Assembly (NCBI GenBank): GCA_012840245.1
Contig: DULR01000083.1
Span: 1 to 64,000 of the forward strand
Source of the DNA: Clostridiaceae bacterium
Lineage (GTDB): Bacteria; Bacillota; Clostridia; DSM-8532
Length of the DNA stretch: 64,000 nucleotides
Direction: 5' to 3'
Part shown: positions 1-64,000 of the stretch, in pieces
How the letters are laid out: each line of letters starts with the position of its first letter
Position numbering within the stretch: position 1 is the first letter of the stretch
Notes under the pieces: generated by a model
The model's input: only the letters and a program-made list of their open reading frames with translations
Told to the model about the DNA's origin: nothing
Databases searched by the model: none
Translations under genes and position numbers: made by a program

Positions 1-267
1 ATCACTTTAAGCACATAAAGATTTGCCCTTTTCTCCACTTTATTCTGCTGTCAAGGTACAGATTACCAATTCGTTACACTTTTGTAATCTCAAATCGCTG
101 TTTTCATAACTTTTTTGACACTACCTCGAAAAACTTGCACAAACTCTCACTGGCAACTTATGTATTGATAACATAAATTAGATCTGAGCTTGAGTAATTT
201 TAGAAGTATTATATCAGATATATTACCTTGAATCAATTTTTTATACATTAAACTCAAAAATACCATG
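1..267. other. AT-rich intergenic edge, no gene seen
   Basis: This stretch lies downstream of the histidine kinase gene and runs to the window edge. It is AT-rich, with stop codons in all frames. I see no convincing hairpin followed by a T-run and no RNA gene in it. Confidence 0.5.
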
Positions 268-1491
268 TCAGGAGATTTCTTTTTCGAATCCGGAATAAAT
301 ATCTGAAAATTCGATATTTACACGATGGACACCGTTATACGACGTTGTGTGCTTGTATTTGCTTTCGGGCTCGGCTACAGAATGGTATAAAGACTGGTTC
401 AGGACCTTTGCGGGCAAATATACACAGAATTCGCTTCCTACTGATCTTTCACTATTGACCTGTATCTTGCCTCCATGGGCTTCTACAAATGCTTTTACAA
501 GGTACAATCCTAATCCTGTGCCTTCTCTGTTCCGTACAAGGCTATCGTCTTTATTGAATATTTCAAAAATCTTGCTAAGCTTATCCTTTGGTATTCCAAC
601 ACCGGTATCTTTGACTGTCAGAATCACATTATCATTGTCACCGGAAAGCTTGACCTTTATGATCCCGTTTTTGTCAGTGAATTTGATCGCATTGGAAATA
701 AGGTTCAGCAATATCCTTTCTATCATGTCCGGGTCGCAGGCTATTATTTTTTTCTCCATTTCGGTTTCAAAGATCAGGGTTATGCCTTTCGATTCAGCAT
801 ATCTTTTTACTGATAGAGTTATGTCTTTTGCCAGTTCGACTATATCATAATTGGCCATTTTTGCCTTAAGGTATCCGCTGCCATGACGGCATATGTCGAG
901 CAGATTATTGGTCAGTCTCATCATTCTGTAACAGTTTTGGCGTATGATATTGATCTGGGCGGGCACCTTCTTCTTGTAATCGGAGGAATCCAGATTGTTT
1001 CTGTAACTGTCAATGAGCTGAACTGAAGAAAAAATTACATTCAGAGGTGTTTTGATTTCATGTGAAAGGCTTGCTATTATTCCGGCACTTTCTTTTCCCC
1101 AGTTTTCAATGCTCTCGGCCATCTTGTCGAATGCTTCGGCTGTCATGCCTATCTTATCATTGGTTTTTATATTCGTCCGTGCTGAATAGTCCCCTTCCAT
1201 TATTTTTTTAGCGGTATCCTGCAGCGATTTGACAGGTTTCAGTAAATAATCTGACAAAATCAGAGTGAAAACCGATGTAAGGAGAAAAGTGATGCCGAAA
1301 ATGATCAATTCTTCTTTAATTATTCTGTTATAAATGCCATTTATCAATTCTTTTGGGATACTGATGAGACCGGAGAACATCATCTTCCTGTGAAATCTGA
1401 ACAGATAGAGAACTCTTAAAAATGAAATGGGTGTTATTATTGCGTTAACCATTATTAATAGCTTTATTCTGATACTCATCTTTTTAAACAT
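268..1491 (-). CDS. membrane sensor histidine kinase
   Basis: Two-component sensor kinase of about 407 residues, predicted to autophosphorylate on a histidine and pass phosphate to a response regulator. Two hydrophobic helices near the N-terminus flank only about 30 extracytoplasmic residues. A HAMP linker (LLKPVKSL...EGDY) follows, then the HisKA box SLSHEIKTPLNVI with the phospho-acceptor near residue 144, then the HATPase motifs: N box LLNLISNAIKFTD, G1 VKDTGVGIP, G2 EGTGLGLYLVKAF. An upstream ATG at 1575 is possible, but the codons between it and 1491 spell out the Shine-Dalgarno sequences (AGGAGG, then GAGG 5 nt before the ATG), so 1491 is the likely start. No response regulator gene lies nearby, so it is an orphan within this window. 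The short sensor loop suggests it senses something in or at the membrane (inference). Confidence 0.9.
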   Translation of the reverse strand: MFKKMSIRIKLLIMVNAIITPISFLRVLYLFRFHRKMMFSGLISIPKELINGIYNRIIKEELIIFGITFLLTSVFTLILSDYLLKPVKSLQDTAKKIMEGDYSARTNIKTNDKIGMTAEAFDKMAESIENWGKESAGIIASLSHEIKTPLNVIFSSVQLIDSYRNNLDSSDYKKKVPAQINIIRQNCYRMMRLTNNLLDICRHGSGYLKAKMANYDIVELAKDITLSVKRYAESKGITLIFETEMEKKIIACDPDMIERILLNLISNAIKFTDKNGIIKVKLSGDNDNVILTVKDTGVGIPKDKLSKIFEIFNKDDSLVRNREGTGLGLYLVKAFVEAHGGKIQVNSERSVGSEFCVYLPAKVLNQSLYHSVAEPESKYKHTTSYNGVHRVNIEFSDIYSGFEKEIS

Positions 1492-1592
1492 AAAATCCTC
1501 AAATCCTCCTGATGTAAACGAAGCTATTAATATCGTTGCCATGGATTCGATGGAACGTGGCAGCCCTAACAACACATCTTTTATTACTTAAT

Positions 1593-1622
1593 ATTATAAT
1601 CATATAATATGCTTTATATCAA
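1593..1622 (-). promoter_or_regulatory. sigma-A type promoter of the histidine kinase
   Basis: On the minus strand TTGATA (1622-1617) and TATAAT (1598-1593) are separated by 18 nt. Transcription would start near 1586, about 95 nt before the preferred kinase start at 1491. Confidence 0.5.
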
Positions 1623-1783
1623 ATAATTTCTTATTTTATGGATATCTCACAATATAAATAGCCATTGGAAAGTAAAAGAGGGCGATGAATATTTCCCACT
1701 CATTTCAAATAATGTATTTACCACCCGTTGAATGGTTTCATTCATCTCCCTCATATTTACGATAAAAAATGAATTGCAGTAAT

Positions 1784-2857
1784 TCAGCGTTTTACCCTTG
1801 CATTGCCCTGCCATATGCTCCATATCTGCTCTTCGTCTGCAGGCTGGGCATAGTCGGTCAAAAGTGTCGTTGCCAGAGCTCCGCTTGCCCATCCGAACTG
1901 GATCCATTTCTCAGGCTCCCAGCCCTTCAGTATCCCGTAAAGCAGTCCGCCCACAAATCCGTCTCCTCCCCCGATCCGGTCAAGGACATGGATCTCACGG
2001 GGCTCGACTACATGCCAGTTGTCGCCTTCCAGCATGATCGCCCCCCACAGATGGCTGTTGGTGTTTATGACCTGCCTGAGCGTTGTGGCATACACTGATG
2101 CATTGGGATATTCTTTTCTGACGCGGCCGATCATAGCTTTGAAGCTTTCGATTTTCGATGCCAGATCTTTTCCTCCAGCTTCGGGCCCTTCGATGCCAAG
2201 GCAGAGCTGGAAATCCTCCTCATTGCCTACGAGGATGTCAGAAATCCCTGCTATTTCAGAGAATATCTTTTTCAGCTCATCCTCTCTGTCCTTCCAGAAT
2301 GAAGCCCTGTAATTGAGGTCAAAGGATATCCTCGTTCCGTATTTTTTGGCCGCTTTTGCAAGCTCAAGGCAGAATATGCCTGTCTCATGGGACAGCGCTG
2401 CGATGAGACCTGACAAATGAAGGATCTGAACGCCTTCCCTGCCAAATATCCGCTCCAGGTCGAAATCCTTCACATTCAAAGTCCTCCCGACTTCTCCGGC
2501 TCTGTCGTTGTGGACTCTCGGTCCTCTTGAACCAAAGCCGCTGTCAGCTATGTTGAACTGGTGTCGATATCCCCAGGGTCCTCCCTGAGGCACTTCCTTT
2601 CCTTCGTACTGCATATGCCTTGAAGCCAGATTGCTTTTGATAAAGGCAGCGATCGGGCTGTCTTTTACAAACGTTGTGAGGACCTTGACAGGAAGCCCCA
2701 GATAAGAAGCAATGCTTGCAACATTAGTTTCAGCACTTGTTGCCTGCATGATGAAGGTATCACTGCAATGAACAGGCTGGCCGTCTTTGGGTGTTATCCT
2801 GACCCCCATGCTTGTAGGTACTACCAGTGAATAGGCAAAATCCTTGCGAAGTTCCAT
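1784..2857 (-). CDS. kdgK: PfkB-family sugar kinase, probable 2-keto-3-deoxygluconate kinase
   Basis: Ribokinase/PfkB-fold kinase of 357 residues. The C-terminal signature DRIGGGDGFVGGLLYG carries the anion-hole glycines and the catalytic Asp (GGGD). Family knowledge plus position, last gene of a hexuronate operon 12 nt after uxaC, point to phosphorylation of 2-keto-3-deoxy-D-gluconate (KDG) to KDPG before aldol cleavage. The ATG at 2857 has GGAGGG 8 nt upstream. The protein is slightly longer than typical KdgK (about 310-340 residues). Substrate assignment rests on context; another 2-keto sugar acid or a sugar could be the true substrate. Confidence 0.8.
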   Translation of the reverse strand: MELRKDFAYSLVVPTSMGVRITPKDGQPVHCSDTFIMQATSAETNVASIASYLGLPVKVLTTFVKDSPIAAFIKSNLASRHMQYEGKEVPQGGPWGYRHQFNIADSGFGSRGPRVHNDRAGEVGRTLNVKDFDLERIFGREGVQILHLSGLIAALSHETGIFCLELAKAAKKYGTRISFDLNYRASFWKDREDELKKIFSEIAGISDILVGNEEDFQLCLGIEGPEAGGKDLASKIESFKAMIGRVRKEYPNASVYATTLRQVINTNSHLWGAIMLEGDNWHVVEPREIHVLDRIGGGDGFVGGLLYGILKGWEPEKWIQFGWASGALATTLLTDYAQPADEEQIWSIWQGNARVKR

Positions 2858-2869
2858 TTGAGATCCCTC

Positions 2870-4276
2870 CTAAATATTGATTTCAAAATATCTGATCGCG
2901 TTATTATAGCAAATGTCTTCGATCATACCTCCAAGAAGCTCATAATCCATGGGAGCAAATCCGCTTTGCATCCAGTCCCCGACCAGATTGCAAAGAATTC
3001 GGCGGAAGTATTCGTGGCGGGTATATGAAAGAAAGCTTCTCGAATCGGTAAGCATGCCTATGAATGTGCCAAGAAGCCCAGTATTGCCCAAAGCCTTCAG
3101 ATGCCTTTCTATCCCGTCATAATGATCGTTGTACCACCATGCCGGTCCCAGCTGATGCTTGCCTTTTACAGGACTTTTTTGAAAGCTGCCTATGATGGAT
3201 GCTATCTTGTAGTAATCATTGCCATCAAGGCAATATACTATTGTTTTTGGAAGCTCTTCGGTTTTTTCAAGGCTGTCCATCAGTGCTGCCAGCGATTCGG
3301 CCGAAATACCGGTCCCGATGGTGTCAAATCCCGCATCCTTTCCCACAGCTTCCAGCATTCGCGAGTTTATATTCCTTATGACACCCACATGCAGCTGCAT
3401 TGCAAATCCAAGATCATTATATATCCTTCCCAGATCAATCATCAGTTCTGTCTGGTAAGCATTTATTTCCTCCCGAGTCGGCTTTTCACCCTTCATTGCC
3501 TTTGAAAATGCCGATCTGGCATCTTTCTCAGAGATCATCGTAAAATCGGGAGAGCCGAAGGAATGGTCTGAAAGTATGCAGCCTGCTGATTTGAAAAATT
3601 CGGCTCTTAACAAAAGCGCACTGGCAACATCATCGAAGCTTTCTATGATAATGCCCGATGCTTCGGATAAACGCGATATATACTCTGCAAAGCCGGGTTC
3701 ACCGACAGCCAGCGCTCTTTCAGGTCTGAATGTAGGAAGGACCCTTACACCGAAGCTCTCGTCATTTGACAGTTCTATATGATATTTAAGATCGTCAGCA
3801 GGGTCATCTGTCGTACAGATCGCTTTTACGTTGCTCATTTGTATCAGCTTTCTGGCTGAAAGCTCCGAAAGCCTGTTTTTGCAGGTTTCCCAGATCATGG
3901 GCGCCGTTTTTGGACTGAGCAGCTCATCCACGCCAAAATAGCGCTTCAGCTCCATATGGGTCCAGTGATATAAAGGGTTGCCGACAGCCTTTGATATGGT
4001 ATCGGCCCACTTCAGAAATTTTTCGTAATTATCGGCATTCCCTGTGACATATTCCTCTTCGGACCCGTTGGCTCTCATCAGGCGCCATTTGTAATGGTCC
4101 TCGGCAAGCCAGACCTCGGTCAGATCCGCATACTTTTTATCCTCATAAATCTCTCTGGGATTTAAGTGGCAATGGAAGTCGAATATGGGCATTCTTTCGG
4201 CATACTCGTGATAAAGGCGCACCGCCGCATCGCTTCTCAGGAGAAAATTATCATTTATAAAACACTCCTTAGGCAT
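2870..4276 (-). CDS. uxaC: glucuronate isomerase UxaC
   Basis: Uronate isomerase of 468 residues converting D-glucuronate to D-fructuronate (and galacturonate to tagaturonate), the first step of cytosolic hexuronate breakdown. The N-terminal metal-site motif FDFHCHLNPREIYE and the following DHYKWRLMRANG block match the UxaC amidohydrolase family over full length, including the C-terminal YTRHEYFRRILC block. The start at 4276 (MPKECF...) gives the family length. An in-frame ATG at 4285 is better placed behind AAGGGG and overlaps the stop of the upstream LarA-like gene by 8 nt, so the two genes are translationally coupled either way. Confidence 0.93.
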   Translation of the reverse strand: MPKECFINDNFLLRSDAAVRLYHEYAERMPIFDFHCHLNPREIYEDKKYADLTEVWLAEDHYKWRLMRANGSEEEYVTGNADNYEKFLKWADTISKAVGNPLYHWTHMELKRYFGVDELLSPKTAPMIWETCKNRLSELSARKLIQMSNVKAICTTDDPADDLKYHIELSNDESFGVRVLPTFRPERALAVGEPGFAEYISRLSEASGIIIESFDDVASALLLRAEFFKSAGCILSDHSFGSPDFTMISEKDARSAFSKAMKGEKPTREEINAYQTELMIDLGRIYNDLGFAMQLHVGVIRNINSRMLEAVGKDAGFDTIGTGISAESLAALMDSLEKTEELPKTIVYCLDGNDYYKIASIIGSFQKSPVKGKHQLGPAWWYNDHYDGIERHLKALGNTGLLGTFIGMLTDSRSFLSYTRHEYFRRILCNLVGDWMQSGFAPMDYELLGGMIEDICYNNAIRYFEINI

Positions 4277-4277
4277 A

Positions 4278-5570
4278 TCAACCATTTCCTTCCCCTTCGA
4301 AAAGCTTTCTGCCTGCCCAGAGGCCAATTGCCGGGTTGCCTATATAGAAGATCTCTTCGCCGTCATCCAAAGTGTTATAGCCGTCTTTAAGCTTCTCAGG
4401 ATCATATTTCTTTAAAGCCTCTTCCAACGGCATGTATTTGAAGTTTACCCCCCTGATATCCTCTTCGCTTAACTTTTCGGTGGCATAAGTTATGCTGAAT
4501 CTGTCGTCGGATGAGCCATGGATAAGATGAGCGGCGGCAGAAAGGTTTTCTTTCAGATCTTCATTTGTCCTGTAATGTTCCAGAACCTTCATCCTGCCTA
4601 CATATCCATATTTCCGGATAAGCTTGTCTATGGTCTCATCCTCGCCGAATCTTCTGACTCCGGGAGCTAAAATAATCAGCTCCCCGCCGTCGGCAATGGC
4701 CATTCTTGTCCGGTATACGGCCTTGTTCCCAAGCCAGGTGCTCTTGAATTCCCTTTCGTCAAGGTAAACAACTACCTTTTTCAAAGGCTCCTCCAAAAAG
4801 ATAAGATTTTTCTGCTGGCTTAGGTTCACTGCTTCCTCGAACAGCCTGCGCTCCCTGCCTATAAAAAGCCCTTCCAGCCGGACATTTCCTGACATGTTGT
4901 CAACTGTGGTCACTGTAAGCACATATATAAGGGGTATATCTTTCAGTAAGTTCTCCTCGGCATAATCGAAGACCTTGCGGACAGGTGAATGATCACGCCC
5001 CATCATCCTCTCCATGCCATATACGGCACCAAGGAAATGGGAGCGGTCGATCATGGTTTTCCCTCCGCAGCCGACCAGTATATTTTTTGTGTAGTTGGCC
5101 ATGCCCACCACCTCGTGAGGTACGACCTGGCCGACCGAAATGATCTGATCATATGACTTATCCAAAAGTCTTCTGTTGACTTCAACATCGATGGGATAAT
5201 CGATCAGCCCTTCCGAGACCTCTTTTACGAACTCTGAAGGGACTGTTCCGATCTTTTCTATATCTGTACGCCAGTTATGGCTGATGACCGCTGAATATGG
5301 AACATCGGGGCCGAAAAATCCAAGGCATTCTTCTTCTGTCATGGGCTCATGGGTCCCCAGCGCGGGCATTATGTCCACCTGGCATGTATCTTTCAGCATA
5401 TTGTAATAAGCAGCGGTGATCTTTCCCGCATATGAATGAAGGCGGGTCAGATCGGGAGGAAGCAGCAGCACTTTTGAAAGCTTCCTGCCCTCTATGGATT
5501 TCTGAAGCGACTCGATAAGGATCTCATCTGATATGGGGCGGTTGTCGGCTGCTTTAACTGATATTTGCAA
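4278..5570 (-). CDS. LarA-family nickel-dependent racemase/epimerase homologue (DUF2088)
   Basis: Member of the lactate racemase LarA superfamily, 430 residues. LarA enzymes use a nickel pincer nucleotide cofactor bound through a lysine to racemise or epimerise 2-hydroxyacids by hydride transfer. Visible equivalents of LarA active-site blocks: PPDLTR (Asp/Arg), ALGTHEPMTEEE (His), VVPHEVVGM (His), GCGGKTMIDRSHF (cofactor Lys and nickel His). The start is TTG with GGAAGGTG 7 nt upstream. It sits between uxuB and uxaC in a glucuronate operon. D-mannonate and D-gluconate are C2 epimers, so a D-gluconate/D-mannonate 2-epimerase role is the most economical idea (inference; gluconate 2-epimerases of this family are known). 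The cofactor genes larB, larC and larE are not in the window. Confidence 0.85.
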   Translation of the reverse strand: MQISVKAADNRPISDEILIESLQKSIEGRKLSKVLLLPPDLTRLHSYAGKITAAYYNMLKDTCQVDIMPALGTHEPMTEEECLGFFGPDVPYSAVISHNWRTDIEKIGTVPSEFVKEVSEGLIDYPIDVEVNRRLLDKSYDQIISVGQVVPHEVVGMANYTKNILVGCGGKTMIDRSHFLGAVYGMERMMGRDHSPVRKVFDYAEENLLKDIPLIYVLTVTTVDNMSGNVRLEGLFIGRERRLFEEAVNLSQQKNLIFLEEPLKKVVVYLDEREFKSTWLGNKAVYRTRMAIADGGELIILAPGVRRFGEDETIDKLIRKYGYVGRMKVLEHYRTNEDLKENLSAAAHLIHGSSDDRFSITYATEKLSEEDIRGVNFKYMPLEEALKKYDPEKLKDGYNTLDDGEEIFYIGNPAIGLWAGRKLFEGEGNG

Positions 5571-5633
5571 TACGGTTCACCTTCCTTTATTGTAGGCTGC
5601 GTACGATTAACTGTAACTATAGTTCTTCTGAAT

Positions 5634-5838
5634 CATGCTGTTCAGAGATGAACTGCCTCCGCAGGAGTAGTTGAATGTTGTAATGCGAACAGTGCAGCTC
5701 GAACGAGGTAAAATCTGCCGGACGCAGATTTTAGCCGGCACGCACCCGGACGGTGCGATTGCCAGCGACCTCGTGAGAGCAAACTTGAGCATTGACAACT
5801 TCCTGCGACGAGGACAGCAGGAAGATCTGAACAGCATG
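5634..5838 (+). ncRNA. 205-bp structured repeat, copy 1; putative non-coding RNA element
   Basis: The element begins with CATGCTGTTCAGA and ends with its complement TCTGAACAGCATG. Inside are nested helices: CTCC-gca-GGAG; GTTGTAATGC with GCATTgACAAC; ACGAGGT with ACCTCGT, extended by GCTC/GAGC; hairpins AAAATCTG/CAGATTTT, CGCACC/GGTGCG and CTTCCTGC/GCAGGAAG. A 96% identical copy lies at 11424-11628. There is no plausible ORF. It sits between uxuB and the LarA-like gene, splitting the operon by about 300 bp. The strand is a guess, since the palindromic ends allow either. The size, multi-helix layout and ATGA at the end recall HEARO (IscB-associated omega RNA) elements lacking their ORF, but I could not test that. 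Confidence 0.6.
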
Positions 5839-5873
5839 ATAAACATAGTGTCTGAGAACAGCCATGTAACAAC

Positions 5874-6722
5874 TCACACTCCCGAATAAGCCGAAAATCC
5901 TCCGTCAACGGGCACCACTATGCCTGTTACGAATTCGGAGCCCTCGGAGCAAAGCCACAGCAGCGTGCCCAGCAGATCCTCGGGTTCGCCCAGACGTCCC
6001 ATGGGCGTCATGCTGAGGATCTTTTTCGTTCTGTCGTTGGGAGTTCCGTCTTCATTGTACAGAAGAGGCCTGTTCTGTATGGCTGAGAAAAATCCCGGAG
6101 CAATGGCGTTGACACGGATCCCCACCTTTGAAAAGTGTACTGCCAGCCATTTGGTGAAATTGGACACCGCAGCTTTGGCCCCGCTGTATGCAGGTATTTT
6201 GGTCAGCGGATTGAACGAATTCATGGAAGAAATATTTATGATTATACCCTTCCGGACTATCATGTCACGTGCAAACACCTGGGTGGATATGAGAGTTCCC
6301 AGAAAGTTCAGTCCGAAAATCGATTCGACCACCCTTGGGTCAAGATCGAAGAAGGTGATAAGGTCTTCCTTCCCTTCAAGATCTTCACTGAAGAAGTATT
6401 CCTTTGTCGTCGTTCCCTTCAGGTTATTTCCCCCTGCACCGTTAATCAATATGTCGCACGGTCCCAGCTTTTCATTCACAACTGCATGCGCAGCCTTCAT
6501 GCTTTCCGGATCGGTAACATCACCAGAAATCCCTATGGCCGTTCCGCCTTCGTTTATTATTTCCTCCGCGACCAGCTTTGCCTTATCCTCAGTCAGGTTT
6601 ATGACCGCAATTTTTGCGCCGCACTGGGCAAGAGCTTTCGCGAAACAGCTGCAGAGCACTCCTCCACCGCCGGTAACAACAGCGACCTTATCCTTCAGAT
6701 CGATCTTGAATGGCAGTCTCAT
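5874..6722 (-). CDS. uxuB: SDR oxidoreductase, probable D-mannonate oxidoreductase (fructuronate reductase)
   Basis: Short-chain dehydrogenase of 282 residues. The cofactor motif TGGGGVLCSCFAKAL is near residue 17, NGAGGN near 90, the catalytic Ser in INISSMNSF, and YSGAKAA supplies the Tyr and Lys. It resembles the SDR-type UxuB of Bacillus (YjmF group), which reduces D-fructuronate to D-mannonate with NAD(P)H. Position between gnd and uxaC supports this. The start at 6722 has GAGGAGG 10 nt upstream. Other SDR substrates cannot be excluded from sequence alone. Confidence 0.82.
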   Translation of the reverse strand: MRLPFKIDLKDKVAVVTGGGGVLCSCFAKALAQCGAKIAVINLTEDKAKLVAEEIINEGGTAIGISGDVTDPESMKAAHAVVNEKLGPCDILINGAGGNNLKGTTTKEYFFSEDLEGKEDLITFFDLDPRVVESIFGLNFLGTLISTQVFARDMIVRKGIIINISSMNSFNPLTKIPAYSGAKAAVSNFTKWLAVHFSKVGIRVNAIAPGFFSAIQNRPLLYNEDGTPNDRTKKILSMTPMGRLGEPEDLLGTLLWLCSEGSEFVTGIVVPVDGGFSAYSGV

Positions 6723-6743
6723 AATATCAATTCCTCCTCAACA

Positions 6744-8195
6744 CTATACATTATAGGTCGAAGCAGAAGTGCTTCCGCCCTCACCGGTCCAGTTGGTATG
6801 GAAAAACTCTCCGCGAGGTTTGTCTGTTCTTTCATAGGTATGGGCTCCAAAGTAATCCCTCTGTGCCTGAAGCAGGTTCGCCGGCAGTCTTTCACTTCTG
6901 TATCCGTCATAGTAGCATAAGGCTGAGGACAATGCCGGAACAGGGATGCCGTTCAGTGCTGCCTGGGCTACAACCATTCTCCAGCCTGCCTGGGCTTTTT
7001 CGATCTTATCCTTAAAGAACGGATCCAGAAGCAAATTAGTAAGATCCGGGTTTTTATCGAAGGCTTCCTTGATCTTGTCGAGGAATACCGATCTTATGAT
7101 GCAGCCTCCGCGCCACATGAGCGCGATCTCGCCGTATTTCAGATTCCAGCCGTAGGTTTTTGCCGCGGCCCGCATAAGGGTATATCCCTGTGCATAAGAT
7201 ACGATCTTCGAAGCATACAGGGCGTTCTTTATGGCTTCGATGAACTCCTTCCTGTCGCCTGAAAATGCCGGTTTCGGTCCTGTCAGGATCCTTGATGCGG
7301 CCACGCGTTCGTCCTTCATTGCCGAAAGGCAGCGTGCAAATACGGCTTCGCCAATCAGTGTGAGCGGGATACCTTCATCCAGAGATGCGATGGCTGTCCA
7401 TTTGCCCGTGCCTTTTTGTCCTGCTGTATCAAGTATCTTGTCAACGATGGGCTGACCGTCATCGTCCTTGTAGCCAAGAATATCACGGGTTATTTCTATC
7501 AGGTAGCTGTTGAGCTCACCCTCGTTCCATTCCCTGAACACCTCATGCATCTCGTCTGCCGACATTCCCAGATAATCCTTCATAAGCTGATAGGCCTCAC
7601 AGATAAGCTGCATGTCTCCGTATTCTATACCGTTGTGGACCATCTTGACGAAATGGCCCGCACCATTGTCTCCGACCCAGTCGCAGCATGGGCTTCCGTC
7701 CTCAACCTTTGCCGCGATTGCCTGGAAAATGGGTTTTACGTGTTCCCAGGCGGCATATGAACCACCCGGCATGATGCTGGGGCCTTTGAGCGCTCCTTCT
7801 TCTCCGCCAGATACTCCTGTTCCTATATATAAAAGGCCTTTGCTTTCAACATACTGTGTCCTGCGGATAGTATCGGGAAAATGGGAGTTTCCGCCATCTA
7901 TGATGATGTCTCCCCTGTCAAGATATGGGATAAGCATATCTATAAAATCATCGACCGGTTTGCCGGCCTTGACCATTATCATTATTTTTCTGGGAGTTTT
8001 CAAACTGTCCACGAGCTCTTGTATGGAATAGGTGCCAATGATGTTTTTGCCTTTCGCCCTGCCTTCGACAAACCTTGTCACTTTTTCGGTGCTGCGGTTG
8101 AAAACAGTTACCGTGAAGCCTTTGCTCTCCATGTTCATAACAAGGTTTTCCCCCATAACTGCAAGTCCGATAAGCCCGATATCCGCTTTTGTCAT
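6744..8195 (-). CDS. gnd: 6-phosphogluconate dehydrogenase, decarboxylating
   Basis: Enzyme of 483 residues oxidising 6-phosphogluconate to ribulose 5-phosphate and CO2 in the oxidative pentose phosphate branch. The N-terminal Rossmann motif [13 protein letters not shown] and the catalytic block [19 protein letters not shown] (with Lys and Asn) are intact, and the length is normal for the dimeric form. The start is placed at 8195: AGGAGG lies 9 nt before it, while the ATG at 8204 directly abuts the Shine-Dalgarno sequence. It is the first gene of the sugar-acid operon and reads away from the divergent AraC-type regulator. No gluconate kinase is in the window. Confidence 0.95.
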
Positions 8196-8272
8196 AACTT
8201 TCATCCTCCTGTGAAGAAATCAATTTTACACATTAATTATATAATTACTATTTGAAAATTTCTTTGCTATTA

Positions 8273-8303
8273 TTGACGATTTTATTGCAAATATTGCTAT
8301 AAT
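8273..8303 (+). promoter_or_regulatory. candidate promoter of the AraC-type regulator
   Basis: TATAAT at 8298-8303 is preceded by TG one base upstream (extended -10). TTGACG at 8273-8278 is a possible -35 box, but the spacer is 19 nt, longer than ideal. The leader before the ATG at 8322 would be very short. The 126-bp gap to gnd must also hold the minus-strand promoter, for which I see no clear boxes. Confidence 0.4.
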
Positions 8304-8321
8304 GATAAAGGGGGTAATGAA

Positions 8322-9185
8322 ATGGATTCTTTCAATCAGATTTTTACACACAGACAACACATGATAAACGACAATTTCGAGTATTTTCATTATAAAGACG
8401 ATCCGCATCTCGAGGTCGGTTACCATAGCCATGACTTCTATGAGATATACTTTCTTTTGTCGGGAAAAGTCACTTATCTGATCGAGGGCAAATCTTATTC
8501 TCTTAAGCCTTGGGATATTCTTATCATCAACAATAAGGATCTCCATAAACCGATCATTGAATCGGGCTCAGTATATGAGCGGATCGTGATCTGGATCAAT
8601 CCTGATTACATAAGGAAGCTGTGCACTCCTTCGTCGGATCTTCTAACATGCTTTGAATCAACTTCGAAAAACAGGTACAGCCTGTTAAGACCCGGTGCCG
8701 AAATGCTCAATTCCATCAAAAACACCGTTTTTAAACTTGAAAAGGTTTTATTTGCCAACAGCTTCGGCAGCGACATATTGACCGGGACCTATCTGACCGA
8801 ACTGATAGTGTTGATCAATAAAGCCTATCTGGATACTGATGTAGTCAGCATCGAAGAAGATATATCATACAATTCCACTGTAAATGACATCATACATTAC
8901 ATCAACCGGAATCTGGGCAGCGATCTGTCCCTGGAATCCTTGTCAAAGAGATATTTCATGAGCAAATATCATCTGCTGCGGGAGTTCAAAAAGCATACAG
9001 GCTATACTCTTCACAGCTACATAAGCAAAAAAAGGTTACTGACAGCCAAATCGCTCCTAAGAAGCGGATCGAGCATAAGCGATGTATGCCGGGAATGCGG
9101 ATATAACAACTACTCCAATTTTATCAGAAGCTTTACAAAGGCTTTTGATATCTCGCCGAAAAAATATGCAAGGGAGGCTCGATAG
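8322..9185 (+). CDS. AraC-family transcriptional regulator
   Basis: Regulator of 287 residues. The N-terminal half is a cupin-like ligand domain (HSHDFYEIYFLLSGKVTYLIEG, then KPWDILIINNKDLHKP); the last 100 residues are a double helix-turn-helix AraC domain (SLESLSKRYFMSKYHLLREF and SISDVCRECGYNNYSNFIRSF). GGGGG lies 7 nt before the ATG. It is divergent from gnd with a shared 126-bp control region, so control of the gnd-uxuB-larA-uxaC-kdgK operon in response to a sugar acid is likely (inference from arrangement). Confidence 0.92.
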   Translation: MDSFNQIFTHRQHMINDNFEYFHYKDDPHLEVGYHSHDFYEIYFLLSGKVTYLIEGKSYSLKPWDILIINNKDLHKPIIESGSVYERIVIWINPDYIRKLCTPSSDLLTCFESTSKNRYSLLRPGAEMLNSIKNTVFKLEKVLFANSFGSDILTGTYLTELIVLINKAYLDTDVVSIEEDISYNSTVNDIIHYINRNLGSDLSLESLSKRYFMSKYHLLREFKKHTGYTLHSYISKKRLLTAKSLLRSGSSISDVCRECGYNNYSNFIRSFTKAFDISPKKYAREAR

Positions 9186-9207
9186 AGACTCCCTTTGTAC
9201 TTATTAC

Positions 9208-9630
9208 TTACACCGCTTTCGCCGAAACATTGACCTGAATGTTGCCTCTCGTTGCTTTGGAATAGGGGCATACATTATGGGCTTCCTGTACAAGTCTATC
9301 AGCCTCTTCCTGAGAAACTCCTGAAATCAGTCCCGTTATATCAGCCGTCAGTTCAAATCCGCCGCTTTCATCTTTTCCTATGCCGACAGTCACTTCAACA
9401 GACGGAGTAGGGATCGGAAGCTTCTTTTCCCGTATTACATGCTGCAATGCGCTTCCGAAGCAGGCTGCATATCCTGCAGCGAACAACTGCTCCGGATTGG
9501 CTCCGCCATTATTTTGTCCTCCCATTTCAACTGGGGGTGACATTTCAAATTCCAGTGCACTGTTCTCTACAACGACTTTTCCGCTTCGTCCTCTGGTGGA
9601 AACAGCCTTGGTTTTATATAAGATTTTCAT
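9208..9630 (-). CDS. Ohr/OsmC family organic hydroperoxide resistance protein
   Basis: Peroxidase of 140 residues that reduces organic hydroperoxides with a pair of redox cysteines. Both are visible: the first in AAGYAACFGSALQHV and the second in AHNVCPYSKATRGN. The N-terminal region MKILYKTKAVSTRGRSGKV and the C-terminal NIQVNVSAKAV are typical of the Ohr subgroup. AAGGCG precedes the ATG by a suitable distance. It is convergent with the AraC regulator gene, and no OhrR-type regulator is adjacent. Confidence 0.92.
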   Translation of the reverse strand: MKILYKTKAVSTRGRSGKVVVENSALEFEMSPPVEMGGQNNGGANPEQLFAAGYAACFGSALQHVIREKKLPIPTPSVEVTVGIGKDESGGFELTADITGLISGVSQEEADRLVQEAHNVCPYSKATRGNIQVNVSAKAV

Positions 9631-9725
9631 AAAATCGCCTTCTTTTCAATTTACGTTGTGTTAATCTATTTTAAATATCAATAGATTCAAATGTTTTATT
9701 TGTAAGGGTTTCAGAGTTTTATACC

Positions 9726-10223
9726 ATGTGGTATGTGAAAAACATGGCTGTTCGTCTGTCACGGGCTGTCTTAAGGTGCCTTCCCATACTCATCATCGCG
9801 GTGCTTCTGCCCAAACCTCTTAACATCACTTTGCCGCACGATCCGTTGGCCGGACTTTTGTTTCTGGTGTCGATATTTCTTGGGTTTTCAGTTCTCACAG
9901 CATTTTTTATGCTGTTGTATATATCTGCCTTTTACACCCTTTCGCCAACGGGTATACGCATACTCGCCACATCGGTCATTGAGTTTTTTGCAGGAGCGAT
10001 CATTCCCCTGCCGTTTTTCCCATCTGAATTACTTCCGGTCATCAATGCTCTGCCCTTTGCTTCCATGCAGAATACACCGTTTTTGATATATAACGGCTTT
10101 ATTTCTGGCTCTGATATAATACGCAGCATCCTTTTGCAGCTTGGCTGGCTTGTCATACTTGTAGCGCTTGGAAAAATGCTTATGAATCGTGCTTTGAAAA
10201 AAGTGATCGTGCAGGGAGGATAA
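9726..10223 (+). pseudogene. ABC-2 type permease, 5'-truncated remnant
   Basis: An open frame of 165 codons matches the C-terminal two thirds of ABC-2 permeases of the DUF990 type. It has several hydrophobic helices and the typical ending LVALGKMLMNRALKKVIVQGG (shown as its last 20 or so residues). Full members carry roughly 80-100 more N-terminal residues including the first membrane spans. The sequence upstream of 9726 does not continue the frame, and no ribosome site precedes the first ATG. The adjacent partner permease is also broken and no ABC ATPase gene is present, so this is probably a decaying transporter rather than a short functional gene. Confidence 0.7.
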
Positions 10224-10224
10224 T

Positions 10225-10478
10225 ATGAAGCTGTATTTCAAATACGTCTCAATGCTGTTGAAATGTCAGATGCAGTATAAGGCTTCATTTGTCATGACTG
10301 CCACAGGGCAGTTCCTGGTGTCCTTGCACTGTTTCAGTATTATCCGTTCCTGTACCTCACCGGGAAATCAGACGATGTAAGGCTTATGTTCCTGCCATTT
10401 GCCGGATTTGTATTCATGATACCCTGCTACGCTTTTTTCCGTCTTGGAGTGCAGAAATACAAATCCACCGGTTCATGA
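10225..10478 (+). pseudogene. ABC-2 type permease partner, internally deleted remnant
   Basis: The ATG at 10225 follows the upstream stop by 1 nt and has GGGAGGA before it. It reads MKLYFKYVSMLLKCQMQYKA, the normal start of the second DUF990-type permease. After about 34 residues the frame shifts. From about 10329 another frame reads LFQYYPFLYLTGKSDDVRLM, then FVFMIPCYAFFRLGVQKYKS and a stop at 10476-10478, which is the normal end of the same family. About 170 central residues are missing. The simplest reading is an internal deletion with frameshift that fused the two ends. Confidence 0.72.
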
Positions 10479-10481
10479 CTG

Positions 10482-11360
10482 TCAGCGTGTGAAAAATTCA
10501 TATTTTCTGGTCCATTTTTGCGCCGAACCCGGTTCAATATCTACCTCAATAAAAGCCTCCGGGCTGATCACATGGCGCATGCCCCACAGCGCGATCCTGG
10601 CAGGTCTGAAATCATTCATCTCTTTTACTCCCGCACCGGTTTTTGAATCGAACAGTTCCCACCAGTGTGACTGACCAATGCCGGAGCCTGAAATTAAGCA
10701 GTAAAAGGGTTCGTTCCAGCCTTCATCCTTCCATGTGAGCTCATTGTTATCGATCCTGACTGCTTCAGGCAGCCTGTCCGGAACAGGCTGGTATGGGAAT
10801 TTCAAAGTATAGCTGCTGCCTGTCTTAGTTTCGTCGATACTTATGAAATTGTGACAGTACTCGGTGGTGCGGATGGCTTTTTCCCCCGTATTTTCAAGGG
10901 TGTATTCTATGGTCATGATGTTGTCATTGACCGAGATACGCTTTTTGTATAAAACCGAATAACCGTTGCAGTCCACCGGATCGATCGAAAATTCGACTGC
11001 ATCATCACTCCTGGTGATGGCCGCCTTGAACGGAGAAAACTCGTAGGCTCTGAAAAATTCATAATCCGATCCATCAGGCCTGGTGACAAGTCCGACGCCT
11101 ATCTTGGGAAATCGTTCCCCGACAGACGCTTCATCGTATCCTACGGGCTCATATATGCCAAACTCGCCGCAAAAGCCGTATCCGCCTGTTCCAACGCCTT
11201 CAATGAGCGATTCGGGAGCACAGAAAGTATGCCTGTCATCCAGCGTGACCTGAGTGATAAAGCCGTTCCAGTCAAACCTTGAGCCCTTGTAGAATGTGCC
11301 GGGCACAGCGATCTCAACTTTCAGCCGCCCACCTTTCAGATATATTTTTTCATTATCCAT
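10482..11360 (-). CDS. galactose-mutarotase-fold protein, unknown substrate
   Basis: Protein of 292 residues with the beta-sandwich pattern of the aldose-epimerase/mutarotase superfamily. Segments such as FKAAITRSDDAVEFSIDP, YTLENTGEKAIRTTEYCHNF and GQSHWWELFD are of this type. No signal peptide is visible, so it is probably cytosolic. The start is ATG 11360 with GGGAGG 8 nt upstream; an in-frame TTG at 11366 is less well placed. It may act on a sugar or sugar derivative, perhaps connected with the glycosidase gene 350 bp upstream. Exact function not recognised. Confidence 0.75.
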   Translation of the reverse strand: MDNEKIYLKGGRLKVEIAVPGTFYKGSRFDWNGFITQVTLDDRHTFCAPESLIEGVGTGGYGFCGEFGIYEPVGYDEASVGERFPKIGVGLVTRPDGSDYEFFRAYEFSPFKAAITRSDDAVEFSIDPVDCNGYSVLYKKRISVNDNIMTIEYTLENTGEKAIRTTEYCHNFISIDETKTGSSYTLKFPYQPVPDRLPEAVRIDNNELTWKDEGWNEPFYCLISGSGIGQSHWWELFDSKTGAGVKEMNDFRPARIALWGMRHVISPEAFIEVDIEPGSAQKWTRKYEFFTR

Positions 11361-11423
11361 AACCAATACCTCCCGACTGTGAGTTTAGGTGACTATAAGC
11401 AGTCTCAAAAGACACTACTGAGA

Positions 11424-11628
11424 CATGCTGTTCAGAGATGAACTGCCTCCGCAGGAGCAGTTGAATGTTGTAATGCGAACAGTGCAGCTCGAACGAGGTA
11501 AAATCTGCCGGACGCAGATTTTAGCCGGCACGAGCCCGGAAGGCGAGATTGCCAGCGACCTCGTGAGAGCAAACTTGAGCATTAACAACTTCCTGCGACG
11601 AGGACAGCAGGAAGATCTTAACAGCATG
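11424..11628 (+). ncRNA. 205-bp structured repeat, copy 2; putative non-coding RNA element
   Basis: Second copy of the element at 5634-5838, with the same length and 8 substitutions. In the CGCACC/GGTGCG hairpin of copy 1, copy 2 has CGAGCC/GGCGAG: one A-T pair becomes G-C (a compensatory change) and two pairs become tandem A-G/G-A mismatches. One base of the outer stem is also mismatched (TCTTAACAGC). It occupies most of the 357-bp gap between the mutarotase-fold gene and the GH5 gene. The rest of the gap holds a single REP hairpin. Confidence 0.6.
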
Positions 11629-11661
11629 GCAACAATGTTATTTTTGAAACAGCCCCTCTGC

Positions 11662-11688
11662 GAGTTTAGGGGACGGAGACTTTGACTC
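11662..11688. repeat. REP element, single unit
   Basis: GAGT (11662-11665) and ACTC (11685-11688) flank a loop with GGGGACGGAGAC. It belongs to the GGGACGG repeat family of this window and lies 30 bp from the 3' end of the GH5 gene. Confidence 0.7.
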
Positions 11689-11717
11689 ATTTTGCTTGGC
11701 GGCCGCAAGGTTCTCGC

Positions 11718-13076
11718 TCATGGTGCTGTGAAATACGGTCTGATCGCATTTATCAGTTTGGTATTCGGTACCGAATTTCCGACCTGCGACCATCCTTCGC
11801 GGATCTCTTCTTCACTGTCGGTCGCCACATTTACTTCCTTTACATTTTGATTGTATAAGCCCCAGTTGTTATTGGTCCCTTTGACCTTGTATGTCCAGAT
11901 GGTCCAGCTCAGGCCTGCATCATTCAATAGCTGCAGTCCTTTCTGCCATGCCAGAGTATTGTTCATCAGATTGAACTCACCCATAAGGCTTGGAACGTCA
12001 TATCCCCTGTTCACTATCAGGTCTATTTTCTTTTTCAGGCTGGCCACCTGGGCTCCGTTTTCATTATTATACTTATCATAGAGATAATTATGATATTGAT
12101 ACATCACATTAGTCCAGCCATATTGAGAAGGATCGGGAAGGTCCACAGGATCCCACGTGGCCTCCATTATGATCATATGGTCGGGATCTTCCTCGCGTAT
12201 AACCTTATATGCATTGTCATATATGTCCCAGAGCATGGTATGCAATTCTTTGTCGGAAAGGCCTGAAGAATACCTGTAAGTACAGTATGGCTCATTCAGA
12301 AGATCATATCCCGCCACGACCGGGTTGTCCCTGTAATGCTTTGCGATCTGCGCCCAGATGTCATAAAACAGCTGTTGATTCTTCTTTGCATTTTCTCCGA
12401 AGAAAAATTCAGATGCTTCCTTCTTGTTGTCACCGCCGTCAACTCCCGAGTGGTCACTTCCGCTTTGGGAGCCGGGAGCTCCATGCATATCTATGATAAC
12501 GTAGATCCCACGTTTTCCGGCTTCATCTATGAACCAGTCCAGCCTGTCAAAGGCATTGGGAAGGAATTCTCCGTTAAAATCGACCAGATTCATGTACCAT
12601 ATGGGAAGCCTGATCACATTTATGCCCAGCTCCACACAATTGTCAAAATCAGCCTCGGTCCAGTAATTATCCTGATAAACGCTTACAAGTCTTCTCATGG
12701 TCTCTTCTCCGAACCGGTCGGTCAGGGTCTTATATATATCCATTTCGCAGGTTACCTTATAGTTATCATAATTATATTTGGTAGGAGTCATCCAGAATTC
12801 CTGGAGCATATAGCCGCCGACGTTTACGCCTCTCAGCTTTACGACTTCGCCCCTGCCATAGTCTTTACACACCTCTTTCCCGTTGGCCTTCAAAAAGTCC
12901 GACGAGGTTATGGCAGAACGCCGAACCTCTACAAGTTCGGGAGTGGCAAATGGCGGTTCTGATACAAACGGTTCGGGAGTTATGATTTGCTGAGGCTGTT
13001 CCGGTGCGCAGCCGGCTATCATGGAAACTCCGGATAACAGGATCATTATCTTTTTCAAAATGCTCTTTTTTGACAT
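11718..13076 (-). CDS. secreted lipoprotein glycoside hydrolase, family 5
   Basis: Protein of 452 residues. The first 23 residues form a lipoprotein signal with lipobox MIAGC, so it is probably tethered to the outer face of the membrane. A short Pro-rich linker leads into a GH5 barrel from about residue 75: LRGVNVGGYMLQEFW near the start, INVIRLPIWYMN, DMHGAPGSQ, acid/base Glu in GYDLLNEPY, and nucleophile Glu in LMGEFNLMNN. Clan GH-A enzymes of this kind cleave beta-glucans, and the pattern is closer to the exo-1,3-glucanase/BglC-like branch than to cellulosomal GH5. No dockerin or carbohydrate-binding module is present. GGGGGA lies 7 nt before the ATG. Confidence 0.9.
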   Translation of the reverse strand: MSKKSILKKIMILLSGVSMIAGCAPEQPQQIITPEPFVSEPPFATPELVEVRRSAITSSDFLKANGKEVCKDYGRGEVVKLRGVNVGGYMLQEFWMTPTKYNYDNYKVTCEMDIYKTLTDRFGEETMRRLVSVYQDNYWTEADFDNCVELGINVIRLPIWYMNLVDFNGEFLPNAFDRLDWFIDEAGKRGIYVIIDMHGAPGSQSGSDHSGVDGGDNKKEASEFFFGENAKKNQQLFYDIWAQIAKHYRDNPVVAGYDLLNEPYCTYRYSSGLSDKELHTMLWDIYDNAYKVIREEDPDHMIIMEATWDPVDLPDPSQYGWTNVMYQYHNYLYDKYNNENGAQVASLKKKIDLIVNRGYDVPSLMGEFNLMNNTLAWQKGLQLLNDAGLSWTIWTYKVKGTNNNWGLYNQNVKEVNVATDSEEEIREGWSQVGNSVPNTKLINAIRPYFTAP

Positions 13077-13230
13077 GATATCTCCCCCTCATCCTTGGTT
13101 TTTGAGACGGTCTTAATATACCTTTTACAGACAAATCGCCGAAAATACAAGTTAAAAGTATAATACAAAGGACATCAAGTCAATACGCAATACATGAGTT
13201 CCATTTTCATAACATGTCTCTTTAGATGAA

Positions 13231-13252
13231 TAAAAACGCCGGCCAGGCCGGC
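13231..13252 (-). terminator. rho-independent terminator of the MATE gene
   Basis: The hairpin GCCGGC-CTG-GCCGGC (13252-13238, minus strand) is followed by G and TTTTT. It lies about 65 nt past the MATE stop codon. Confidence 0.75.
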
Positions 13253-13315
13253 TAATTTCAATTTTAACTTATATTCCGGATATATATGCAGTAATTCCTG
13301 CTCCTGAGCTTCAGC

Positions 13316-14683
13316 TCATGCCTGCGGAAGGATTTCTTCCTTCGGCAGCTGGCGTTCATAAAAGGTATACCAGACGAATACCATAGCGCCCCGGAGCATC
13401 CCTGAAGCAGTGATACCCAGCCACAATCCGTTTAAGCCCATCCATGTGGAGAACCACCAGCACAAAGCCGGCCGTATAAGATTTGATGTTATGCTGCACA
13501 CACTTGGAGGCAGTGTTCGGCCCATCCCTCTGAATGTCCCGGCACATGCGCCTTCCAGCCCCATGAAGAGCTGGCAGGCTGCCAGTATTCGCAGATATGT
13601 CTCACCCATATCCAATATCCCGGGCGGTTCCCTTAAAAACAGCGAGAAAAAATACCTTCCGCCAAATATAAGGAGTATGGTCACTGCTGCTTCCCAGGCA
13701 AGCAGGGTAAATAAGGAAATGCGATAGCCCTTTCTGATTCGGGCCCATTTTTCAGCACCGTAATTTTGACCCACAAAAGCTGTAATGGCAGAGGAAAATC
13801 CGCCGCCTATCAGCCATGACAGGGATTCGATCTGACTTCCCACCCTTTGAACCGCAACAGCCGTTTCACCGTACCATCCGGACACCATTGAAGTGACCAC
13901 CATGGCCAGGATCGTAAATGCTCCGCTTTCAAGTGCAACAGGCAAGCTCCAGCGTATTATCTGCCTTACCCTTTCAGGATCAGAACGCACCATGATGCGA
14001 AAGCTTTCGAAAGGCCTGTGGGGATGACGCTTTACAAAACATACAAACAACCCGCACACCGTGGCCTGAGCTATTACCGTGGCGATTGCCGCTCCTTTTA
14101 CATCCCAGCCAAATACCAGGATCATCAGCGGATCCAATATCATGTTGACCAAAAGTCCCACTGCATTTGCCCAAAAACTTAGCCGGGAGTTGCCTGCCCC
14201 GTTGAATACGCCGGTCACAGCCGCCGACAGATAGGTAAGAGGTATTCCGGCAGCAATGATTCTCAGATAGGAGCATGTGTTTTTAAACACAGTCTGATCG
14301 TTTACACTGAGCACCTTAACCAGAGGTTCGGCAAAAATAAGCAGTATAAGCCCGTATATCAATCCCAGTATCAATGAGATAAAGGCAGAATCCTGCGCAT
14401 ATCCTCTGGCTGACTCTGTGTTCTTCTTGCCCAGATTCTGAGATGTGCCTATTTCCGAGCCCATGCGTCCGATGAGCAGGAGGGCCATGCCCAGCCACAT
14501 ATACATGCCCGCCAGTCCGCTGGAGGCAACGGCCACCACCGACTGCTCGGTCTGGCCGAGCCAGAACATATCGGTAAGGTTATATGTCATCTGCATAAGC
14601 TGCGTACCCATAATGGGCACTGCGATCCTGAGCAGCTTTTTAAGTATACTTCCCTGAGTCAAATCATGCGTTTTTGATGCCAT
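13316..14683 (-). CDS. MATE-family multidrug/toxin exporter
   Basis: Membrane protein of 455 residues with about 12 predicted helices in two homologous halves, typical of cation/drug antiporters of the MATE (NorM/DinF-like) family. The N-terminal block ILKKLLRIAVPIMGTQLMQM and the following YNLTDMFWLGQ are characteristic. Length is normal. GGAAAG lies about 12 nt before the ATG. It is monocistronic with its own terminator. The substrate cannot be read from sequence. Confidence 0.92.
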   Translation of the reverse strand: MASKTHDLTQGSILKKLLRIAVPIMGTQLMQMTYNLTDMFWLGQTEQSVVAVASSGLAGMYMWLGMALLLIGRMGSEIGTSQNLGKKNTESARGYAQDSAFISLILGLIYGLILLIFAEPLVKVLSVNDQTVFKNTCSYLRIIAAGIPLTYLSAAVTGVFNGAGNSRLSFWANAVGLLVNMILDPLMILVFGWDVKGAAIATVIAQATVCGLFVCFVKRHPHRPFESFRIMVRSDPERVRQIIRWSLPVALESGAFTILAMVVTSMVSGWYGETAVAVQRVGSQIESLSWLIGGGFSSAITAFVGQNYGAEKWARIRKGYRISLFTLLAWEAAVTILLIFGGRYFFSLFLREPPGILDMGETYLRILAACQLFMGLEGACAGTFRGMGRTLPPSVCSITSNLIRPALCWWFSTWMGLNGLWLGITASGMLRGAMVFVWYTFYERQLPKEEILPQA

Positions 14684-14779
14684 TATGATTTCAGTCTTTC
14701 CGGATCTTTTGATTTTTGCTGCAAAAAATCTGCAGTTATTACATTATGCAATTTTGATCAGGCAGTGTCAATACAGATG

Positions 14780-15667
14780 TCAGTTCATGCCGATCTTTTT
14801 CTCTCTTGCATAATAGAAGAGATATTGCTGTGCGAAGCCGGCAAGCTCACCGAACTTCTCCATTGCGAAGCTGCTGATCTCCTCATTGTCAGCTTCATAA
14901 CCGAGATACAGCTCTGCCATGACCCTTCTTACCCATCTGTCCACAGGGAAGATGTCATATCTTGTTCCGCTGAAGAGCAGGATACAATCGGCCACCTTTT
15001 GTCCCACTCCGAAAAATTTCAGCATCTCTAGGCGTGCTGCCTTTAGGTCTCCTTTCATTATGGCATCCAGCGACACTTCTCCCGAACAGAACTGTATGGA
15101 AGCCCGGTGGATGTACTTATCCCTGTATCCTGCCCTTATAACCTGCAGATCCTCCAGAGCCAGCTTAGCCAGTCTCTCGCACGAAGGAAAGGCATGGACA
15201 TCCGGTCTCGGGCATTTGATGGGATCGCCGTATGATCTGGCAAGGCTCTCTACTATCTTCTTTATCCTTGGTATACCGTTATTCTGGGATATCAGAAATG
15301 ATATGAGCATCTCCTGGAAATCCTGCCTCAGAAGCCTGATCCCATATCCGAACTCGATCGCTTCCTTCATGACCGGATCATTTTTTGACAGCCTGTTTTT
15401 TATTTCGCCATAGTCACGATCAAGATCGAAGTACGGATACCACACATTCAGAAAGTCTTCCTCGGTGGTGTTGTGGAAGATCAGATCCCTTCCGTTCCAC
15501 TCCAATTCCAGAGCATGGCCTTTGGCCACTCCAAACCAGCGGCTGTCATCGATGCGCTCCCATCTGAAGCATTGTCCGCATTCAAATGTGTGCACAGGGT
15601 CGAAATGTTCCATATCATTGATAATTATATTGTTTTTTTTAATTATCCACTTATTCACAGTCTGCAT
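14780..15667 (-). CDS. 8-oxoguanine DNA glycosylase/AP lyase (OGG1-like)
   Basis: Base-excision repair enzyme. The N-terminal OGG domain contains FECGQCFRWERID. The HhH-GPD domain contains MLKFFGVGQKVADCILLFSG with the catalytic Lys, and DIFPVDRWVRRVM with the catalytic Asp. An open frame extends to 15871, but its first 68 residues do not resemble the family. The ATG at 15667 abuts GGAAGG, and the GTG at 15658 sits 9 nt after it, so the true start is one of these two (about 293-296 residues). Divergent from the FapA-like gene. Confidence 0.88.
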   Translation of the reverse strand: MQTVNKWIIKKNNIIINDMEHFDPVHTFECGQCFRWERIDDSRWFGVAKGHALELEWNGRDLIFHNTTEEDFLNVWYPYFDLDRDYGEIKNRLSKNDPVMKEAIEFGYGIRLLRQDFQEMLISFLISQNNGIPRIKKIVESLARSYGDPIKCPRPDVHAFPSCERLAKLALEDLQVIRAGYRDKYIHRASIQFCSGEVSLDAIMKGDLKAARLEMLKFFGVGQKVADCILLFSGTRYDIFPVDRWVRRVMAELYLGYEADNEEISSFAMEKFGELAGFAQQYLFYYAREKKIGMN

Positions 15668-15870
15668 CCTTCCGATATATAATTTGACAATCGGCAGTAA
15701 CGTGCTCCTTTCGACTATATATGCTTCATTATAAACTATTGGCTCAAACTTTGCACAATTATGCGGAAAGTAAAGCATGCCAATACCTGTATGTTTTTTT
15801 ATTCTATCCGATTTATCCTTGTTGTTGGGTGGGATATATAAAGTATCATTTGTGAGGTGTAATACTGACA

Positions 15871-17457
15871 ATGGCTTTACTGCTTTTTCAAAACGACTAT
15901 ATAGATATCATTCAGGAAGGTGAAACCTTTTACATCAAGTCGAAAAAACGGGGATTCACTCTGGAGATGTTCAATGATGTCCTGAAGGAGTTCCCAACCA
16001 TCAAAATAACAAGTTTCATGGCTCTCAAGAATGTGATCAATAATGCTCCGAGAGGGCCTGAAGCTTTTGGCGAACAACGGGAGAGGATCTGCCTGAGAGT
16101 ATCCGAAGACAATCTTAAGGCTTACATGACCCTTTATATCAATAATGATGAACTTTCTTCAAATAACAGGATCGCTCTGGTTAAAGAGATATTCGATGCC
16201 CTAAACAAAGCCGGTATTGTATTCGGTGTAAATACAAAACTTCTTGCAGGTCCCCTGAAAGCAGGATATGAATATGTGATAGCCGAAGGATTCCCTGCTG
16301 TCAACGGGGAAGATGCCGTAATAAAGATGTATCAGCTTTCAGACCTGAAACCCAAGGTCATTGATTCAGGAAAAGTGAACTATTATGAACTGAACCTCAT
16401 AAACCATGTCAAAGAGGGAGACTGGCTCGGGGAACGCAAGGATCCCACACCCGGCTTCCCGGGCAAGAACGTAAGAGGAAAGCCGATCCCACCGATCCCG
16501 GGAAGAAACTTTCCCTTGCTGTATGACCGGATATCGGTCCGTGAACATTACGAAAATGGCGTTACATATCTTTACTCCAAAAAGAATGGTGCCGTATATT
16601 ACAAAGGCGATACCATCGGCGTCTATGATTACCTCGAGATAAAGGGCGATATAGATTTCTCGACCGGCAATATCGATTTCGACGGCTATCTTTCGGTAAA
16701 AGGCACTGTGGAAGACAATTTCAGTGTCGTCGCCAGCAATGATCTTGAAATATTGGGTGAATACGGTGTAGGCGCAGCCGATAAAATCTCAAGCAAAGAC
16801 GGGAACATATATATCAAGGGCGGCATAGCCGGCAAAAACAAGGCAGTTGTCCGCTGCAAAAAAAATCTTTATGTAAAATACCTTTCTGACATAACTGTGG
16901 AGTGCGAAGGAAATGTATATGTGGGTTTTTACTGCATGAACTCGAATGTTCGCGCCAGGCAGCTCATAGTGGAATCTCCGAAAGGTAAGATAATCGGCGG
17001 CAAAATCGATGTGGATATCCAGGTCGACGCTGCCGAAATAGGCAACAAGGCCGAATCCCGTACCTTCATAAGAGTGCGGGGATTTGACCGCAATGCTATG
17101 AAGCTTGAACTGGATGAAACAATTCAGCAAGTAAACGAAACCAAGAAAAACATAACCAGAGTCAAGCAGCACCTTCAGGTTTACGGAAGCTCATATCAGC
17201 TTACACCCGAACAGATGGCGACGTATGAAAATCTGAAAAATGAATATGCTGACCTGAAGGAAACGATCAAAGAGCTGGAATACAAGGTAAGGAGCCTGAA
17301 CGAATACCTCAAAACTCCCGGTGAAGGTGCTGTGATTGCCAGAACACGCATATATCCAAAGGTAAGAGTGGAGATAAAAAATCAGTATGAAGAGATTTTG
17401 AAGCCTGAAGCCATGATTACCTATTACTACAGGGACAACGAATTAAAAACTATGTAA
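15871..17457 (+). CDS. FapA-like DUF342 polymerising beta-helix protein
   Basis: Protein of 528 residues. An N-terminal domain (about 1-170) precedes a DUF342 region with right-handed beta-helix-like repeats (about 225-400; DYLEIKGDIDFSTGNIDFDG, SVVASNDLEILGE, RQLIVESPKGKIIGGKI), then a coiled coil (about 410-470) and a short C-terminal domain. DUF342/FapA proteins are cytoplasmic and affect cell shape, sporulation or signalling in Firmicutes; no enzyme activity is known to me. GAGGTG lies 12 nt before the ATG. The next gene, a GAF protein, starts 12 nt after the stop, so the two are co-transcribed and probably work together. Confidence 0.85.
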   Translation: MALLLFQNDYIDIIQEGETFYIKSKKRGFTLEMFNDVLKEFPTIKITSFMALKNVINNAPRGPEAFGEQRERICLRVSEDNLKAYMTLYINNDELSSNNRIALVKEIFDALNKAGIVFGVNTKLLAGPLKAGYEYVIAEGFPAVNGEDAVIKMYQLSDLKPKVIDSGKVNYYELNLINHVKEGDWLGERKDPTPGFPGKNVRGKPIPPIPGRNFPLLYDRISVREHYENGVTYLYSKKNGAVYYKGDTIGVYDYLEIKGDIDFSTGNIDFDGYLSVKGTVEDNFSVVASNDLEILGEYGVGAADKISSKDGNIYIKGGIAGKNKAVVRCKKNLYVKYLSDITVECEGNVYVGFYCMNSNVRARQLIVESPKGKIIGGKIDVDIQVDAAEIGNKAESRTFIRVRGFDRNAMKLELDETIQQVNETKKNITRVKQHLQVYGSSYQLTPEQMATYENLKNEYADLKETIKELEYKVRSLNEYLKTPGEGAVIARTRIYPKVRVEIKNQYEEILKPEAMITYYYRDNELKTM

Positions 17458-17469
17458 GGCGGGGAACGT

Positions 17470-19398
17470 ATGCAGTATAATGACATTCTCAGGAAAATAG
17501 AACAGGATGCACTGAATGATAACAGGACCGATCTGTACAGATATAACGGGCTTCTTGAAGCCATACGGTTTTTCTCCAACAGACTTACGCTTGATCAGAT
17601 AACAGATGCAGCATTTGACTTCGTCAACGAACTTCTGACCGTACATAAATCCGCCATGTATCTATTGAAAAACAACGGATATGAGCTTGTAAAACAGCGT
17701 GGCTACAAAAGCACCCACACCAGGATCGAAATAACCCGGGAGCTTGACCAGTTTGCTCTTTATGTGGGCAATGTCATAAACGGCAGGAATGCTCTGACAC
17801 AATATTTTGAAACCGATTTGCTGGATGAACTGGAAGCCAGCGTCATGCTTCCTCTTCTGCTCGAGGACAAGCTCTATGGATTCTTCCTCCTCTCAGGAAG
17901 GATAACTGCGTCTTTCAACGATAACGACATTTTTGTCTGCACGACACTGATGAACCTTTTCAATAATTCCCTTGAAAACAGTAATCGTCTTGAAAGACTC
18001 CGGATAATAAACCACGAGCTGGATGAAAAGATCTTCAATCTTTTCGCCATAAATCAGTCAGCCAGGGCCATGCTGACCGAACACAGGCTTGAACAGCTTT
18101 ACGGACTTGCAGTCGACGTTTTTTCAGAACTCACCCAGAGCGCCCATACAGGCTTCATCCTGTACGACGAACCCTCTGAAAAATATGCGCTGAAAGCATA
18201 CAGAAACGTATTCGACACGTCAGGAAAGATGGAAACATTCTCATTGGATATGGATCCAGATGTCCATAATGAAAAACAGATCCTGGATCTGTCCGATGAA
18301 AACGACCTTGATTGCTTCTGCCGGATGTTCGCAGGTGGAAAGGAGCTTCTGGATTATCTGAATGCCAGTTATGTGGTATTCATTTTCGGAGACTTTCAAA
18401 AAATCCTGGGATTCGTCACACTGGGCCGGACAGTTACTGGAAATGAATATAAGAAAAGTGCTTTTGAGCTGGTAAACAGTCTTGCTTCCTATACCTTCAT
18501 AGCTCTCAGCAACGCATTGCTGATCGAGACTGTGAACAGGCAAAAAATGCAGTTGCAGGAAAAGCTCGACCGCCTCATCAAACTGAACCGCCTTTCCAAA
18601 AACATAAATTCAGCCCTTGACAGCAGCACTCTTATCGAGCTGACACTTGAGACCCTGGTGGTTTCTTTCGGGGTTCAAAGCGCTATGATAACGCTTTATG
18701 ACGAAGAGAACAATTGCCTGAATATAAATAACGCAACCGATTTGTCTCTGGTTGACTCGGTCATCCCTATGAATCCTTCTCTGGAGCAGCTGAAGAAAGG
18801 ACGCATTATTTTTGAGTCCGATTCGGACATGGTGTCTTCAATAATAGGCTATGAGCTTGCCAATGCCTTAAGTGACAATTCCGGCATCCTTATAATACCT
18901 ATGACCCTTGACAGGTATGAGACAGTCTTGATAGGGGCGATCATAATCTTTAAGCTGAAAGATGGCCTGCTGAGCAATGAGGAGAATACCCTGACCTTTG
19001 AAACTGTCGCCAACCAGATAGCTCCGCTGATTAATGGCTTTACCAGTCTTGAAAAGCAGCAGAACCTTTTGAGGCAGGATGCTTCGAAAGTCTTCCTTAT
19101 GAACCTGCAGGAACAGATCCGGGAATGCAGGACCTATGATTTCGATATGGAAATCATCCGCATTATAGACATGGACGCGACCCCCTACAGAGAGAGTAAT
19201 GTGCCCGCGATCCTGTCCAATATCGTCAAAGATGTTTTCCCTGTTTCATATGCGCAGACAGAAGTGTTCGTCATGCAGGATTTCGAATACAATTACAGCA
19301 TCGTTTCAAATGCTTTGGCTGGAATGAACGTTAATATCAGGAGACTTCGCTATAACAGGGATTTCGTTGATATGGAAAGTTTTCTTGCAATAAAGTAG
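17470..19398 (+). CDS. cytosolic multi-GAF domain protein, unknown output
   Basis: Protein of 642 residues without membrane helices. By pattern it holds three GAF-like sensor domains (about 30-180, 200-355 and 375-535), joined by helical linkers such as NRQKMQLQEKLDRLIKLNRL. The last 100 residues form an alpha/beta segment that could be a degenerate cyclase-like domain, but it has no GGDEF motif. There is no kinase, phosphatase or DNA-binding domain. GGCGGGGAACGT precedes the ATG. It is transcribed with the FapA-like gene. A signalling or scaffolding partner of the DUF342 protein is the likely role (inference). Confidence 0.7.
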   Translation: MQYNDILRKIEQDALNDNRTDLYRYNGLLEAIRFFSNRLTLDQITDAAFDFVNELLTVHKSAMYLLKNNGYELVKQRGYKSTHTRIEITRELDQFALYVGNVINGRNALTQYFETDLLDELEASVMLPLLLEDKLYGFFLLSGRITASFNDNDIFVCTTLMNLFNNSLENSNRLERLRIINHELDEKIFNLFAINQSARAMLTEHRLEQLYGLAVDVFSELTQSAHTGFILYDEPSEKYALKAYRNVFDTSGKMETFSLDMDPDVHNEKQILDLSDENDLDCFCRMFAGGKELLDYLNASYVVFIFGDFQKILGFVTLGRTVTGNEYKKSAFELVNSLASYTFIALSNALLIETVNRQKMQLQEKLDRLIKLNRLSKNINSALDSSTLIELTLETLVVSFGVQSAMITLYDEENNCLNINNATDLSLVDSVIPMNPSLEQLKKGRIIFESDSDMVSSIIGYELANALSDNSGILIIPMTLDRYETVLIGAIIIFKLKDGLLSNEENTLTFETVANQIAPLINGFTSLEKQQNLLRQDASKVFLMNLQEQIRECRTYDFDMEIIRIIDMDATPYRESNVPAILSNIVKDVFPVSYAQTEVFVMQDFEYNYSIVSNALAGMNVNIRRLRYNRDFVDMESFLAIK

Positions 19399-19405
19399 GT
19401 GAGTG

Positions 19406-19477
19406 TGAGTATAGGGGACGGAGACTTTTACTCATTTTCTCGAAAAATGAGTAAAAGCCTCCGTCCCTTTTACTCAT
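19406..19477. repeat. inverted REP pair forming a long hairpin; likely bidirectional terminator
   Basis: GGGACGGAG and CTTTTACTCATTTT (19415-19438) pair with AAAATGAGTAAAAG and CTCCGTCCC (19444-19467), with one A-C mismatch, and TTTT follows. It lies between the convergent GAF gene and DUF951 gene and supplies the DUF951 stop codon. Confidence 0.8.
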
Positions 19478-19673
19478 TCTGAGTCGCCGCACTTACAATT
19501 TTTTTCACGCTTTTTTCGAACTTAACCCTTGTTATCATCACAGAATGCTTGCAGCCCTGGCATTCAATGCGAAAGTCGGCTCCGACTCTCAGCACCTTCC
19601 ATTGCTTGCTTCCGCAGGGATGCTCTTTTTTCAGTTCCACGATATCTCCTACCTGAAATTTATGGTTTATCAC
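19470..19673 (-). CDS. DUF951 family small protein
   Basis: Protein of 67 residues, the usual size for DUF951 (YyzM-like). It reads KFQVGDIVELKKEHPCGSKQ, then RVGADFRIECQGCKHSVMI, with Cys residues in PCGS and CQGC that could bind metal. The GTG at 19673 lies 7 nt after GGGAGG; an upstream ATG (19748) has no such site and lies outside the conserved region. The last codons run into a REP arm, and TAA comes from AATGAGTAA of the repeat. Function unknown; probably nucleic-acid related (inference). Confidence 0.85.
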   Translation of the reverse strand: MINHKFQVGDIVELKKEHPCGSKQWKVLRVGADFRIECQGCKHSVMITRVKFEKSVKKIVSAATQNE

Positions 19674-19816
19674 AGAAGCACCTCCCTGTTTAGCGGAACA
19701 GAGACCCTGTCCCCTTCCACTATACACATTTATTTCTGAAACGGTCATTACTGCATGTCTTCCCCTGATGAAACATGACCCGGTAGCCCAGCACTAAGGA
19801 TGCGCTACATAATGCA

Positions 19817-21175
19817 TTAGTTGCGCAGGCTTTGTAATGGTGCGGGGATACGTCCTCCCCGGTTTATAAATTCTTCGGCCGAAAACGGACTTACTCTCAT
19901 TATGGGCGCACTTCCGAACAGCCCGCCATATTCGACCACATCCCCTTCCTTCATTCCGGGGACAGGTATTATTCGTACTGCAGTGGTCTTGTTGTTGACC
20001 ACGCCTATGGCCGCTTCGTCAGCTATAATGGCTGAAATGGTCGATGCAGGAGTGTCTCCGGACACCGCTATCATGTCCAGTCCCACCGAGCAGACACATG
20101 TCATGGCTTCAAGCTTTTCTATGGAAAGAGCCCCGCATTTGGCGGCATCGATCATACCCGCATCCTCGCTGACGGGGATAAATGCTCCGCTCAATCCTCC
20201 CACATAGGAGCTGGCCATGACTCCGCCCTTTTTAACTGCGTCATTCAGAAGAGCCAGCGCTGCAGTGGTTCCGTGAGCGCCGCAGCGTTCCAGGCCCATG
20301 GCCTCAAGTATATGAGCTACGCTGTCCCCGATGGCCGGTGTCGGTGCAAGGGAAAGATCCACTATCCCGAATGGCACCTTAAGACGCTGAGATGCTTCCT
20401 GTGCGACAAGCTGGCCCATACGGGTGATCTTGAAGGCTGTCTTTTTTATTGTCTCGGCAACAGTGCCAAAATCAGCTCCGTTAAGTGACTTGAGCGCATG
20501 GGCCACAACTCCCGGTCCGCTGACTCCGACATTGATTACGCATTCGGGCTCTCCGATGCCATGAAACGCGCCGGCCATGAAAGGATTATCCTCGGGTACA
20601 TTAGCAAAGACTACCAGCTTCGAGCACGCAGAAGCCCCCTTATCCTTTGTCCTTTCAGCGCAATCCTTGATTATAAGCCCCATCTGCTTTACGGCATCCA
20701 TGTTGATCCCGGCTTTGGTCGTCGCCACATTTACCGATGAGCAAACTCTTTCGGTAGTCGAAAGGGCTTCAGGAATGGCCTTGATCAGCAGTTTATCGCC
20801 TTTTGTAAAGCCCTTGTGCACCAGGGCTGAGAACCCGCCAATGAAATTGACTCCAACAGCAGCTGCCGCGTCGTCCAGAACTTTGGCGAAGACTGCGTAA
20901 TCCTCCTCTTCACAGCCTTCGGCTATCAGTGCGATGGGAGTGACCGATATCCTCTTGTTTATTATCGGGATACCGAAATCCCTCTCGATGTCCTCTCCTG
21001 TTTTGACCAGATCCTGCGCCAGTCTCGTTATTTTGTCGTAGATCCTTCTCATTGTTGTCTTGCTGCTGTCCGAAACACAATCCCTGAGTGAGATGCCCAT
21101 GGTTATGGTGCGTATGTCCAGCTTTTCCCTGGATATCATATTGACGGTTTCCAAAATCTCATTGATGTTATACAT
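19817..21175 (-). CDS. DUF711 / UPF0210 family protein
   Basis: Protein of 452 residues matching the UPF0210 family over its full length, a group related to glycyl-radical enzyme folds by structure but without a proven reaction. Gly-rich segments such as [30 protein letters not shown] and [12 protein letters not shown] are typical. AGGAG lies 8 nt before the ATG. It follows the ACT-domain gene by 13 nt, the standard pairing across Firmicutes, implying a shared function with a small-molecule regulatory subunit. Confidence 0.9.
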
Positions 21176-21188
21176 ACTGACTCCTCTT

Positions 21189-21458
21189 CTATATACGATG
21201 CATGCTCGTAAAGATCTCTTCTCTCTGGAACCTTACGTCCAGTCCCAGTTCTTTACCCGCCCTGGCAAGCATGTCACTCATTTCTGAAAATTCGACGTTC
21301 ATTTTGGATATGTCCACCAGCATGATCATGGTGAAAAGCTCCTGCATGATGGTTTGCGAGATGTCAAGGATATTGACATTGGCTTTTGCCAGTATGCCTG
21401 TTATGGCTGCCATTATACCTATTCTGTCACATCCGATTACCGTGATTACTGCTTTCAT
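21189..21458 (-). CDS. ACT domain protein (UPF0237)
   Basis: Protein of 89 residues consisting of one ACT domain ([20 protein letters not shown], then [17 protein letters not shown]). Such domains bind amino acids or other small ligands. GGAGG precedes the ATG. First gene of the pair with DUF711. Confidence 0.9.
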
Positions 21459-21760
21459 TCAAATTCCTCCGTTTTCTGCCATAAGTCTTCGATAAATAAA
21501 GGCAATCCATATTGAACTGCTAAAAATTCGTCCCTTTTGTCAAACTTAAGGATAAGCAATCATCAAATATAAGTCATCAGGCTTTGTCCCGCCGCATAAT
21601 TTATGGTAAAGAATCTTAAAACATAAAGTATTGTCCCTGAAACAAGGAGGGTGATGCACAGATTCTTTCGTATCCGGCGTTTCTGAATTGATGTACAACC
21701 GGAAAACCGGGGCGGAGCGGTTGATGCATGGAGACCCTCCGCCTGACTCTATATATGTCC
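21459..21760. other. intergenic region, no confident feature
   Basis: 302 bp between the ACT gene and the end of yfbR. It must hold the promoter of the ACT-DUF711 operon (a TTGACA-like box is visible on the minus strand near 21540, but without a good -10). A strong AGGAGG at 21646-21652 on the plus strand precedes a 10-codon frame (MHRFFRIRRF) that I do not trust as a gene. Confidence 0.4.
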
Positions 21761-22348
21761 TTAGTTCAACTCGTCAAGAGTCAGCGAGAAATTCTCAACA
21801 AAATGATCCATAAAATATTTTACCTCAGGCAGATCGATATTTTCTATCCTTTTCATGATCGCCTGCTGGGCTTTTTGAAATTCTCCGTTGCCAGCTTTCA
21901 GCTCCTCGATGCATTTTATGTAGGCACAGATCCTGTCGGCCGCTTTTACAAGTTTGCCTTCAGGACTGTTTTCATCAAAGAAAAGCACATTTCTGTAATC
22001 TTCCTTCAGGGGCTCAGGAAGGAGAGATAAAAGCTTTTCCTTCGATATGTCCTCAAGAGCCCTGTATGATTCCTGAATATCGGGATTGAAATATTTGATG
22101 GGAGTCGGCAGGTCCCCCGTTATGGTCTCGTTGCTGTCGTGGTAAATGGCAAGCAGCGCAACTTTTTCAGGATTGACGTTGCCGTTGAATATCCTGTTGT
22201 TTATCAATGCAAGCCCATGGGCGACCATCGCCACCTGAAGACTGTGCTCCATGATGTTTTCCCTTGTGACGTTCCGCATGAGGCTCCATCTGTATATATG
22301 CCTCATTCTGGAGAGGAAGGCGAAAAAGCTGTGTTGGCCATCGCTCAT
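21761..22348 (-). CDS. yfbR: YfbR-like HD-domain 5'-deoxynucleotidase
   Basis: Protein of 195 residues closely resembling E. coli YfbR, a metal-dependent dNMP phosphatase of the HD superfamily. The substrate-selectivity Arg-Trp is present in RMRHIYRWSLMRNV, the HD metal ligands in NIMEHSLQVAMVAHG and LAIYHDSNETITGDLPTPIK, and the last Asp in LVKAADRICAYIKC. Its role is control of deoxynucleotide pools, for example dUMP supply. Full length for the family. No operon partner is evident. Confidence 0.93.
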   Translation of the reverse strand: MSDGQHSFFAFLSRMRHIYRWSLMRNVTRENIMEHSLQVAMVAHGLALINNRIFNGNVNPEKVALLAIYHDSNETITGDLPTPIKYFNPDIQESYRALEDISKEKLLSLLPEPLKEDYRNVLFFDENSPEGKLVKAADRICAYIKCIEELKAGNGEFQKAQQAIMKRIENIDLPEVKYFMDHFVENFSLTLDELN

Positions 22349-22392
22349 TTAAAGACCCCCTTTGTTATCCTGTTACTGAATCAGTTCAAATA

Positions 22393-22419
22393 AGATTCTT
22401 CGCTACGCTCAGAATGACA
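22393..22419. repeat. GCGAAGC-type palindromic repeat, half unit
   Basis: GATTCTTCGCTACGCTCAG and AATGACA match one arm of the composite elements at 42640-42703 and 62084-62160. Confidence 0.6.
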
Positions 22420-22463
22420 TCTGTTTAGTCGGCGCCGCAGAACGACTCAAACCGTTTATCCTG

Positions 22464-23723
22464 CTAAACACGTTTTATATCCGCGCCGAGTCTCTGTAGT
22501 TTATTCTCTATAAATTCATAGCCTCTGTCAATATGATGTATATCAAGGACTTCGGTAGTCCCTCTTGCAGCCAGTCCAGCTATCACAAGCGCCGCTCCGG
22601 CCCTCAGATCGGTTGCGCGCACCTGCGCGCCCTGCAGTGATTCGATACCTTCGATGATGGCCGTTCTGCCGTCCACTCGTATCTGCGCGCCCATCCTTCT
22701 CAGCTCGTTGACATGCATGAACCTGTTTTCGAAGATGGTCTCCACTATTACGCTGGTGCCTTCGGCATAACTTACGAAGGCCGAAAACTGAGCCTGCATA
22801 TCGGTAGGAAATCCCGGGAACGGATGGGTCTTGATATCCAGGGCTGACGGTCTTCCTGTTCCTTTCACTCTGATGCTGCTCTTGTTTTCTATTACCTCCA
22901 TCCCGGATTCACGAAGCTTTGCGGTAACAGGCTTAAGATGTTCAGGCACCACATTGGTCAGGGTTATATCTCCTCCTGTAAGGGCAGCCGCCGTCATAAG
23001 GGTCCCTGCCTCTATCCTGTCGGGCATGATGGTATGTTCTGCGCCGTACACCTTGTCGACCCCTTCTATTATTATGGTGTCGGTGCCTGCTCCGGTGATC
23101 TTCGCACCCATTTTTATGAGGAAAGTTGCCAGATCGACTATTTCGGGCTCAGAAGCCGCATTTTCAATAACGGTCCTTCCTTCGGCCAGGACCGCAGCCA
23201 TCATCAGGTTCTCTGTCGCCCCTACACTTGGGAAGTCCAGATATATGGTCGCACCCTTCAGTTTTTTCCCGTGGCATTTGGCAAATATAAAACCATGTCC
23301 GTTTTCGATCTCCGCTCCCATTGCTTCGAAACCTTTCAGGTGGAGATCGACAGGCCTGCTTCCTATGGGACATCCTCCGGGAAGCGCTACCCTGGCTATC
23401 CCTGCCCTTGCCAGCAATGGTCCAGTTACAAGAAAAGAAGCCCGTAATTTGCTTACCAGTTCATAATCGGCGGTATGACCGGTAAGAGAACGGGCACAGA
23501 CTTTTATTCTTCTGGTTCTTCCGTTTACCTTGACATCGGCTCCCAGATTCGATATGAGCTCGCACATCCCAGTTACGTCATCAAGGCCCGGTATTTGCTT
23601 TATAATACATTCTTCGGTAGACAGCAGACATGCGGATATGATTGGAAGAATGGCATTTTTTGAGCTGGATACGGCGACCGATCCATGCAATGGTTTCCCC
23701 CCGTTGATAACAAAAGCTTCCAT
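22464..23723 (-). CDS. murA: UDP-N-acetylglucosamine 1-carboxyvinyltransferase MurA
   Basis: First committed enzyme of peptidoglycan synthesis, transferring enolpyruvate from PEP to UDP-GlcNAc in the cytosol. About 419 residues. It has N-terminal INGGKPLHGSVAVSSSKNA (Lys-Asn substrate pair), the catalytic Cys loop LPGGCPIGSRPVDLHLKG, and GFPTDMQAQFSAF. The Cys is retained, which predicts fosfomycin sensitivity by the usual mechanism. The start is ATG 23723 (GGGGTG 6 nt upstream); the in-frame GTG at 23732 overlaps the ribosome site. Confidence 0.95.
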   Translation of the reverse strand: MEAFVINGGKPLHGSVAVSSSKNAILPIISACLLSTEECIIKQIPGLDDVTGMCELISNLGADVKVNGRTRRIKVCARSLTGHTADYELVSKLRASFLVTGPLLARAGIARVALPGGCPIGSRPVDLHLKGFEAMGAEIENGHGFIFAKCHGKKLKGATIYLDFPSVGATENLMMAAVLAEGRTVIENAASEPEIVDLATFLIKMGAKITGAGTDTIIIEGVDKVYGAEHTIMPDRIEAGTLMTAAALTGGDITLTNVVPEHLKPVTAKLRESGMEVIENKSSIRVKGTGRPSALDIKTHPFPGFPTDMQAQFSAFVSYAEGTSVIVETIFENRFMHVNELRRMGAQIRVDGRTAIIEGIESLQGAQVRATDLRAGAALVIAGLAARGTTEVLDIHHIDRGYEFIENKLQRLGADIKRV

Positions 23724-23933
23724 AACCTTCACCCCTGATCAAAATTATGTACACGAAATTTACGGTGCTTTATGTACGAACGGGGTAATCTGATATTTTC
23801 CAGACCTTCAAAAATACTATCCGGTTTTTGGCTTCCATCCATATTTTGAATTCGTTCTGAAAGCCAATATTATTATTTGATTCAAGACATTTTTCAACCG
23901 TGGTAAATAATTTTTTTGATCAGGAGTATAATT

Positions 23934-26900
23934 TTAAATTTCGCCGCAAAGTCTCAAAGTTCGCTCAAGAAATACCAAAAAATCACCTATAGTTACCAGC
24001 CTGTCAGGATAAGACAAATCTGCCGCATTACCCTGAATTATTCCCATTTCCAGCGCAAATTTATAATCGTTCAGATAACGCGGATCGGCTTTTGACAGAT
24101 CTGTAAAACGCGACCAGATCCCTGATTTTGACGGGATCGTCTTTTCGCGCGTTTTGAATCTGTAAAATGAGATCAGCATGCTTATGGCCTTGTCTCTTCT
24201 CGCATAGGAGTCGCTGACATCTCCTGTATTGCTGATCAGTCCGGCACCTACCGCTTTTTCTGCTATGTCATAGTCGGTATATGACGCCGGGATCACGTCA
24301 AAAATAAGCTTCAATATATCTTTTTGCGTCATATAGGCATTATGGTTGAATGGTTTGTTTTTTATGCTCTTAAGGTCATAAACAGCCTGAAGTCTTTCCA
24401 TACTCTCTTTAATATATGACGGGACACCTGGCTGAGGCAATATGCCTTCTGTAGCCGCGACAACGGCAACAGGCCTGTCCAGTTCACCGATCACACGTTT
24501 CAGGCTGTAATCATTGACAGTGGGAAGCTTGTACCAGCCTTTTCCCGGATTGTAGCCGTATGTTCCCAATTGCCCCTGAACATAATTGCTTATGTCTGCA
24601 ACTGGCAGCTCGACCCTGATGGGAACGTTGATCCTGCTTATCTGGCCAGAGCCCTGCAAATATGAGAATCTGAAGTCAGTGACCGCCGTTTTGAACTGCA
24701 TGGTGGTTGAAGGCTTGTACTGGCTGGCAGGAGATACCGTTTCAAGTCTCAGGCCCAAATCATCGTTCAAGGCTTTCATCCTGAAATACTCATCTGTCTG
24801 GAAAGTCCCCGGGCGTATGGTGTACTGTCCCCATGGCATTACCAGATATAATTCTTTCTTTAAGGCTGACAAGGCATCGATAACGACCGAGCTTAATTCC
24901 AGGCGTATCGTTGATGTCCTTGACGGAGGCTGTGTCAGGTCTAATTTAACTACAGGGCCTGACAGCTTACGTATCCTTTCTGCCAGGACATGGCCGTCAG
25001 CTCCCAGAGATGATATGGTCCATATTCCGTTTTCAAGCCTGGCAGGTATTTTGAGCCCGTCGCCTGTTACAGGATCATCCAGGTCGTAGCTGCTGTCGTA
25101 ATCATTCCTGCTCTTGTTGGTAACGACCATGATAGCCCGGGTCGGAGTGCTTCTCAGCGTCGTTTTCGGGCTATAGGCATACAACCTTGCATAATATCTC
25201 CTGTTTGAAATAAGCCCGCTGACCGTGTAGTTGTCACCGTCTACATCTATCATCTGCGAATCATTGAAATCCAGATTGTCGGCAAACTCAAGGATGTAGG
25301 TCAGCCCATCCAGCTTCGTCCACATGTATGTGATTGAATTTTCAGTGACCCCATCCGGTCCGTTTTTTATGCCAAAGCCCGTTGGAGTTGCCGGCGGCTT
25401 ATAGGCTTCTGTTTTAACATAACAAGGATCACTGAAGTCAGATTCAAAGACCTGGCCCTGGCTGCCCCGGCTTATAGCTTTTATCCAGAAATAGTAGCCC
25501 GTATCAGGATCAAGTGAATCCACCCTGACCGACGTGCTGTTTTTTATCTCATCATATGTGAGCCGTTTTACTACGGTAGCCTCGCTTAGCTTTTCGGTTT
25601 TTCCGCCCCTTATTTCATAGTCCATATTTGTTATAAATGTCCAGAACAGATCCACGAATGTATCGCTTGGAATACCTATAATATTTTCGGGGACCGTCGG
25701 CTTTACCGGCATTTCAGAAACATCGACCGGAGTCGTTATTATTATCGGGTCCGACGGTTCTGACTGAACCCCGTTCTGGTTTTCAATGGTGACCCAGACA
25801 AGGTAGGTTCCATTATCATTCAATCCGGTTATATCAAAGGTGAAGGTCTGGTCTTCTTCATCTTCCGGAATATCAGGAACCCTTGTTTTCTGCTGGGGGA
25901 TCTCAAAGGTTTTTATATAATTTTGCGTTAAATCATTATATGTGATGTTCTCCTTGTTGGTACGGTTAAATGCTTCCAGCACCTGGTTGTAATTGACGAC
26001 ATGTGGCACGACCGACCAGCCGGGAAGATAGTTTACAATAGTAGCCTTCTTTTTGTTTTCATAGTCAGGATCTTCCGGATCCAAATTTTCGTTTTTCAGA
26101 TAATCATCGTACGAAACCATTTCCCATCGTTTTATATCTTCATTGTAAAGCGCATACCATCTTTTTGAAAGCTCGAAGGTTGCACCTGTGAATGTGATCA
26201 TTTGCTTGCCGTTCTCCTCGTGTACTTTCAAAGGAGGCGACGAAGGAGCCACAGGCTTGTCGGCTCCGGCATCGGGTGCGGTTATGATGACTTTTACAGA
26301 TTGCCTTGATTCATATGGCCTGGTTATCATGAAACCCTCGGTAGGGCTTTCGACCAGATAATTCTTTTTTGCATATATGACAAAATAATACGTTGAATTG
26401 GACTTAAGCCCTGTCAGATCATACCTGTATCCTATGATCGCACCGGTTTTGGCGTCTTTTATTGCATTTGACTCGCTCATGGAAAGATCCGAGGCGATTT
26501 TAAAGTTTGATGGGGGTCTGATATCGTTATTTACATATTCGATATTATCTACAAGATATATATCATAGGTAACATCTTCATCAATGACCCCTTCGCCTGT
26601 TTTAGGGGCTCTCCAGAACACTGAAGCGCTGGAGCCTGTAAGAAAATCATCATAATACAGGGGAGGATCGGCTTCAGGAAAAGCATCAACGATCTCCGGT
26701 GCCTCAGGATACTGCGGGATTTGCTCTTTCAGTTCGACCTTGTTGTTGGATCTGAACTCTATGGGAGCATTTGCGCCTGGTTCCCATGCCTTGGCATCTA
26801 TCCTGAAGCTGTATGTATTCATGTCACCTTTTTTTATTATAAACTGGTAACTGTCCTCATCCGGAATAAGCCTGAAAAGATTTCCTTCGTTGCTGTTATT

Positions 26901-27830
26901 TATATAACGGTATAATTCATAATCCACACTGGTAAATGTACTGCCTTTTACAATAGGATTCCAGAAAAGCTTCCAGATGGTGTCCCCTTCACTGGTATAT
27001 CCGACCTTCTGCGCTTTCAGCAAAATATCAGTTTTTATTGTAATAGCCTCTATTTCATCGGCAGTGGCGCATGCAACATTGGGATTGGGAACAGGAACTA
27101 CCTTGATGGCATACTCCCGTCCTGGCTGGGCAAAAGTGTAGATATATTCCAGCTTTTTCTCAGCGGTATTTACAGTTACGGGCGAATCGGGCTTTCCGAT
27201 TTCAGAAGCTACGATGTCAGGGATCGGGTTAGGCTGTGAAAAGCCCTTCGTATCCGAAATCAGAATCTTATAATTGATCCTGCCTGATGTATCAAAAACA
27301 TCATCCCACTTGATTTTGATGTTGTTCGTCCCGGGGATAAGTTCGACCGATACATGCAGCCCTGTCAGGAATTTAGCAGGATTTGATTTTTGTGAAGTAA
27401 CGGTATATGAGCCTGTTTGTGTATCAATTCTATATTGAGCCTTAACATATGATTCATAGATTGTGCCGTGCTGTAATCCCTCAGGATCGTACTCTGTGAA
27501 ATGATAGCTTGTGGTGGAACCACCCAACGGTATGGTTATGGCATCCTGAATATATTGCCCCGTTCCACGGGATATTTCATTAAGGCCAATTATAATATAC
27601 TCATAGTCAGCCTCAGGAGGGAAATTGCCGGGGTCCCATTTCCAGGCCAGATCTGCATACCATTCGTCGTTATATATACTTGGCGTATAGCCGATATCAA
27701 CGATTTTGTTATCACTTGGAGCCTTAAGCAGCAATGTCTCTGCAAGCATCTCCATACCGGGCATGAATCCCGGCAGCATTGCAAGTATAAGCAGAAAAAC
27801 AATAAATTTCGTCAATCTCTTTTTATTCAT
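23934..27830 (-). CDS. large secreted fibronectin type III protein with SLH-like C-terminus
   Basis: Protein of 1298 residues. A signal peptide (about 1-31, KFIVFLLILAMLPGF core) is followed by several FN3-like modules, recognisable by their closing segments: TYYFVIYAKKN, GTYLVWVTIENQNG, GYYFWIKAISRGSQG and RYYARLYAYSP. From about 930 there is a different module (VKLDLTQPPSRTSTIRLELS, then LYLVMPWGQYTIRP) of a kind seen before SLH domains in surface proteins. The last 120 residues look like divergent SLH repeats (FTDLSKADPRYLNDYKFALE). Cell-surface location is therefore likely. GGAGAG lies 6 nt before the ATG, and the gene is 24 bp downstream of the 1725-residue paralogue. Ligand or role unknown. 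Confidence 0.8.
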   Translation of the reverse strand: MNKKRLTKFIVFLLILAMLPGFMPGMEMLAETLLLKAPSDNKIVDIGYTPSIYNDEWYADLAWKWDPGNFPPEADYEYIIIGLNEISRGTGQYIQDAITIPLGGSTTSYHFTEYDPEGLQHGTIYESYVKAQYRIDTQTGSYTVTSQKSNPAKFLTGLHVSVELIPGTNNIKIKWDDVFDTSGRINYKILISDTKGFSQPNPIPDIVASEIGKPDSPVTVNTAEKKLEYIYTFAQPGREYAIKVVPVPNPNVACATADEIEAITIKTDILLKAQKVGYTSEGDTIWKLFWNPIVKGSTFTSVDYELYRYINNSNEGNLFRLIPDEDSYQFIIKKGDMNTYSFRIDAKAWEPGANAPIEFRSNNKVELKEQIPQYPEAPEIVDAFPEADPPLYYDDFLTGSSASVFWRAPKTGEGVIDEDVTYDIYLVDNIEYVNNDIRPPSNFKIASDLSMSESNAIKDAKTGAIIGYRYDLTGLKSNSTYYFVIYAKKNYLVESPTEGFMITRPYESRQSVKVIITAPDAGADKPVAPSSPPLKVHEENGKQMITFTGATFELSKRWYALYNEDIKRWEMVSYDDYLKNENLDPEDPDYENKKKATIVNYLPGWSVVPHVVNYNQVLEAFNRTNKENITYNDLTQNYIKTFEIPQQKTRVPDIPEDEEDQTFTFDITGLNDNGTYLVWVTIENQNGVQSEPSDPIIITTPVDVSEMPVKPTVPENIIGIPSDTFVDLFWTFITNMDYEIRGGKTEKLSEATVVKRLTYDEIKNSTSVRVDSLDPDTGYYFWIKAISRGSQGQVFESDFSDPCYVKTEAYKPPATPTGFGIKNGPDGVTENSITYMWTKLDGLTYILEFADNLDFNDSQMIDVDGDNYTVSGLISNRRYYARLYAYSPKTTLRSTPTRAIMVVTNKSRNDYDSSYDLDDPVTGDGLKIPARLENGIWTISSLGADGHVLAERIRKLSGPVVKLDLTQPPSRTSTIRLELSSVVIDALSALKKELYLVMPWGQYTIRPGTFQTDEYFRMKALNDDLGLRLETVSPASQYKPSTTMQFKTAVTDFRFSYLQGSGQISRINVPIRVELPVADISNYVQGQLGTYGYNPGKGWYKLPTVNDYSLKRVIGELDRPVAVVAATEGILPQPGVPSYIKESMERLQAVYDLKSIKNKPFNHNAYMTQKDILKLIFDVIPASYTDYDIAEKAVGAGLISNTGDVSDSYARRDKAISMLISFYRFKTREKTIPSKSGIWSRFTDLSKADPRYLNDYKFALEMGIIQGNAADLSYPDRLVTIGDFLVFLERTLRLCGEI

Positions 27831-27854
27831 AAAGCACTCTCCTGGTCTTTATGT

Positions 27855-30800
27855 TTACATTCCTTCCAGGACTTTCGCAACCATGTCCAGCATGCTTCCG
27901 ATAGTCGTCCTTCCGTTGGCGTCGAATCTTCTGTTGTTCAGTGACACAAGGTTTAAATCGACCCCCAGTACCACATAGGGGTACAGGCGGGGACTGATTT
28001 CGGAACTGTTGGTAATAGTGATCGTCTTTGAAGGTCTCATGTATTTCGGGTCGATGTTCATTTTTGTGCAATATAGTTTGACTGCCAATGACACCGAAGC
28101 CTGATTGTTCATATAACCGGTGATCTCGTTCGATCCTATAATGCCTCCAAGATCCAGCTTCGTCACTTTTTGCATCGGAGTCAGGCCAGTGATCTCCATA
28201 TCTCTTTCAGTCACTACGGCATAAAGCATAACGGCCTGTTCACCTTTTATCGGATTTGCCGTATATATGGTTCCATTGCCGAATACTTTGGTAAGGTCAT
28301 ATCTTGAGGAAAGGAACGAAAGAGCGCTGTTATCGGGAACAGTGCCGGGCTGCTGGCCGGAAGTCCTTTTGACTGCCACGATGTATTCACCTGGCTTTTC
28401 AGCACGGAAAAGCACATATTGCATAACATAGCCTTTTCCTCCTTCAGGACTCTTCCAGCCGGACCCGTAATTCACATATGGCGATATATATCCGTTCTGA
28501 TAGCTGTATTCGATCTTTACGCCGATTTTACCCGGGAACTCGTTTACACTTTTCGTGACCACAAAATCTGCAGGAAGCCCGCTTCCACCATCGATAATAT
28601 CCTTCAGATAGCGTGAGAGTTCCACCTCTACCTCGTTTATGACCGAATTGATAAGATCCTTCAGATCCACATGGCTTTTATAACTGTAGCTTTCGAGATT
28701 CTTGAGCACTTTTGTCAGTTCGCGGTCCAGTATGCCATATTTGAACGGGCCTTTGGCATCGGGCTTTTTCAGTATATTGAAAATCATCTCATCTATTTCG
28801 GCGTATGAAAGTCTTGATCCGACAGCTACCGCCTGAAGCCCGTAAGATCTGGATGCTGCCGCTAAACCTCCTGACAGGGCGTTTGAAGGAGACTGCCTCC
28901 TGTTGACCTTCAGCAGCAACATGGCTTCTTTGGTTCCGCCGGTAAGTACCTGCTTCTTCAGAGCTGCAAGGTCGATACTTCCTTTGTTGATGGTTATTTC
29001 AGCTCCCAAAAGCTTTATATTAAGACGGCTGTCAAATGTATCTATGGCCTCGAGAGTTTTGTATGGGATCAATATCTCATAATAGGAGGTATCAGCCTGT
29101 TCGCCCGAAATATCGACTGTTATGGTGGACCCTTTGTTTGCCCTGAGCAGGCCGGCGATTCTGTCATCCTTCAGGAGGACCCTTACCGATGCGCCCGTTT
29201 TGATATCGATACGCCAGTAAAGCTTCCGGATAAGCCTGTCGGCAGTATCGTTGAACAGGTCAGTTGTATTGTCCTTATCCTTGTCTTTGTCATAATCGGA
29301 CTGGGAGAAATCTGTCCTGGCGGTGACCGGGCCTACACGGAGCGAATCAGCGTTCTGTTCGCCACCATCCGGGTCACTTATTATGATCCTCTTGAAAACT
29401 TTTATGTAATAGAGGGTGTTGGACTTAAGCGGCTGATAATAGAGCAGGTTGCCTCCATCATCTCTGTATGATATCCCCCTGATCCTCGCGTAATATATGT
29501 ACTTGGATGAACCTTCATCGACAAATATCCTGGTCTTCTCCTTGTAGAACTCTTCCCTCCCCGCAGGAGTATCATAGCCATAATCAGTGTTCCCTGTCTT
29601 TGAAAAAGTAAGTTCCTGATACTTGGAGTCGTTTTCTGTTCTTGCCTCAAGCAAATAAGTATAAAGTTCTTCCCCTTCGAAACGGACTTCTATCTCTGTG
29701 AGCGGATTAAGGGTTTTTTCCTGTACTGGGGTGCCTTCAGAAGCTTTCCAGCTCCTGGTGTTTGCATCATACCATGTCTTATTTCTTGTATTTTTAACAA
29801 GTATGTCATACCATTGATTAGGCTCCAGATTGTATATCCTGAAGTAGAATGTAGTTCCGTCCTGAACGCAGGTATAATTGCCCCTGTTAAGCTTTATATA
29901 GCTTGTTGATCCCTCATCTTTCTTTTTTATGCTTACTTCCATTGAATCTGCCGTGGTTCCGGGAACATCGCAAGCAATATTAAATCCGATTTCCATGTCC
30001 TTCACGACCTCAAGGAAAGCGGGTGCCTGCACCATTTTCGTAGTGACCGGCACAGTTATCCATCTGCTGATAGTTTCATTTTCTTTTCCCCTGTTTCTTA
30101 CGGCTCTCAAACTAAAATAATAGATTCTGTTAGGCCTTAAGAACTCTTTGTTGACAGGCATCACCACTAGATTGTTTTCGTCTGTAGTAAGCCCCAGATT
30201 TTGAAGCTCAGGATCGTTTATATCAAGATGCAGTCTGCTGACACTCTTCGGTATCCAGAACTCCTTATATGCCTTTAAAAAGTTTTGATTATACGGGTCA
30301 TTCACATATACAGGCTCCTCGTCTCCGTCAGGGTCGTACTCAGGGATCGGGACAGTCGTGCATACCATCTCATAGGTCACATCTTTTTCATTGTGATTCC
30401 AGCTCAGATAAACCCATGCATCTCCTACACGCTGTTCCCCGTTCTCATCTATGGCTATGTTAAAGCTTGACGGGGCCCGTGGATTCCTTTCAGAATCGTC
30501 GATATCGCCTACATCTATTTTGGGCATGGTTACTGATTTGATGGCGGTAAACATAGAACCACCGAGCCTCTCATCCTTCGGGTCCCCGGTATCAGGATTT
30601 TCATGGTCAGGCTCACCATAAATGACCCACAGGGAAGCCCGGGCTTTTATGTAATACACGGTATTTGGCAAAATAGGCTCTTTGGTCCCGTTTGGTGTTA
30701 TTATTTCAGATATGCTTACCGGAACAGATCCGCCCACAGTTTCGCTGGTATATATGTCAGCATAGTACTTATCAGCAGTTGTTTTGGAATCAAGATCCTC

Positions 30801-33032
30801 CGGACTTCTGCTTACAAAAAACTCATACATGACCATTCTTTCTTTGTCCAGATCGGTATAACGCAGCCAGTCTGCATTGGTAAGGATCCTGGGGACATCC
30901 ACTTTTATTCCCAGCTGTATTTCACCTGTGTCAGGATCCTGAATGATCTCAGGCTCAAGAAGGCCAATGTCCGGCAGAGGCACTGCGGCTTCTGTCAACG
31001 GATAGGTTGTAAAGCTGACGATAGGTGACATATATGAAATTTTTTCTTCCAGACCCTCCAGTTTATCACTGTCGCCCCAAACCTCCTGGTTAATGGCGTC
31101 AAGATCACCATAACGTGATGTAAACATCTGCATATAATATGTGGTATTGGGAACAAGGAAGGTCGGATAATCTCCGGGAGTACCGTCCTTACTGGGATCT
31201 TCATTATTTTCCGATGTCAGTTCTTCATCACTGGCATAATCATAAAAGAGATTGTCCCCCGGAATCTGAGCTGTTATTTTGTTGGGGTCGTCAGGGTCCT
31301 GGTCAAAATCCTTTTTGCTCAATACCAGGACGCGCTTTTGCTTGACAGGAAGATACACCTCTTTGCTTATTGCTGCATTGGAATCCGAAAAGCCCTGGAC
31401 AACCTTTGTTTCGTCTTCCACCTTGCTTTCGGGCAGATATGAAGACAAAATGATGTGGAAAACATAGTCAGAATCATCATTATCCAGAATTTTGAAAGAA
31501 TCCCACCCTGTGATGTCTTTAGCCGCATCATTAAAATGTTGTCTCCATGAAATAGGCTTTTCCATCGAAATCTGGAGGTTGGTCACCGGTATCTGGAATT
31601 CACCTGAAGACAGATGTGTAGGGGGTACGGTAACTTTTGCCCGCCCGCCATAAACCGGTATAACCTTGATTTCCTTGGGCATTGGCGGCCTTCCTGATTC
31701 GAACCCCAGGTCCTTCAGATTAACAGCAAGTGATGAGCTTCTGGGAAGTTCCGAGGAGCTGTCGTAGCAAACGACCCTGAAATACATATTTGGGTTCTCA
31801 TTCCCGGTAACATCTATATTTACTATCTCATAGCCATAATCACCGCTGGGAAGGGCTGATGCAGGTATCTTCACCCATTGGCCTTTTGTATCGGTCAAAT
31901 CATTAATGGTAGGGGCATACTGGACCTGATAGTAAAGTTCAGGATATGTTCCGTATTTTATCTTTCTGAAACGGACTTCCACCTTGTCGGTATCTATCTT
32001 TGTTATTTCAAATGGGATAGGTGTAAATATGGATGTAGGGTTCTGGCTCATTCCTATAAAGGCATTGTCTTTATTGACTACAGGAAAGTGATTGCTGCTG
32101 TTGGCCCGGAATTTTGTCATGTTCAGCGGGATTTCAACGGAATCAGCATCTTTGAACACTATGCCTATATTGGTAAACTCGTATTCGGTCCCGGGCTCGA
32201 TCCCATGATCCTCTGTAAGCGTCACCGACATTTTATTATTCTCAGAATCAAAATCTACCTCAGCTTCATTCTCTCCGACCATTATCTTATAGGCATCGTC
32301 ATCCTGATCATATTCAGCGGTAAAATTCATTTCATACTGAACTTTATTCCTGTTTCCTTTTCCTTTTGCCATATTTATATGGAATGATATCGTGCTTATA
32401 GTTTCATTTTTGCTGAGCGCGGCCAGAGTATCCGGATCTGTCAGAATTTTTTTATTGCCGGAAACAATAACGGTAGGAACGTTCCATGTCAGCTTGATAA
32501 CAGGTTTATAACCGCTTTTAAGTATGACAACATTTCCGGTCTCACTTCCGTCCTCAGTCACAGGTTCAGGCTTTGAGTCTTCAATATATGAACTTTTGGC
32601 CATCTGATTGAATGATTCTCCTTCAAAGGTCATTCCGGCCAGATAATAGACTTCCCCTTTGTGGGAGGGCGTAGTGTCCTCGATTCTCCTGTAGGCTTCC
32701 AGTGAAATGTCATAAATATGGTCTTCGATCCTGTCTTCTGAAAATAATTTTTCATCTATGCTGATACTTGCCTTTCCTGCCGAAAACCCGATCATATCAT
32801 CTGTAAATGTTTCTTCAACAAGTACATTGTCGGCCGTGTGGAACTTAACGACCACCCGGGCAGGTTTCGTTGATATGGGATAACTGATCTTATATTTATA
32901 TGCGGCAGGATCATACTCCACGGTCAGTGTGATGTCTTCAGGAGCGGCAAAAATCTTTAACTCCGAGGGAAACCCTGTCAGCAGAAAAGTCAGTATAAGT
33001 AAAAAGGATAAAACTTTATTTATTTTTTTCAT
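27855..33032 (-). CDS. very large secreted fibronectin type III protein
   Basis: Protein of 1725 residues and the largest gene in the window. A signal peptide (about 1-29, VLSFLLILTFLLTG core) is followed by many FN3-like beta modules (endings such as TVYYIKARASLWVIYG, RIYYFSLRAVRNRG, TLYYIKVFKRI). Near 1290-1400 it carries the same kind of module as its neighbour (ITVDISGEQADTSYYEILIP). The C-terminus (PYVVLGVDLNLVS, NGRTTIGSMLDMVAKVL) resembles a decayed SLH segment. No catalytic domain is seen. GGAGG lies 10 nt before the ATG. It is first of a two-gene operon. Surface display or matrix function is inferred. Confidence 0.8.
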   Translation of the reverse strand: MKKINKVLSFLLILTFLLTGFPSELKIFAAPEDITLTVEYDPAAYKYKISYPISTKPARVVVKFHTADNVLVEETFTDDMIGFSAGKASISIDEKLFSEDRIEDHIYDISLEAYRRIEDTTPSHKGEVYYLAGMTFEGESFNQMAKSSYIEDSKPEPVTEDGSETGNVVILKSGYKPVIKLTWNVPTVIVSGNKKILTDPDTLAALSKNETISTISFHINMAKGKGNRNKVQYEMNFTAEYDQDDDAYKIMVGENEAEVDFDSENNKMSVTLTEDHGIEPGTEYEFTNIGIVFKDADSVEIPLNMTKFRANSSNHFPVVNKDNAFIGMSQNPTSIFTPIPFEITKIDTDKVEVRFRKIKYGTYPELYYQVQYAPTINDLTDTKGQWVKIPASALPSGDYGYEIVNIDVTGNENPNMYFRVVCYDSSSELPRSSSLAVNLKDLGFESGRPPMPKEIKVIPVYGGRAKVTVPPTHLSSGEFQIPVTNLQISMEKPISWRQHFNDAAKDITGWDSFKILDNDDSDYVFHIILSSYLPESKVEDETKVVQGFSDSNAAISKEVYLPVKQKRVLVLSKKDFDQDPDDPNKITAQIPGDNLFYDYASDEELTSENNEDPSKDGTPGDYPTFLVPNTTYYMQMFTSRYGDLDAINQEVWGDSDKLEGLEEKISYMSPIVSFTTYPLTEAAVPLPDIGLLEPEIIQDPDTGEIQLGIKVDVPRILTNADWLRYTDLDKERMVMYEFFVSRSPEDLDSKTTADKYYADIYTSETVGGSVPVSISEIITPNGTKEPILPNTVYYIKARASLWVIYGEPDHENPDTGDPKDERLGGSMFTAIKSVTMPKIDVGDIDDSERNPRAPSSFNIAIDENGEQRVGDAWVYLSWNHNEKDVTYEMVCTTVPIPEYDPDGDEEPVYVNDPYNQNFLKAYKEFWIPKSVSRLHLDINDPELQNLGLTTDENNLVVMPVNKEFLRPNRIYYFSLRAVRNRGKENETISRWITVPVTTKMVQAPAFLEVVKDMEIGFNIACDVPGTTADSMEVSIKKKDEGSTSYIKLNRGNYTCVQDGTTFYFRIYNLEPNQWYDILVKNTRNKTWYDANTRSWKASEGTPVQEKTLNPLTEIEVRFEGEELYTYLLEARTENDSKYQELTFSKTGNTDYGYDTPAGREEFYKEKTRIFVDEGSSKYIYYARIRGISYRDDGGNLLYYQPLKSNTLYYIKVFKRIIISDPDGGEQNADSLRVGPVTARTDFSQSDYDKDKDKDNTTDLFNDTADRLIRKLYWRIDIKTGASVRVLLKDDRIAGLLRANKGSTITVDISGEQADTSYYEILIPYKTLEAIDTFDSRLNIKLLGAEITINKGSIDLAALKKQVLTGGTKEAMLLLKVNRRQSPSNALSGGLAAASRSYGLQAVAVGSRLSYAEIDEMIFNILKKPDAKGPFKYGILDRELTKVLKNLESYSYKSHVDLKDLINSVINEVEVELSRYLKDIIDGGSGLPADFVVTKSVNEFPGKIGVKIEYSYQNGYISPYVNYGSGWKSPEGGKGYVMQYVLFRAEKPGEYIVAVKRTSGQQPGTVPDNSALSFLSSRYDLTKVFGNGTIYTANPIKGEQAVMLYAVVTERDMEITGLTPMQKVTKLDLGGIIGSNEITGYMNNQASVSLAVKLYCTKMNIDPKYMRPSKTITITNSSEISPRLYPYVVLGVDLNLVSLNNRRFDANGRTTIGSMLDMVAKVLEGM

Positions 33033-33130
33033 TTAAGGAATTCCTCCAAACTATACTATTACTATATCTTTATCGGCATCCGGCGCAGCTTTTTTTACGC
33101 GGTCCAGGTTACATTTCCTTTACGTATTTA

Positions 33131-33193
33131 GTGTGCATAGGGGACGGTTCTTTCTGCACATTTTGTGCATAGAGGACCGTCCCCTAAACTCAT
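33131..33193. repeat. inverted REP pair
   Basis: TAGGGGACGGT (33138-33148) pairs with ACCGTCCCCTA (33176-33186). An inner TGCACA/TGTGCA stem sits around TTT, and a half-arm ACTCAT follows. It lies 10 nt past the stop codon of the downstream asparaginase gene. Confidence 0.8.
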
Positions 33194-33202
33194 TCGTATT
33201 AA

Positions 33203-34234
33203 TCAAAAAATGGGCATTCCCAGGCTGAAGGGCTTATCATGCTGGAAGACTGGAATGATATATCCGATATGTTCCTTCAGATTGTTCATGAGCCTGACAT
33301 TGTGCCAGTGCTCAAGCTTCTCATACTCCTCTTTGTCAAGGATCCCAAGCTCCAAAAGAAGCTGGATCACCACAGGATAAACAGCCCGTTCTCCTCCGTC
33401 GGCTATTTTTACGCAGACCCCCAGACTGCCTTTTTTAATTCCCAGGCAATATACGGCTTCAGCACCGATCTTCCCTATCAGTTTGCCTTTTGTAGCGCTC
33501 ATAAGTTCGGTGCAGAACTCACGTGAGCCCGCTACCATTTCCGGATAGGTGGTCATTGCCTCAAAAACGGTTTTGCATGGCTCGTGGTATGGATTATCCG
33601 GCTCCTGGGCGTATCTTACAAGCCTTGCATAAGATAAAGCCATCTTGCGCGCCGGCAGCAAAAAAATAGGCAGACCGCATCCATCGGTGCCGACCGGTAT
33701 CTCATCAGGCTTCTCATCTGTGAAATATCCAATGGTTTTGATTATCTCCTTCTGAACGGGATGATCCGTATCTTCGTAATTTGAAATGTCACAGCCCAGA
33801 TACTTCGAATATGCCAGCATGGCCGCATGCTTTCCCGAGCAGCTGGCGTGCAGCGGCGAAGGATCATGTCCTTCTTTGATGAGTCTTTTATGTTCATCTT
33901 CATTATATGGGATCATTGTCCCGCAGTGAAGGCTCGATTCGTCGAGCCCCAGGCGGTCAAGAACACCCAGCACAGTCTTCTGATGCCTTTCTTCGCCGGT
34001 ATGGGAGGCACAGGCTATGGCGATCTCCCTGAGAGAATAATCCATGGCCCCTGCTCCGCCCGACTTGATGAAAGGCAGTACCTGAATTGGTTTTGCCGCA
34101 GATCTGAAGAAGAATCTTGTATCGGCGTCCCCTTTCTGATATATTATTTCTCCACTGGAATCAACAACACATATACAACCATAGTGGATGCTCTCCACAT
34201 ATTTGTTTCTGGTTACAGCAGCTAATGGTACCAT
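33203..34234 (-). CDS. asparaginase II family protein, paralogue B
   Basis: Protein of 343 residues of the Asparaginase_II family (Rhizobium etli type, unrelated to E. coli AnsB), which hydrolyses L-asparagine to aspartate and ammonia. Conserved segments are FFFRSAAKPIQVLPFIKSG, CASHTGEERHQKTV, NCSGKHA-type SCSGKHAAMLAYSKYL, and GTDGCGLPIFLLP. It starts 5 nt after the paralogue's stop, with no clear Shine-Dalgarno sequence, so translation probably depends on coupling. About 40% identical by eye to the upstream copy. Confidence 0.88.
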   Translation of the reverse strand: MVPLAAVTRNKYVESIHYGCICVVDSSGEIIYQKGDADTRFFFRSAAKPIQVLPFIKSGGAGAMDYSLREIAIACASHTGEERHQKTVLGVLDRLGLDESSLHCGTMIPYNEDEHKRLIKEGHDPSPLHASCSGKHAAMLAYSKYLGCDISNYEDTDHPVQKEIIKTIGYFTDEKPDEIPVGTDGCGLPIFLLPARKMALSYARLVRYAQEPDNPYHEPCKTVFEAMTTYPEMVAGSREFCTELMSATKGKLIGKIGAEAVYCLGIKKGSLGVCVKIADGGERAVYPVVIQLLLELGILDKEEYEKLEHWHNVRLMNNLKEHIGYIIPVFQHDKPFSLGMPIF

Positions 34235-34239
34235 CGCTT

Positions 34240-35280
34240 TTATGGGTATAAACTTCCCGGTTCATAGTCGCCTGTCTTATTCTCCAGCAGGCTGAATACA
34301 GGATGGATATAACCCACATCCTCCCCCTTGTCGCTCTGAATGGGCGGAAGTGCCCATTTATCGAGTTTCTTGACTGTCCTGGCGTCCAGCACATCCAATT
34401 CTTCGAGAACTTTAACTGCGACCGCATATCCCGACCATGGATGCCCGTCCGACATTTTTATGCAGACTCCCAGTTTCTTTTCAGGAATCGCCATACAGTA
34501 TATGCCTTCTGCGCCTAATTTGCCTATAACTCTCCCGTCCGTATGCTTTATAAGCTCAGTGCAAAATGTGCCGTTCCCTCTGAAAACTCCCGGATTCTGA
34601 GTTATGGCATCCTTTATTACGCCAAGGCAATGATCGTATTTGCATCCACTGCCATACCCATGAGCCAGGCGGGCATACAGCCAGGCTATCTGGTGGAGCG
34701 TCAGCATATATGTGGGAAGTCCGCACCCGTCTGCCCCGGTAATGATCTCGCTCACATCACATTCGAGCAGCTCGGCCATGGTCTTTAAAATAAGCTGATT
34801 GACCGGATGATCAGGATTCGTATACCCCTTTACAGGATATTTGTAGTATTTGCAAAGGGTCAGAAATCCCGCATGCTTGCCCGAGCAGTTGCTGAAAATT
34901 GGAGTCGGCCTTTTGCACAGCATCACCAGAGCATCATGCACTTTCTGGTTTTCGGGATAAACATGCCCGCAATCCAGATCCCTTTCTGAAAGACCGATCT
35001 TGTTCAGTATGGAAAGTATGATCCTGCGCTGGGAAGCTCTGCCCTCATGGGAAGAGCAGGTTATAGCCAGCTCTTTCAATGTTATATTGAACTTCGACAT
35101 AGCGCCGGATTCGACCAAGGCCACAGCATAGAACGGTTTGCCTGATGAACGCAGAAAACAGGCAGCTTCCGGGTTTCCAACAGAATAAAGAATGTTCTTG
35201 TCCGAATCTGCCACGCAAATATATCCGTCATGCAGACTTTCGACCCGTCCGCTCCGGGTCCTGACAGCTAACTGGGGCAT
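34240..35280 (-). CDS. asparaginase II family protein, paralogue A
   Basis: Protein of 346 residues, first gene of a tandem pair. The same family blocks are present: FLRSSGKPFYAVALVESGA, CSSHEGRASQRRI, NCSGKHAGFLTLCKYY and GADGCGLPTYMLTL. The start is ATG 35280, 6 nt after AGGAG; the ATG at 35286 lies inside that spacer. No signal peptide, so cytosolic. The two copies may differ in substrate or form a hetero-oligomer (inference). Confidence 0.88.
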   Translation of the reverse strand: MPQLAVRTRSGRVESLHDGYICVADSDKNILYSVGNPEAACFLRSSGKPFYAVALVESGAMSKFNITLKELAITCSSHEGRASQRRIILSILNKIGLSERDLDCGHVYPENQKVHDALVMLCKRPTPIFSNCSGKHAGFLTLCKYYKYPVKGYTNPDHPVNQLILKTMAELLECDVSEIITGADGCGLPTYMLTLHQIAWLYARLAHGYGSGCKYDHCLGVIKDAITQNPGVFRGNGTFCTELIKHTDGRVIGKLGAEGIYCMAIPEKKLGVCIKMSDGHPWSGYAVAVKVLEELDVLDARTVKKLDKWALPPIQSDKGEDVGYIHPVFSLLENKTGDYEPGSLYP

Positions 35281-35346
35281 ATGCATCTCCTTTATTTTTG
35301 CTTTTCAAAGATTCTTCCCAAGCCTCTGATTTTCGGCTATAACTTA

Positions 35347-35455
35347 TGGTATAATAAGAACCCCACCCATTAATACAATCAAAGATTGCATATGGGTCCC
35401 GGGAAACTTGTTACTGCGTAACAGCAATGAATTGCTGTACAACTTATGATATAAT
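35347..35455 (+). promoter_or_regulatory. two extended -10 boxes and twin hairpins upstream of dnaD
   Basis: TGGTATAAT (35347-35355) and TGATATAAT (35447-35455) lie exactly 100 nt apart, each within AACTTATG. Between them are the hairpins GTTAC-TGC-GTAAC (35410-35422) and ACAGCAA-TGAA-TTGCTGT (35421-35438), which overlap and could be alternatives. No good -35 boxes are seen. Probably tandem promoters for dnaD-dnaC. Confidence 0.4.
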
Positions 35456-35517
35456 TATTTTCAAATAGCGGCAGTTACGTTTGTTCCATATTATTATGAT
35501 TCGAAAGAGGTTTTTTA

Positions 35518-36507
35518 ATGCAATTCGAAATGGTAAAGAACATCCTCCTGTCAGATACATTGGTTCCGGATATATTCTTAAGCGATATCATGCCAAGACT
35601 CACGCCAGAGTCGGTCAAGGTATACCTTTACTGTATCTTTTTGAGCAAATACAATAAAGAAGCCCGTCCTGAGGATCTGGCGGCCAAGCTCGACATGTCT
35701 CTGGATTCTGTAAATGCGGCATTCGTCATACTTGAGCAGGAAGAGCTCATAATTCGGACCCAGAACGTTGTTTCCCTGACCAATATCAAGGAAAAAGCCC
35801 TTTCGAAGTTTTACAGGAAAAAGACCACTTCGGATGTCGATCCCAATCAGCAAAGGATCCAGGCCAACACAAAGAGGATCCAGTGCATCGATTCGATAAA
35901 CAAGATGTTCTTTCAGGGGCTTATGGCTCCAGGCTGGTATGCTGCGATCGACAACTGGTTTTCGACGTTCCGTTTCGACGAAGACGTCATGGTGAGCCTC
36001 TTCAAATATTGCTACGACAATAACGCACTAAACATAAAGTATGTGGAAAAGGTTGCCATCACCTGGGCCAACCATGGGATCACCAATCACTGGGAGCTTG
36101 AGCAGTACATGGTGGCATGTGAAAAGACCAAAGAGATAGGAAAAACCATCGCAAGGGCCTTAAGGCTTGGCAAAAAGCTTACGGCCTATGAGGAAAAGTA
36201 TCTTGAGACATGGCTCAACGAGTACGGCTACGACATGAACATCATAGAAGAAGCCCTCAAGCTGACCGTAGGCAAATCAACACCATTCAAATATGCCCAC
36301 AACATCCTTACAAACTGGCACAAGGAAGGCATCAGGAGTATGGAACAGCTCAAAGCTTATCTTGAGGCGTCTTCCGAAAAAAGGAGCAAAAGCAGGGTTC
36401 AAAAGGATAAACCGGCTCACCGGGATAATTTCCAGCAGCATCAGTATGATGACGAGTTTTTCGACAATCTGGGTAAGCTTTCTGTCATCGGAAAGGACGA
36501 AGATTGA
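35518..36507 (+). CDS. DnaD-domain replication initiation protein
   Basis: Protein of 329 residues. An N-terminal winged-helix region (about 10-90) is followed by two DnaD/DnaB_2 domains (about 140-200 and 210-280; WLNEYGYDMNIIEEALKLT, then KYAHNILTNWHKEGI), ending in a charged tail. It acts with the helicase loader to bring the replicative helicase to the origin or to restart sites. AGAGG lies 8 nt before the ATG. Overlaps dnaC by one base (TGATG), so the two are coupled. Confidence 0.92.
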   Translation: MQFEMVKNILLSDTLVPDIFLSDIMPRLTPESVKVYLYCIFLSKYNKEARPEDLAAKLDMSLDSVNAAFVILEQEELIIRTQNVVSLTNIKEKALSKFYRKKTTSDVDPNQQRIQANTKRIQCIDSINKMFFQGLMAPGWYAAIDNWFSTFRFDEDVMVSLFKYCYDNNALNIKYVEKVAITWANHGITNHWELEQYMVACEKTKEIGKTIARALRLGKKLTAYEEKYLETWLNEYGYDMNIIEEALKLTVGKSTPFKYAHNILTNWHKEGIRSMEQLKAYLEASSEKRSKSRVQKDKPAHRDNFQQHQYDDEFFDNLGKLSVIGKDED

Positions 36508-37526
36508 TGGCTGATACAAGACGCTTATTGGATATCGAGTTCGAACGCAAACGCGACAGGGCTATTTTTGAGGCCGAGCGCCGGAAGCAGGAACTCTTCA
36601 GGAGAATTCCCGAGCTTTCGGATATCGATGCCGAATTATCCCTTGCAGGGATCCGCTATGCTCAGTCGCTGCTGAATGAAGACACAGCATCCTGTGCTGA
36701 TGAATACCTCAGTAAGATAGATATGCTGACCAAAAAGCGGGAGCATTTATTACTGGCAAACAATATACCCCTGGATTATCTAGAACCGGCTTTTTCCTGC
36801 AAAGCATGCGAAGACAGGGGTTACGTTTCAAAGAACGGAGCCACTTATCCCTGCTCATGCTACAATAAACTGTACCTTGAGCATCTTTACAGGATCTCCA
36901 ACATTCTTGACGACGGAAAAACGGGATTCGGGCATTTCGATGAAAAGTGGTACTCGGATAAAACAGATCCTAAAAAATATGCCATAGACATATCTCCGCG
37001 GGCGCAGATACAGGCTGTAAAGGAGCAGTGTCTGGAGTTCGTAAGCAAATTTACCGATGAAAACACAAAAAACCTGTATTTCTACGGCCCGACTGGCACA
37101 GGAAAAACATTCATGGCAAAAAGCATCGGCCTGGAACTTCTCAGGGCTGGTTTTTCAGTCCTGTATTTCTCGGCGGCGAATCTTTTTCAGATAATACATA
37201 AATACCGCCTTAATATCGACGAAGATGGCTTATCCGGAGAACAGGCGTATAAAGACCTCATTACAGCAAATCTCCTCATTCTTGACGATCTGGGCACAGA
37301 ACCAAAAAGCGATTCCAAGTATGCGGAGCTCCTTGCCCTTCTTGAGCAAAGGAACGCCAGGAACAGGATCTGTACGGCAAAAACAATTATCGCATCAAAT
37401 CTTGATTTCAAGCGCCTTGTCCAGGAGTACAACCAGAGGATCGGTTCACGTATCATAGGCGAGTTCCAGACCCTCCAGTTTGCCGGTGATGATATAAGGA
37501 TAATGAAGAAACTCAGCGGATTTTAA
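36507..37526 (+). CDS. dnaC: DnaC/DnaI-type helicase loader ATPase
   Basis: AAA+ ATPase of about 339 residues. An N-terminal helical part is followed by a Cys cluster (CKACEDRGYVSKNG, then CSCYN) that probably binds zinc as in DnaI, then Walker A GPTGTGKTF, Walker B LLILDDLG, and a sensor region IIASNLDF. It loads the DnaB-type helicase. An in-frame TTG lies one codon earlier, but the ATG at 36507 is preferred. Confidence 0.93.
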   Translation: MADTRRLLDIEFERKRDRAIFEAERRKQELFRRIPELSDIDAELSLAGIRYAQSLLNEDTASCADEYLSKIDMLTKKREHLLLANNIPLDYLEPAFSCKACEDRGYVSKNGATYPCSCYNKLYLEHLYRISNILDDGKTGFGHFDEKWYSDKTDPKKYAIDISPRAQIQAVKEQCLEFVSKFTDENTKNLYFYGPTGTGKTFMAKSIGLELLRAGFSVLYFSAANLFQIIHKYRLNIDEDGLSGEQAYKDLITANLLILDDLGTEPKSDSKYAELLALLEQRNARNRICTAKTIIASNLDFKRLVQEYNQRIGSRIIGEFQTLQFAGDDIRIMKKLSGF

Positions 37527-37610
37527 CCGCAGTATATCCATTGTAAAACCGTATGCAATGGATTAGAATGATAATAGTGCGATCATAACAACCATAAATC
37601 AAAATCAAAT

Positions 37611-37676
37611 AAAGGAGGTGCCTTATCCATGTCGATTTTTTGCATTGGGGATCATTTTCTGACGTTCCGATACTGA
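37611..37676 (+). other. 15-codon leader frame with strong ribosome site before the chemoreceptor
   Basis: AAAGGAGG (about 37611-37618) precedes an ATG at 37629 opening MSIFCIGDHFLTFRY and a TGA at 37674. It is in the same frame as the chemoreceptor starting at 37698, which itself lacks a clear ribosome site. This is either a translated leader for coupling or the true N-terminus interrupted by a nonsense change. Confidence 0.4.
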
Positions 37677-37697
37677 TGACGGCATGGATCAAAATTT

Positions 37698-39170
37698 ATG
37701 CAAAAATCTTCGGTTGCAGTTACGAACAGGATTGTAATGCTGATCACCCTCATAATGAATTCCATAACCATCCTGGGCTATTTGGCCGAGGTTTTACGTG
37801 GGGGAAGAACGTGGGGGTATCTTCTTTTATTTACGTTTGTTATGTTCGCCCCCCTGCTCATCGCGTTCTTAGTTTATTGCAGGAATTCTTCAGGAAGCAG
37901 CATAAAATACATAACGCTTTTAGGATATCTTTTCTTTTACCTTTTTGTTTCCTTTACTTCAGATCATGTTATCACTTATGTTTACTTCTTCTGCCTTATC
38001 GTGATGTATTACCTTTACTTTGACTTCAATCTTCTTGCCATTTCATGCGGTTTCGCATTTGTAATAAACATCGGCAAAATAGCTTACATGATGTTCGTGC
38101 TTAATCTGAACGCGCCGGAATTAATTACCGACTATATGATAGAAATAGCCTCCATAATCATCTTTTCAGCCTCGTTCCTGATCGCTACAAAGCTGTCCAT
38201 CAAATTCAACAAGGAGAATCTGGACAACCTTACCGAGGAGAAGAGAAAGCAGGAAGAGATACTCAATGATGTTTTGAAAATAGCCGAGACAGTGGATAAA
38301 AACAGCAGGGATGTAAGCTCCATAATCGAAGATCTGGCAAACGGCTCGGATATCATATCAAGCGCAGTCAATGAGATAAGCAACGGAATAGTCCATACTG
38401 CAGAAAGTATACAGAACCAGTCGGTAATGACAAAAAACATTCATTCACTGATAGTCGAGACCTCCGATCTTTCGAACAGGATGGCCCTTCTGTCCAATGA
38501 ATCCCTTGATGCGCTCAATAAAGGAGTCGAGCATGTAAGAGAACTGAGCGAAAAATCTCTGGTGGTAAGCGAAAAAAGCCAGTACGCCCACAGAAAGATG
38601 CAGGAGCTCATGGAAAAGGCCAATGAGATCCAGAATATTACAGAAATCATCACAGGCATCTCAGAGCAGACGAACATGCTGTCACTGAATGCTTCGATCG
38701 AGGCTGCCAGGGCCGGAGAGAACGGCCGGGGCTTCGCTGTTGTCGCCGATGAAATAAGAAAGCTCGCCATCCAGAGCAGGGACAGCGCAGCCAGTATAGC
38801 TCAAATACTTGAATCCCTCGGGAGGAAAGCCAGCCGCACTTCCGACTCGGTCATGATTCTGAATGAAGTAAATGTCCAGCAGGCCGGGCTAATACAAAGC
38901 ACCAGGGAAGTCTTTGAGAAACTGGCGGAAAAAATGGACCAGTTCACAATGAGTGTCCGGTTGGTAACACAAAGGCTCGATCAGATAGTAGAGGCCAACA
39001 ATAAAATAATAGACAGCATTTCAGAGATCTCGGCACTCAGCGAGGAGGCTACGGCCAATGCCGAAGAAGCCACTTCCATGACCTCATTGAGCAAGGAAAA
39101 AACCATGCAGGCTCACAATCTGGCCAAAGTGCTCAATGAGACCTCGGGCAACTTCAAAAAATATCTTTGA
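37698..39170 (+). CDS. methyl-accepting chemotaxis protein with multi-span N-terminus
   Basis: Chemoreceptor of 490 residues. The first about 170 residues form five or six membrane helices with short loops (no large extracellular sensor domain), then a coiled linker, then the MCP signalling domain. The hairpin tip is intact: [20 protein letters not shown], then [15 protein letters not shown]. The methylation-type helices carry Glu/Gln/Ala pairs. It signals to CheA/CheW through the tip; ligand sensing would be in or near the membrane. Monocistronic. No strong ribosome site just before the ATG (see the leader frame upstream). Confidence 0.9.
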
Positions 39171-39177
39171 TGATCAA

Positions 39178-39206
39178 AGTGGGCGTGCCTTCAGGCTACG
39201 CCCACT
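39178..39206. terminator. hairpin between convergent chemoreceptor and FucU genes
   Basis: AGTGGGCGT (39178-39186) pairs with ACGCCCACT (39198-39206), with an inner GCC/GGC. It overlaps the last codons of the FucU gene. No strong T-run on either side, so termination is plausible but not certain. Confidence 0.45.
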
Positions 39207-39598
39207 GTTATTAAAATATTGGCATATATTCTTTTTTCCCCTGTGGAAATTGCGAGTCTTACGGCAGGATCGCAGCCTGCATCGTAGAATTCATACCTTC
39301 CCAGCTCATCCAGCTTCATGCCGTCGAGGATTTTTGTGAACTCTTCGAAAATGGGCGGTGTAGTGCCGTCATCAGGCACCATGACCTCGGCTTTCTCTAT
39401 GTTTATGACCTGAGCAAGCGTTTCAAGCACCTGTGTGACTGTGGGAACGCCTGCTGTAAGTCCGAGGTAAACTTTTTCGGCTGATCCGCTCCTGCTGTCC
39501 AGAGGGTAATTGCCGTCGGCAATGAGGATCTTGTCGCCATGGCCCAACAGAGACAGCTGCTTCATTATCAGCGGATTGATCAAGGCAGTTTTCAGCAT
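39191..39598 (-). CDS. RbsD/FucU family sugar mutarotase
   Basis: Protein of 135 residues of the RbsD/FucU family, which interconverts anomers of fucose or pyranose/furanose forms of ribose. Conserved LSLLGHGDKILIADGNYP has the catalytic His, and the C-terminal ISTGEKRIYANILITVGVA is closer to FucU. GGAG lies 8 nt before the ATG. It is 35 bp downstream of an FAH-family gene on the same strand; such pairs occur in deoxysugar acid pathways (fucose/rhamnose type), so a linked role is possible. Confidence 0.88.
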   Translation of the reverse strand: MLKTALINPLIMKQLSLLGHGDKILIADGNYPLDSRSGSAEKVYLGLTAGVPTVTQVLETLAQVINIEKAEVMVPDDGTTPPIFEEFTKILDGMKLDELGRYEFYDAGCDPAVRLAISTGEKRIYANILITVGVA

Positions 39599-39632
39599 GA
39601 TATCATCTCCTGTATTTTTAATAAGCCTGGAA

Positions 39633-40391
39633 TCAGGCTTTCTTTACCGTGTTTCTCAATATTCCTATGTTTTCTATTTCGATCTCGATGACATCTCCCG
39701 GGTGCATCGGAGCTATTCCTCCGGGAGTTCCCGTAATAATGACATCCCCCGGATAAAGGGTCATGATCCTGGACAGATAGCTGACGAGGAAATCCACTTT
39801 GAAAATCAAATTACAGGTGTTGGAGCTTTGCATGACCTTCCCGTTCAGTCTCGATCGTATGTTGAGATTAGTACAGTCCACTTCGTCAGTTATTACAGGT
39901 CCCAGTGGCATGAATGTGTCAAATGATTTTGCTACGGTCCACTGGCCGTTTGTCGGCTGCAGATCCCTTGCGGTCACATCGTTTGCGCATGTAAAACCCA
40001 GAACATAATCCATTGCCTGGCTTAGCGGGACATTTTTCGCTGTCTTCTTTATGACTGCTCCCAGCTCGGCCTCATAGTCGACGCGTCTGGATATTTCAGG
40101 ATATATTATATCGTCCAGAGGTCCGATAACGCTGCTGGATGGTTTCAAAAACACCACCGGAGAATCGGGTATGGGTATCTTGAGCTCTTCGGCATGATCC
40201 CGGTAGTTAAGACCTATGCAAACTATTTTGGAAGGCGTACAGGGGCTTAACAGTCTTGCTTCATGCAAAGGGACGACCCGGCCAGTTTTCCGGATATCGG
40301 AAAAGATATCGCCTGTAAGTTCATAGATCCTGTCATCTTCCAGGATCCCATAATGTATCTCATTATTGTGACTGTATCGCAAATATTTCAT
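39633..40391 (-). CDS. fumarylacetoacetate hydrolase (FAH) family protein
   Basis: Protein of 252 residues. Metal-binding residues appear in RRVDYEAELGAVI (Glu/Glu) and GFTCANDVTARDLQ (Asp), with PIPDSPVVFLKPSSSVIGP and YPGDVIITGTPGGIAPMHPG. Family members hydrolyse or decarboxylate 2,4-diketo or acylpyruvate acids; some act on 2,4-diketo-3-deoxy sugar acids. The start is ATG 40391, 5 nt after GGGGG; the ATG at 40412 is upstream of that site. Paired with a FucU-like mutarotase, suggesting a deoxysugar acid route (inference). Confidence 0.88.
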   Translation of the reverse strand: MKYLRYSHNNEIHYGILEDDRIYELTGDIFSDIRKTGRVVPLHEARLLSPCTPSKIVCIGLNYRDHAEELKIPIPDSPVVFLKPSSSVIGPLDDIIYPEISRRVDYEAELGAVIKKTAKNVPLSQAMDYVLGFTCANDVTARDLQPTNGQWTVAKSFDTFMPLGPVITDEVDCTNLNIRSRLNGKVMQSSNTCNLIFKVDFLVSYLSRIMTLYPGDVIITGTPGGIAPMHPGDVIEIEIENIGILRNTVKKA

Positions 40392-40481
40392 TTTACCCCC
40401 TGCTTTCTGCATTTTGAATCATACAAATCAAATTAATTATATCTGATTCAGCCGGAAGTTGCCATGCTGCCGGACAAAAAA

Positions 40482-40553
40482 TATGACAAGAGGACCGGGT
40501 TCTAAGTAACCTCCTGTTACTCATGACCAGTCCCCTTGTCACTTGCTGCTTAT
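40482..40553. repeat. REP-like inverted repeat, divergent variant
   Basis: TGACAAGAGGACCGG and CCAGTCCCCTTGTCA form the outer arms, with AGTAAC/GTTACT inside. It follows the pattern of the GGGACGG family but has a changed core (GGACTGG). It lies between the ypeB end and the FAH gene. Confidence 0.6.
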
Positions 40554-40571
40554 GCTTGCTGTTATTGATTT

Positions 40572-42002
40572 TTACATCGTAAGAATGCCCTCATCGGAAT
40601 TTATTATTATCAGGACCTGTTCCTCTTTTCCGGTATAAGCGTTTATATAAACAAGGAAGTCTTTGTCATCAAGCTTGCCGGTAAACTCGTAGCACAGAAG
40701 TTCTGTTCCGTAATTGGTCGGGATCACCGCAAGGCCGGAGGATTTTATGTTTTCACCCTTTTTGACCAATTGTCTTGCCTGCTCTTCGGTGATCTGGGGC
40801 GGGCCGAAATCCCTTTCCCTGTGGTTCATATAATAGCCGTTTGCTTCGAACCCCACCACTTCTCCATTGTCCAGTGCCACTTTGACCTTGATGAGATCCG
40901 GATAATAGGTTATACCGTCTTTATGGTAAGCATAGTTGATGGTGGCGATCCCGTCATTGTTCAGGTAGTAGGACTGTTTCATGTTCTTATAACCACGATC
41001 GCTCAAAAACTTGCTTCCGATTTCCATGGCTTTCTGGACGTCTATTTTTTTATCTCCTGTTTCCCTGTTATAAAGGAACCAGATGACATGACCGCCTTTT
41101 ACAGATACGTCGGCCTCTGCGATCCTGTCTTTCCTGTCCCCTCCAAGCGTCATTTTGAAATTATAGGTGTCAATGATCCCGTTGTTGTTGTCCGAAAGCT
41201 TCTGTACGTTTTCTATCTTATCCTTGCCCATGAATTCGTTGAGCTTATCGATGGCCTGATTCTCAGTGACTTTGTCTCCTGTCAGTCCCAAGGCTTTTTT
41301 GTTCTGAAGATGCTCGGAATACGGTCCGTCATATATCAGCGTCGGCATTTCATCAAACTCTGAATTTATGCTGGAAAACGTCTTGGGCATATCCTCTGAA
41401 GTTTCCTTCATTTCTTCGGTCTCTTCCTTTGCGACATTTTCCCATTTGAGGTTTCCGTTTATAAGATCCTGATGCATCTCGCTGAGATTGTTTTTCAGGC
41501 TGACCGAGAATTTGTGGAGGTTTGCAAGGGTCTGCTCCTGTTCTTCGCTCATTTCCATCCCCATAGTGTTTTGCTTGGCTATGGTCCTTGACAGATCCGA
41601 TACCTGAGTCAAAAACTTCTTGGTATTGGATATAACGCCTGTGGATATAGGGAGCTGGGTCAGGGTGCTGCTTGCAGCCGAAGCCTCTCTCCATACGTCA
41701 CTGAGAGTTTCTGCGGTCAGCTGGTTGGAAGAAGTTGCTCTTGCTTTCAGGAGCATCAGCTCCACATTCTGAACATAGCCGATAAGCTCATGGAATGCCC
41801 TGTTATAAGCATTGTCAAGCTGCCGTCTGAGCAGCGTCGCCCTGTTGTATTGGTAGGCTCCGAAAATAGTGGTGGCCAACAGAATTGCAATGACGAAGTT
41901 TTTTGTTCTGTTCCTTGCATCGCTTTCGCGAAGTTCTCTTTTTATCTCCTTATTTTCAGTCTCTTCGTTGAGGTTCCTTTCTTCATTATTACTCATACCC
42001 AT
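40572..42002 (-). CDS. ypeB: germination protein YpeB
   Basis: Protein of 476 residues with a single N-terminal membrane helix (about 29-45, TKNFVIAILLATTIFGAYQY), a long helical region, then PepSY-like domains (for example ITEEQARQLVKKGENI). YpeB is required for SleB stability and localisation in the spore. It follows sleB by 34 bp on the same strand, the standard arrangement. AAAGG lies 7 nt before the ATG. Confidence 0.93.
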   Translation of the reverse strand: MGMSNNEERNLNEETENKEIKRELRESDARNRTKNFVIAILLATTIFGAYQYNRATLLRRQLDNAYNRAFHELIGYVQNVELMLLKARATSSNQLTAETLSDVWREASAASSTLTQLPISTGVISNTKKFLTQVSDLSRTIAKQNTMGMEMSEEQEQTLANLHKFSVSLKNNLSEMHQDLINGNLKWENVAKEETEEMKETSEDMPKTFSSINSEFDEMPTLIYDGPYSEHLQNKKALGLTGDKVTENQAIDKLNEFMGKDKIENVQKLSDNNNGIIDTYNFKMTLGGDRKDRIAEADVSVKGGHVIWFLYNRETGDKKIDVQKAMEIGSKFLSDRGYKNMKQSYYLNNDGIATINYAYHKDGITYYPDLIKVKVALDNGEVVGFEANGYYMNHRERDFGPPQITEEQARQLVKKGENIKSSGLAVIPTNYGTELLCYEFTGKLDDKDFLVYINAYTGKEEQVLIIINSDEGILTM

Positions 42003-42036
42003 AATCCAGCCTTTCTTTTATTCTTGGTTCCCTGTT

Positions 42037-42528
42037 TTATTTTGCAAAGTTGTGCTTGCCGATCTTCACAACGATCTTTTTCGACCAGATCCATTTGCTT
42101 GTGGCAGTTTCCGGGTTCCAGTAATAAAGGCACCCGTAAGTCGGATCCCAGCCGTTGAGCGCATCCTGCGCCGCTTTTACCACAGTGGATTTAGGATCGA
42201 TAGGTACGTTGATCTGGCCGTCTGCTACCGCCGTAAAGGCTCCCGGCTGATAGATCACTCCTGCTATGGTGTTTGGAAAGTCAGGAGATTTCACACGGTT
42301 AAGGATAACCGCACCCACAGCCACCTGACCTTCATAGGGTTCGCCTCTCGCCTCACCGTTGATAGCCCTGGCCAACAGCTGAACATCGCTCACTCTCTGA
42401 GCTTCCTTGCCGGAGCTTATATTCGTTGATAATATAACGCATGACAAAATAAGAACTGGGAGCAGTATGAAAATCAATGACCTTATCTTATCCCTTTTGG
42501 CAATAGCCATGAAATGCTTGAATATCAT
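42037..42528 (-). CDS. sleB: SleB-type cell wall hydrolase (spore cortex-lytic), short form
   Basis: Protein of 163 residues. An N-terminal membrane helix (about 17-38) leads straight into the hydrolase_2 domain, a lytic transglycosylase fold: LLARAINGEARGEPYEGQVA with the catalytic Glu, then AVGAVILNRV, and the C-terminal TYGCLYYWNPETATSKWIW. The usual N-terminal peptidoglycan-binding domain of SleB (about 70 residues) is missing. GAGGTG lies about 8 nt before the ATG. Pairing with ypeB supports a role in cortex breakdown at germination. Confidence 0.9.
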   Translation of the reverse strand: MIFKHFMAIAKRDKIRSLIFILLPVLILSCVILSTNISSGKEAQRVSDVQLLARAINGEARGEPYEGQVAVGAVILNRVKSPDFPNTIAGVIYQPGAFTAVADGQINVPIDPKSTVVKAAQDALNGWDPTYGCLYYWNPETATSKWIWSKKIVVKIGKHNFAK

Positions 42529-42639
42529 GCTGTTGTCACCTCAAGGGATATTCTTTCAAAATTTATCATGAATTATGCAAAATGAGTTAACGAATGAGTT
42601 TCAGAGCCTGAGATTTTGAATCATTTATGCGTACTAAAT

Positions 42640-42703
42640 GTCATTCTGAAGAGCGAAGCGACGAAGAATCTTTTATAGATCCTTCGCTTCGCTCAGGATG
42701 ACA
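42640..42703. repeat. composite GCGAAGC palindromic repeat, copy 1
   Basis: Arms TGTCATTCTGA...GCGAAGCGA and TCGCTTCGCTCAGGATGACA flank GAATCTTTTATAGATCC. The reverse complement of nearly the same element lies at 62084-62160, including the AT-rich spacer. Confidence 0.8.
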
Positions 42704-42756
42704 ACAAAAGTATAATTTTTTCAGTAATTTCGAACCGTCACCCCTGTGTTCTGTGT

Positions 42757-45198
42757 TCATGCAAGCCGTATACGGTTCAGTTTATCGCCGAAGACTTCGC
42801 GGGCAAGCTCATATTCCCGCTCCCGGCAGGTGAAAAAGAAGATCTGACGTTCATCCGATATTTCTTTCAGAAGCTCAAAGGCTTTTCTGACACGTTCTTC
42901 ATCATATTGTGAAAATGGTTCATCCAAAAACAGAGGCAGCTTCTCCTTTCCTCTCTCCATCAGCCGGACCGCAGCCAGGCGCATGCAAAGATATACCTGA
43001 TCGATGGTGCCTCCGCTCAAACGGCTTACAGGTATCAGTTCCTCGGCTTCAGGAACTTCAAGGTTTATCCTGAGCTCATCATTGGTGGAAACCCTGCTGT
43101 AGCGTCCCGAAGTGATGATCTCTACCATCCGGCTCATTTCCCTGTTAAGCTCGGGTATATAATCTTTCTGCATTTTGAGAGCAACTTCCTTAAGGATCTG
43201 GCTTGCCAGGACAAGGCCTGATCCCCTGAACTCAAGCTCTGCCTTCTTCTCTTTACACCGGTTTATTTCCTCGATCACACGGGAGAGCTCGCTTTCAGCC
43301 GGAGCATCCTCAGTCTTCGCCTTCAACGCGGCGATCCTGAGCTGGGTGTCTTTTATGCGGCTTTCCATGGTTCTGATGGCTTCGTCCAGATTTGAACGCG
43401 GTGATTCTTCGATCCCGGTGTGCTGTTCTATATCCAGACCGTTTATGTAATTATCCAGATCAGAAGGAGTAAGGAAAACCTCTCCGGCCAGCATTCCGGC
43501 CTCACGGAGCACGATCTCGCATTTGTCATTGATGTTGTCCTTCTCTGCAAGGAGGATCTTCTTTCTCTCCTTCGCAATTTTAAGACTTTCCACACCCTGC
43601 ATCAGGGATTCGAGAAATGCGCCTTTTTCGGTGATCTCATCGTTTACTCCGCATTTTTGCAGGAATGAACCCCACTTTTCTTCGTGCTCCCTGATTTTTG
43701 CCGACAGTTTTTCTATAGCTTCTTCGATGGCTTTTATTTGCCTGATGCAACTGTTTAAAAGCTCCCGGTTGTTGTTCTGAGTCTCCCTGTATTCGACAAA
43801 GCCCATCATGGTCGTGAATCCCGCTTCAGCCAGAGCCTTGTTCAGCTCTTCCGACGCCTCGAAGGATTTTCTTGCCATGCTGTGCTGTTTTGACACATTC
43901 ACCAGGTATATGGTAGCCGAAGCAAAGCCGATAAGCAGTCCCAGTCCGAGGAAAAACAGATCATGTTTGAAAAAGTAATAGCCTGTCAGAAGCAACGCCG
44001 CCAGAAAGCCCGCAGGTACGATAAACGGAAGCCAGTTTCGCCTTACCGGCTTGTTTTGCTTAACATCGCCGGCAATCCCGTTTCTGACCGTTCCTGTTTT
44101 CATACCGGATTTTTTCTCATTGAAGCTCTCTATGGCCAAAGTAACATCTTCGACTTTTTTATCGAACACTTCCCTTGGGTCGAGGACACTTTCAAGCTCC
44201 TCACGCTGATCATTGAGTTCCTTCAGTTTCTGCCGCTCATTCGCAAGAGACTCCCTGATCCGGTTCTCTTCATAAAGAAGCTGTTTCTGTGCAAGTATGG
44301 AGTTTTCATCTATTTCTTCGAAATTCTTGAGCCTGATTATGCTTTTGTTGCATTCCCTGATCTCTTCATCTTTTTTTCTGTTCTCTTCGAGAAGCTCCGC
44401 AAGTTCCTTACTGAGAATCAAAAGATCGTTTGCCTTTCTGGCCTCTTTTTGTGCCCTTAGTACGGAAAGCTCCTCATTGAGCGAATTCAGCAGACTTTTT
44501 TGCTCACGGAGGGTTGAAAAGGTCTCCAGATATCTTTCATTTGACTCTTCCAGATCAAGCTTCTCTTTTTCAAGCTCCATAAGTCTGTTGTTTATTTTGT
44601 TCAAAGGACGGGTCGAGGAAGTTTTTGTCCCCACTTTTTCCAGAAGAGTGGATTCGATCGTTTCGACAGCACCAGAAAGAGACAATTCCTCGCTCCCGGT
44701 GGTGTTCAGGTTGGAGAGCTTTTCGATCAGATTCTTCTTTCCGTCTTCGTCTATAACGCTGTGAAGCTGGGATATGAATGCGCTTCGTTCAAAAGCGGCC
44801 TCGTCTATGCCCAGATGTTCCTCTGCAAACTGGGGACCCGTATCCTTGCTCTGAGGAAAGCTTGATGTTAGATCATTCGATCCGTCATCGTAAATATGTG
44901 CCGTTCCTTTTTCAAAATTTCGGCCCACTCTGTATTTCTTTCCATTGTCCAGGGCATATTCAAGGATACCGGCATACTGGTCGCCGTTCCACGGCTTGAA
45001 ATGCTTTTGCGGAGGCAGGCTTCCATCCTTTGATCTCCTTCCGCCTTTCTGCCCGTAAAGCATTGCTTTTATAAAAGCCTGGAGCGTGGATTTCCCCGTC
45101 TCATTGTTTTCAAAGATTATGTTAAAGCCATCATCAGGTTCTATCCTGAGCCGGTTGAATTTCCCGAAGCCTTTGATATCCATTAACTTTATTTTCAT
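42757..45198 (-). CDS. yhaN: YhaN-type SMC/Rad50-like ATPase
   Basis: Protein of 813 residues, partner of the YhaO nuclease in a SbcC/Rad50-like complex for DNA end processing. N-terminal P-loop FENNETGKST (the usual first Gly of the loop is Glu here), long coiled coils (about 195-330 and 440-620), and between them two hydrophobic helices (VPAGFLAALLLTGYYFF and LGLGLLIGFASATIYLV), which are typical of YhaN. The C-terminus has signature SRLSGGTIDQVYL and Walker B LPLFLDEPF. GGGGAAG precedes the ATG. The gene follows yhaO by 45 bp. The two hydrophobic segments suggest membrane association (family feature). Confidence 0.9.
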   Translation of the reverse strand: MKIKLMDIKGFGKFNRLRIEPDDGFNIIFENNETGKSTLQAFIKAMLYGQKGGRRSKDGSLPPQKHFKPWNGDQYAGILEYALDNGKKYRVGRNFEKGTAHIYDDGSNDLTSSFPQSKDTGPQFAEEHLGIDEAAFERSAFISQLHSVIDEDGKKNLIEKLSNLNTTGSEELSLSGAVETIESTLLEKVGTKTSSTRPLNKINNRLMELEKEKLDLEESNERYLETFSTLREQKSLLNSLNEELSVLRAQKEARKANDLLILSKELAELLEENRKKDEEIRECNKSIIRLKNFEEIDENSILAQKQLLYEENRIRESLANERQKLKELNDQREELESVLDPREVFDKKVEDVTLAIESFNEKKSGMKTGTVRNGIAGDVKQNKPVRRNWLPFIVPAGFLAALLLTGYYFFKHDLFFLGLGLLIGFASATIYLVNVSKQHSMARKSFEASEELNKALAEAGFTTMMGFVEYRETQNNNRELLNSCIRQIKAIEEAIEKLSAKIREHEEKWGSFLQKCGVNDEITEKGAFLESLMQGVESLKIAKERKKILLAEKDNINDKCEIVLREAGMLAGEVFLTPSDLDNYINGLDIEQHTGIEESPRSNLDEAIRTMESRIKDTQLRIAALKAKTEDAPAESELSRVIEEINRCKEKKAELEFRGSGLVLASQILKEVALKMQKDYIPELNREMSRMVEIITSGRYSRVSTNDELRINLEVPEAEELIPVSRLSGGTIDQVYLCMRLAAVRLMERGKEKLPLFLDEPFSQYDEERVRKAFELLKEISDERQIFFFTCREREYELAREVFGDKLNRIRLA

Positions 45199-45243
45199 CG
45201 TTCTTCCCCCGGTACGACAGATAATATTTACTGAACCACTTTC

Positions 45244-46416
45244 TTATATGTCATCCCGCCACTCTATCCTGCCTGAAACAAGTGCCTCCAGTCCGAAATT
45301 CATTGCAAGAAGCAGCCTTTCCTCCTCTTTTTGTAGCTCCGCATTCCCAGGATCTTTTCCCATCGCTTCTCTGACGCTTTCGATGCGGGATTTTATCTCC
45401 CTTACGAAGGCTCCCTTCAGTGAAGGATCTTTTTCCAGCTCTTCAATATTAAAATCCTTTTGAGTTTTGTTATATATCTGAAAACAGAGCCAGTCTTCCG
45501 AAAAGAACCCTGCCAGCATGTCGGTCTCCAGAGACAGATCGGTACGTCCGGTAAGTGTTATGCGCATTAAATCCCTGTCTGGCCTTAACCCTTCCAGAAG
45601 CCCTATGATCCTCATTTTTACTTCTTCGATGGTTTTGCAGCCGGTTATGTCAAGACTTTTCTCATGGTATGAACGGACCGAGGTTTCGAATCTTTCAGCT
45701 TTTATGATTGTTTTGCCCTGTTCCATCGTCATAGTGACGGCAAATGCGCCATGAAAGCCCTGTTCATCGAAGCCCAGCGGTTCGGGGCTTCCGGGATTGA
45801 AAGCTTTTCTCAGGGCATAGTCATCTCTCATCCTGTGAAAATGACCCATGGCATAGTAATCGTAGCCCAATGCCTCCAGTTCTTCAGAGGTGACGGGCTT
45901 GTATGCCTGATTTGTAAAATCCATGTCCAGCGTCCCGTGGATCATCATAATATTGAAATAGTCCTTCACGGGAGGGGGTACCATAGACAGATCAGGCTTG
46001 TCCTCCCTGAATGAAGAAAAACCCATGCCAAAAACATTGACGCATAAGTCATCCATAACAAGGGAAGGATTTTCGGGGGACAGAATTTTTACATTCCCGG
46101 GCCAATCCCAGTTCCTGTACCAGGAATTTTTAAGGTACGGATCATGGTTGCCGGGTATGATCAGAACCGGTACACCGGCCCCGGACAAGACCATGTAGAG
46201 CCAGTCCAGAGTACTTTTCCCCACGGTGCCATGCTCGTAAAGATCTCCGCATATCAGAAGCATTTGTGCATTTTCTGTCTTCACCCTGTCGAGGATATTG
46301 GAGAACGCCTCTCTGATATCTTTTCTTCTCGTATCTGCGTATGTACCCGTGCCTGTTTCCTTAAAGGGAGCATCCAGATGAAGGTCGGCACAATGGATAA
46401 ATTTCAGGGTCTTCAA
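45244..46416 (-). CDS. yhaO: YhaO-type metallophosphoesterase (SbcD/Mre11-like nuclease)
   Basis: Protein of 390 residues. Calcineurin-like motifs in order: DLHLDAPF, GDLYEHG, IPGNHDPY, MIHGTLDMDF and MGHFHRM. A C-terminal capping region follows (about 280-390). The start is a TTG at 46416 placed 9 nt after GAGGAG, and that ribosome site contains the stop codon of acpS, so acpS, yhaO and yhaN form one coupled operon. It is expected to cut DNA ends with YhaN. Confidence 0.9.
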   Translation of the reverse strand: MKTLKFIHCADLHLDAPFKETGTGTYADTRRKDIREAFSNILDRVKTENAQMLLICGDLYEHGTVGKSTLDWLYMVLSGAGVPVLIIPGNHDPYLKNSWYRNWDWPGNVKILSPENPSLVMDDLCVNVFGMGFSSFREDKPDLSMVPPPVKDYFNIMMIHGTLDMDFTNQAYKPVTSEELEALGYDYYAMGHFHRMRDDYALRKAFNPGSPEPLGFDEQGFHGAFAVTMTMEQGKTIIKAERFETSVRSYHEKSLDITGCKTIEEVKMRIIGLLEGLRPDRDLMRITLTGRTDLSLETDMLAGFFSEDWLCFQIYNKTQKDFNIEELEKDPSLKGAFVREIKSRIESVREAMGKDPGNAELQKEEERLLLAMNFGLEALVSGRIEWRDDI

Positions 46417-46422
46417 TTATCT

Positions 46423-46821
46423 TCACTCCTCATTGGGATCTTTGGCCAGGAAAACGACCTGAGCCATAGCGTAATCACGGCTGTGGGTCAGGCTTACGTC
46501 TATTGAAAAAGCGCCCATTGCCTTGAAGGTTTTCAGTGCTTCACCGGAAAGGATGACTTCCGGTTTTCCGTTTTCTTTATTCGATATCTCGATATCCTGA
46601 AAGGATATGCCTTTGGCTATTCCTGTGCCGAGAGCCTTGGCCACCGCCTCCTTTGCGCAGAAACGAACTGCATAGCTCTGGAGCGAGCCGCTTTTTCCTC
46701 TTGCTTCGCAATAGGCTATCTCAGCCGGGGTGAAAACTCTGTTTTTAAAGCTGTCTCCCATGGAAAGAGCTTTCTCGAACCTGTCCAGTTCGATCAGGTC
46801 CACACCGCAATGTATTTCCAT
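46423..46821 (-). CDS. acpS: holo-[acyl-carrier-protein] synthase
   Basis: Protein of 132 residues transferring 4'-phosphopantetheine from CoA to acyl carrier protein. Motifs: GVDLIELDRFEKAL (metal Asp), RFCAKEAVAKALGTGIAKG (Glu/Lys), and SLTHSRDYAMAQVV. AGGAG lies 6 nt before the ATG. A REP hairpin ends 3 nt upstream of that ribosome site. First gene of the acpS-yhaO-yhaN operon. Confidence 0.95.
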   Translation of the reverse strand: MEIHCGVDLIELDRFEKALSMGDSFKNRVFTPAEIAYCEARGKSGSLQSYAVRFCAKEAVAKALGTGIAKGISFQDIEISNKENGKPEVILSGEALKTFKAMGAFSIDVSLTHSRDYAMAQVVFLAKDPNEE

Positions 46822-46834
46822 TCCCTGCTCCTCT

Positions 46835-46865
46835 GTGTGTCACTGGGACGGTTCTTCTGACACAC
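46835..46865. repeat. REP element, single unit, in the acpS leader
   Basis: GTGTGTCA (46835-46842) pairs with TGACACAC (46858-46865) around CTGGGACGGTTCTTC. It is the clearest one-unit form with a perfect 8-bp stem. Confidence 0.75.
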
Positions 46866-46924
46866 CTGACATCTAAATAGTAAAAGAGCACAGACTTGAT
46901 TTAAGTCTGTACTCAAAAAGCTGG

Positions 46925-46996
46925 CGTCCCGTATAGGAATCGAACCCATATCAATGGAACCGGAATCCATCGTCTTATCCATTAGACTAACGGGAC
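46925..46996 (-). tRNA. tRNA-Arg (anticodon CCG)
   Basis: A full cloverleaf reads on the minus strand: acceptor GTCCCGT with ACGGGAC, D-arm GTCTAATGGATAAGAC, anticodon stem ATGGA/TCCAT around loop TTCCGGT (anticodon CCG), T-arm GGGTTCGATTCC, discriminator G. CCA is encoded just after (46924-46922). Confidence 0.95.
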
Positions 46997-47051
46997 AAAA
47001 ATCTTGAGTATCCGCACAATATATTATACCACGTTTTTTTCACAATTAAAA

Positions 47052-47112
47052 GTGTGCATCGGGGACGGTCCTCTTTGCACATTTTGTGCACCAGGGACAG
47101 TCCTGATTTCTC
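47052..47112. repeat. inverted REP pair downstream of the RAYT gene
   Basis: GTGCATCGGGGACGGTCC and GGGACAGTCC form the outer parts, with TGCACA/TGTGCA around TTT inside. About 70 bp from the 3' end of the transposase gene. Confidence 0.8.
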
Positions 47113-47184
47113 GTTTTCTTTCCATTATTCTATGATGATTTATCAAATAAAGTGTATGTTTGAGACTATTCTTGATATCTATAT

Positions 47185-47943
47185 TCATGCGCGTTGAATT
47201 ATACTCCTGCTTAATCCAGTAACTTCCATAATTTGCTTCTGACTCACGCCAGGCAAGGCTTTTAAGTCCCTGATGAGTTTATTTCTGTCAGGTTTTTTCA
47301 TTTTTAAAATATCAACCGCTGTTTTTCCCGCAAGAACCTGGATTATCAACTCTTTTGCATGACCATCTGTAATTCTGATATCAGCTTCTATATCAATCAT
47401 GCTGATATTGTCATAATCACGATGAAAATCTTTGAACTGCTTCAATCCCGCTGCCATGTCCAGCACTAATTCTGTATCAGCAATTCCTCTTGCAGATTCT
47501 TCTGGATTTATGTATTCATTATAACTTGACCATGGATAATCGCAACAGTCCAGTACAATCCCCGCCTTAACGGGATTTTGATGGACATACCTCACTGCAG
47601 TCAGCAGATATGAATCTGCATTAACCGGCTCGCTTCGAAAACGTCCTTGAAACAAATGCCCCACACGATTATATTTTTTGTTATACCAATAGGCATATGC
47701 TGTTCCCAATCTTTTCATCGTCTGACTGATGGATTCCTGCCCTTCAGCAATCAGTAAATGAACATGATTGCTCATCAGACAATAGGCATACACCTTGCAT
47801 TTGCTGTGATCTTTTGCGGTCCTGAGCTTTTTCAGGAATATGATCCTGTCTTCTTTATCCTGAAAGATATCCTGTTTGTTGATCCCTCTTACCATAACAT
47901 GGTATACACCTGAAGAGCTTTTTTTACGGGGTGTTCTTGGCAT
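47185..47943 (-). mobile_element. REP-associated tyrosine transposase (RAYT, Y1/IS200-like)
   Basis: Protein of 252 residues with a Y1 transposase domain: YHVMVRGINKQDIF at the start, the metal-binding HxH in LMSNHVHLLI, and the catalytic Tyr region TAVRYVHQNPVKAG. The C-terminal part ends in a helix-turn-helix (VSQKQIMEVTGLSRSIIQR). The start is ATG 47943, 7 nt after GAGGT. Inverted GGGACGG REP pairs lie on both sides (47052-47112 and 48140-48196), the usual layout of a RAYT with its REPs. RAYTs recognise folded single-stranded REP DNA and are thought to spread it. The ORF looks intact, so the REPs here may still be mobile. Confidence 0.9.
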
Positions 47944-48139
47944 ATAGATTACCTCTGAAAATAACATTTTGTTTTAGTATACCATAATATTTAGCCCTGC
48001 ATCCATATTATTGTAATAAATTAATATAAATCCAGACGCACTGTTTGCTTAACAAAAGCAAAGTATAAATTTTGCTGGGATTTTAAAGGGTATTAAACAG
48101 GTACAAGAAAATACATCTTTAATCGGTCACCGTGAATAA

Positions 48140-48196
48140 AGGATTGTCCCCTATGCGCAAAATGTGCATGAAGGACCGTCCCCTATACTCATTTTA
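48140..48196. repeat. inverted REP pair upstream of the RAYT gene
   Basis: GGATTGTCCCC and GGACCGTCCCCT arms with TGCGCA/TGTGCA inside; the last arm ACTCATTTT carries the stop codon of the neighbouring membrane protein gene (48189-48191). Confidence 0.8.
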
Positions 48197-48848
48197 TGAG
48201 GTTGAACAGTTGGGTGCCGATGAATTCGATGGCCGCTCCGCTTATCTGCATCCAGAAATAGGTAGCCAAAACCAGAATCAGCTTTCCGAAAATCTGGATC
48301 CGGGTTTTTATGCTTATGGTCCTGTAGATCACTCCCAGCTGAAAATAGGGCATCATGAACAGAAATGCAAAAAGCACGGCAAAAAGCAACCTGATTATAA
48401 AAGGCGAGCTCATGTCCACAGCCAGCCAATCCACTCCGGAGTATATGAATAGTGCGGTCGGAACAAGGAAAATCAGGTGGGACAGGGCATAGGATTTCAT
48501 CATTATGACAGGAAATCTGCGGTTTACATACTTCTCGCTCCGACTCCCTATCATTATGGCAAATTCCGCTATCGGAACCATTGTGCAAATAACATCAAAT
48601 GCGCCTATTAGAAGTGATGCAGCGATCCCCAGGATGAGCTTCAAAATGAGGCTTCTGGCATCACCTTCAAAAAACCCTTCTTCAATAAGGTTTCTATGAA
48701 AAACAAAATCAAAGATCCCGACAAACAAAAATGCGAAAATCAAACCCTTGAATTTAACTGAAATCTTTTTGTGGACCCAGACGGGCAAAAGAAACACATC
48801 CAAAGGGCTGGATGGTATCTCATTGACTTTTTCCATATAAATGCCCAC
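48189..48848 (-). CDS. membrane protein of unknown function (Yip1-like topology)
   Basis: Protein of 219 residues with a short N-terminal cytosolic part (SPLDVFLLPVWVHKKI) and about five hydrophobic helices; layout resembles YIP1-type membrane proteins, but I do not recognise a family with confidence. The start is probably GTG 48848 (AAGGA 8 nt upstream); the ATG at 48836 is the alternative. The last codon AAA and stop TGA run into a REP arm (AAAATGAGTATAGGGGACGG). Monocistronic. Confidence 0.7.
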   Translation of the reverse strand: MGIYMEKVNEIPSSPLDVFLLPVWVHKKISVKFKGLIFAFLFVGIFDFVFHRNLIEEGFFEGDARSLILKLILGIAASLLIGAFDVICTMVPIAEFAIMIGSRSEKYVNRRFPVIMMKSYALSHLIFLVPTALFIYSGVDWLAVDMSSPFIIRLLFAVLFAFLFMMPYFQLGVIYRTISIKTRIQIFGKLILVLATYFWMQISGAAIEFIGTQLFNLIK

Positions 48849-48986
48849 GCCCGGCTTCCTTGCGAAGATTGCAGAGTGAGCCCGGCAGGTACCTCCCGTT
48901 AATATTATGTTAAAATAGTTCAGCCCCGCGAATACGGTTTAAACAATTAATTTATTTTAGCATAGCTGATAAATCTAATCAATGGT

Positions 48987-50771
48987 TCACTTTCTGGCTG
49001 TCGGCTCCATTATGGGCTCACTGTAGTACGCTTTCCATTCTTCATAGTCTCTGACCTGCTTCAGGTTTCTTTCGAATATAGTGAAAACATTTTTATCTGC
49101 GAAATTGGCCGCCCAGACACATGCTCCCGCCAGATCGTACTTGTGTACCAGGGAGGTTTTCATATTCACAGAATTCTGATCCTCTATCCACATGTGATAG
49201 GACTTTCCATCCTTTTCGTATGTCGCCTGATATTGACCCGAGATATCGTTCCAGACAACTGCCGCTTCGTTCTCACCAGCATTCTTCCATGCGCCATCCA
49301 CATTCAGTACTACCGATGACGGCCTTGTTCCCGGATTTCCGCTGTCTACGGTCCAAAGCCTTGTATAGAGCGGGATCCCTAATAACAGTTTGTTTGCGGG
49401 AACTTCCCTCAAGGTTTTCTGGAGGTTTTCCTCAACCCAAACCAGTTCAGCCGTCGATCCGGCTTTCGGGCTGGTGCTCCAGTGCTGGTCATATGTCATG
49501 AGGCAGACATAATCTACACTCTCAGCCAGAGCCTTTCTGTCATAACATTTGGACCAGGTATCGCTTCCGTCGGGCACCGATACATCGACCGAAACATAAA
49601 GCCCCTGCTCCCTTGCCAGCGGATAAAACTCTCTGACGAACTGGGTATATGCATCCTTGTCGGTTTTGTACATGTTTTCGAAATCCAGGTTTATGCCGTC
49701 TAGCTTGTATAAAGCGGCATAGGCAAGTATATTCCTTATGATCTCCCTCCTTGTGTCGGAGTTGTTGAGAATCATGCTGGTTCCGTCGATATCGTTGAAG
49801 TTGTTTGAAAACAGAGCCCAGACCTGCCAGCCGTTCTTATGCGCATTTTCCACATATTCGGGTGTGGCTCTGTTCTTTATGGTACCAGCCCTGTCGATTA
49901 TTTCGAACCAGGTCGGGGAGATCACGTCGATACCGGGGGTTTCCTCTCCCAGCCTGATATTGCTTTTGGAATATGTCATCTCCCAAATCAGATTTATCTT
50001 GCCTTCAGTAAGCACGGGAGGATCAGTTTCCTTTTCCTCTTCTTCAATGGTATACTGAGCGCCCGATATATAAACCTCATCTTTTTTCACATAGCCCAGA
50101 GTTCCGTCGCCAGCCCTTACCCGGTACCATTCTTCCAGTTCGTCGAATACTACAAGGCTCGTTTCCTGGGTACGGTAGATTTCGAGGCCTTTCTCCCCCT
50201 GTCCTTCATACTTCTTCACGATGGGATCATAGATGCTCGGGCCTTTTCTTACAAAAGTCCGGGCATCAAGCGGCCAGGCCGTTCTGTAGACCTTGTTGTT
50301 GTAATCTATGATAACGACGTCATTGCTTTCAACGTATGATACGCTTATGCCGTAAAATTCCCTCAGGAAGTTTATGGGGAGATAGACTGTCCCGTTTCTT
50401 TCGACCACCGGAAACGCAAGTTCCATGGGATTGTCGTTTATAAGGGCGTCAAGGCTTCCTGTCCTCATTCGGATGACCCTGTCCCTGGTGGTGACGGTCA
50501 CCATCTTCAGAGCTTCATCATACCATATATATTTGTCGAAATGCTCCTTAATGGTTTTAAAAGGAAGGTATACCTGATCGTTTGCCAGATAAGGGGAAGG
50601 AGACCCGGTTATAAGTTCTCCGCCTATAACGAGCCTTGTCCCCGGGATATCAAAGGGTTCAACTATTTTTTTATTAGGTGCCTTACGTACAAGATAAACC
50701 GCCAGAACTCCCGCTGCGATCAATGTCAGCACAAGAGCGCCTGCAATCGTGCTAAGCCTTTTTTCTTTCAT
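48987..50771 (-). CDS. GH18 family glycosidase-like protein with copper-amine-oxidase-N and SH3 domains
   Basis: Protein of 594 residues anchored by an N-terminal helix (about 8-29). Residues about 45-160 match the copper amine oxidase N-terminal-like domain (YLPFKTIKEHFDKYIWYDEA and VYLPINFLREFYGI). About 165-235 is a bacterial SH3-like segment. From about 255 it is a GH18 barrel with the active-site motif LDGINLDFENMY, which keeps all three acidic residues (DGxNxDxE type), and YVCLMTYDQHWS. It resembles spore or cell-wall glycosidases of the YaaH/YdhD type that cleave peptidoglycan glycans rather than true chitinases. GGGGG precedes the ATG. Confidence 0.88.
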   Translation of the reverse strand: MKEKRLSTIAGALVLTLIAAGVLAVYLVRKAPNKKIVEPFDIPGTRLVIGGELITGSPSPYLANDQVYLPFKTIKEHFDKYIWYDEALKMVTVTTRDRVIRMRTGSLDALINDNPMELAFPVVERNGTVYLPINFLREFYGISVSYVESNDVVIIDYNNKVYRTAWPLDARTFVRKGPSIYDPIVKKYEGQGEKGLEIYRTQETSLVVFDELEEWYRVRAGDGTLGYVKKDEVYISGAQYTIEEEEKETDPPVLTEGKINLIWEMTYSKSNIRLGEETPGIDVISPTWFEIIDRAGTIKNRATPEYVENAHKNGWQVWALFSNNFNDIDGTSMILNNSDTRREIIRNILAYAALYKLDGINLDFENMYKTDKDAYTQFVREFYPLAREQGLYVSVDVSVPDGSDTWSKCYDRKALAESVDYVCLMTYDQHWSTSPKAGSTAELVWVEENLQKTLREVPANKLLLGIPLYTRLWTVDSGNPGTRPSSVVLNVDGAWKNAGENEAAVVWNDISGQYQATYEKDGKSYHMWIEDQNSVNMKTSLVHKYDLAGACVWAANFADKNVFTIFERNLKQVRDYEEWKAYYSEPIMEPTARK

Positions 50772-50962
50772 GCGACCCCCGAAACAGGATATTTACCGCT
50801 CCATGACGGAGCAGTATCTTTATATTTAATTATATCATAGCAATCGGTATAAATATGATGACACATAGTGGTATCCGATGTCTGCCCTGCTGCCGGCCAA
50901 TCAGTCCGGCGGAATCGTATCTTCTGCTCAACGCCTGATACAGGCCTGCAGGTATAAATACT

Positions 50963-50994
50963 AAAAAGGCTTCACACGTTCAGCATGTGAAGCC
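50963..50994 (-). terminator. rho-independent terminator of the DUF6106-like gene
   Basis: On the minus strand GGCTTCACA and TGTGAAGCC form a 9-bp stem with loop TGCTGAACG, followed by TTTTTAG. It lies 45 nt past the stop at 51039. Confidence 0.8.
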
Positions 50995-51038
50995 GGTCAT
51001 GATAAGTATTCTTCGCTTTGCGAGGAATGAAAGGTCTG

Positions 51039-51539
51039 TCAGTCGGTAAATACCTTTCTGGGTATGAAAGTCCTGAAGTTGTCGATCATCTTCTGGTCTG
51101 GCTCAAAAAGTATGACTGTTTGCTTTCCGTCCTCTCTCAGACTGATAAACCAGACTTCCGCATTTTTGGATCGTGAGGAATAATCCTTGACGTTTTTGCA
51201 CTCCTGGATATTTTTCGTGTAATGCCTGGAGTTCACTTTTGCAACCAGTTCGAACTCTTTGCAGTTTCCGCTGTACACACGTTTTCTTTTTCGCTGGTTT
51301 ATTATTTTGTCTATATCCAGATCGCCATTGGTCACGGCATATTCAAATTCAATATTCAGCATGGTCACAAGTATATATGCAAGATAAAAAATACCGATCA
51401 TTATAAAGGTTGATAGTCCAGGTATGATCATTATTGATAAAAAGCTCAACCCGATGGCCCCCAGAAGGATCAGGAAGATCAGAAGTATATCCAGCGTGCT
51501 TTTGCGCCTTCTTATTATCTTTTCAATAAATATGTCCAT
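51039..51539 (-). CDS. small membrane protein, DUF6106-like
   Basis: Protein of 166 residues with two N-terminal membrane helices (about 17-38 and 42-62) and a cytosolic alpha/beta tail of about 100 residues (EYAVTNGDLDIDKIINQRKR, then KQTVILFEPDQKMIDNFRTF). AAGGAGG precedes the ATG. Probable function in the envelope, not known. Confidence 0.75.
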   Translation of the reverse strand: MDIFIEKIIRRRKSTLDILLIFLILLGAIGLSFLSIMIIPGLSTFIMIGIFYLAYILVTMLNIEFEYAVTNGDLDIDKIINQRKRKRVYSGNCKEFELVAKVNSRHYTKNIQECKNVKDYSSRSKNAEVWFISLREDGKQTVILFEPDQKMIDNFRTFIPRKVFTD

Positions 51540-51606
51540 AATTTGGGCCTCCTTTTCTTATGTAGATTTTAGCATATTCTGCTTTATGTATACAACTAAA
51601 ATGATA

Positions 51607-52398
51607 TTATTCCTTGCAAGCCAGCACATTAGTTATTTTATCCGATGAACTGTATTTTTCAAATGCTTTTATAATATCCTGTTCCGTTATCAGGCCGATT
51701 ATTTCCATATCCCTGTTCAGGATATAGATCAGATGAAACCTGTCATAATCAAGTCTCTGCATGACATCTCCTATCGTCATGTCTTCCATGACCACAATTA
51801 TCCCGGCGAAATACACCCCTTTTTTCAGGATCCTCTGTTTCCTGTTCAATAAATTCTCAAGTTTCATAAAACTTACAGCCTCCTCCATAAGTCTCGTTCC
51901 GGGCAGTATGACCGCAGCGATAAGCAAGCTCGGGTTTTTGAACAGAACTATCTGCAAGATTCCAACAATGAAAAGGAACACTTTCAAAACTATAGCCAGT
52001 TTTTTTGCTATCCTGAAAGCCCTGCTGCTCCCCATCAGCTTATACAGAAGGATCAGCAGTATCTGTCCTCCGTCCAGTGGATAAATGGGCAGCAAATTAA
52101 AAAGGCCTATGGCGATATTGGCCTCAGACAGACTGCTCAAAAAGCCCCCGGTTTTATATAAGCAAATTGCAACAATAAAGTTTCCAAGGGGACCTGCAAA
52201 ATATATGACAGTTTGTTTTTTAAAGCTCCTTGTGTTTTTAAGCCTGGCTCTGATTCCCACAAGAGTCGGCCTGAAGGAATAGAGCGCCACCCCGAAAATA
52301 TGGGCTGCAAACATATGGAAAGCCTCATGAATGATTATAGCCGCCAGGCAGGCTAAAACAACGCTGATCAGGGTGACCCTCCCAAAACCCTCGAACAT
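51607..52398 (-). CDS. spoIVFB: SpoIVFB-type site-2 membrane metalloprotease with CBS domain
   Basis: Protein of 263 residues with six hydrophobic segments. The zinc motif HEAFH is in IIIHEAFHMFAAHIFG and the third ligand in LLPIYPLDGGQIL. The C-terminus is a CBS-like domain (GDVMQRLDYDRFHLIYILN, then IIGLITEQDIIKAF). SpoIVFB cleaves pro-sigma K in the mother cell during sporulation; the CBS domain senses ATP. It overlaps the upstream SpoIVFA-like gene by 31 nt and has no ribosome site of its own, so expression is by coupling. Confidence 0.9.
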   Translation of the reverse strand: MFEGFGRVTLISVVLACLAAIIIHEAFHMFAAHIFGVALYSFRPTLVGIRARLKNTRSFKKQTVIYFAGPLGNFIVAICLYKTGGFLSSLSEANIAIGLFNLLPIYPLDGGQILLILLYKLMGSSRAFRIAKKLAIVLKVFLFIVGILQIVLFKNPSLLIAAVILPGTRLMEEAVSFMKLENLLNRKQRILKKGVYFAGIIVVMEDMTIGDVMQRLDYDRFHLIYILNRDMEIIGLITEQDIIKAFEKYSSSDKITNVLACKE

Positions 52399-53021
52399 TC
52401 GGCAATGATATTTTTCACGCCATCTATGATGTTTCCCAGCTCTATATGGTTCTCAACCACGTGCCTCTTTACGAAAGAAAGCTCATCTGCAAGTTCTATA
52501 TTCTGCTGCATGAGCACTATTAATCCCAGTATCACGAAGCAGGCTATGGTCTGCTTGATGATCTTTATGGCGAGCATAGCGGTCCTGTTGTCCTCAACAG
52601 GGATCCGGCCAGGCTGAGTTCCGTAATACCGGTTGTGGGATGACTGTCTTGCCGTGATCTGCCTGTATGCCGATTGCTGATTGTATGATGAGTATCTGCG
52701 ATAAGTATCCGGTGTCTTATGGGAAGCCGATTTTGGGGTAAACAGCCTGAAAAGCGAATATGTGCTTTTCTCTTCGGGTTTCCGGGAATAGTCAGAAAAA
52801 TCCTCTTCGGGTCTGTATTTCTCTCTTAAAATGCTCAATTCTTCAGCATCTGTTATTGCGCTTTTTTCTGTTTTTTCACCTGATTCATGGTCGAATATAT
52901 TCCGGGCCGTCAAAGAATGTTCATTGTCTGAATCGTATTCAGTTTTTTCAGGGACAACTCTTCGCTTCTGGATATAGCTTTTATACATGTCCCTGTTTTC
53001 TGTTCCCTGGATCTCGGTCAT
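52368..53021 (-). CDS. SpoIVFA-like membrane protein lacking the LytM domain
   Basis: Protein of 217 residues. A charged, low-complexity cytosolic part (about 1-145) is followed by one membrane helix (about 152-175, IKIIKQTIACFVILGLIVLM) and only about 40 external residues. Position directly upstream of spoIVFB marks it as the SpoIVFA equivalent, which holds the protease in check until SpoIVB cuts it. The M23/LytM domain normally found after the helix is absent, and the overlap with spoIVFB leaves no room for it. Confidence 0.65.
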   Translation of the reverse strand: MTEIQGTENRDMYKSYIQKRRVVPEKTEYDSDNEHSLTARNIFDHESGEKTEKSAITDAEELSILREKYRPEEDFSDYSRKPEEKSTYSLFRLFTPKSASHKTPDTYRRYSSYNQQSAYRQITARQSSHNRYYGTQPGRIPVEDNRTAMLAIKIIKQTIACFVILGLIVLMQQNIELADELSFVKRHVVENHIELGNIIDGVKNIIAECSRVLGGSP

Positions 53022-53159
53022 TTTTTTGCATCCTCGTATTTTTTACCTGATTAATAATATGAGGACAGCATAAGACAATATGAAAAAGTTTCTACACGGT
53101 GTAGAATGACAATCAGGATGTGTGCAGCGCGGCACTTTCAGGATCGAAACATAAAAAAA

Positions 53160-53188
53160 TGAGTAAAAGTGTCCGTCCCCAAAACTCA
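53160..53188. repeat. REP element, single unit
   Basis: TGAGT (53160-53164) and ACTCA (53184-53188) around AAAAGTGTCCGTCCCCAAA; the reverse-oriented core of the GGGACGG family. Confidence 0.75.
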
Positions 53189-53210
53189 AAAGGGCGACCA
53201 GTGGTCGCCC
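53187..53210 (-). terminator. rho-independent terminator of the mre-min-mgsA operon
   Basis: On the minus strand GGGCGACC-ACT-GGTCGCCC (53210-53192) is followed by TTTT. It lies about 80 nt past the mgsA stop. Confidence 0.75.
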
Positions 53211-53261
53211 GAAAAAGATTCATTATTATGCTCAGAATGATATGATTCAAATAATAGAAAG

Positions 53262-53290
53262 TGAGTAAAAGTCTCCGTCCCCAAAACTCA
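53262..53290. repeat. REP element overlapping the mgsA stop codon
   Basis: TGAGT (53262-53266) and ACTCA (53286-53290) around AAAAGTCTCCGTCCCCAAA. On the minus strand the TGA at 53290-53288 is the mgsA stop. Confidence 0.8.
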
Positions 53291-53674
53291 TTTGAGGAGA
53301 TCGCGCCAGGCGAAATCGCCGCGCTGCAGACCGTTGATCAGAACCTCGGCAGTGGCGAGGTTAGTTGCGATGGGAATATTGTTTCTGTCGCATAAAGATA
53401 AAAGTTCGATCAATCCACTGTCATTTATCTCATCAGGATCTGCGAAATAAATGACCAGATCCATCTCATTATATGCGATTCGGGCAATGATCTGCTGTTC
53501 GCCCAGCTTTCCGTAAGCAAGGGAATTCACTTCCAGATCGGAGGCTTCCGATACGATTGCTCCGGTGCGGCCTGTTGCAAAAAGCTTATGTTTGGACAGG
53601 ACATACTTGTATGCAATACAGAATGCCTCCATAAGCTCTTTTTTTTGGTCATGTGCGATCAGAGCAATGTTCAT
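53288..53674 (-). CDS. methylglyoxal synthase-like protein with altered active site
   Basis: Protein of 128 residues with the methylglyoxal synthase fold: MNIALIAHDQKKE, LFATGRTG, and NIPIATNLATAEVLI. Genuine enzymes convert dihydroxyacetone phosphate to methylglyoxal and use an Asp in the motif GGDQQ (Asp71 in E. coli), plus a His and Asp in the DP...HDPD loop. Here the first motif reads LGEQQ (Glu59 for Asp), and the loop reads ADPDEINDSG, two residues shorter and without the His. Activity may be lost or changed. It follows minE by 14 bp on the same strand. GGGGGG precedes the ATG. Confidence 0.82.
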   Translation of the reverse strand: MNIALIAHDQKKELMEAFCIAYKYVLSKHKLFATGRTGAIVSEASDLEVNSLAYGKLGEQQIIARIAYNEMDLVIYFADPDEINDSGLIELLSLCDRNNIPIATNLATAEVLINGLQRGDFAWRDLLK

Positions 53675-53688
53675 TGGTAACCCCCCGC

Positions 53689-53979
53689 TTATAATGACTG
53701 TCTGCCGGCATTTTTCATGCCTTTGATGGGAATATTGGCAACCAGTGCCGGCACGATTCTTTCACCATCGTCGCTGTTTGTTTTCGTGAGTTGTATATCA
53801 AGCGTGTCTTCGTCTATTTCCATGTAATTCTGGATCACTCTTATGATCTCGCTCTTTACCATTTCAAGAAACTGCGGCGAAACATTTGATCTGTCATGTA
53901 TAAGAACCAGCTTCAGGCGTTCTTTGGCGACATCCTTGGATGAGTCCTTTTTCTTAAAAAACTTGAACAAATCAACCAT
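53689..53979 (-). CDS. minE: cell division topological factor MinE
   Basis: Protein of 96 residues. The N-terminal amphipathic membrane-targeting helix (MVDLFKFFKKK) and the MinD-contact region (AKERLKLVLIHDRSN) precede the dimer domain with EIIRVIQNYMEIDEDTL. It displaces MinD from the membrane to drive pole-to-pole oscillation. GGGAGGG precedes the ATG; minD ends 16 bp upstream. Many Clostridia have rodA near here; it is absent. Confidence 0.93.
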   Translation of the reverse strand: MVDLFKFFKKKDSSKDVAKERLKLVLIHDRSNVSPQFLEMVKSEIIRVIQNYMEIDEDTLDIQLTKTNSDDGERIVPALVANIPIKGMKNAGRQSL

Positions 53980-53995
53980 ATTTGTACCCTCCCCA

Positions 53996-54796
53996 TTATG
54001 CCGGCTTTATGCCAAAAAGCTTTTTCATTTTCGCTAAAAATCCGTCGGAATTGTTGAGGTTGATAAAAGGAACATCTTCTCCCAAAATCCGCCTTGTGAT
54101 ATTGCGATAAGCTTGTCCGGCAATCGATTTGCTGTCATTCACTGCAGGCTCGCCTCTGTTCGTTGATATGATTATGTTCTCGTCATCGGGTACAACACCT
54201 ATAAGGCCTATCGCCAGTATATCGATGATATCCTCAATGGACATCATGTCGCCGCGTTTTACCATATCGGGACGGACACGGTTTACTATGAGCTGAGGAT
54301 TCCTGATCTCATTGGCCTCCAGAAGACCTATGATTCTGTCGGCATCGCGGACAGCCGATACTTCAGGCGTTGTTACTACGAATGCCCTGTCAGCCCCAGC
54401 GATTGCATTTTTGAATCCCTGTTCGATACCGGCAGGACAATCTATGATGATATAATCATATTCTTTCTTTAATTCTTCACACAAATCCACCATTTGATGC
54501 GGTGCCACCGCGTTTTTATCGCGGGTCTGGGGTGCGGGCAGCAAATAAAGCCCTTCAAAGCGTTTATCCTTTATAAGTGCCTGTTTCAGACGGCACTGGC
54601 CTTCTATGACATCAACAAGGTCGTACACGATCCTGTTTTCAAGTCCCATAACTACGTCAAGGTTTCTAAGCCCTATATCAGTATCGATCAGTACAACTTT
54701 TTTACCCTGCAAGGCAATACCTGTTCCGAGATTTGCTGTCGTCGTGGTTTTACCGACTCCGCCCTTACCGGACGTTATAACTATAACCTCACCCAT
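53996..54796 (-). CDS. minD: septum site-determining ATPase MinD
   Basis: Deviant Walker-A ATPase of about 266 residues: ITSGKGGVGKTTTTANLG, switch IDTDIGLRNLDVVMG, and DCPAGIEQGF. The C-terminal amphipathic helix FLAKMKKLFGIKPA binds membrane. The start is set at 54796 (MGEVIV...) by family convention; an upstream ATG at 54823 would add nine residues. Confidence 0.95.
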   Translation of the reverse strand: MGEVIVITSGKGGVGKTTTTANLGTGIALQGKKVVLIDTDIGLRNLDVVMGLENRIVYDLVDVIEGQCRLKQALIKDKRFEGLYLLPAPQTRDKNAVAPHQMVDLCEELKKEYDYIIIDCPAGIEQGFKNAIAGADRAFVVTTPEVSAVRDADRIIGLLEANEIRNPQLIVNRVRPDMVKRGDMMSIEDIIDILAIGLIGVVPDDENIIISTNRGEPAVNDSKSIAGQAYRNITRRILGEDVPFINLNNSDGFLAKMKKLFGIKPA

Positions 54797-54980
54797 ATTG
54801 CAATTAAACCCATGCCTTGCCATGCACCCACATATATGTAAACACCGGCACGGGTCAGGTCCTCCCTTCGATAATTTATTATGGATTAAATAAACCTGAT
54901 CCTCCGAAAATTGTATCTTAATGCTAATATATCTTTTTTTAAGTTAAAAGTCAACGAAACAATAGTACCAGGCCATGGGT

Positions 54981-55649
54981 CTAAACCTGTTCTACTTCTA
55001 TTATTCCGTCCTTTATCCTTGCCAGTTCCGGGCAGATTTTATTCTCATCGCTGCCCTCGGGCATACGGGCGATTGCTTCAGCTATACGTATCTGGGTAGG
55101 TTTGAGTTTGAGCGCATAAATGAAACTGTCTCTGTTGCCTTCGGACCCTGCGTGTACCATTCCTCTCAGGGCTCCCAGCACGATTACATTGCCGCTGGCA
55201 ACTATCTCGCCTCCGGGATTGACATCTCCGATAACTACCACGCTACCGTCAAATTCGATCCGGGTACCGCTTCTTACTGTGCTTCTCACAAATTTACACG
55301 GTCCGGCGTCATCGCTTGAAAAAAACAGCTTGTGGGATGATACCGGGACTTTTTTGGGTCTTTTTGCTATAAACGCATTCAGCTTCGATTCATCGTCCTT
55401 TGAGAGGCTCTCGATTATGGCTCCGCTCTTTTCGTCAAGGACGTTCCTTATCTCATCTTCCTCTTCGGGCGTCAATGTTATGCCTCTGTATACCACCTTG
55501 ATCTTCGCCCCTCTGAAAAATCTGGCGGCATTTTGCACCTTTTCCTCTATTTCAGCCTTTGCTTTGCTGAAGTCATAATCATCAGGGATCACGATGACCA
55601 GTCCTTCGTTGTTCCCTTTAAAAACAATGCCTTTTTTCTCGTTTTCCAT
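54981..55649 (-). CDS. minC: septum site-determining protein MinC
   Basis: FtsZ inhibitor of about 222 residues. The N-terminal MinC_N domain (MENEKKGIVFKGNNEG) precedes a C-terminal beta-helix (TVRSGTRIEFDGSVVVIGDV, then NPGGEIVASGNVIVLGALRG) that binds MinD. The start at 55649 has AAGGA 8 nt upstream; longer frames overlap the PBP2 gene. Upstream of minD in the same operon, with about 180 bp between them. Confidence 0.94.
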   Translation of the reverse strand: MENEKKGIVFKGNNEGLVIVIPDDYDFSKAKAEIEEKVQNAARFFRGAKIKVVYRGITLTPEEEDEIRNVLDEKSGAIIESLSKDDESKLNAFIAKRPKKVPVSSHKLFFSSDDAGPCKFVRSTVRSGTRIEFDGSVVVIGDVNPGGEIVASGNVIVLGALRGMVHAGSEGNRDSFIYALKLKPTQIRIAEAIARMPEGSDENKICPELARIKDGIIEVEQV

Positions 55650-55705
55650 CAGACCAATCCTTTCTGCGTAAGAACGTCCGGTACAGAACCCCGTGCTCAT
55701 TGCTG

Positions 55706-57826
55706 TTACCAAATAATATCTATGCTTTCCTTGCTGGCATCATCTGTTTTCGTATCCTTCTTTTTATTCAGTCTGAAATACTCCATCATGATATCTGCTG
55801 CTATGGGCGCAGTCTCACGTCCCCACACACCATGCTCAACTACAACGGCAATGGCTATTTCAGGCTTGTCATAAGGAGCATAACACACGAAAAGCCCGTT
55901 GGATGACGATGTAGCCTCTCGTCCGGTTTCGGAGGTACCTGTTTTTCCGGCCACATCAAAAGGAAAGTTCTCAAAAACCTTTGCAGCGGTACCGTCTTCC
56001 GAGTTGACAACGGCTATCATACCCTTTTTGACAGCTGCAATGGTCTTCGGACTGACCGGCAGCTGTTCATATTCATTTGATGGTTCATAGGTTATCTTTC
56101 CGTTCTGATCCACCGCCATTTTTATCAGATGGGGAGTGAACTTCTTCCCGTCATTTGCTATTGAACTCACATAGTTGGCCAGCTGGATGGGGGTAAAGGA
56201 ATTGTAAAGCTGCCCGATCGATGCCATGGCGGTATTGGCGGGATACCATTCAGGATCATCTTCTATATATTGTCTTTTATATTCCCTTGACGCAAGAGAG
56301 CCTATCTGTTCGCCTATCTCGATACCGGTCTTTCTGCCGAACCCGAATATCTTCGCCCACTTTACGATATTGTCGATACCTGTCTGTACCCCTACTTTGT
56401 AAAAGAACATATTGCTGGAGGTCTCGAGGGCTTTTTCAAGATCTATATAGCCCTGATCCCCTTCGGGGTTCGTAAATACCATATTCCCTATTTCCTCTTT
56501 ATAAGGAGTGCGTATCTTGGTCGTCGGTTTGATGACCCCGCTTTCAAGGGCTGCAATTGCAACCAGCGGCTTATATGTGGAACCGGGAGCGTATTTGCCC
56601 GAGGTTGCGCGGTTTACCTCAGGTGCATCCGGATTGCTCCACAGCGCATTTATCTCAGCCGCATTGTTTTCAAGAAAAATTCTGGGGTCAAAATCGGGAT
56701 AGCTGGCCATTGCCAGCACCTCTCCGGTATTTACATCCAAAACCACTACCGCTCCCGCGTTGGCATCCCCGAAGTTTTTCTTGTGTTCTATTTTGCGTAT
56801 CCGTTCGATATTCCGCTTCAGTGACTCCACTGCCACCCTCTGAAGGTCCAGGTCGATGGTAAGGAATACATCCTGCCCGGGAACAGGAGCTCTCTCCTGA
56901 TACGATGTGATGATTTTCCCGTTTTCATCGACCTCAAGGAAGGTCTCGCCCCTGATGCCTCTCAGGATAGATTCGGCTGCTTGCTCTATGCCCATCTTGC
57001 CAACTATGTCGCTGGCAATATAAGGGACGCTGCCCTCGACCTTTTCGAGCTCCTTGTTGTACTCTTCGAGCTCCTTGGCGTTTATGCTTCCAACATAGCC
57101 CAGGACATGGGATACGAGCCGGGCATTTTCATAATACTCCCGGTAAGGCTTTATAAAGGTCGTGACACCTCGCAGCCGTGAATTCTCTTCAAGAAGGCAC
57201 ATGGTCTCAGCCGAAATGTCATCGGCCAGGATCAGAGGATTGCTTATCTGGGGCTGTGTGACAAGTATCTCATATCTCAGCTGCATGATCTTTATAGTTT
57301 CTTCAGGGGTGTATGAATCATCTATTTCAAAGGTCTTTTCACGCATGTAGTCAAAAGCCTGTTTGGCCGTTATTATATAATCCGCGTCATCCTTGTTGAT
57401 TACGATGGTCTTTATGAAATCCCCGGGATTTTCTGTTTTGAACTGCAGAGGCTCAAAGCTCATGAAATTGTTCAGTCTGCTCTTGATGGTCTTGCCGTCA
57501 GCTTCGAGTATATTGATGATTTCCAGCAGCATTTTGTTCTTTTCAGCGTTGGGCATTTTTGGCATTTTTATATCCACATACTGGGCACAGTAACCCATGC
57601 GGTTTCCGGCAATGGGAACACCTTTTCTGTCAAATATGTCGCCCCGTTTGGGATAAATATAACCTTCGGCCGACAGGCGGTATTTGGTTTCTTCCTTGTA
57701 TTTCTGCCCGTCTACCAGCTGGATCTTCGCCAGATTGAATACAATGGCTGCAGCAGCCACCAATATGAAAACTGCGAGTATGATATATCTGTCAAGACCT
57801 TCTCGTTTATTTTCATCTCTGCTCAT
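55706..57826 (-). CDS. mrdA: penicillin-binding protein 2, class B transpeptidase
   Basis: Protein of about 706 residues needed for cell elongation. One N-terminal membrane helix (about 13-32), a dimerisation/pedestal domain, then the transpeptidase domain with the active-site motif GSTYKPLVAIAAL (Ser), SSN in ALETSSNMFFYKVG, and AGKTGTSETG. The start is uncertain: TTG 57832 lies 7 nt after AGGAGGAGG, ATG 57826 lies 13 nt after. Downstream of mreD, which it overlaps. Confidence 0.94.
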   Translation of the reverse strand: MSRDENKREGLDRYIILAVFILVAAAAIVFNLAKIQLVDGQKYKEETKYRLSAEGYIYPKRGDIFDRKGVPIAGNRMGYCAQYVDIKMPKMPNAEKNKMLLEIINILEADGKTIKSRLNNFMSFEPLQFKTENPGDFIKTIVINKDDADYIITAKQAFDYMREKTFEIDDSYTPEETIKIMQLRYEILVTQPQISNPLILADDISAETMCLLEENSRLRGVTTFIKPYREYYENARLVSHVLGYVGSINAKELEEYNKELEKVEGSVPYIASDIVGKMGIEQAAESILRGIRGETFLEVDENGKIITSYQERAPVPGQDVFLTIDLDLQRVAVESLKRNIERIRKIEHKKNFGDANAGAVVVLDVNTGEVLAMASYPDFDPRIFLENNAAEINALWSNPDAPEVNRATSGKYAPGSTYKPLVAIAALESGVIKPTTKIRTPYKEEIGNMVFTNPEGDQGYIDLEKALETSSNMFFYKVGVQTGIDNIVKWAKIFGFGRKTGIEIGEQIGSLASREYKRQYIEDDPEWYPANTAMASIGQLYNSFTPIQLANYVSSIANDGKKFTPHLIKMAVDQNGKITYEPSNEYEQLPVSPKTIAAVKKGMIAVVNSEDGTAAKVFENFPFDVAGKTGTSETGREATSSSNGLFVCYAPYDKPEIAIAVVVEHGVWGRETAPIAADIMMEYFRLNKKKDTKTDDASKESIDIIW

Positions 57827-58343
57827 TACCAAGTCTGTTCCTCCTCCTGTCTATTCTATCAAGAAAACCGTAAACTGTCGCTACCGGTTTAAAAAGAGGC
57901 AGAATAAGGATACAGTTATATATGGCCTCAGGAATGATCACAGTCCAGAAAATGAAGGGGAGATACTGATAGCCCCTGAACATGAACACGATGATAAAGA
58001 ACATGAACTCCACAAGAACCGATGTCCCCGACGCAAAGATAAGCAGTACCAGTATCTTGTCCCGGTACAGCTTCTCATTTATCATGGAAATTGGTATTGA
58101 GACAAGGAAAAACAGCAGGGCATACCATCCCAGAGTTTTTCCCAGGAGAACATCCATTGTAAAGCCGAAAAGCAGTGCCATTGTCGCACTTTCTACAGGG
58201 CTTCTCAGCAAAGATACTATGACCATCAGAACAATCAACAGATTGGGCCTGATGTTGAATATCTCGATATGTTCCAGTACCGTACTCTGGAAGAAAGCTC
58301 CCATCAGTATCAGCGTAGCCGCTGCAATCACCCTGTACTTCAT
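57813..58343 (-). CDS. mreD: rod shape-determining protein MreD
   Basis: Membrane protein of about 176 residues with five or six helices (MKYRVIAAATLILMGAFFQS at the start). It bridges MreC and PBP2/RodA at the elongasome. The ATG at 58343 is preferred, though GGAAGGAG is 16 nt away; longer in-frame versions reach 58385. It overlaps the start of mrdA. Confidence 0.88.
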   Translation of the reverse strand: MKYRVIAAATLILMGAFFQSTVLEHIEIFNIRPNLLIVLMVIVSLLRSPVESATMALLFGFTMDVLLGKTLGWYALLFFLVSIPISMINEKLYRDKILVLLIFASGTSVLVEFMFFIIVFMFRGYQYLPFIFWTVIIPEAIYNCILILPLFKPVATVYGFLDRIDRRRNRLGNEQR

Positions 58344-58406
58344 AACAGATAAGCGTTTTCTCCTTCCCGTCAAAATGGGCAGCACATGTTCGCCGTTAAA
58401 TCCGGC

Positions 58407-59234
58407 TTATGGTTCCTTTTTAAGGACAATGACCTCTTCGAGCCGTTTAAAGTCCACAACAGGCTCGATGATCGCATATGAGTCATATTGTCCTTCGTTG
58501 CTGATGACACTTACTACTTTGCCAATAATAATGCCCTTTGGATATATTCCGCCTATGCCTGAAGTTTCTACGGTATCGCCCGGCATGATATCAGTATTTG
58601 GGGGTATGTAATCTGCCCTGCACAATCCTTTGCTTCGAAGCTCCACGTCGCCTCTTACAACGATCAGGTCTCTTGATTTGGAAAGCCTGGCACTTACCGT
58701 ACTGTCAATATCGATTATCGATATAACTCTTGAGGTCAGCAAATCTATTTTTGAAACCCTTCCCACCAGACCATAAGCTGTTATGACAGGGGAATCGGGC
58801 AAAATGCCGTCCTTGCTGCCCCGGTTGATGGTGAACACTTCAAACCAGTTGCCGGGATCTTTAGCGATAATACTGCTGCCTATAAAATCGAACTCATCAT
58901 ATTGATCCTTGAAATTAAGAGCATCCTTAAGCTCTTTATTCTCCTTGGTAAGCCTGTCTATATCCAGGATCTGCTGTTCCAGCTCACTTATCCTCTTCCT
59001 GAGTTCCTCGTTTTCGGCCTTGGTCTTTTTGACATCCTCAAAATACCCAAAAAAGTCTCCAACTTTTTTGCCGACAAAACTGAAGGCCTGCTGCAGGGGT
59101 GCCGCAGGGACACTGATAATATTGCCGATTATGTTAACTCCGCTTCTTTCGCTGTAAGACACGGCTGCAAGGGCGAGCAGAAGTATGACAACCAGCACAA
59201 GAATGAATATCTTGTTCGTTAAAATCCTCCTCAA
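58407..59234 (-). CDS. mreC: rod shape-determining protein MreC
   Basis: Protein of 275 residues. A membrane helix (about 8-26) precedes a coiled coil (about 68-105, DVKKTKAENEELRKRISELE) and the beta-barrel MreC domain (DPGNWFEVFTINRGSKDGI, then GLVGRVSKIDLLTSRVI). The start is a TTG at 59234 with GGGGTGA upstream; no ATG fits, and the N-terminus MRRILTNKIFILVLV matches the family. Confidence 0.92.
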   Translation of the reverse strand: MRRILTNKIFILVLVVILLLALAAVSYSERSGVNIIGNIISVPAAPLQQAFSFVGKKVGDFFGYFEDVKKTKAENEELRKRISELEQQILDIDRLTKENKELKDALNFKDQYDEFDFIGSSIIAKDPGNWFEVFTINRGSKDGILPDSPVITAYGLVGRVSKIDLLTSRVISIIDIDSTVSARLSKSRDLIVVRGDVELRSKGLCRADYIPPNTDIMPGDTVETSGIGGIYPKGIIIGKVVSVISNEGQYDSYAIIEPVVDFKRLEEVIVLKKEP

Positions 59235-59264
59235 AGGAAGTCACCCCGATGCGCCTTTTTATTA

Positions 59265-60284
59265 CTATCTTCTCTTCGGAGACAATAAAACACTGCTGAG
59301 TACATCCAGCTCTTCCAGTACTTTTCCGGTACCCAGTACTACACAGTCCAGCGGATCTTCGGCTATAAAAACGGGAATTCCGGTTTCCTTGCTGATAAGC
59401 TTATCAAGTCCTCTTAACAATGCACCGCCTCCGGTGAGCATTATCCCTCTTTCCATGATATCGGCCGCCAGTTCGGGAGGTGTCTTTTCCAGAGTGAACT
59501 TTATGGAATCAACGACCGAATTCACAGGCTCCTTCAATGCCTCGCGGATCTCCTCGCTTGAAACAGACAGCTCCTTGGGAAGTCCTGTCCCCAGATCACG
59601 CCCGCTTATATTGTAAGTTTCCTCTCTTTCAAGGGGGAAGGCCGATCCGATCTTCAGCTTGATATCCTCCGCTGTTCTTTCGCCGATCATCAGATTATAT
59701 TCTTTTTTGATATAGTGGGCGATGGCATCGTCGAATTCATCACCGGCAATTCTCAGGGAACGGCTGACGACAATACCGCCAAGGGATATGACGGCAACCT
59801 CGCTGGTCCCGCCTCCGATATCCACAACCATGCTGCCCGAAGGCTCAGCTACCGGAAGACCTGCTCCGATGGCCGATGCCATTGGTTCTTCTATAAGGAA
59901 AGCTTCTTTTGCGCCGGCAGTCATGGCTGAGTCGACGACAGCCCTTTTTTCAACCTCTGTTACTCCGGAAGGCACGCAGATCACAACTCTCGGCTTTGCC
60001 AGAGGACTGTTGCCTATCGCCTTTTTGATAAAATACTTGAGCATGCCCTGGGTGGTTTCAAAATCAGCTATGACACCGTCCTTCAAGGGGCGGATGGCCG
60101 TAATGTTGCCGGGCGTCCTGCCTATCATCTGCTTGGCTTCCAGCCCGACAGCCAAAACCTGACCTGTGTTATTGTTTATCGCTACGACAGAAGGTTCCCG
60201 TAATATTACTCCCTTACCTTTCAGGTATACCAAAGTGTTCGCCGTACCAAGATCGATTCCTATTTCTTTTGTGAATAATCCCAT
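59265..60284 (-). CDS. mreB: actin-like rod shape protein MreB
   Basis: Protein of 339 residues, filament-forming ATPase guiding cell-wall synthesis. Phosphate-1 [17 protein letters not shown], phosphate-2 [16 protein letters not shown], and adenosine motif [15 protein letters not shown] are all intact. GGAGAG precedes the ATG. First gene of the mreBCD-mrdA-minCDE-mgsA block. Confidence 0.96.
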
Positions 60285-60424
60285 ATTTTTCTCTCCTTTT
60301 TATACAACTGCATAATAGTTAGTATGTCTTTCTTCTCAGAACTTAAATCATAAATATGACCTGTTCCAGTTTCTGAAGCCTGCACACCGAAGGCTTTTTC
60401 AGGGACCGGGTCTGAAGTATGTTC

Positions 60425-61042
60425 TTATGTGAGCGATTTAGACTCCATCCAGGACAAAACTTCGTATCCTTCCTTCTCCAGCATTCGGGAGAGTCTGAAA
60501 ACCGGAAGTCCCATAACATTGAAATAGCATCCCTCTATACATTCTACCATAAGACTGCCAAGACCCTGGATGCCATAGCTTCCTGCTTTGTCATAAGGCT
60601 CCCTGGTGGACAGATACCTGTCCAGAAAACCCTTCGGATAAGAAGATATCTTTACCTTAGTCATTTCACTGTCTGTCCGGCATTTCATTGTATTCACATT
60701 CACAAGCGTCAGACCGGTAATGACTTCATGCCAGCGGTTTTCCATAAGCTTGAGCATCCTGAAGGCATGGTTTTTATCAGTCGGTTTTCCCAGAATTATA
60801 CCATCAATGGAGACCACCGTATCGGCGCCTAAAACATAAGTACCCTCAGCCGCTTTGCCTTTGAGCTTCTTTGCCACATACAGCGCTTTTCTTTTTGACA
60901 TCTCCATAACATATTTCCCGGCATCATTAAAGCCTTCGGACTCCTCATTGATGTTCGCCGGCATTACCTCAAAATCAAGGTTGATCAGCTTCAGCAGCTC
61001 GATTCTGCGTGGCGACGCTGAAGCGAGTATCAAATTCAACAT
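60425..61042 (-). CDS. maf: Maf-like nucleotide pyrophosphatase
   Basis: Protein of 205 residues hydrolysing non-canonical nucleoside triphosphates. N-terminal LASASPRRIELLKL, then VLGADTVVSIDG and DKAGSYGIQGLGSLMVE are signature segments; linked to septum formation and cell arrest. GGGG precedes the ATG. It precedes mreB in the usual Firmicute order. Confidence 0.94.
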   Translation of the reverse strand: MLNLILASASPRRIELLKLINLDFEVMPANINEESEGFNDAGKYVMEMSKRKALYVAKKLKGKAAEGTYVLGADTVVSIDGIILGKPTDKNHAFRMLKLMENRWHEVITGLTLVNVNTMKCRTDSEMTKVKISSYPKGFLDRYLSTREPYDKAGSYGIQGLGSLMVECIEGCYFNVMGLPVFRLSRMLEKEGYEVLSWMESKSLT

Positions 61043-61253
61043 ATTTTTCCCCTGAAATTTTGTTTCGTATTACCTAAATGTGTATAAATACTAAATGTAA
61101 TACCTTACCATTGATTATACACGTACAAACGTGCAGATGGAATATGGAAATATGTATAAGTTTGCTTATTTGCAACTATATCATATATTAAAGAATTTTC
61201 CGATAAAAATCGGGTCAAAAGAGTGGGGGTTCACATAATTTGTTACTTCTCTT

Positions 61254-61282
61254 TTGACGATACAATAAGTATAATATATATT
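61254..61282 (+). promoter_or_regulatory. promoter of mecA
   Basis: TTGACG (61254-61259) and TATATT (61277-61282) with 17-nt spacing. It lies in the 317-bp gap between the divergent maf and mecA genes, which otherwise shows nothing I can name. Confidence 0.6.
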
Positions 61283-61359
61283 AAGGATGCCCTGAAAATC
61301 GGTTTAAATAACACATTGTCGCGATATTGCCTTTTGGGGCGTTAGAAAAGGAACAGGAT

Positions 61360-61986
61360 ATGAAAATTGAAAGAGTAGGCGAAAACAGAATAAGGATTTT
61401 TGTTTCCTACGAGGATCTGGAAGAACGCGATATCGATCTGGATGCATTCAGCTACAATTCCCCTGAAACCCAGGAGCTTTTCTGGGATCTTATGGAGCAG
61501 GCCGAGATCGAACTCGGGTTTGAAGCCCAGGAATCCCAGCTCTGCATAGAGGCCGTCTCAGATGTGGATCAGGGTTTTGTGATCACCATTACAAAGCTTG
61601 ATGATGATAATGAATTTGAGTCCCTTCAGAAGTTCATAAAGAATAAATATAAGAAAAGGGATCTCTCCATAAAGAAAAAGACCAGCTCTATCCACTCCAC
61701 GATGCTCATTTACGCCATTGAAGAGTTTGACGACCTTTGCTTCCTTGCATCTGCCTTGAAGCCGCTCTTCACCGGACGGAGCAAGGTATACAGTCTTGAC
61801 GGCATGTATTATCTGGTGCTGTCTTCTGTTGAGAACAACGTGCTCAACAAGAAAAAGTTCGACAGCATATTGAGCGAATATGCAGACAAAATGAGCAGCG
61901 TCGACTTCCTCGAAGGATACCTGAACGAGTATGGGAAGCTTCTGGCCGGCGAAGACGCCATATCCCTTTTCGCCAGGTTAAAATGA
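61360..61986 (+). CDS. mecA: MecA-type adaptor protein of ClpC
   Basis: Protein of 208 residues. The N-terminal substrate-binding part reads MKIERVGENRIRIFVSYEDL; an acidic linker precedes the C-terminal ClpC-binding domain (FDDLCFLASALKPLFTGRSK, then YYLVLSSVENNV). MecA delivers proteins to ClpCP. The start is ATG 61360 with AGGAACAGGAT before it; the longer frame from 61327 is not supported. Confidence 0.9.
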   Translation: MKIERVGENRIRIFVSYEDLEERDIDLDAFSYNSPETQELFWDLMEQAEIELGFEAQESQLCIEAVSDVDQGFVITITKLDDDNEFESLQKFIKNKYKKRDLSIKKKTSSIHSTMLIYAIEEFDDLCFLASALKPLFTGRSKVYSLDGMYYLVLSSVENNVLNKKKFDSILSEYADKMSSVDFLEGYLNEYGKLLAGEDAISLFARLK

Positions 61987-62026
61987 GCCTTTGTGTATCA
62001 GACAAATAATGATCCCTGTTAATTCG

Positions 62027-62049
62027 GGCGGCCCTTGGCCGCCTTTTTT
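62027..62049 (+). terminator. rho-independent terminator of mecA
   Basis: GGCGGCC-CTT-GGCCGCC (62027-62043) followed by TTTTTT. Confidence 0.92.
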
Positions 62050-62083
62050 GATCAATGCGAATTTTAGCTGCATAGCCTTACTT

Positions 62084-62160
62084 TGTCATCCTGAGCGAAG
62101 CGCAGCGAAGTCGAAGGAACTATAAAAGATTCTTCGTCGCTTCGCTCCTCAGAATGACAC
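62084..62160. repeat. composite GCGAAGC palindromic repeat, copy 2
   Basis: TGTCATCCTGAGCGAAGCG and TTCGCTCCTCAGAATGACA arms flank GGAACTATAAAAGATTC. Reverse-complement relation to 42640-42703, including the spacer. It lies between the mecA terminator and the 3' end of galU. Confidence 0.8.
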
Positions 62161-62205
62161 AGTAAGACTACGTGGCTAATAAAAGCGCTTTTAAATTCGC
62201 ATAAA

Positions 62206-63066
62206 TCAAAGTAAGCTTCTCAGATATGCTTCGAAATCGTATTTAAGATCCTCTCTTTTCAGGGCGAACTCAACGGTGGCCTGCAAAAATCCGAGCTTAT
62301 TTCCCACATCATAACGCCTTCCTATGAAGTCGTACGCATACATGGGCTCTTTTCTGGCCAGTTCGCATAGAGAGTCGGTCAGCTGGATCTCACCGTTTTT
62401 GCCCGGTGTGGCATTTTCAAGATACCTGAATATAGTCGGATTGATGATATATCTTCCCAATATGGCTACATTTGACGGCGCTTTGTCGGTATCAGGCTTT
62501 TCAACCAATGTCCTTACCTTATAGATCCTTTCGTCTACCTGCTTGCCTTCGACGATGCCGTACTTGGAAACATCCTCCATGGGTACAGGCTGAACCCCGA
62601 GAATGGTGGTCTGATATTCGTCATAGGCATCGATCAGTTGCTTGAGGCAAGGAACCTCGGAATCAACGATGTCGTCGCCAAGAAGAACGGCAAAAGGCTC
62701 TTCTCCAATAAAAGCCTTTGCGCAGTAGATGGCATGTCCAAGCCCTTTGGCTTCCTTCTGCCGGATATAATGAATGCTGCATAATTCAGCGATTTGCCTC
62801 ACCTGTGACAAAAGATCCTCCTGGCCTTTTTTCCTGAGCTCTTCCTCAAGCTCCAGGGATCTGTCGAAATGATCCTCTATGGCGCGCTTTCCCCGGCCAG
62901 TGATTATCAGGATATCTTCTATTCCGGACGTAATTGCCTCTTCTATTATGAACTGGATAGTAGGCTTATCAACGATGGGGAGCATTTCCTTGGGCTGCGC
63001 CTTTGTTGCCGGCAAAAACCTGGTTCCCAGTCCTGCTGCAGGAATAATGGCTTTTCTGACCTTCAT
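62206..63066 (-). CDS. galU: UTP-glucose-1-phosphate uridylyltransferase
   Basis: Protein of 286 residues making UDP-glucose. N-terminal nucleotide-binding motif IPAAGLGTRFLPATKAQPKE, then LPIVDKPTIQFIIEEA, GLGHAIYCAKAFIGEEPFAV and LLGDDIV. UDP-glucose feeds surface polysaccharides and glycolipids. The start is ATG 63066 with AGGAG 8 nt upstream; the ATG at 63120 overlaps recR. Confidence 0.95.
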   Translation of the reverse strand: MKVRKAIIPAAGLGTRFLPATKAQPKEMLPIVDKPTIQFIIEEAITSGIEDILIITGRGKRAIEDHFDRSLELEEELRKKGQEDLLSQVRQIAELCSIHYIRQKEAKGLGHAIYCAKAFIGEEPFAVLLGDDIVDSEVPCLKQLIDAYDEYQTTILGVQPVPMEDVSKYGIVEGKQVDERIYKVRTLVEKPDTDKAPSNVAILGRYIINPTIFRYLENATPGKNGEIQLTDSLCELARKEPMYAYDFIGRRYDVGNKLGFLQATVEFALKREDLKYDFEAYLRSLL

Positions 63067-63097
63067 GCTTGTTGCTCCTTTCAACTTTTTCCTGATC

Positions 63098-63697
63098 CTA
63101 TATCTCTCTGCGTCCTTCAAGAGATTTGAACAAAGTCACCTCATCGGCATATTCCAGGTCTCCGCCCACCGAGATCCCCTGGGCAATGCGTGTTGTTTTG
63201 ACTCCCAGAGGCTTCAGTATTTTCGCAATGTAAACCGCTGTCGCTTCCCCTTCCACATTCGGGTTGGTAGCCAGTATGACCTCTGTAACATTGCCGTGGG
63301 CAACACGCTTTATCAACGGTTTTATGTTGATATCTTCCGGTCCTGTACCATCAAGGGGAGAAATGAGTCCATTTAAAACATGGTACAAGCCTTTGTACTC
63401 CCGGACTCTTTCCATAGCCACGACATCCCTTGGGCTTTGGACCACGCAAATAACCGAATGGTCACGCTTGTCAGAACTGCATATACGGCAGGGATCGGCA
63501 TCGGTAAGATTAAAGCAAACCGAACAGGTGGTAGTTTTGCGTTTTGCGTCGACCAATGCCTTCGCAAATCCTACGACCTTATCCTCAGGCAAATTCAGAA
63601 CATGAAAAGCAAGCCGCTGGGCGGTCTTCCGACCTATCCCCGGCAGCTTCTCGAATTCCTCAATCAGTTTCTGAACGGGTAATGCAAAGTAATCCAT
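63098..63697 (-). CDS. recR: recombination protein RecR
   Basis: Protein of 199 residues acting with RecF/RecO to load RecA at gaps. N-terminal HhH ([15 protein letters not shown]), four-Cys zinc finger ([16 protein letters not shown]), then a Toprim domain ([18 protein letters not shown]) and the C-terminal [19 protein letters not shown]. It overlaps ybaB through TGATG. Confidence 0.96.
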
Positions 63698-64000
63698 CAG
63701 AACAATCCCGGTATATTACCAAGGCCTCCCGTAAGCCCGCCCATTATATTCTTTGCCATTTCGTCGGCTTGTCTCAATGCTTCGTTAACAGCAGCCAGAA
63801 CCAGATCCTGCAGGGTTTCGATGTCTTCAGGATCAACAACTTCTTTTGCTATGCGGATCTCACGAATTTCCTTGGCTCCGGTTGCCACAACAGTAACGAC
63901 TCCGCCGCCTGCCGATGCTTCAACAGTCTTTTCAGCCAGTTCATCCTGAGCCTTCATCATCTCCTGCTGCATCTTCTGCGCCTGTTTCATCAGGTTTCCT
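63697..64000 (-). CDS. YbaB/EbfC nucleoid-associated protein, partial at window edge
   Basis: DNA-binding protein of the YbaB family, about 100 residues. The readable part begins [20 protein letters not shown] and continues through the frame to the window edge, so the ATG at 63990 is probably internal and about 10-15 N-terminal residues lie outside. Core [20 protein letters not shown] is typical. The order ybaB-recR is standard, usually with dnaX just upstream (outside). Confidence 0.93.

Follow-up and report, generated by a model that had tools for sequence, protein, structure and literature searches.

TIRYTs or TIRtrons, described in 2013 (Di Nocera et al., PMC3733652), are Y1 RAYT-like genes that lie between inverted repeats containing a GGGGWSAS motif, and different TIRYT genes have different repeat families (PMC3733652). 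Most TIRYT genes belong to subclass 2.1 (equivalent to RAYT group 1), which has a C-terminal HTH (PMC6006769). In their 2018 survey, Quentin et al. (PMC6006769) saw no REP-like sequences in the neighbourhood of subclass 2.1 genes and were doubtful about target recognition by the HTH. In the text of PMC3733652 we found no arm-protein rule, no division of the repeat into arms and core, and neither Firmicutes nor Clostridia.

In this article, we analyze a RAYT locus in a 64,000-nucleotide stretch of DNA from a Clostridiaceae bacterium (contig DULR01000083.1, hereafter the window), which lies on C69 of a 2.9-Mb draft genome, G000. The system is of a known kind, namely TIRYTs with repeats that have already been described. 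It shares with the TIRYTs inverted repeats that are not GTAG REPs, repeat families located elsewhere and often arranged as dimers or clusters, and a GGGG-rich motif; the exact motif is GGGGWSAS there and GGGGACGG (fitting at 7 of 8 positions) or, in other copies, GGGGACAG here. The Y---NP signature and the C-terminal HTH-like domain are common to subclass 2.1 and the window RAYT but, in contrast to the subclass 2.1 survey (PMC6006769), we find many such genes flanked by units that can form hairpins and that covary with the HTH. The E. coli RAYT/REP system (PDB entry 4er8) is similar in its HUH/Y1 fold, its many short intergenic palindromes and its one gene per repeat family. It differs in having a GTAG foot, whereas no GTAG or GTGG foot was found on the window units inspected (subclass 2.1 is not defined by such a foot), and in that here the arms vary between RAYTs while the central core is conserved. 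Moreover, the 4er8 chain has 165 aa compared to 260 aa in the window RAYT, where the extra C-terminal part carries the HTH. The TnpA proteins of IS200/IS605 (IS608, ISDra2) have the same HUH/Y1 catalytic core, but they work with guide sequences and with hairpins in a subterminal position and lack an HTH reader at the C-terminus; in addition, the window RAYT is single-copy and greatly outnumbered by the repeats. CGTC, which appears when the core is read as its reverse complement, also marks the CGTC-tagged REPs (PMC3733652), probably by coincidence. Derivation from those REPs as the parent family was considered and is not supported; their CGTC is an unpaired end tag and no transposase was found for them, in contrast to the central position of the motif and the RAYT in the window genome.

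Within the literature that could be searched, the HTH-matched arm types, the division of labour between arms and core, and the abundance of the system in Bacillota appear to be new. Among the papers listed by a text search on the core sequence, none was on bacterial repeats, and an earlier notice may exist in the RAYT-group literature.

The RAYT gene and the repeat units in the window

The repeat units are short palindromes of 27-31 bp with inverted arms of 5-9 bp. Those beside the RAYT gene consist of an arm, 2-4 bases, the core GGGACGGTYCY, another 2-4 bases and the complementary arm, and they have opposite orientations on the two sides of the gene. The features are as follows, where G007 denotes a sister species of the same genus.

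47185..47967, minus strand: intact RAYT / Y1-HUH transposase gene, 260 aa (open reading frame call and PF01797)
47188..47253, minus strand: predicted C-terminal HTH, residues 239-260 (AlphaFold2 helices, HTH_23 in relatives, arm covariation)
47053..47081, plus strand: RAYT 3'-flanking unit with arms of the cognate type, TGTGCA-tcg-GGGACGGTCCT-ctt-TGCACA
47085..47104, plus strand: tandem half unit lacking the right arm, TGTGCA-cca-GGGACAGTCCT
48163..48191, minus strand: RAYT 5'-flanking unit TGAGTA-tag-GGGACGGTCCT-tca-TGCACA, with the G007 type in its outer arm and the new type in its inner arm
48140..48162, minus strand: degenerate tandem half unit (TGCGCAtagGGGACAATCCT)
46835..46865, plus strand: TTGTCA-family unit with arms GTGTGTCA/TGACACAC, not of the RAYT-flanking type; core absent at the orthologous site in G007
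33132..33193: inverted unit pair, TGTGCA/TGCACA (plus strand, core 33141-33151) and TGAGT/TGCACA hybrid (minus strand, core 33173-33183)
11662..11688, plus strand: TGAGT-family unit, core GGGACGGAGAC
19407..19433 (plus strand) and 19449..19475 (minus strand): inverted pair of TGAGT-family units
53161..53187, minus strand: TGAGT-family unit
53263..53289, minus strand: TGAGT-family unit

The original prediction of an intact RAYT gene is upheld by an unbroken reading frame at 47185-47967 and a match to PF01797 (Y1_Tnp) at 58.7 bits (cut-off 23, E = 7.9e-16). The HUH motif is H68-V-H70 and the catalytic tyrosine is Y127, located within R126-Y-V-H-Q-N-P132, which corresponds to the Y---NP signature; both motifs are invariant in relatives. 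The AlphaFold2 model has a mean pLDDT of 90 and its top PDB match is 4er8, the E. coli RAYT bound to REP (Z = 18.1 over 161 residues). A profile match to the solved RAYT has E = 2e-7, and the NCBIfam model REP_Tyr_transpos scores 79.2 bits against a curated cut-off of 80. The model contains a three-helix C-terminal HTH (residues 225-236, 243-250 and 254-259), with residues 252-260 (LSRSIIQRA) as the recognition helix, and HTH_23 matches occur in 11 of 40 relatives. A fold search with the C-terminal domain alone gave no significant match, the weak ones including the HTH regulators LsrR and FapR (Z = 3.0, 40 residues). We class the protein as an HUH/Y1 RAYT of the kind known as TIRYT, group 1 or subclass 2.1.

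The window is 89% coding, yet almost every unit in it lies between genes. GGGACGG occurs 11 times in the window compared to 4.7 expected, a count reached or exceeded in 1 of 100 shuffles. One of these occurrences, at 54269, was discarded as a family member; it lies within an open reading frame, lacks real arms and looks like a chance match. The three kinds of arm pair that had been claimed are all present, as TGAGT/ACTCA, TGTGCA/TGCACA and GTGTGTCA/TGACACAC, and GGGACGG with complementary arms was located at 11662, 19407/19449, 33132/33173, 46835, 47053, 53161 and 53263 but not at 48163-48191, where TGAGTA faces TGCACA. The notion of a RAYT flanked by inverted REPs holds for 47053-47104 and 48140-48191 but not for 46835, which has the other arm type (TTGTCA family). 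The core, described as fixed, is so in GGGACGG but not in its 3' half, for which the TGAGT units have GGGACGGAGAC, AGGC or ACAC. The divergent unit placed at 40482 has no GGGACGG core and instead reads GGGACTGGTC; this sequence lies inside a larger divergent palindrome at 40470-40555 with TGACAAG/CTTGTCA ends. We also note that the two hybrid units, at 33173-33193 and 48163-48191, combine one TGAGT arm with one TGCACA arm, as if captured in the middle of a change of arm type.

An orthologous RAYT is found in G007 at the same locus, beside the same tRNA and the same acyl-carrier-synthase-like reading frame. Both of its flanking units have TGAGTA arms, with TGAGTA/TACTCA in the counterpart of 47053-47081. 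The window RAYT, by contrast, is followed by a unit with TGTGCA in both arms and preceded by one in which TGAGTA is the outer and TGCACA the inner arm. This half-converted upstream unit suggests TGAGTA as the older state. The two proteins differ within residues 239-260 only by E248K and S255N, compared to 62 differing positions outside this segment, which makes these two substitutions the simplest, but not the only, candidates for the cause of the change in the arms. Differences in presence, looked for as a sign of movement in a comparison of one genome per species, were seen only between species: the RAYT is missing from the tRNA/gene junction in seven congeners, and the unit at 46835 is missing in G007. 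The intergenic sequence at these empty sites is too diverged for the exact ends of the element to be read.

Repeats and RAYTs across genomes

GGGACGGTYCY occurs 100 times in the 2.9-Mb genome compared to 11 times for the reversed control pattern, and the TGAGT-armed family, in which the 3' half of the core is GGGACGGAGAC, AGGC or ACAC, has 86 copies genome-wide and no control matches. The arm types in this genome are TTGTCA, TGTGCA, TGAGT, GCACA/ACACA and AACC(A), and TGTGCA is the type that lies beside its sole intact RAYT.

Pairing of the arms was assessed at GGGAC sites that were selected by core or by RAYT, never by their arms, and the null expectation was obtained by dealing the right arms among the sites. 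Arms pairing at 5 or more of 6 positions were found at 67 of 308 sites in the window genome, far above the approximately 10 found after partner shuffling, which bears out the predicted genome-wide complementarity; in other genomes the corresponding numbers are 327 of 1298 and approximately 23. All four base pairs are found at the inner arm positions across genomes. Mismatched arm positions include 39 G.T and 55 A.C, so there is no preference for wobble pairs and hence no sign of selection for folding alone. An inner hairpin, GGGA-CGG-TYCY, is present in most units; as a universal feature it was rejected, being missing from the 86-copy TGAGT family and from the GGGACAGG and GGGACGGGGTT types. 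In the commonest register the arm centres are about 21 bp apart, a spacing that, speculatively, would allow a dimer to bind the duplex from one side. An unusual array at locus L015 (166-264, G000:C10) has five GGGACGGTTCT cores in a row, spaced by 22 bp with TTTAAACCATG in between.

A unit with core and arms was found at the expected place and in the expected orientation at 137 of 219 RAYT loci (on both sides in 81), and the upstream and downstream arms of a locus agree at 5.9 positions compared to 2.7 with shuffled partners. No recognized unit was found at the other 82 of the 219 loci, some of which may use other cores. In genomes with one RAYT, the arm type of that RAYT also predominates among the repeats: CACA in 28 of 29 repeats in G025 and GACA in 34 of 38 in G043. 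In G007, the GAGTA arm of its own RAYT is present in both arms of 22 of 32 repeats and in one arm of 9 more. The median number of cores is 16.5 in RAYT-bearing genomes and 2 in other genomes (p = 2e-6), with no difference for the control pattern. Two genomes, G003 and G064, have 86 and 25 cores and no RAYT match at E = 0.001; their repeats may have outlived the enzyme, or the RAYT may have diverged.

Arms, core and the two domains of the RAYT

Among 98 non-redundant RAYTs, the protein column with the strongest mutual information with arm bases is R254, with Z of 12.6, 14.4 and 8.1 at arm positions -5, -6 and -7, respectively, followed by Q258, Q243, S253, S255 and R259, all of which belong to the HTH. 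A scan of 232 nine-residue windows, in which nothing was chosen from the data, places the best arm-predicting windows at 247-260, and window 252-260 ranks first when the RAYTs compared share less than 55% identity in the HUH domain. HUH window 83-91 nearly equals the helix in one such scan. At the same identity limit, nearest-neighbour prediction from six HTH residues recovers the arms at 0.58 compared to a baseline of 0.34; these columns were picked from the same data, while 200 random sets of six variable columns reached at most 0.416.

The association can be expressed as simple rules. Among 123 RAYTs, K254 goes with GACA arms in 24 of 29 cases (4 of 94 among the others), N253-R254 with GTCA arms in 11 of 12 (0 of 111), and F254 with CACA arms in 10 of 11 (0 of 112); the positives for K and NR include 11 and 10 RAYTs, respectively, that are mutually less than 60% identical in HUH. 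At later loci, K254 was paired with GACA in 9 of 11 cases compared to 0 of 14, and N253-R254 with GTCA in 5 of 5 compared to 0 of 20; the rule was coded after these loci had been seen, although the first set of loci had already brought the motifs to notice. A hold-out of 40 unseen loci, with the rule fixed beforehand and a fixed register, failed (helix 0.414, HUH 0.409, baseline 0.348, p = 0.21), owing to an arm-core distance that varies by about one base between RAYT groups. In a post hoc rescoring of the hold-out, which granted every comparator one base of slack, the score was 0.696 for helix 252-260 compared to a baseline of 0.533 (p = 2e-4) and to 0.606 for the nearest HUH neighbour (p = 0.05). 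The margin of the helix over the nearest HUH neighbour is thin (p from 0.05 to 0.24), and phylogenetically independent pairs are only suggestive of the helix-arm link (best p = 1.3e-4 among 1488 tests). Taken together, these comparisons suggest that the recognition helix of the HTH decides which repeat arms a RAYT recognizes. Consequently, each arm looks like a sequence-specific site.

The variable 3' half of the core follows a different part of the protein. Its type tracks a helix of the HUH domain, being predicted by HUH residues 81-92, with values up to 0.88, but not by helix 252-260 (0.31, rank 100 of 232 windows), and one arm type can be found with up to three core types. The covariation of arms with the HTH and of the core with HUH thus amounts to a double dissociation, qualified by a link to clades as well among the rarer cores.

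Models of recognition and RAYT relics

We consider it probable that the repeats form a REP-like system run by a RAYT of the subclass 2.1 kind, with a two-part address in which arm recognition falls to the HTH and core recognition to the HUH domain. The HTH would dock on the arm duplex, provided either by the two arms in double-stranded DNA or by the stem of an extruded hairpin, which could equally present the helix with a duplex, and this docking would choose the repeat family. The HUH/Y1 domain would then nick and join single-stranded DNA in or beside the GGGAC core, on the GGGAC strand, and the units would be moved in the way in which E. coli TnpAREP is thought to move its REPs. A few substitutions in the helix might re-address the RAYT to a new arm sequence and leave the old family behind as fossils. 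Such re-addressing would explain why the window genome, with a single intact RAYT, has about five arm families. For the broader proposition, that subclass 2.1 RAYTs have a residue-to-base arm code in the HTH (K254 for GACA, N253-R254 for GTCA, F254 for CACA), that a helix of HUH reads the core, and that mutation of the HTH gives birth to new REP families with the old ones persisting as fossils, our confidence is only slightly better than even.

The main competing explanation is that of a classical REP, where HUH recognizes a folded single-stranded hairpin, the arms drift with compensation, and the match to the HTH reflects shared descent. The arms do covary (score 0.684 compared to 0.191 for shuffled partners, in units selected for paired arms), either strand folds better than shuffled sequence, the 3' half of the core is mostly C or T opposite GGG, allowing G-C or G.T pairs on the GGGAC strand, and an HUH window nearly ties with the helix in one scan. 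Set against this, the same helix residues recur with the same arm type in RAYTs less than 60% identical in HUH, helix windows outrank HUH windows, one arm type occurs with differing cores and HUH types, the preference for wobble pairs is absent in the arms, and specific arm words (GACA, GTCA, AGCA) are not expected from drift. We regard the classical model as improbable. The original prediction that joint change of both arms is strong evidence for hairpin recognition survives in one half: the arms are compensatory around a fixed core, but they follow the HTH helix and thus do not prove folding.

HTH domains are common in repressors, and the units lie within tens to a few hundred bases of the RAYT gene on both sides, as they might if the HTH read the arms in order to regulate transcription of its own gene and the dispersed repeats were by-products or binding decoys. 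However, units also occur downstream of the gene, there are about 100 copies elsewhere, the arms are largely the same in genomes with one RAYT, and repeat copy number tracks the presence of RAYT; we rate self-regulation as somewhat less probable still than the classical model. Transcription terminators or RNA elements, with the RAYT being incidental, would account for the near absence of units from coding sequence in a window that is mostly coding. This explanation is very improbable in view of the RAYT-specific arms at both flanks, the higher counts in RAYT-bearing genomes, and the tandem and inverted arrays.

The two-part address, if true, would account for the switch of a RAYT to another, new repeat family and for genomes in which few RAYTs stand against several repeat families. 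It would also provide an HUH enzyme with a target arm that is predictable from a short helix. A partner repeat and a concrete role of the HTH would be assigned to many genes of the second largest subclass in the survey of Quentin et al. (2018).

Two relics bear on the arm families that have no intact RAYT in the window genome. The truncated RAYT at L002 (62-583, G000:C89) has lost the HUH half but retains RYVHNNP and the HTH helix ISRETVRK, and a TTGTCA unit overlaps its 3' end. At L003 (1471-1602, G000:C34), 34 residues nearly identical to the L088 RAYT are in frame with an unrelated reading frame; we dismissed this match as a second RAYT gene, since it is a relic inside another reading frame. 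The sole unit near the L088 RAYT has AACC-type arms and a degenerate core. At least two other arm families would accordingly have a RAYT fossil, the assignment of the C89 and C34 relics to the TTGTCA and AACC-type families being suggestive.

A further core variant occurs within the same genus in G005, which has 36 TGAGTA-armed units with the core GGGACGTACAC or GGGACGGAGGT, while the arms at its RAYT locus are of the AAGCA type. Finally, L198 and L199, from Prevotellaceae / Prevotella MAGs labelled as Bacteroidota, contain a RAYT and the same core with GATCA arms, which suggests inter-phylum transfer or a binning error.
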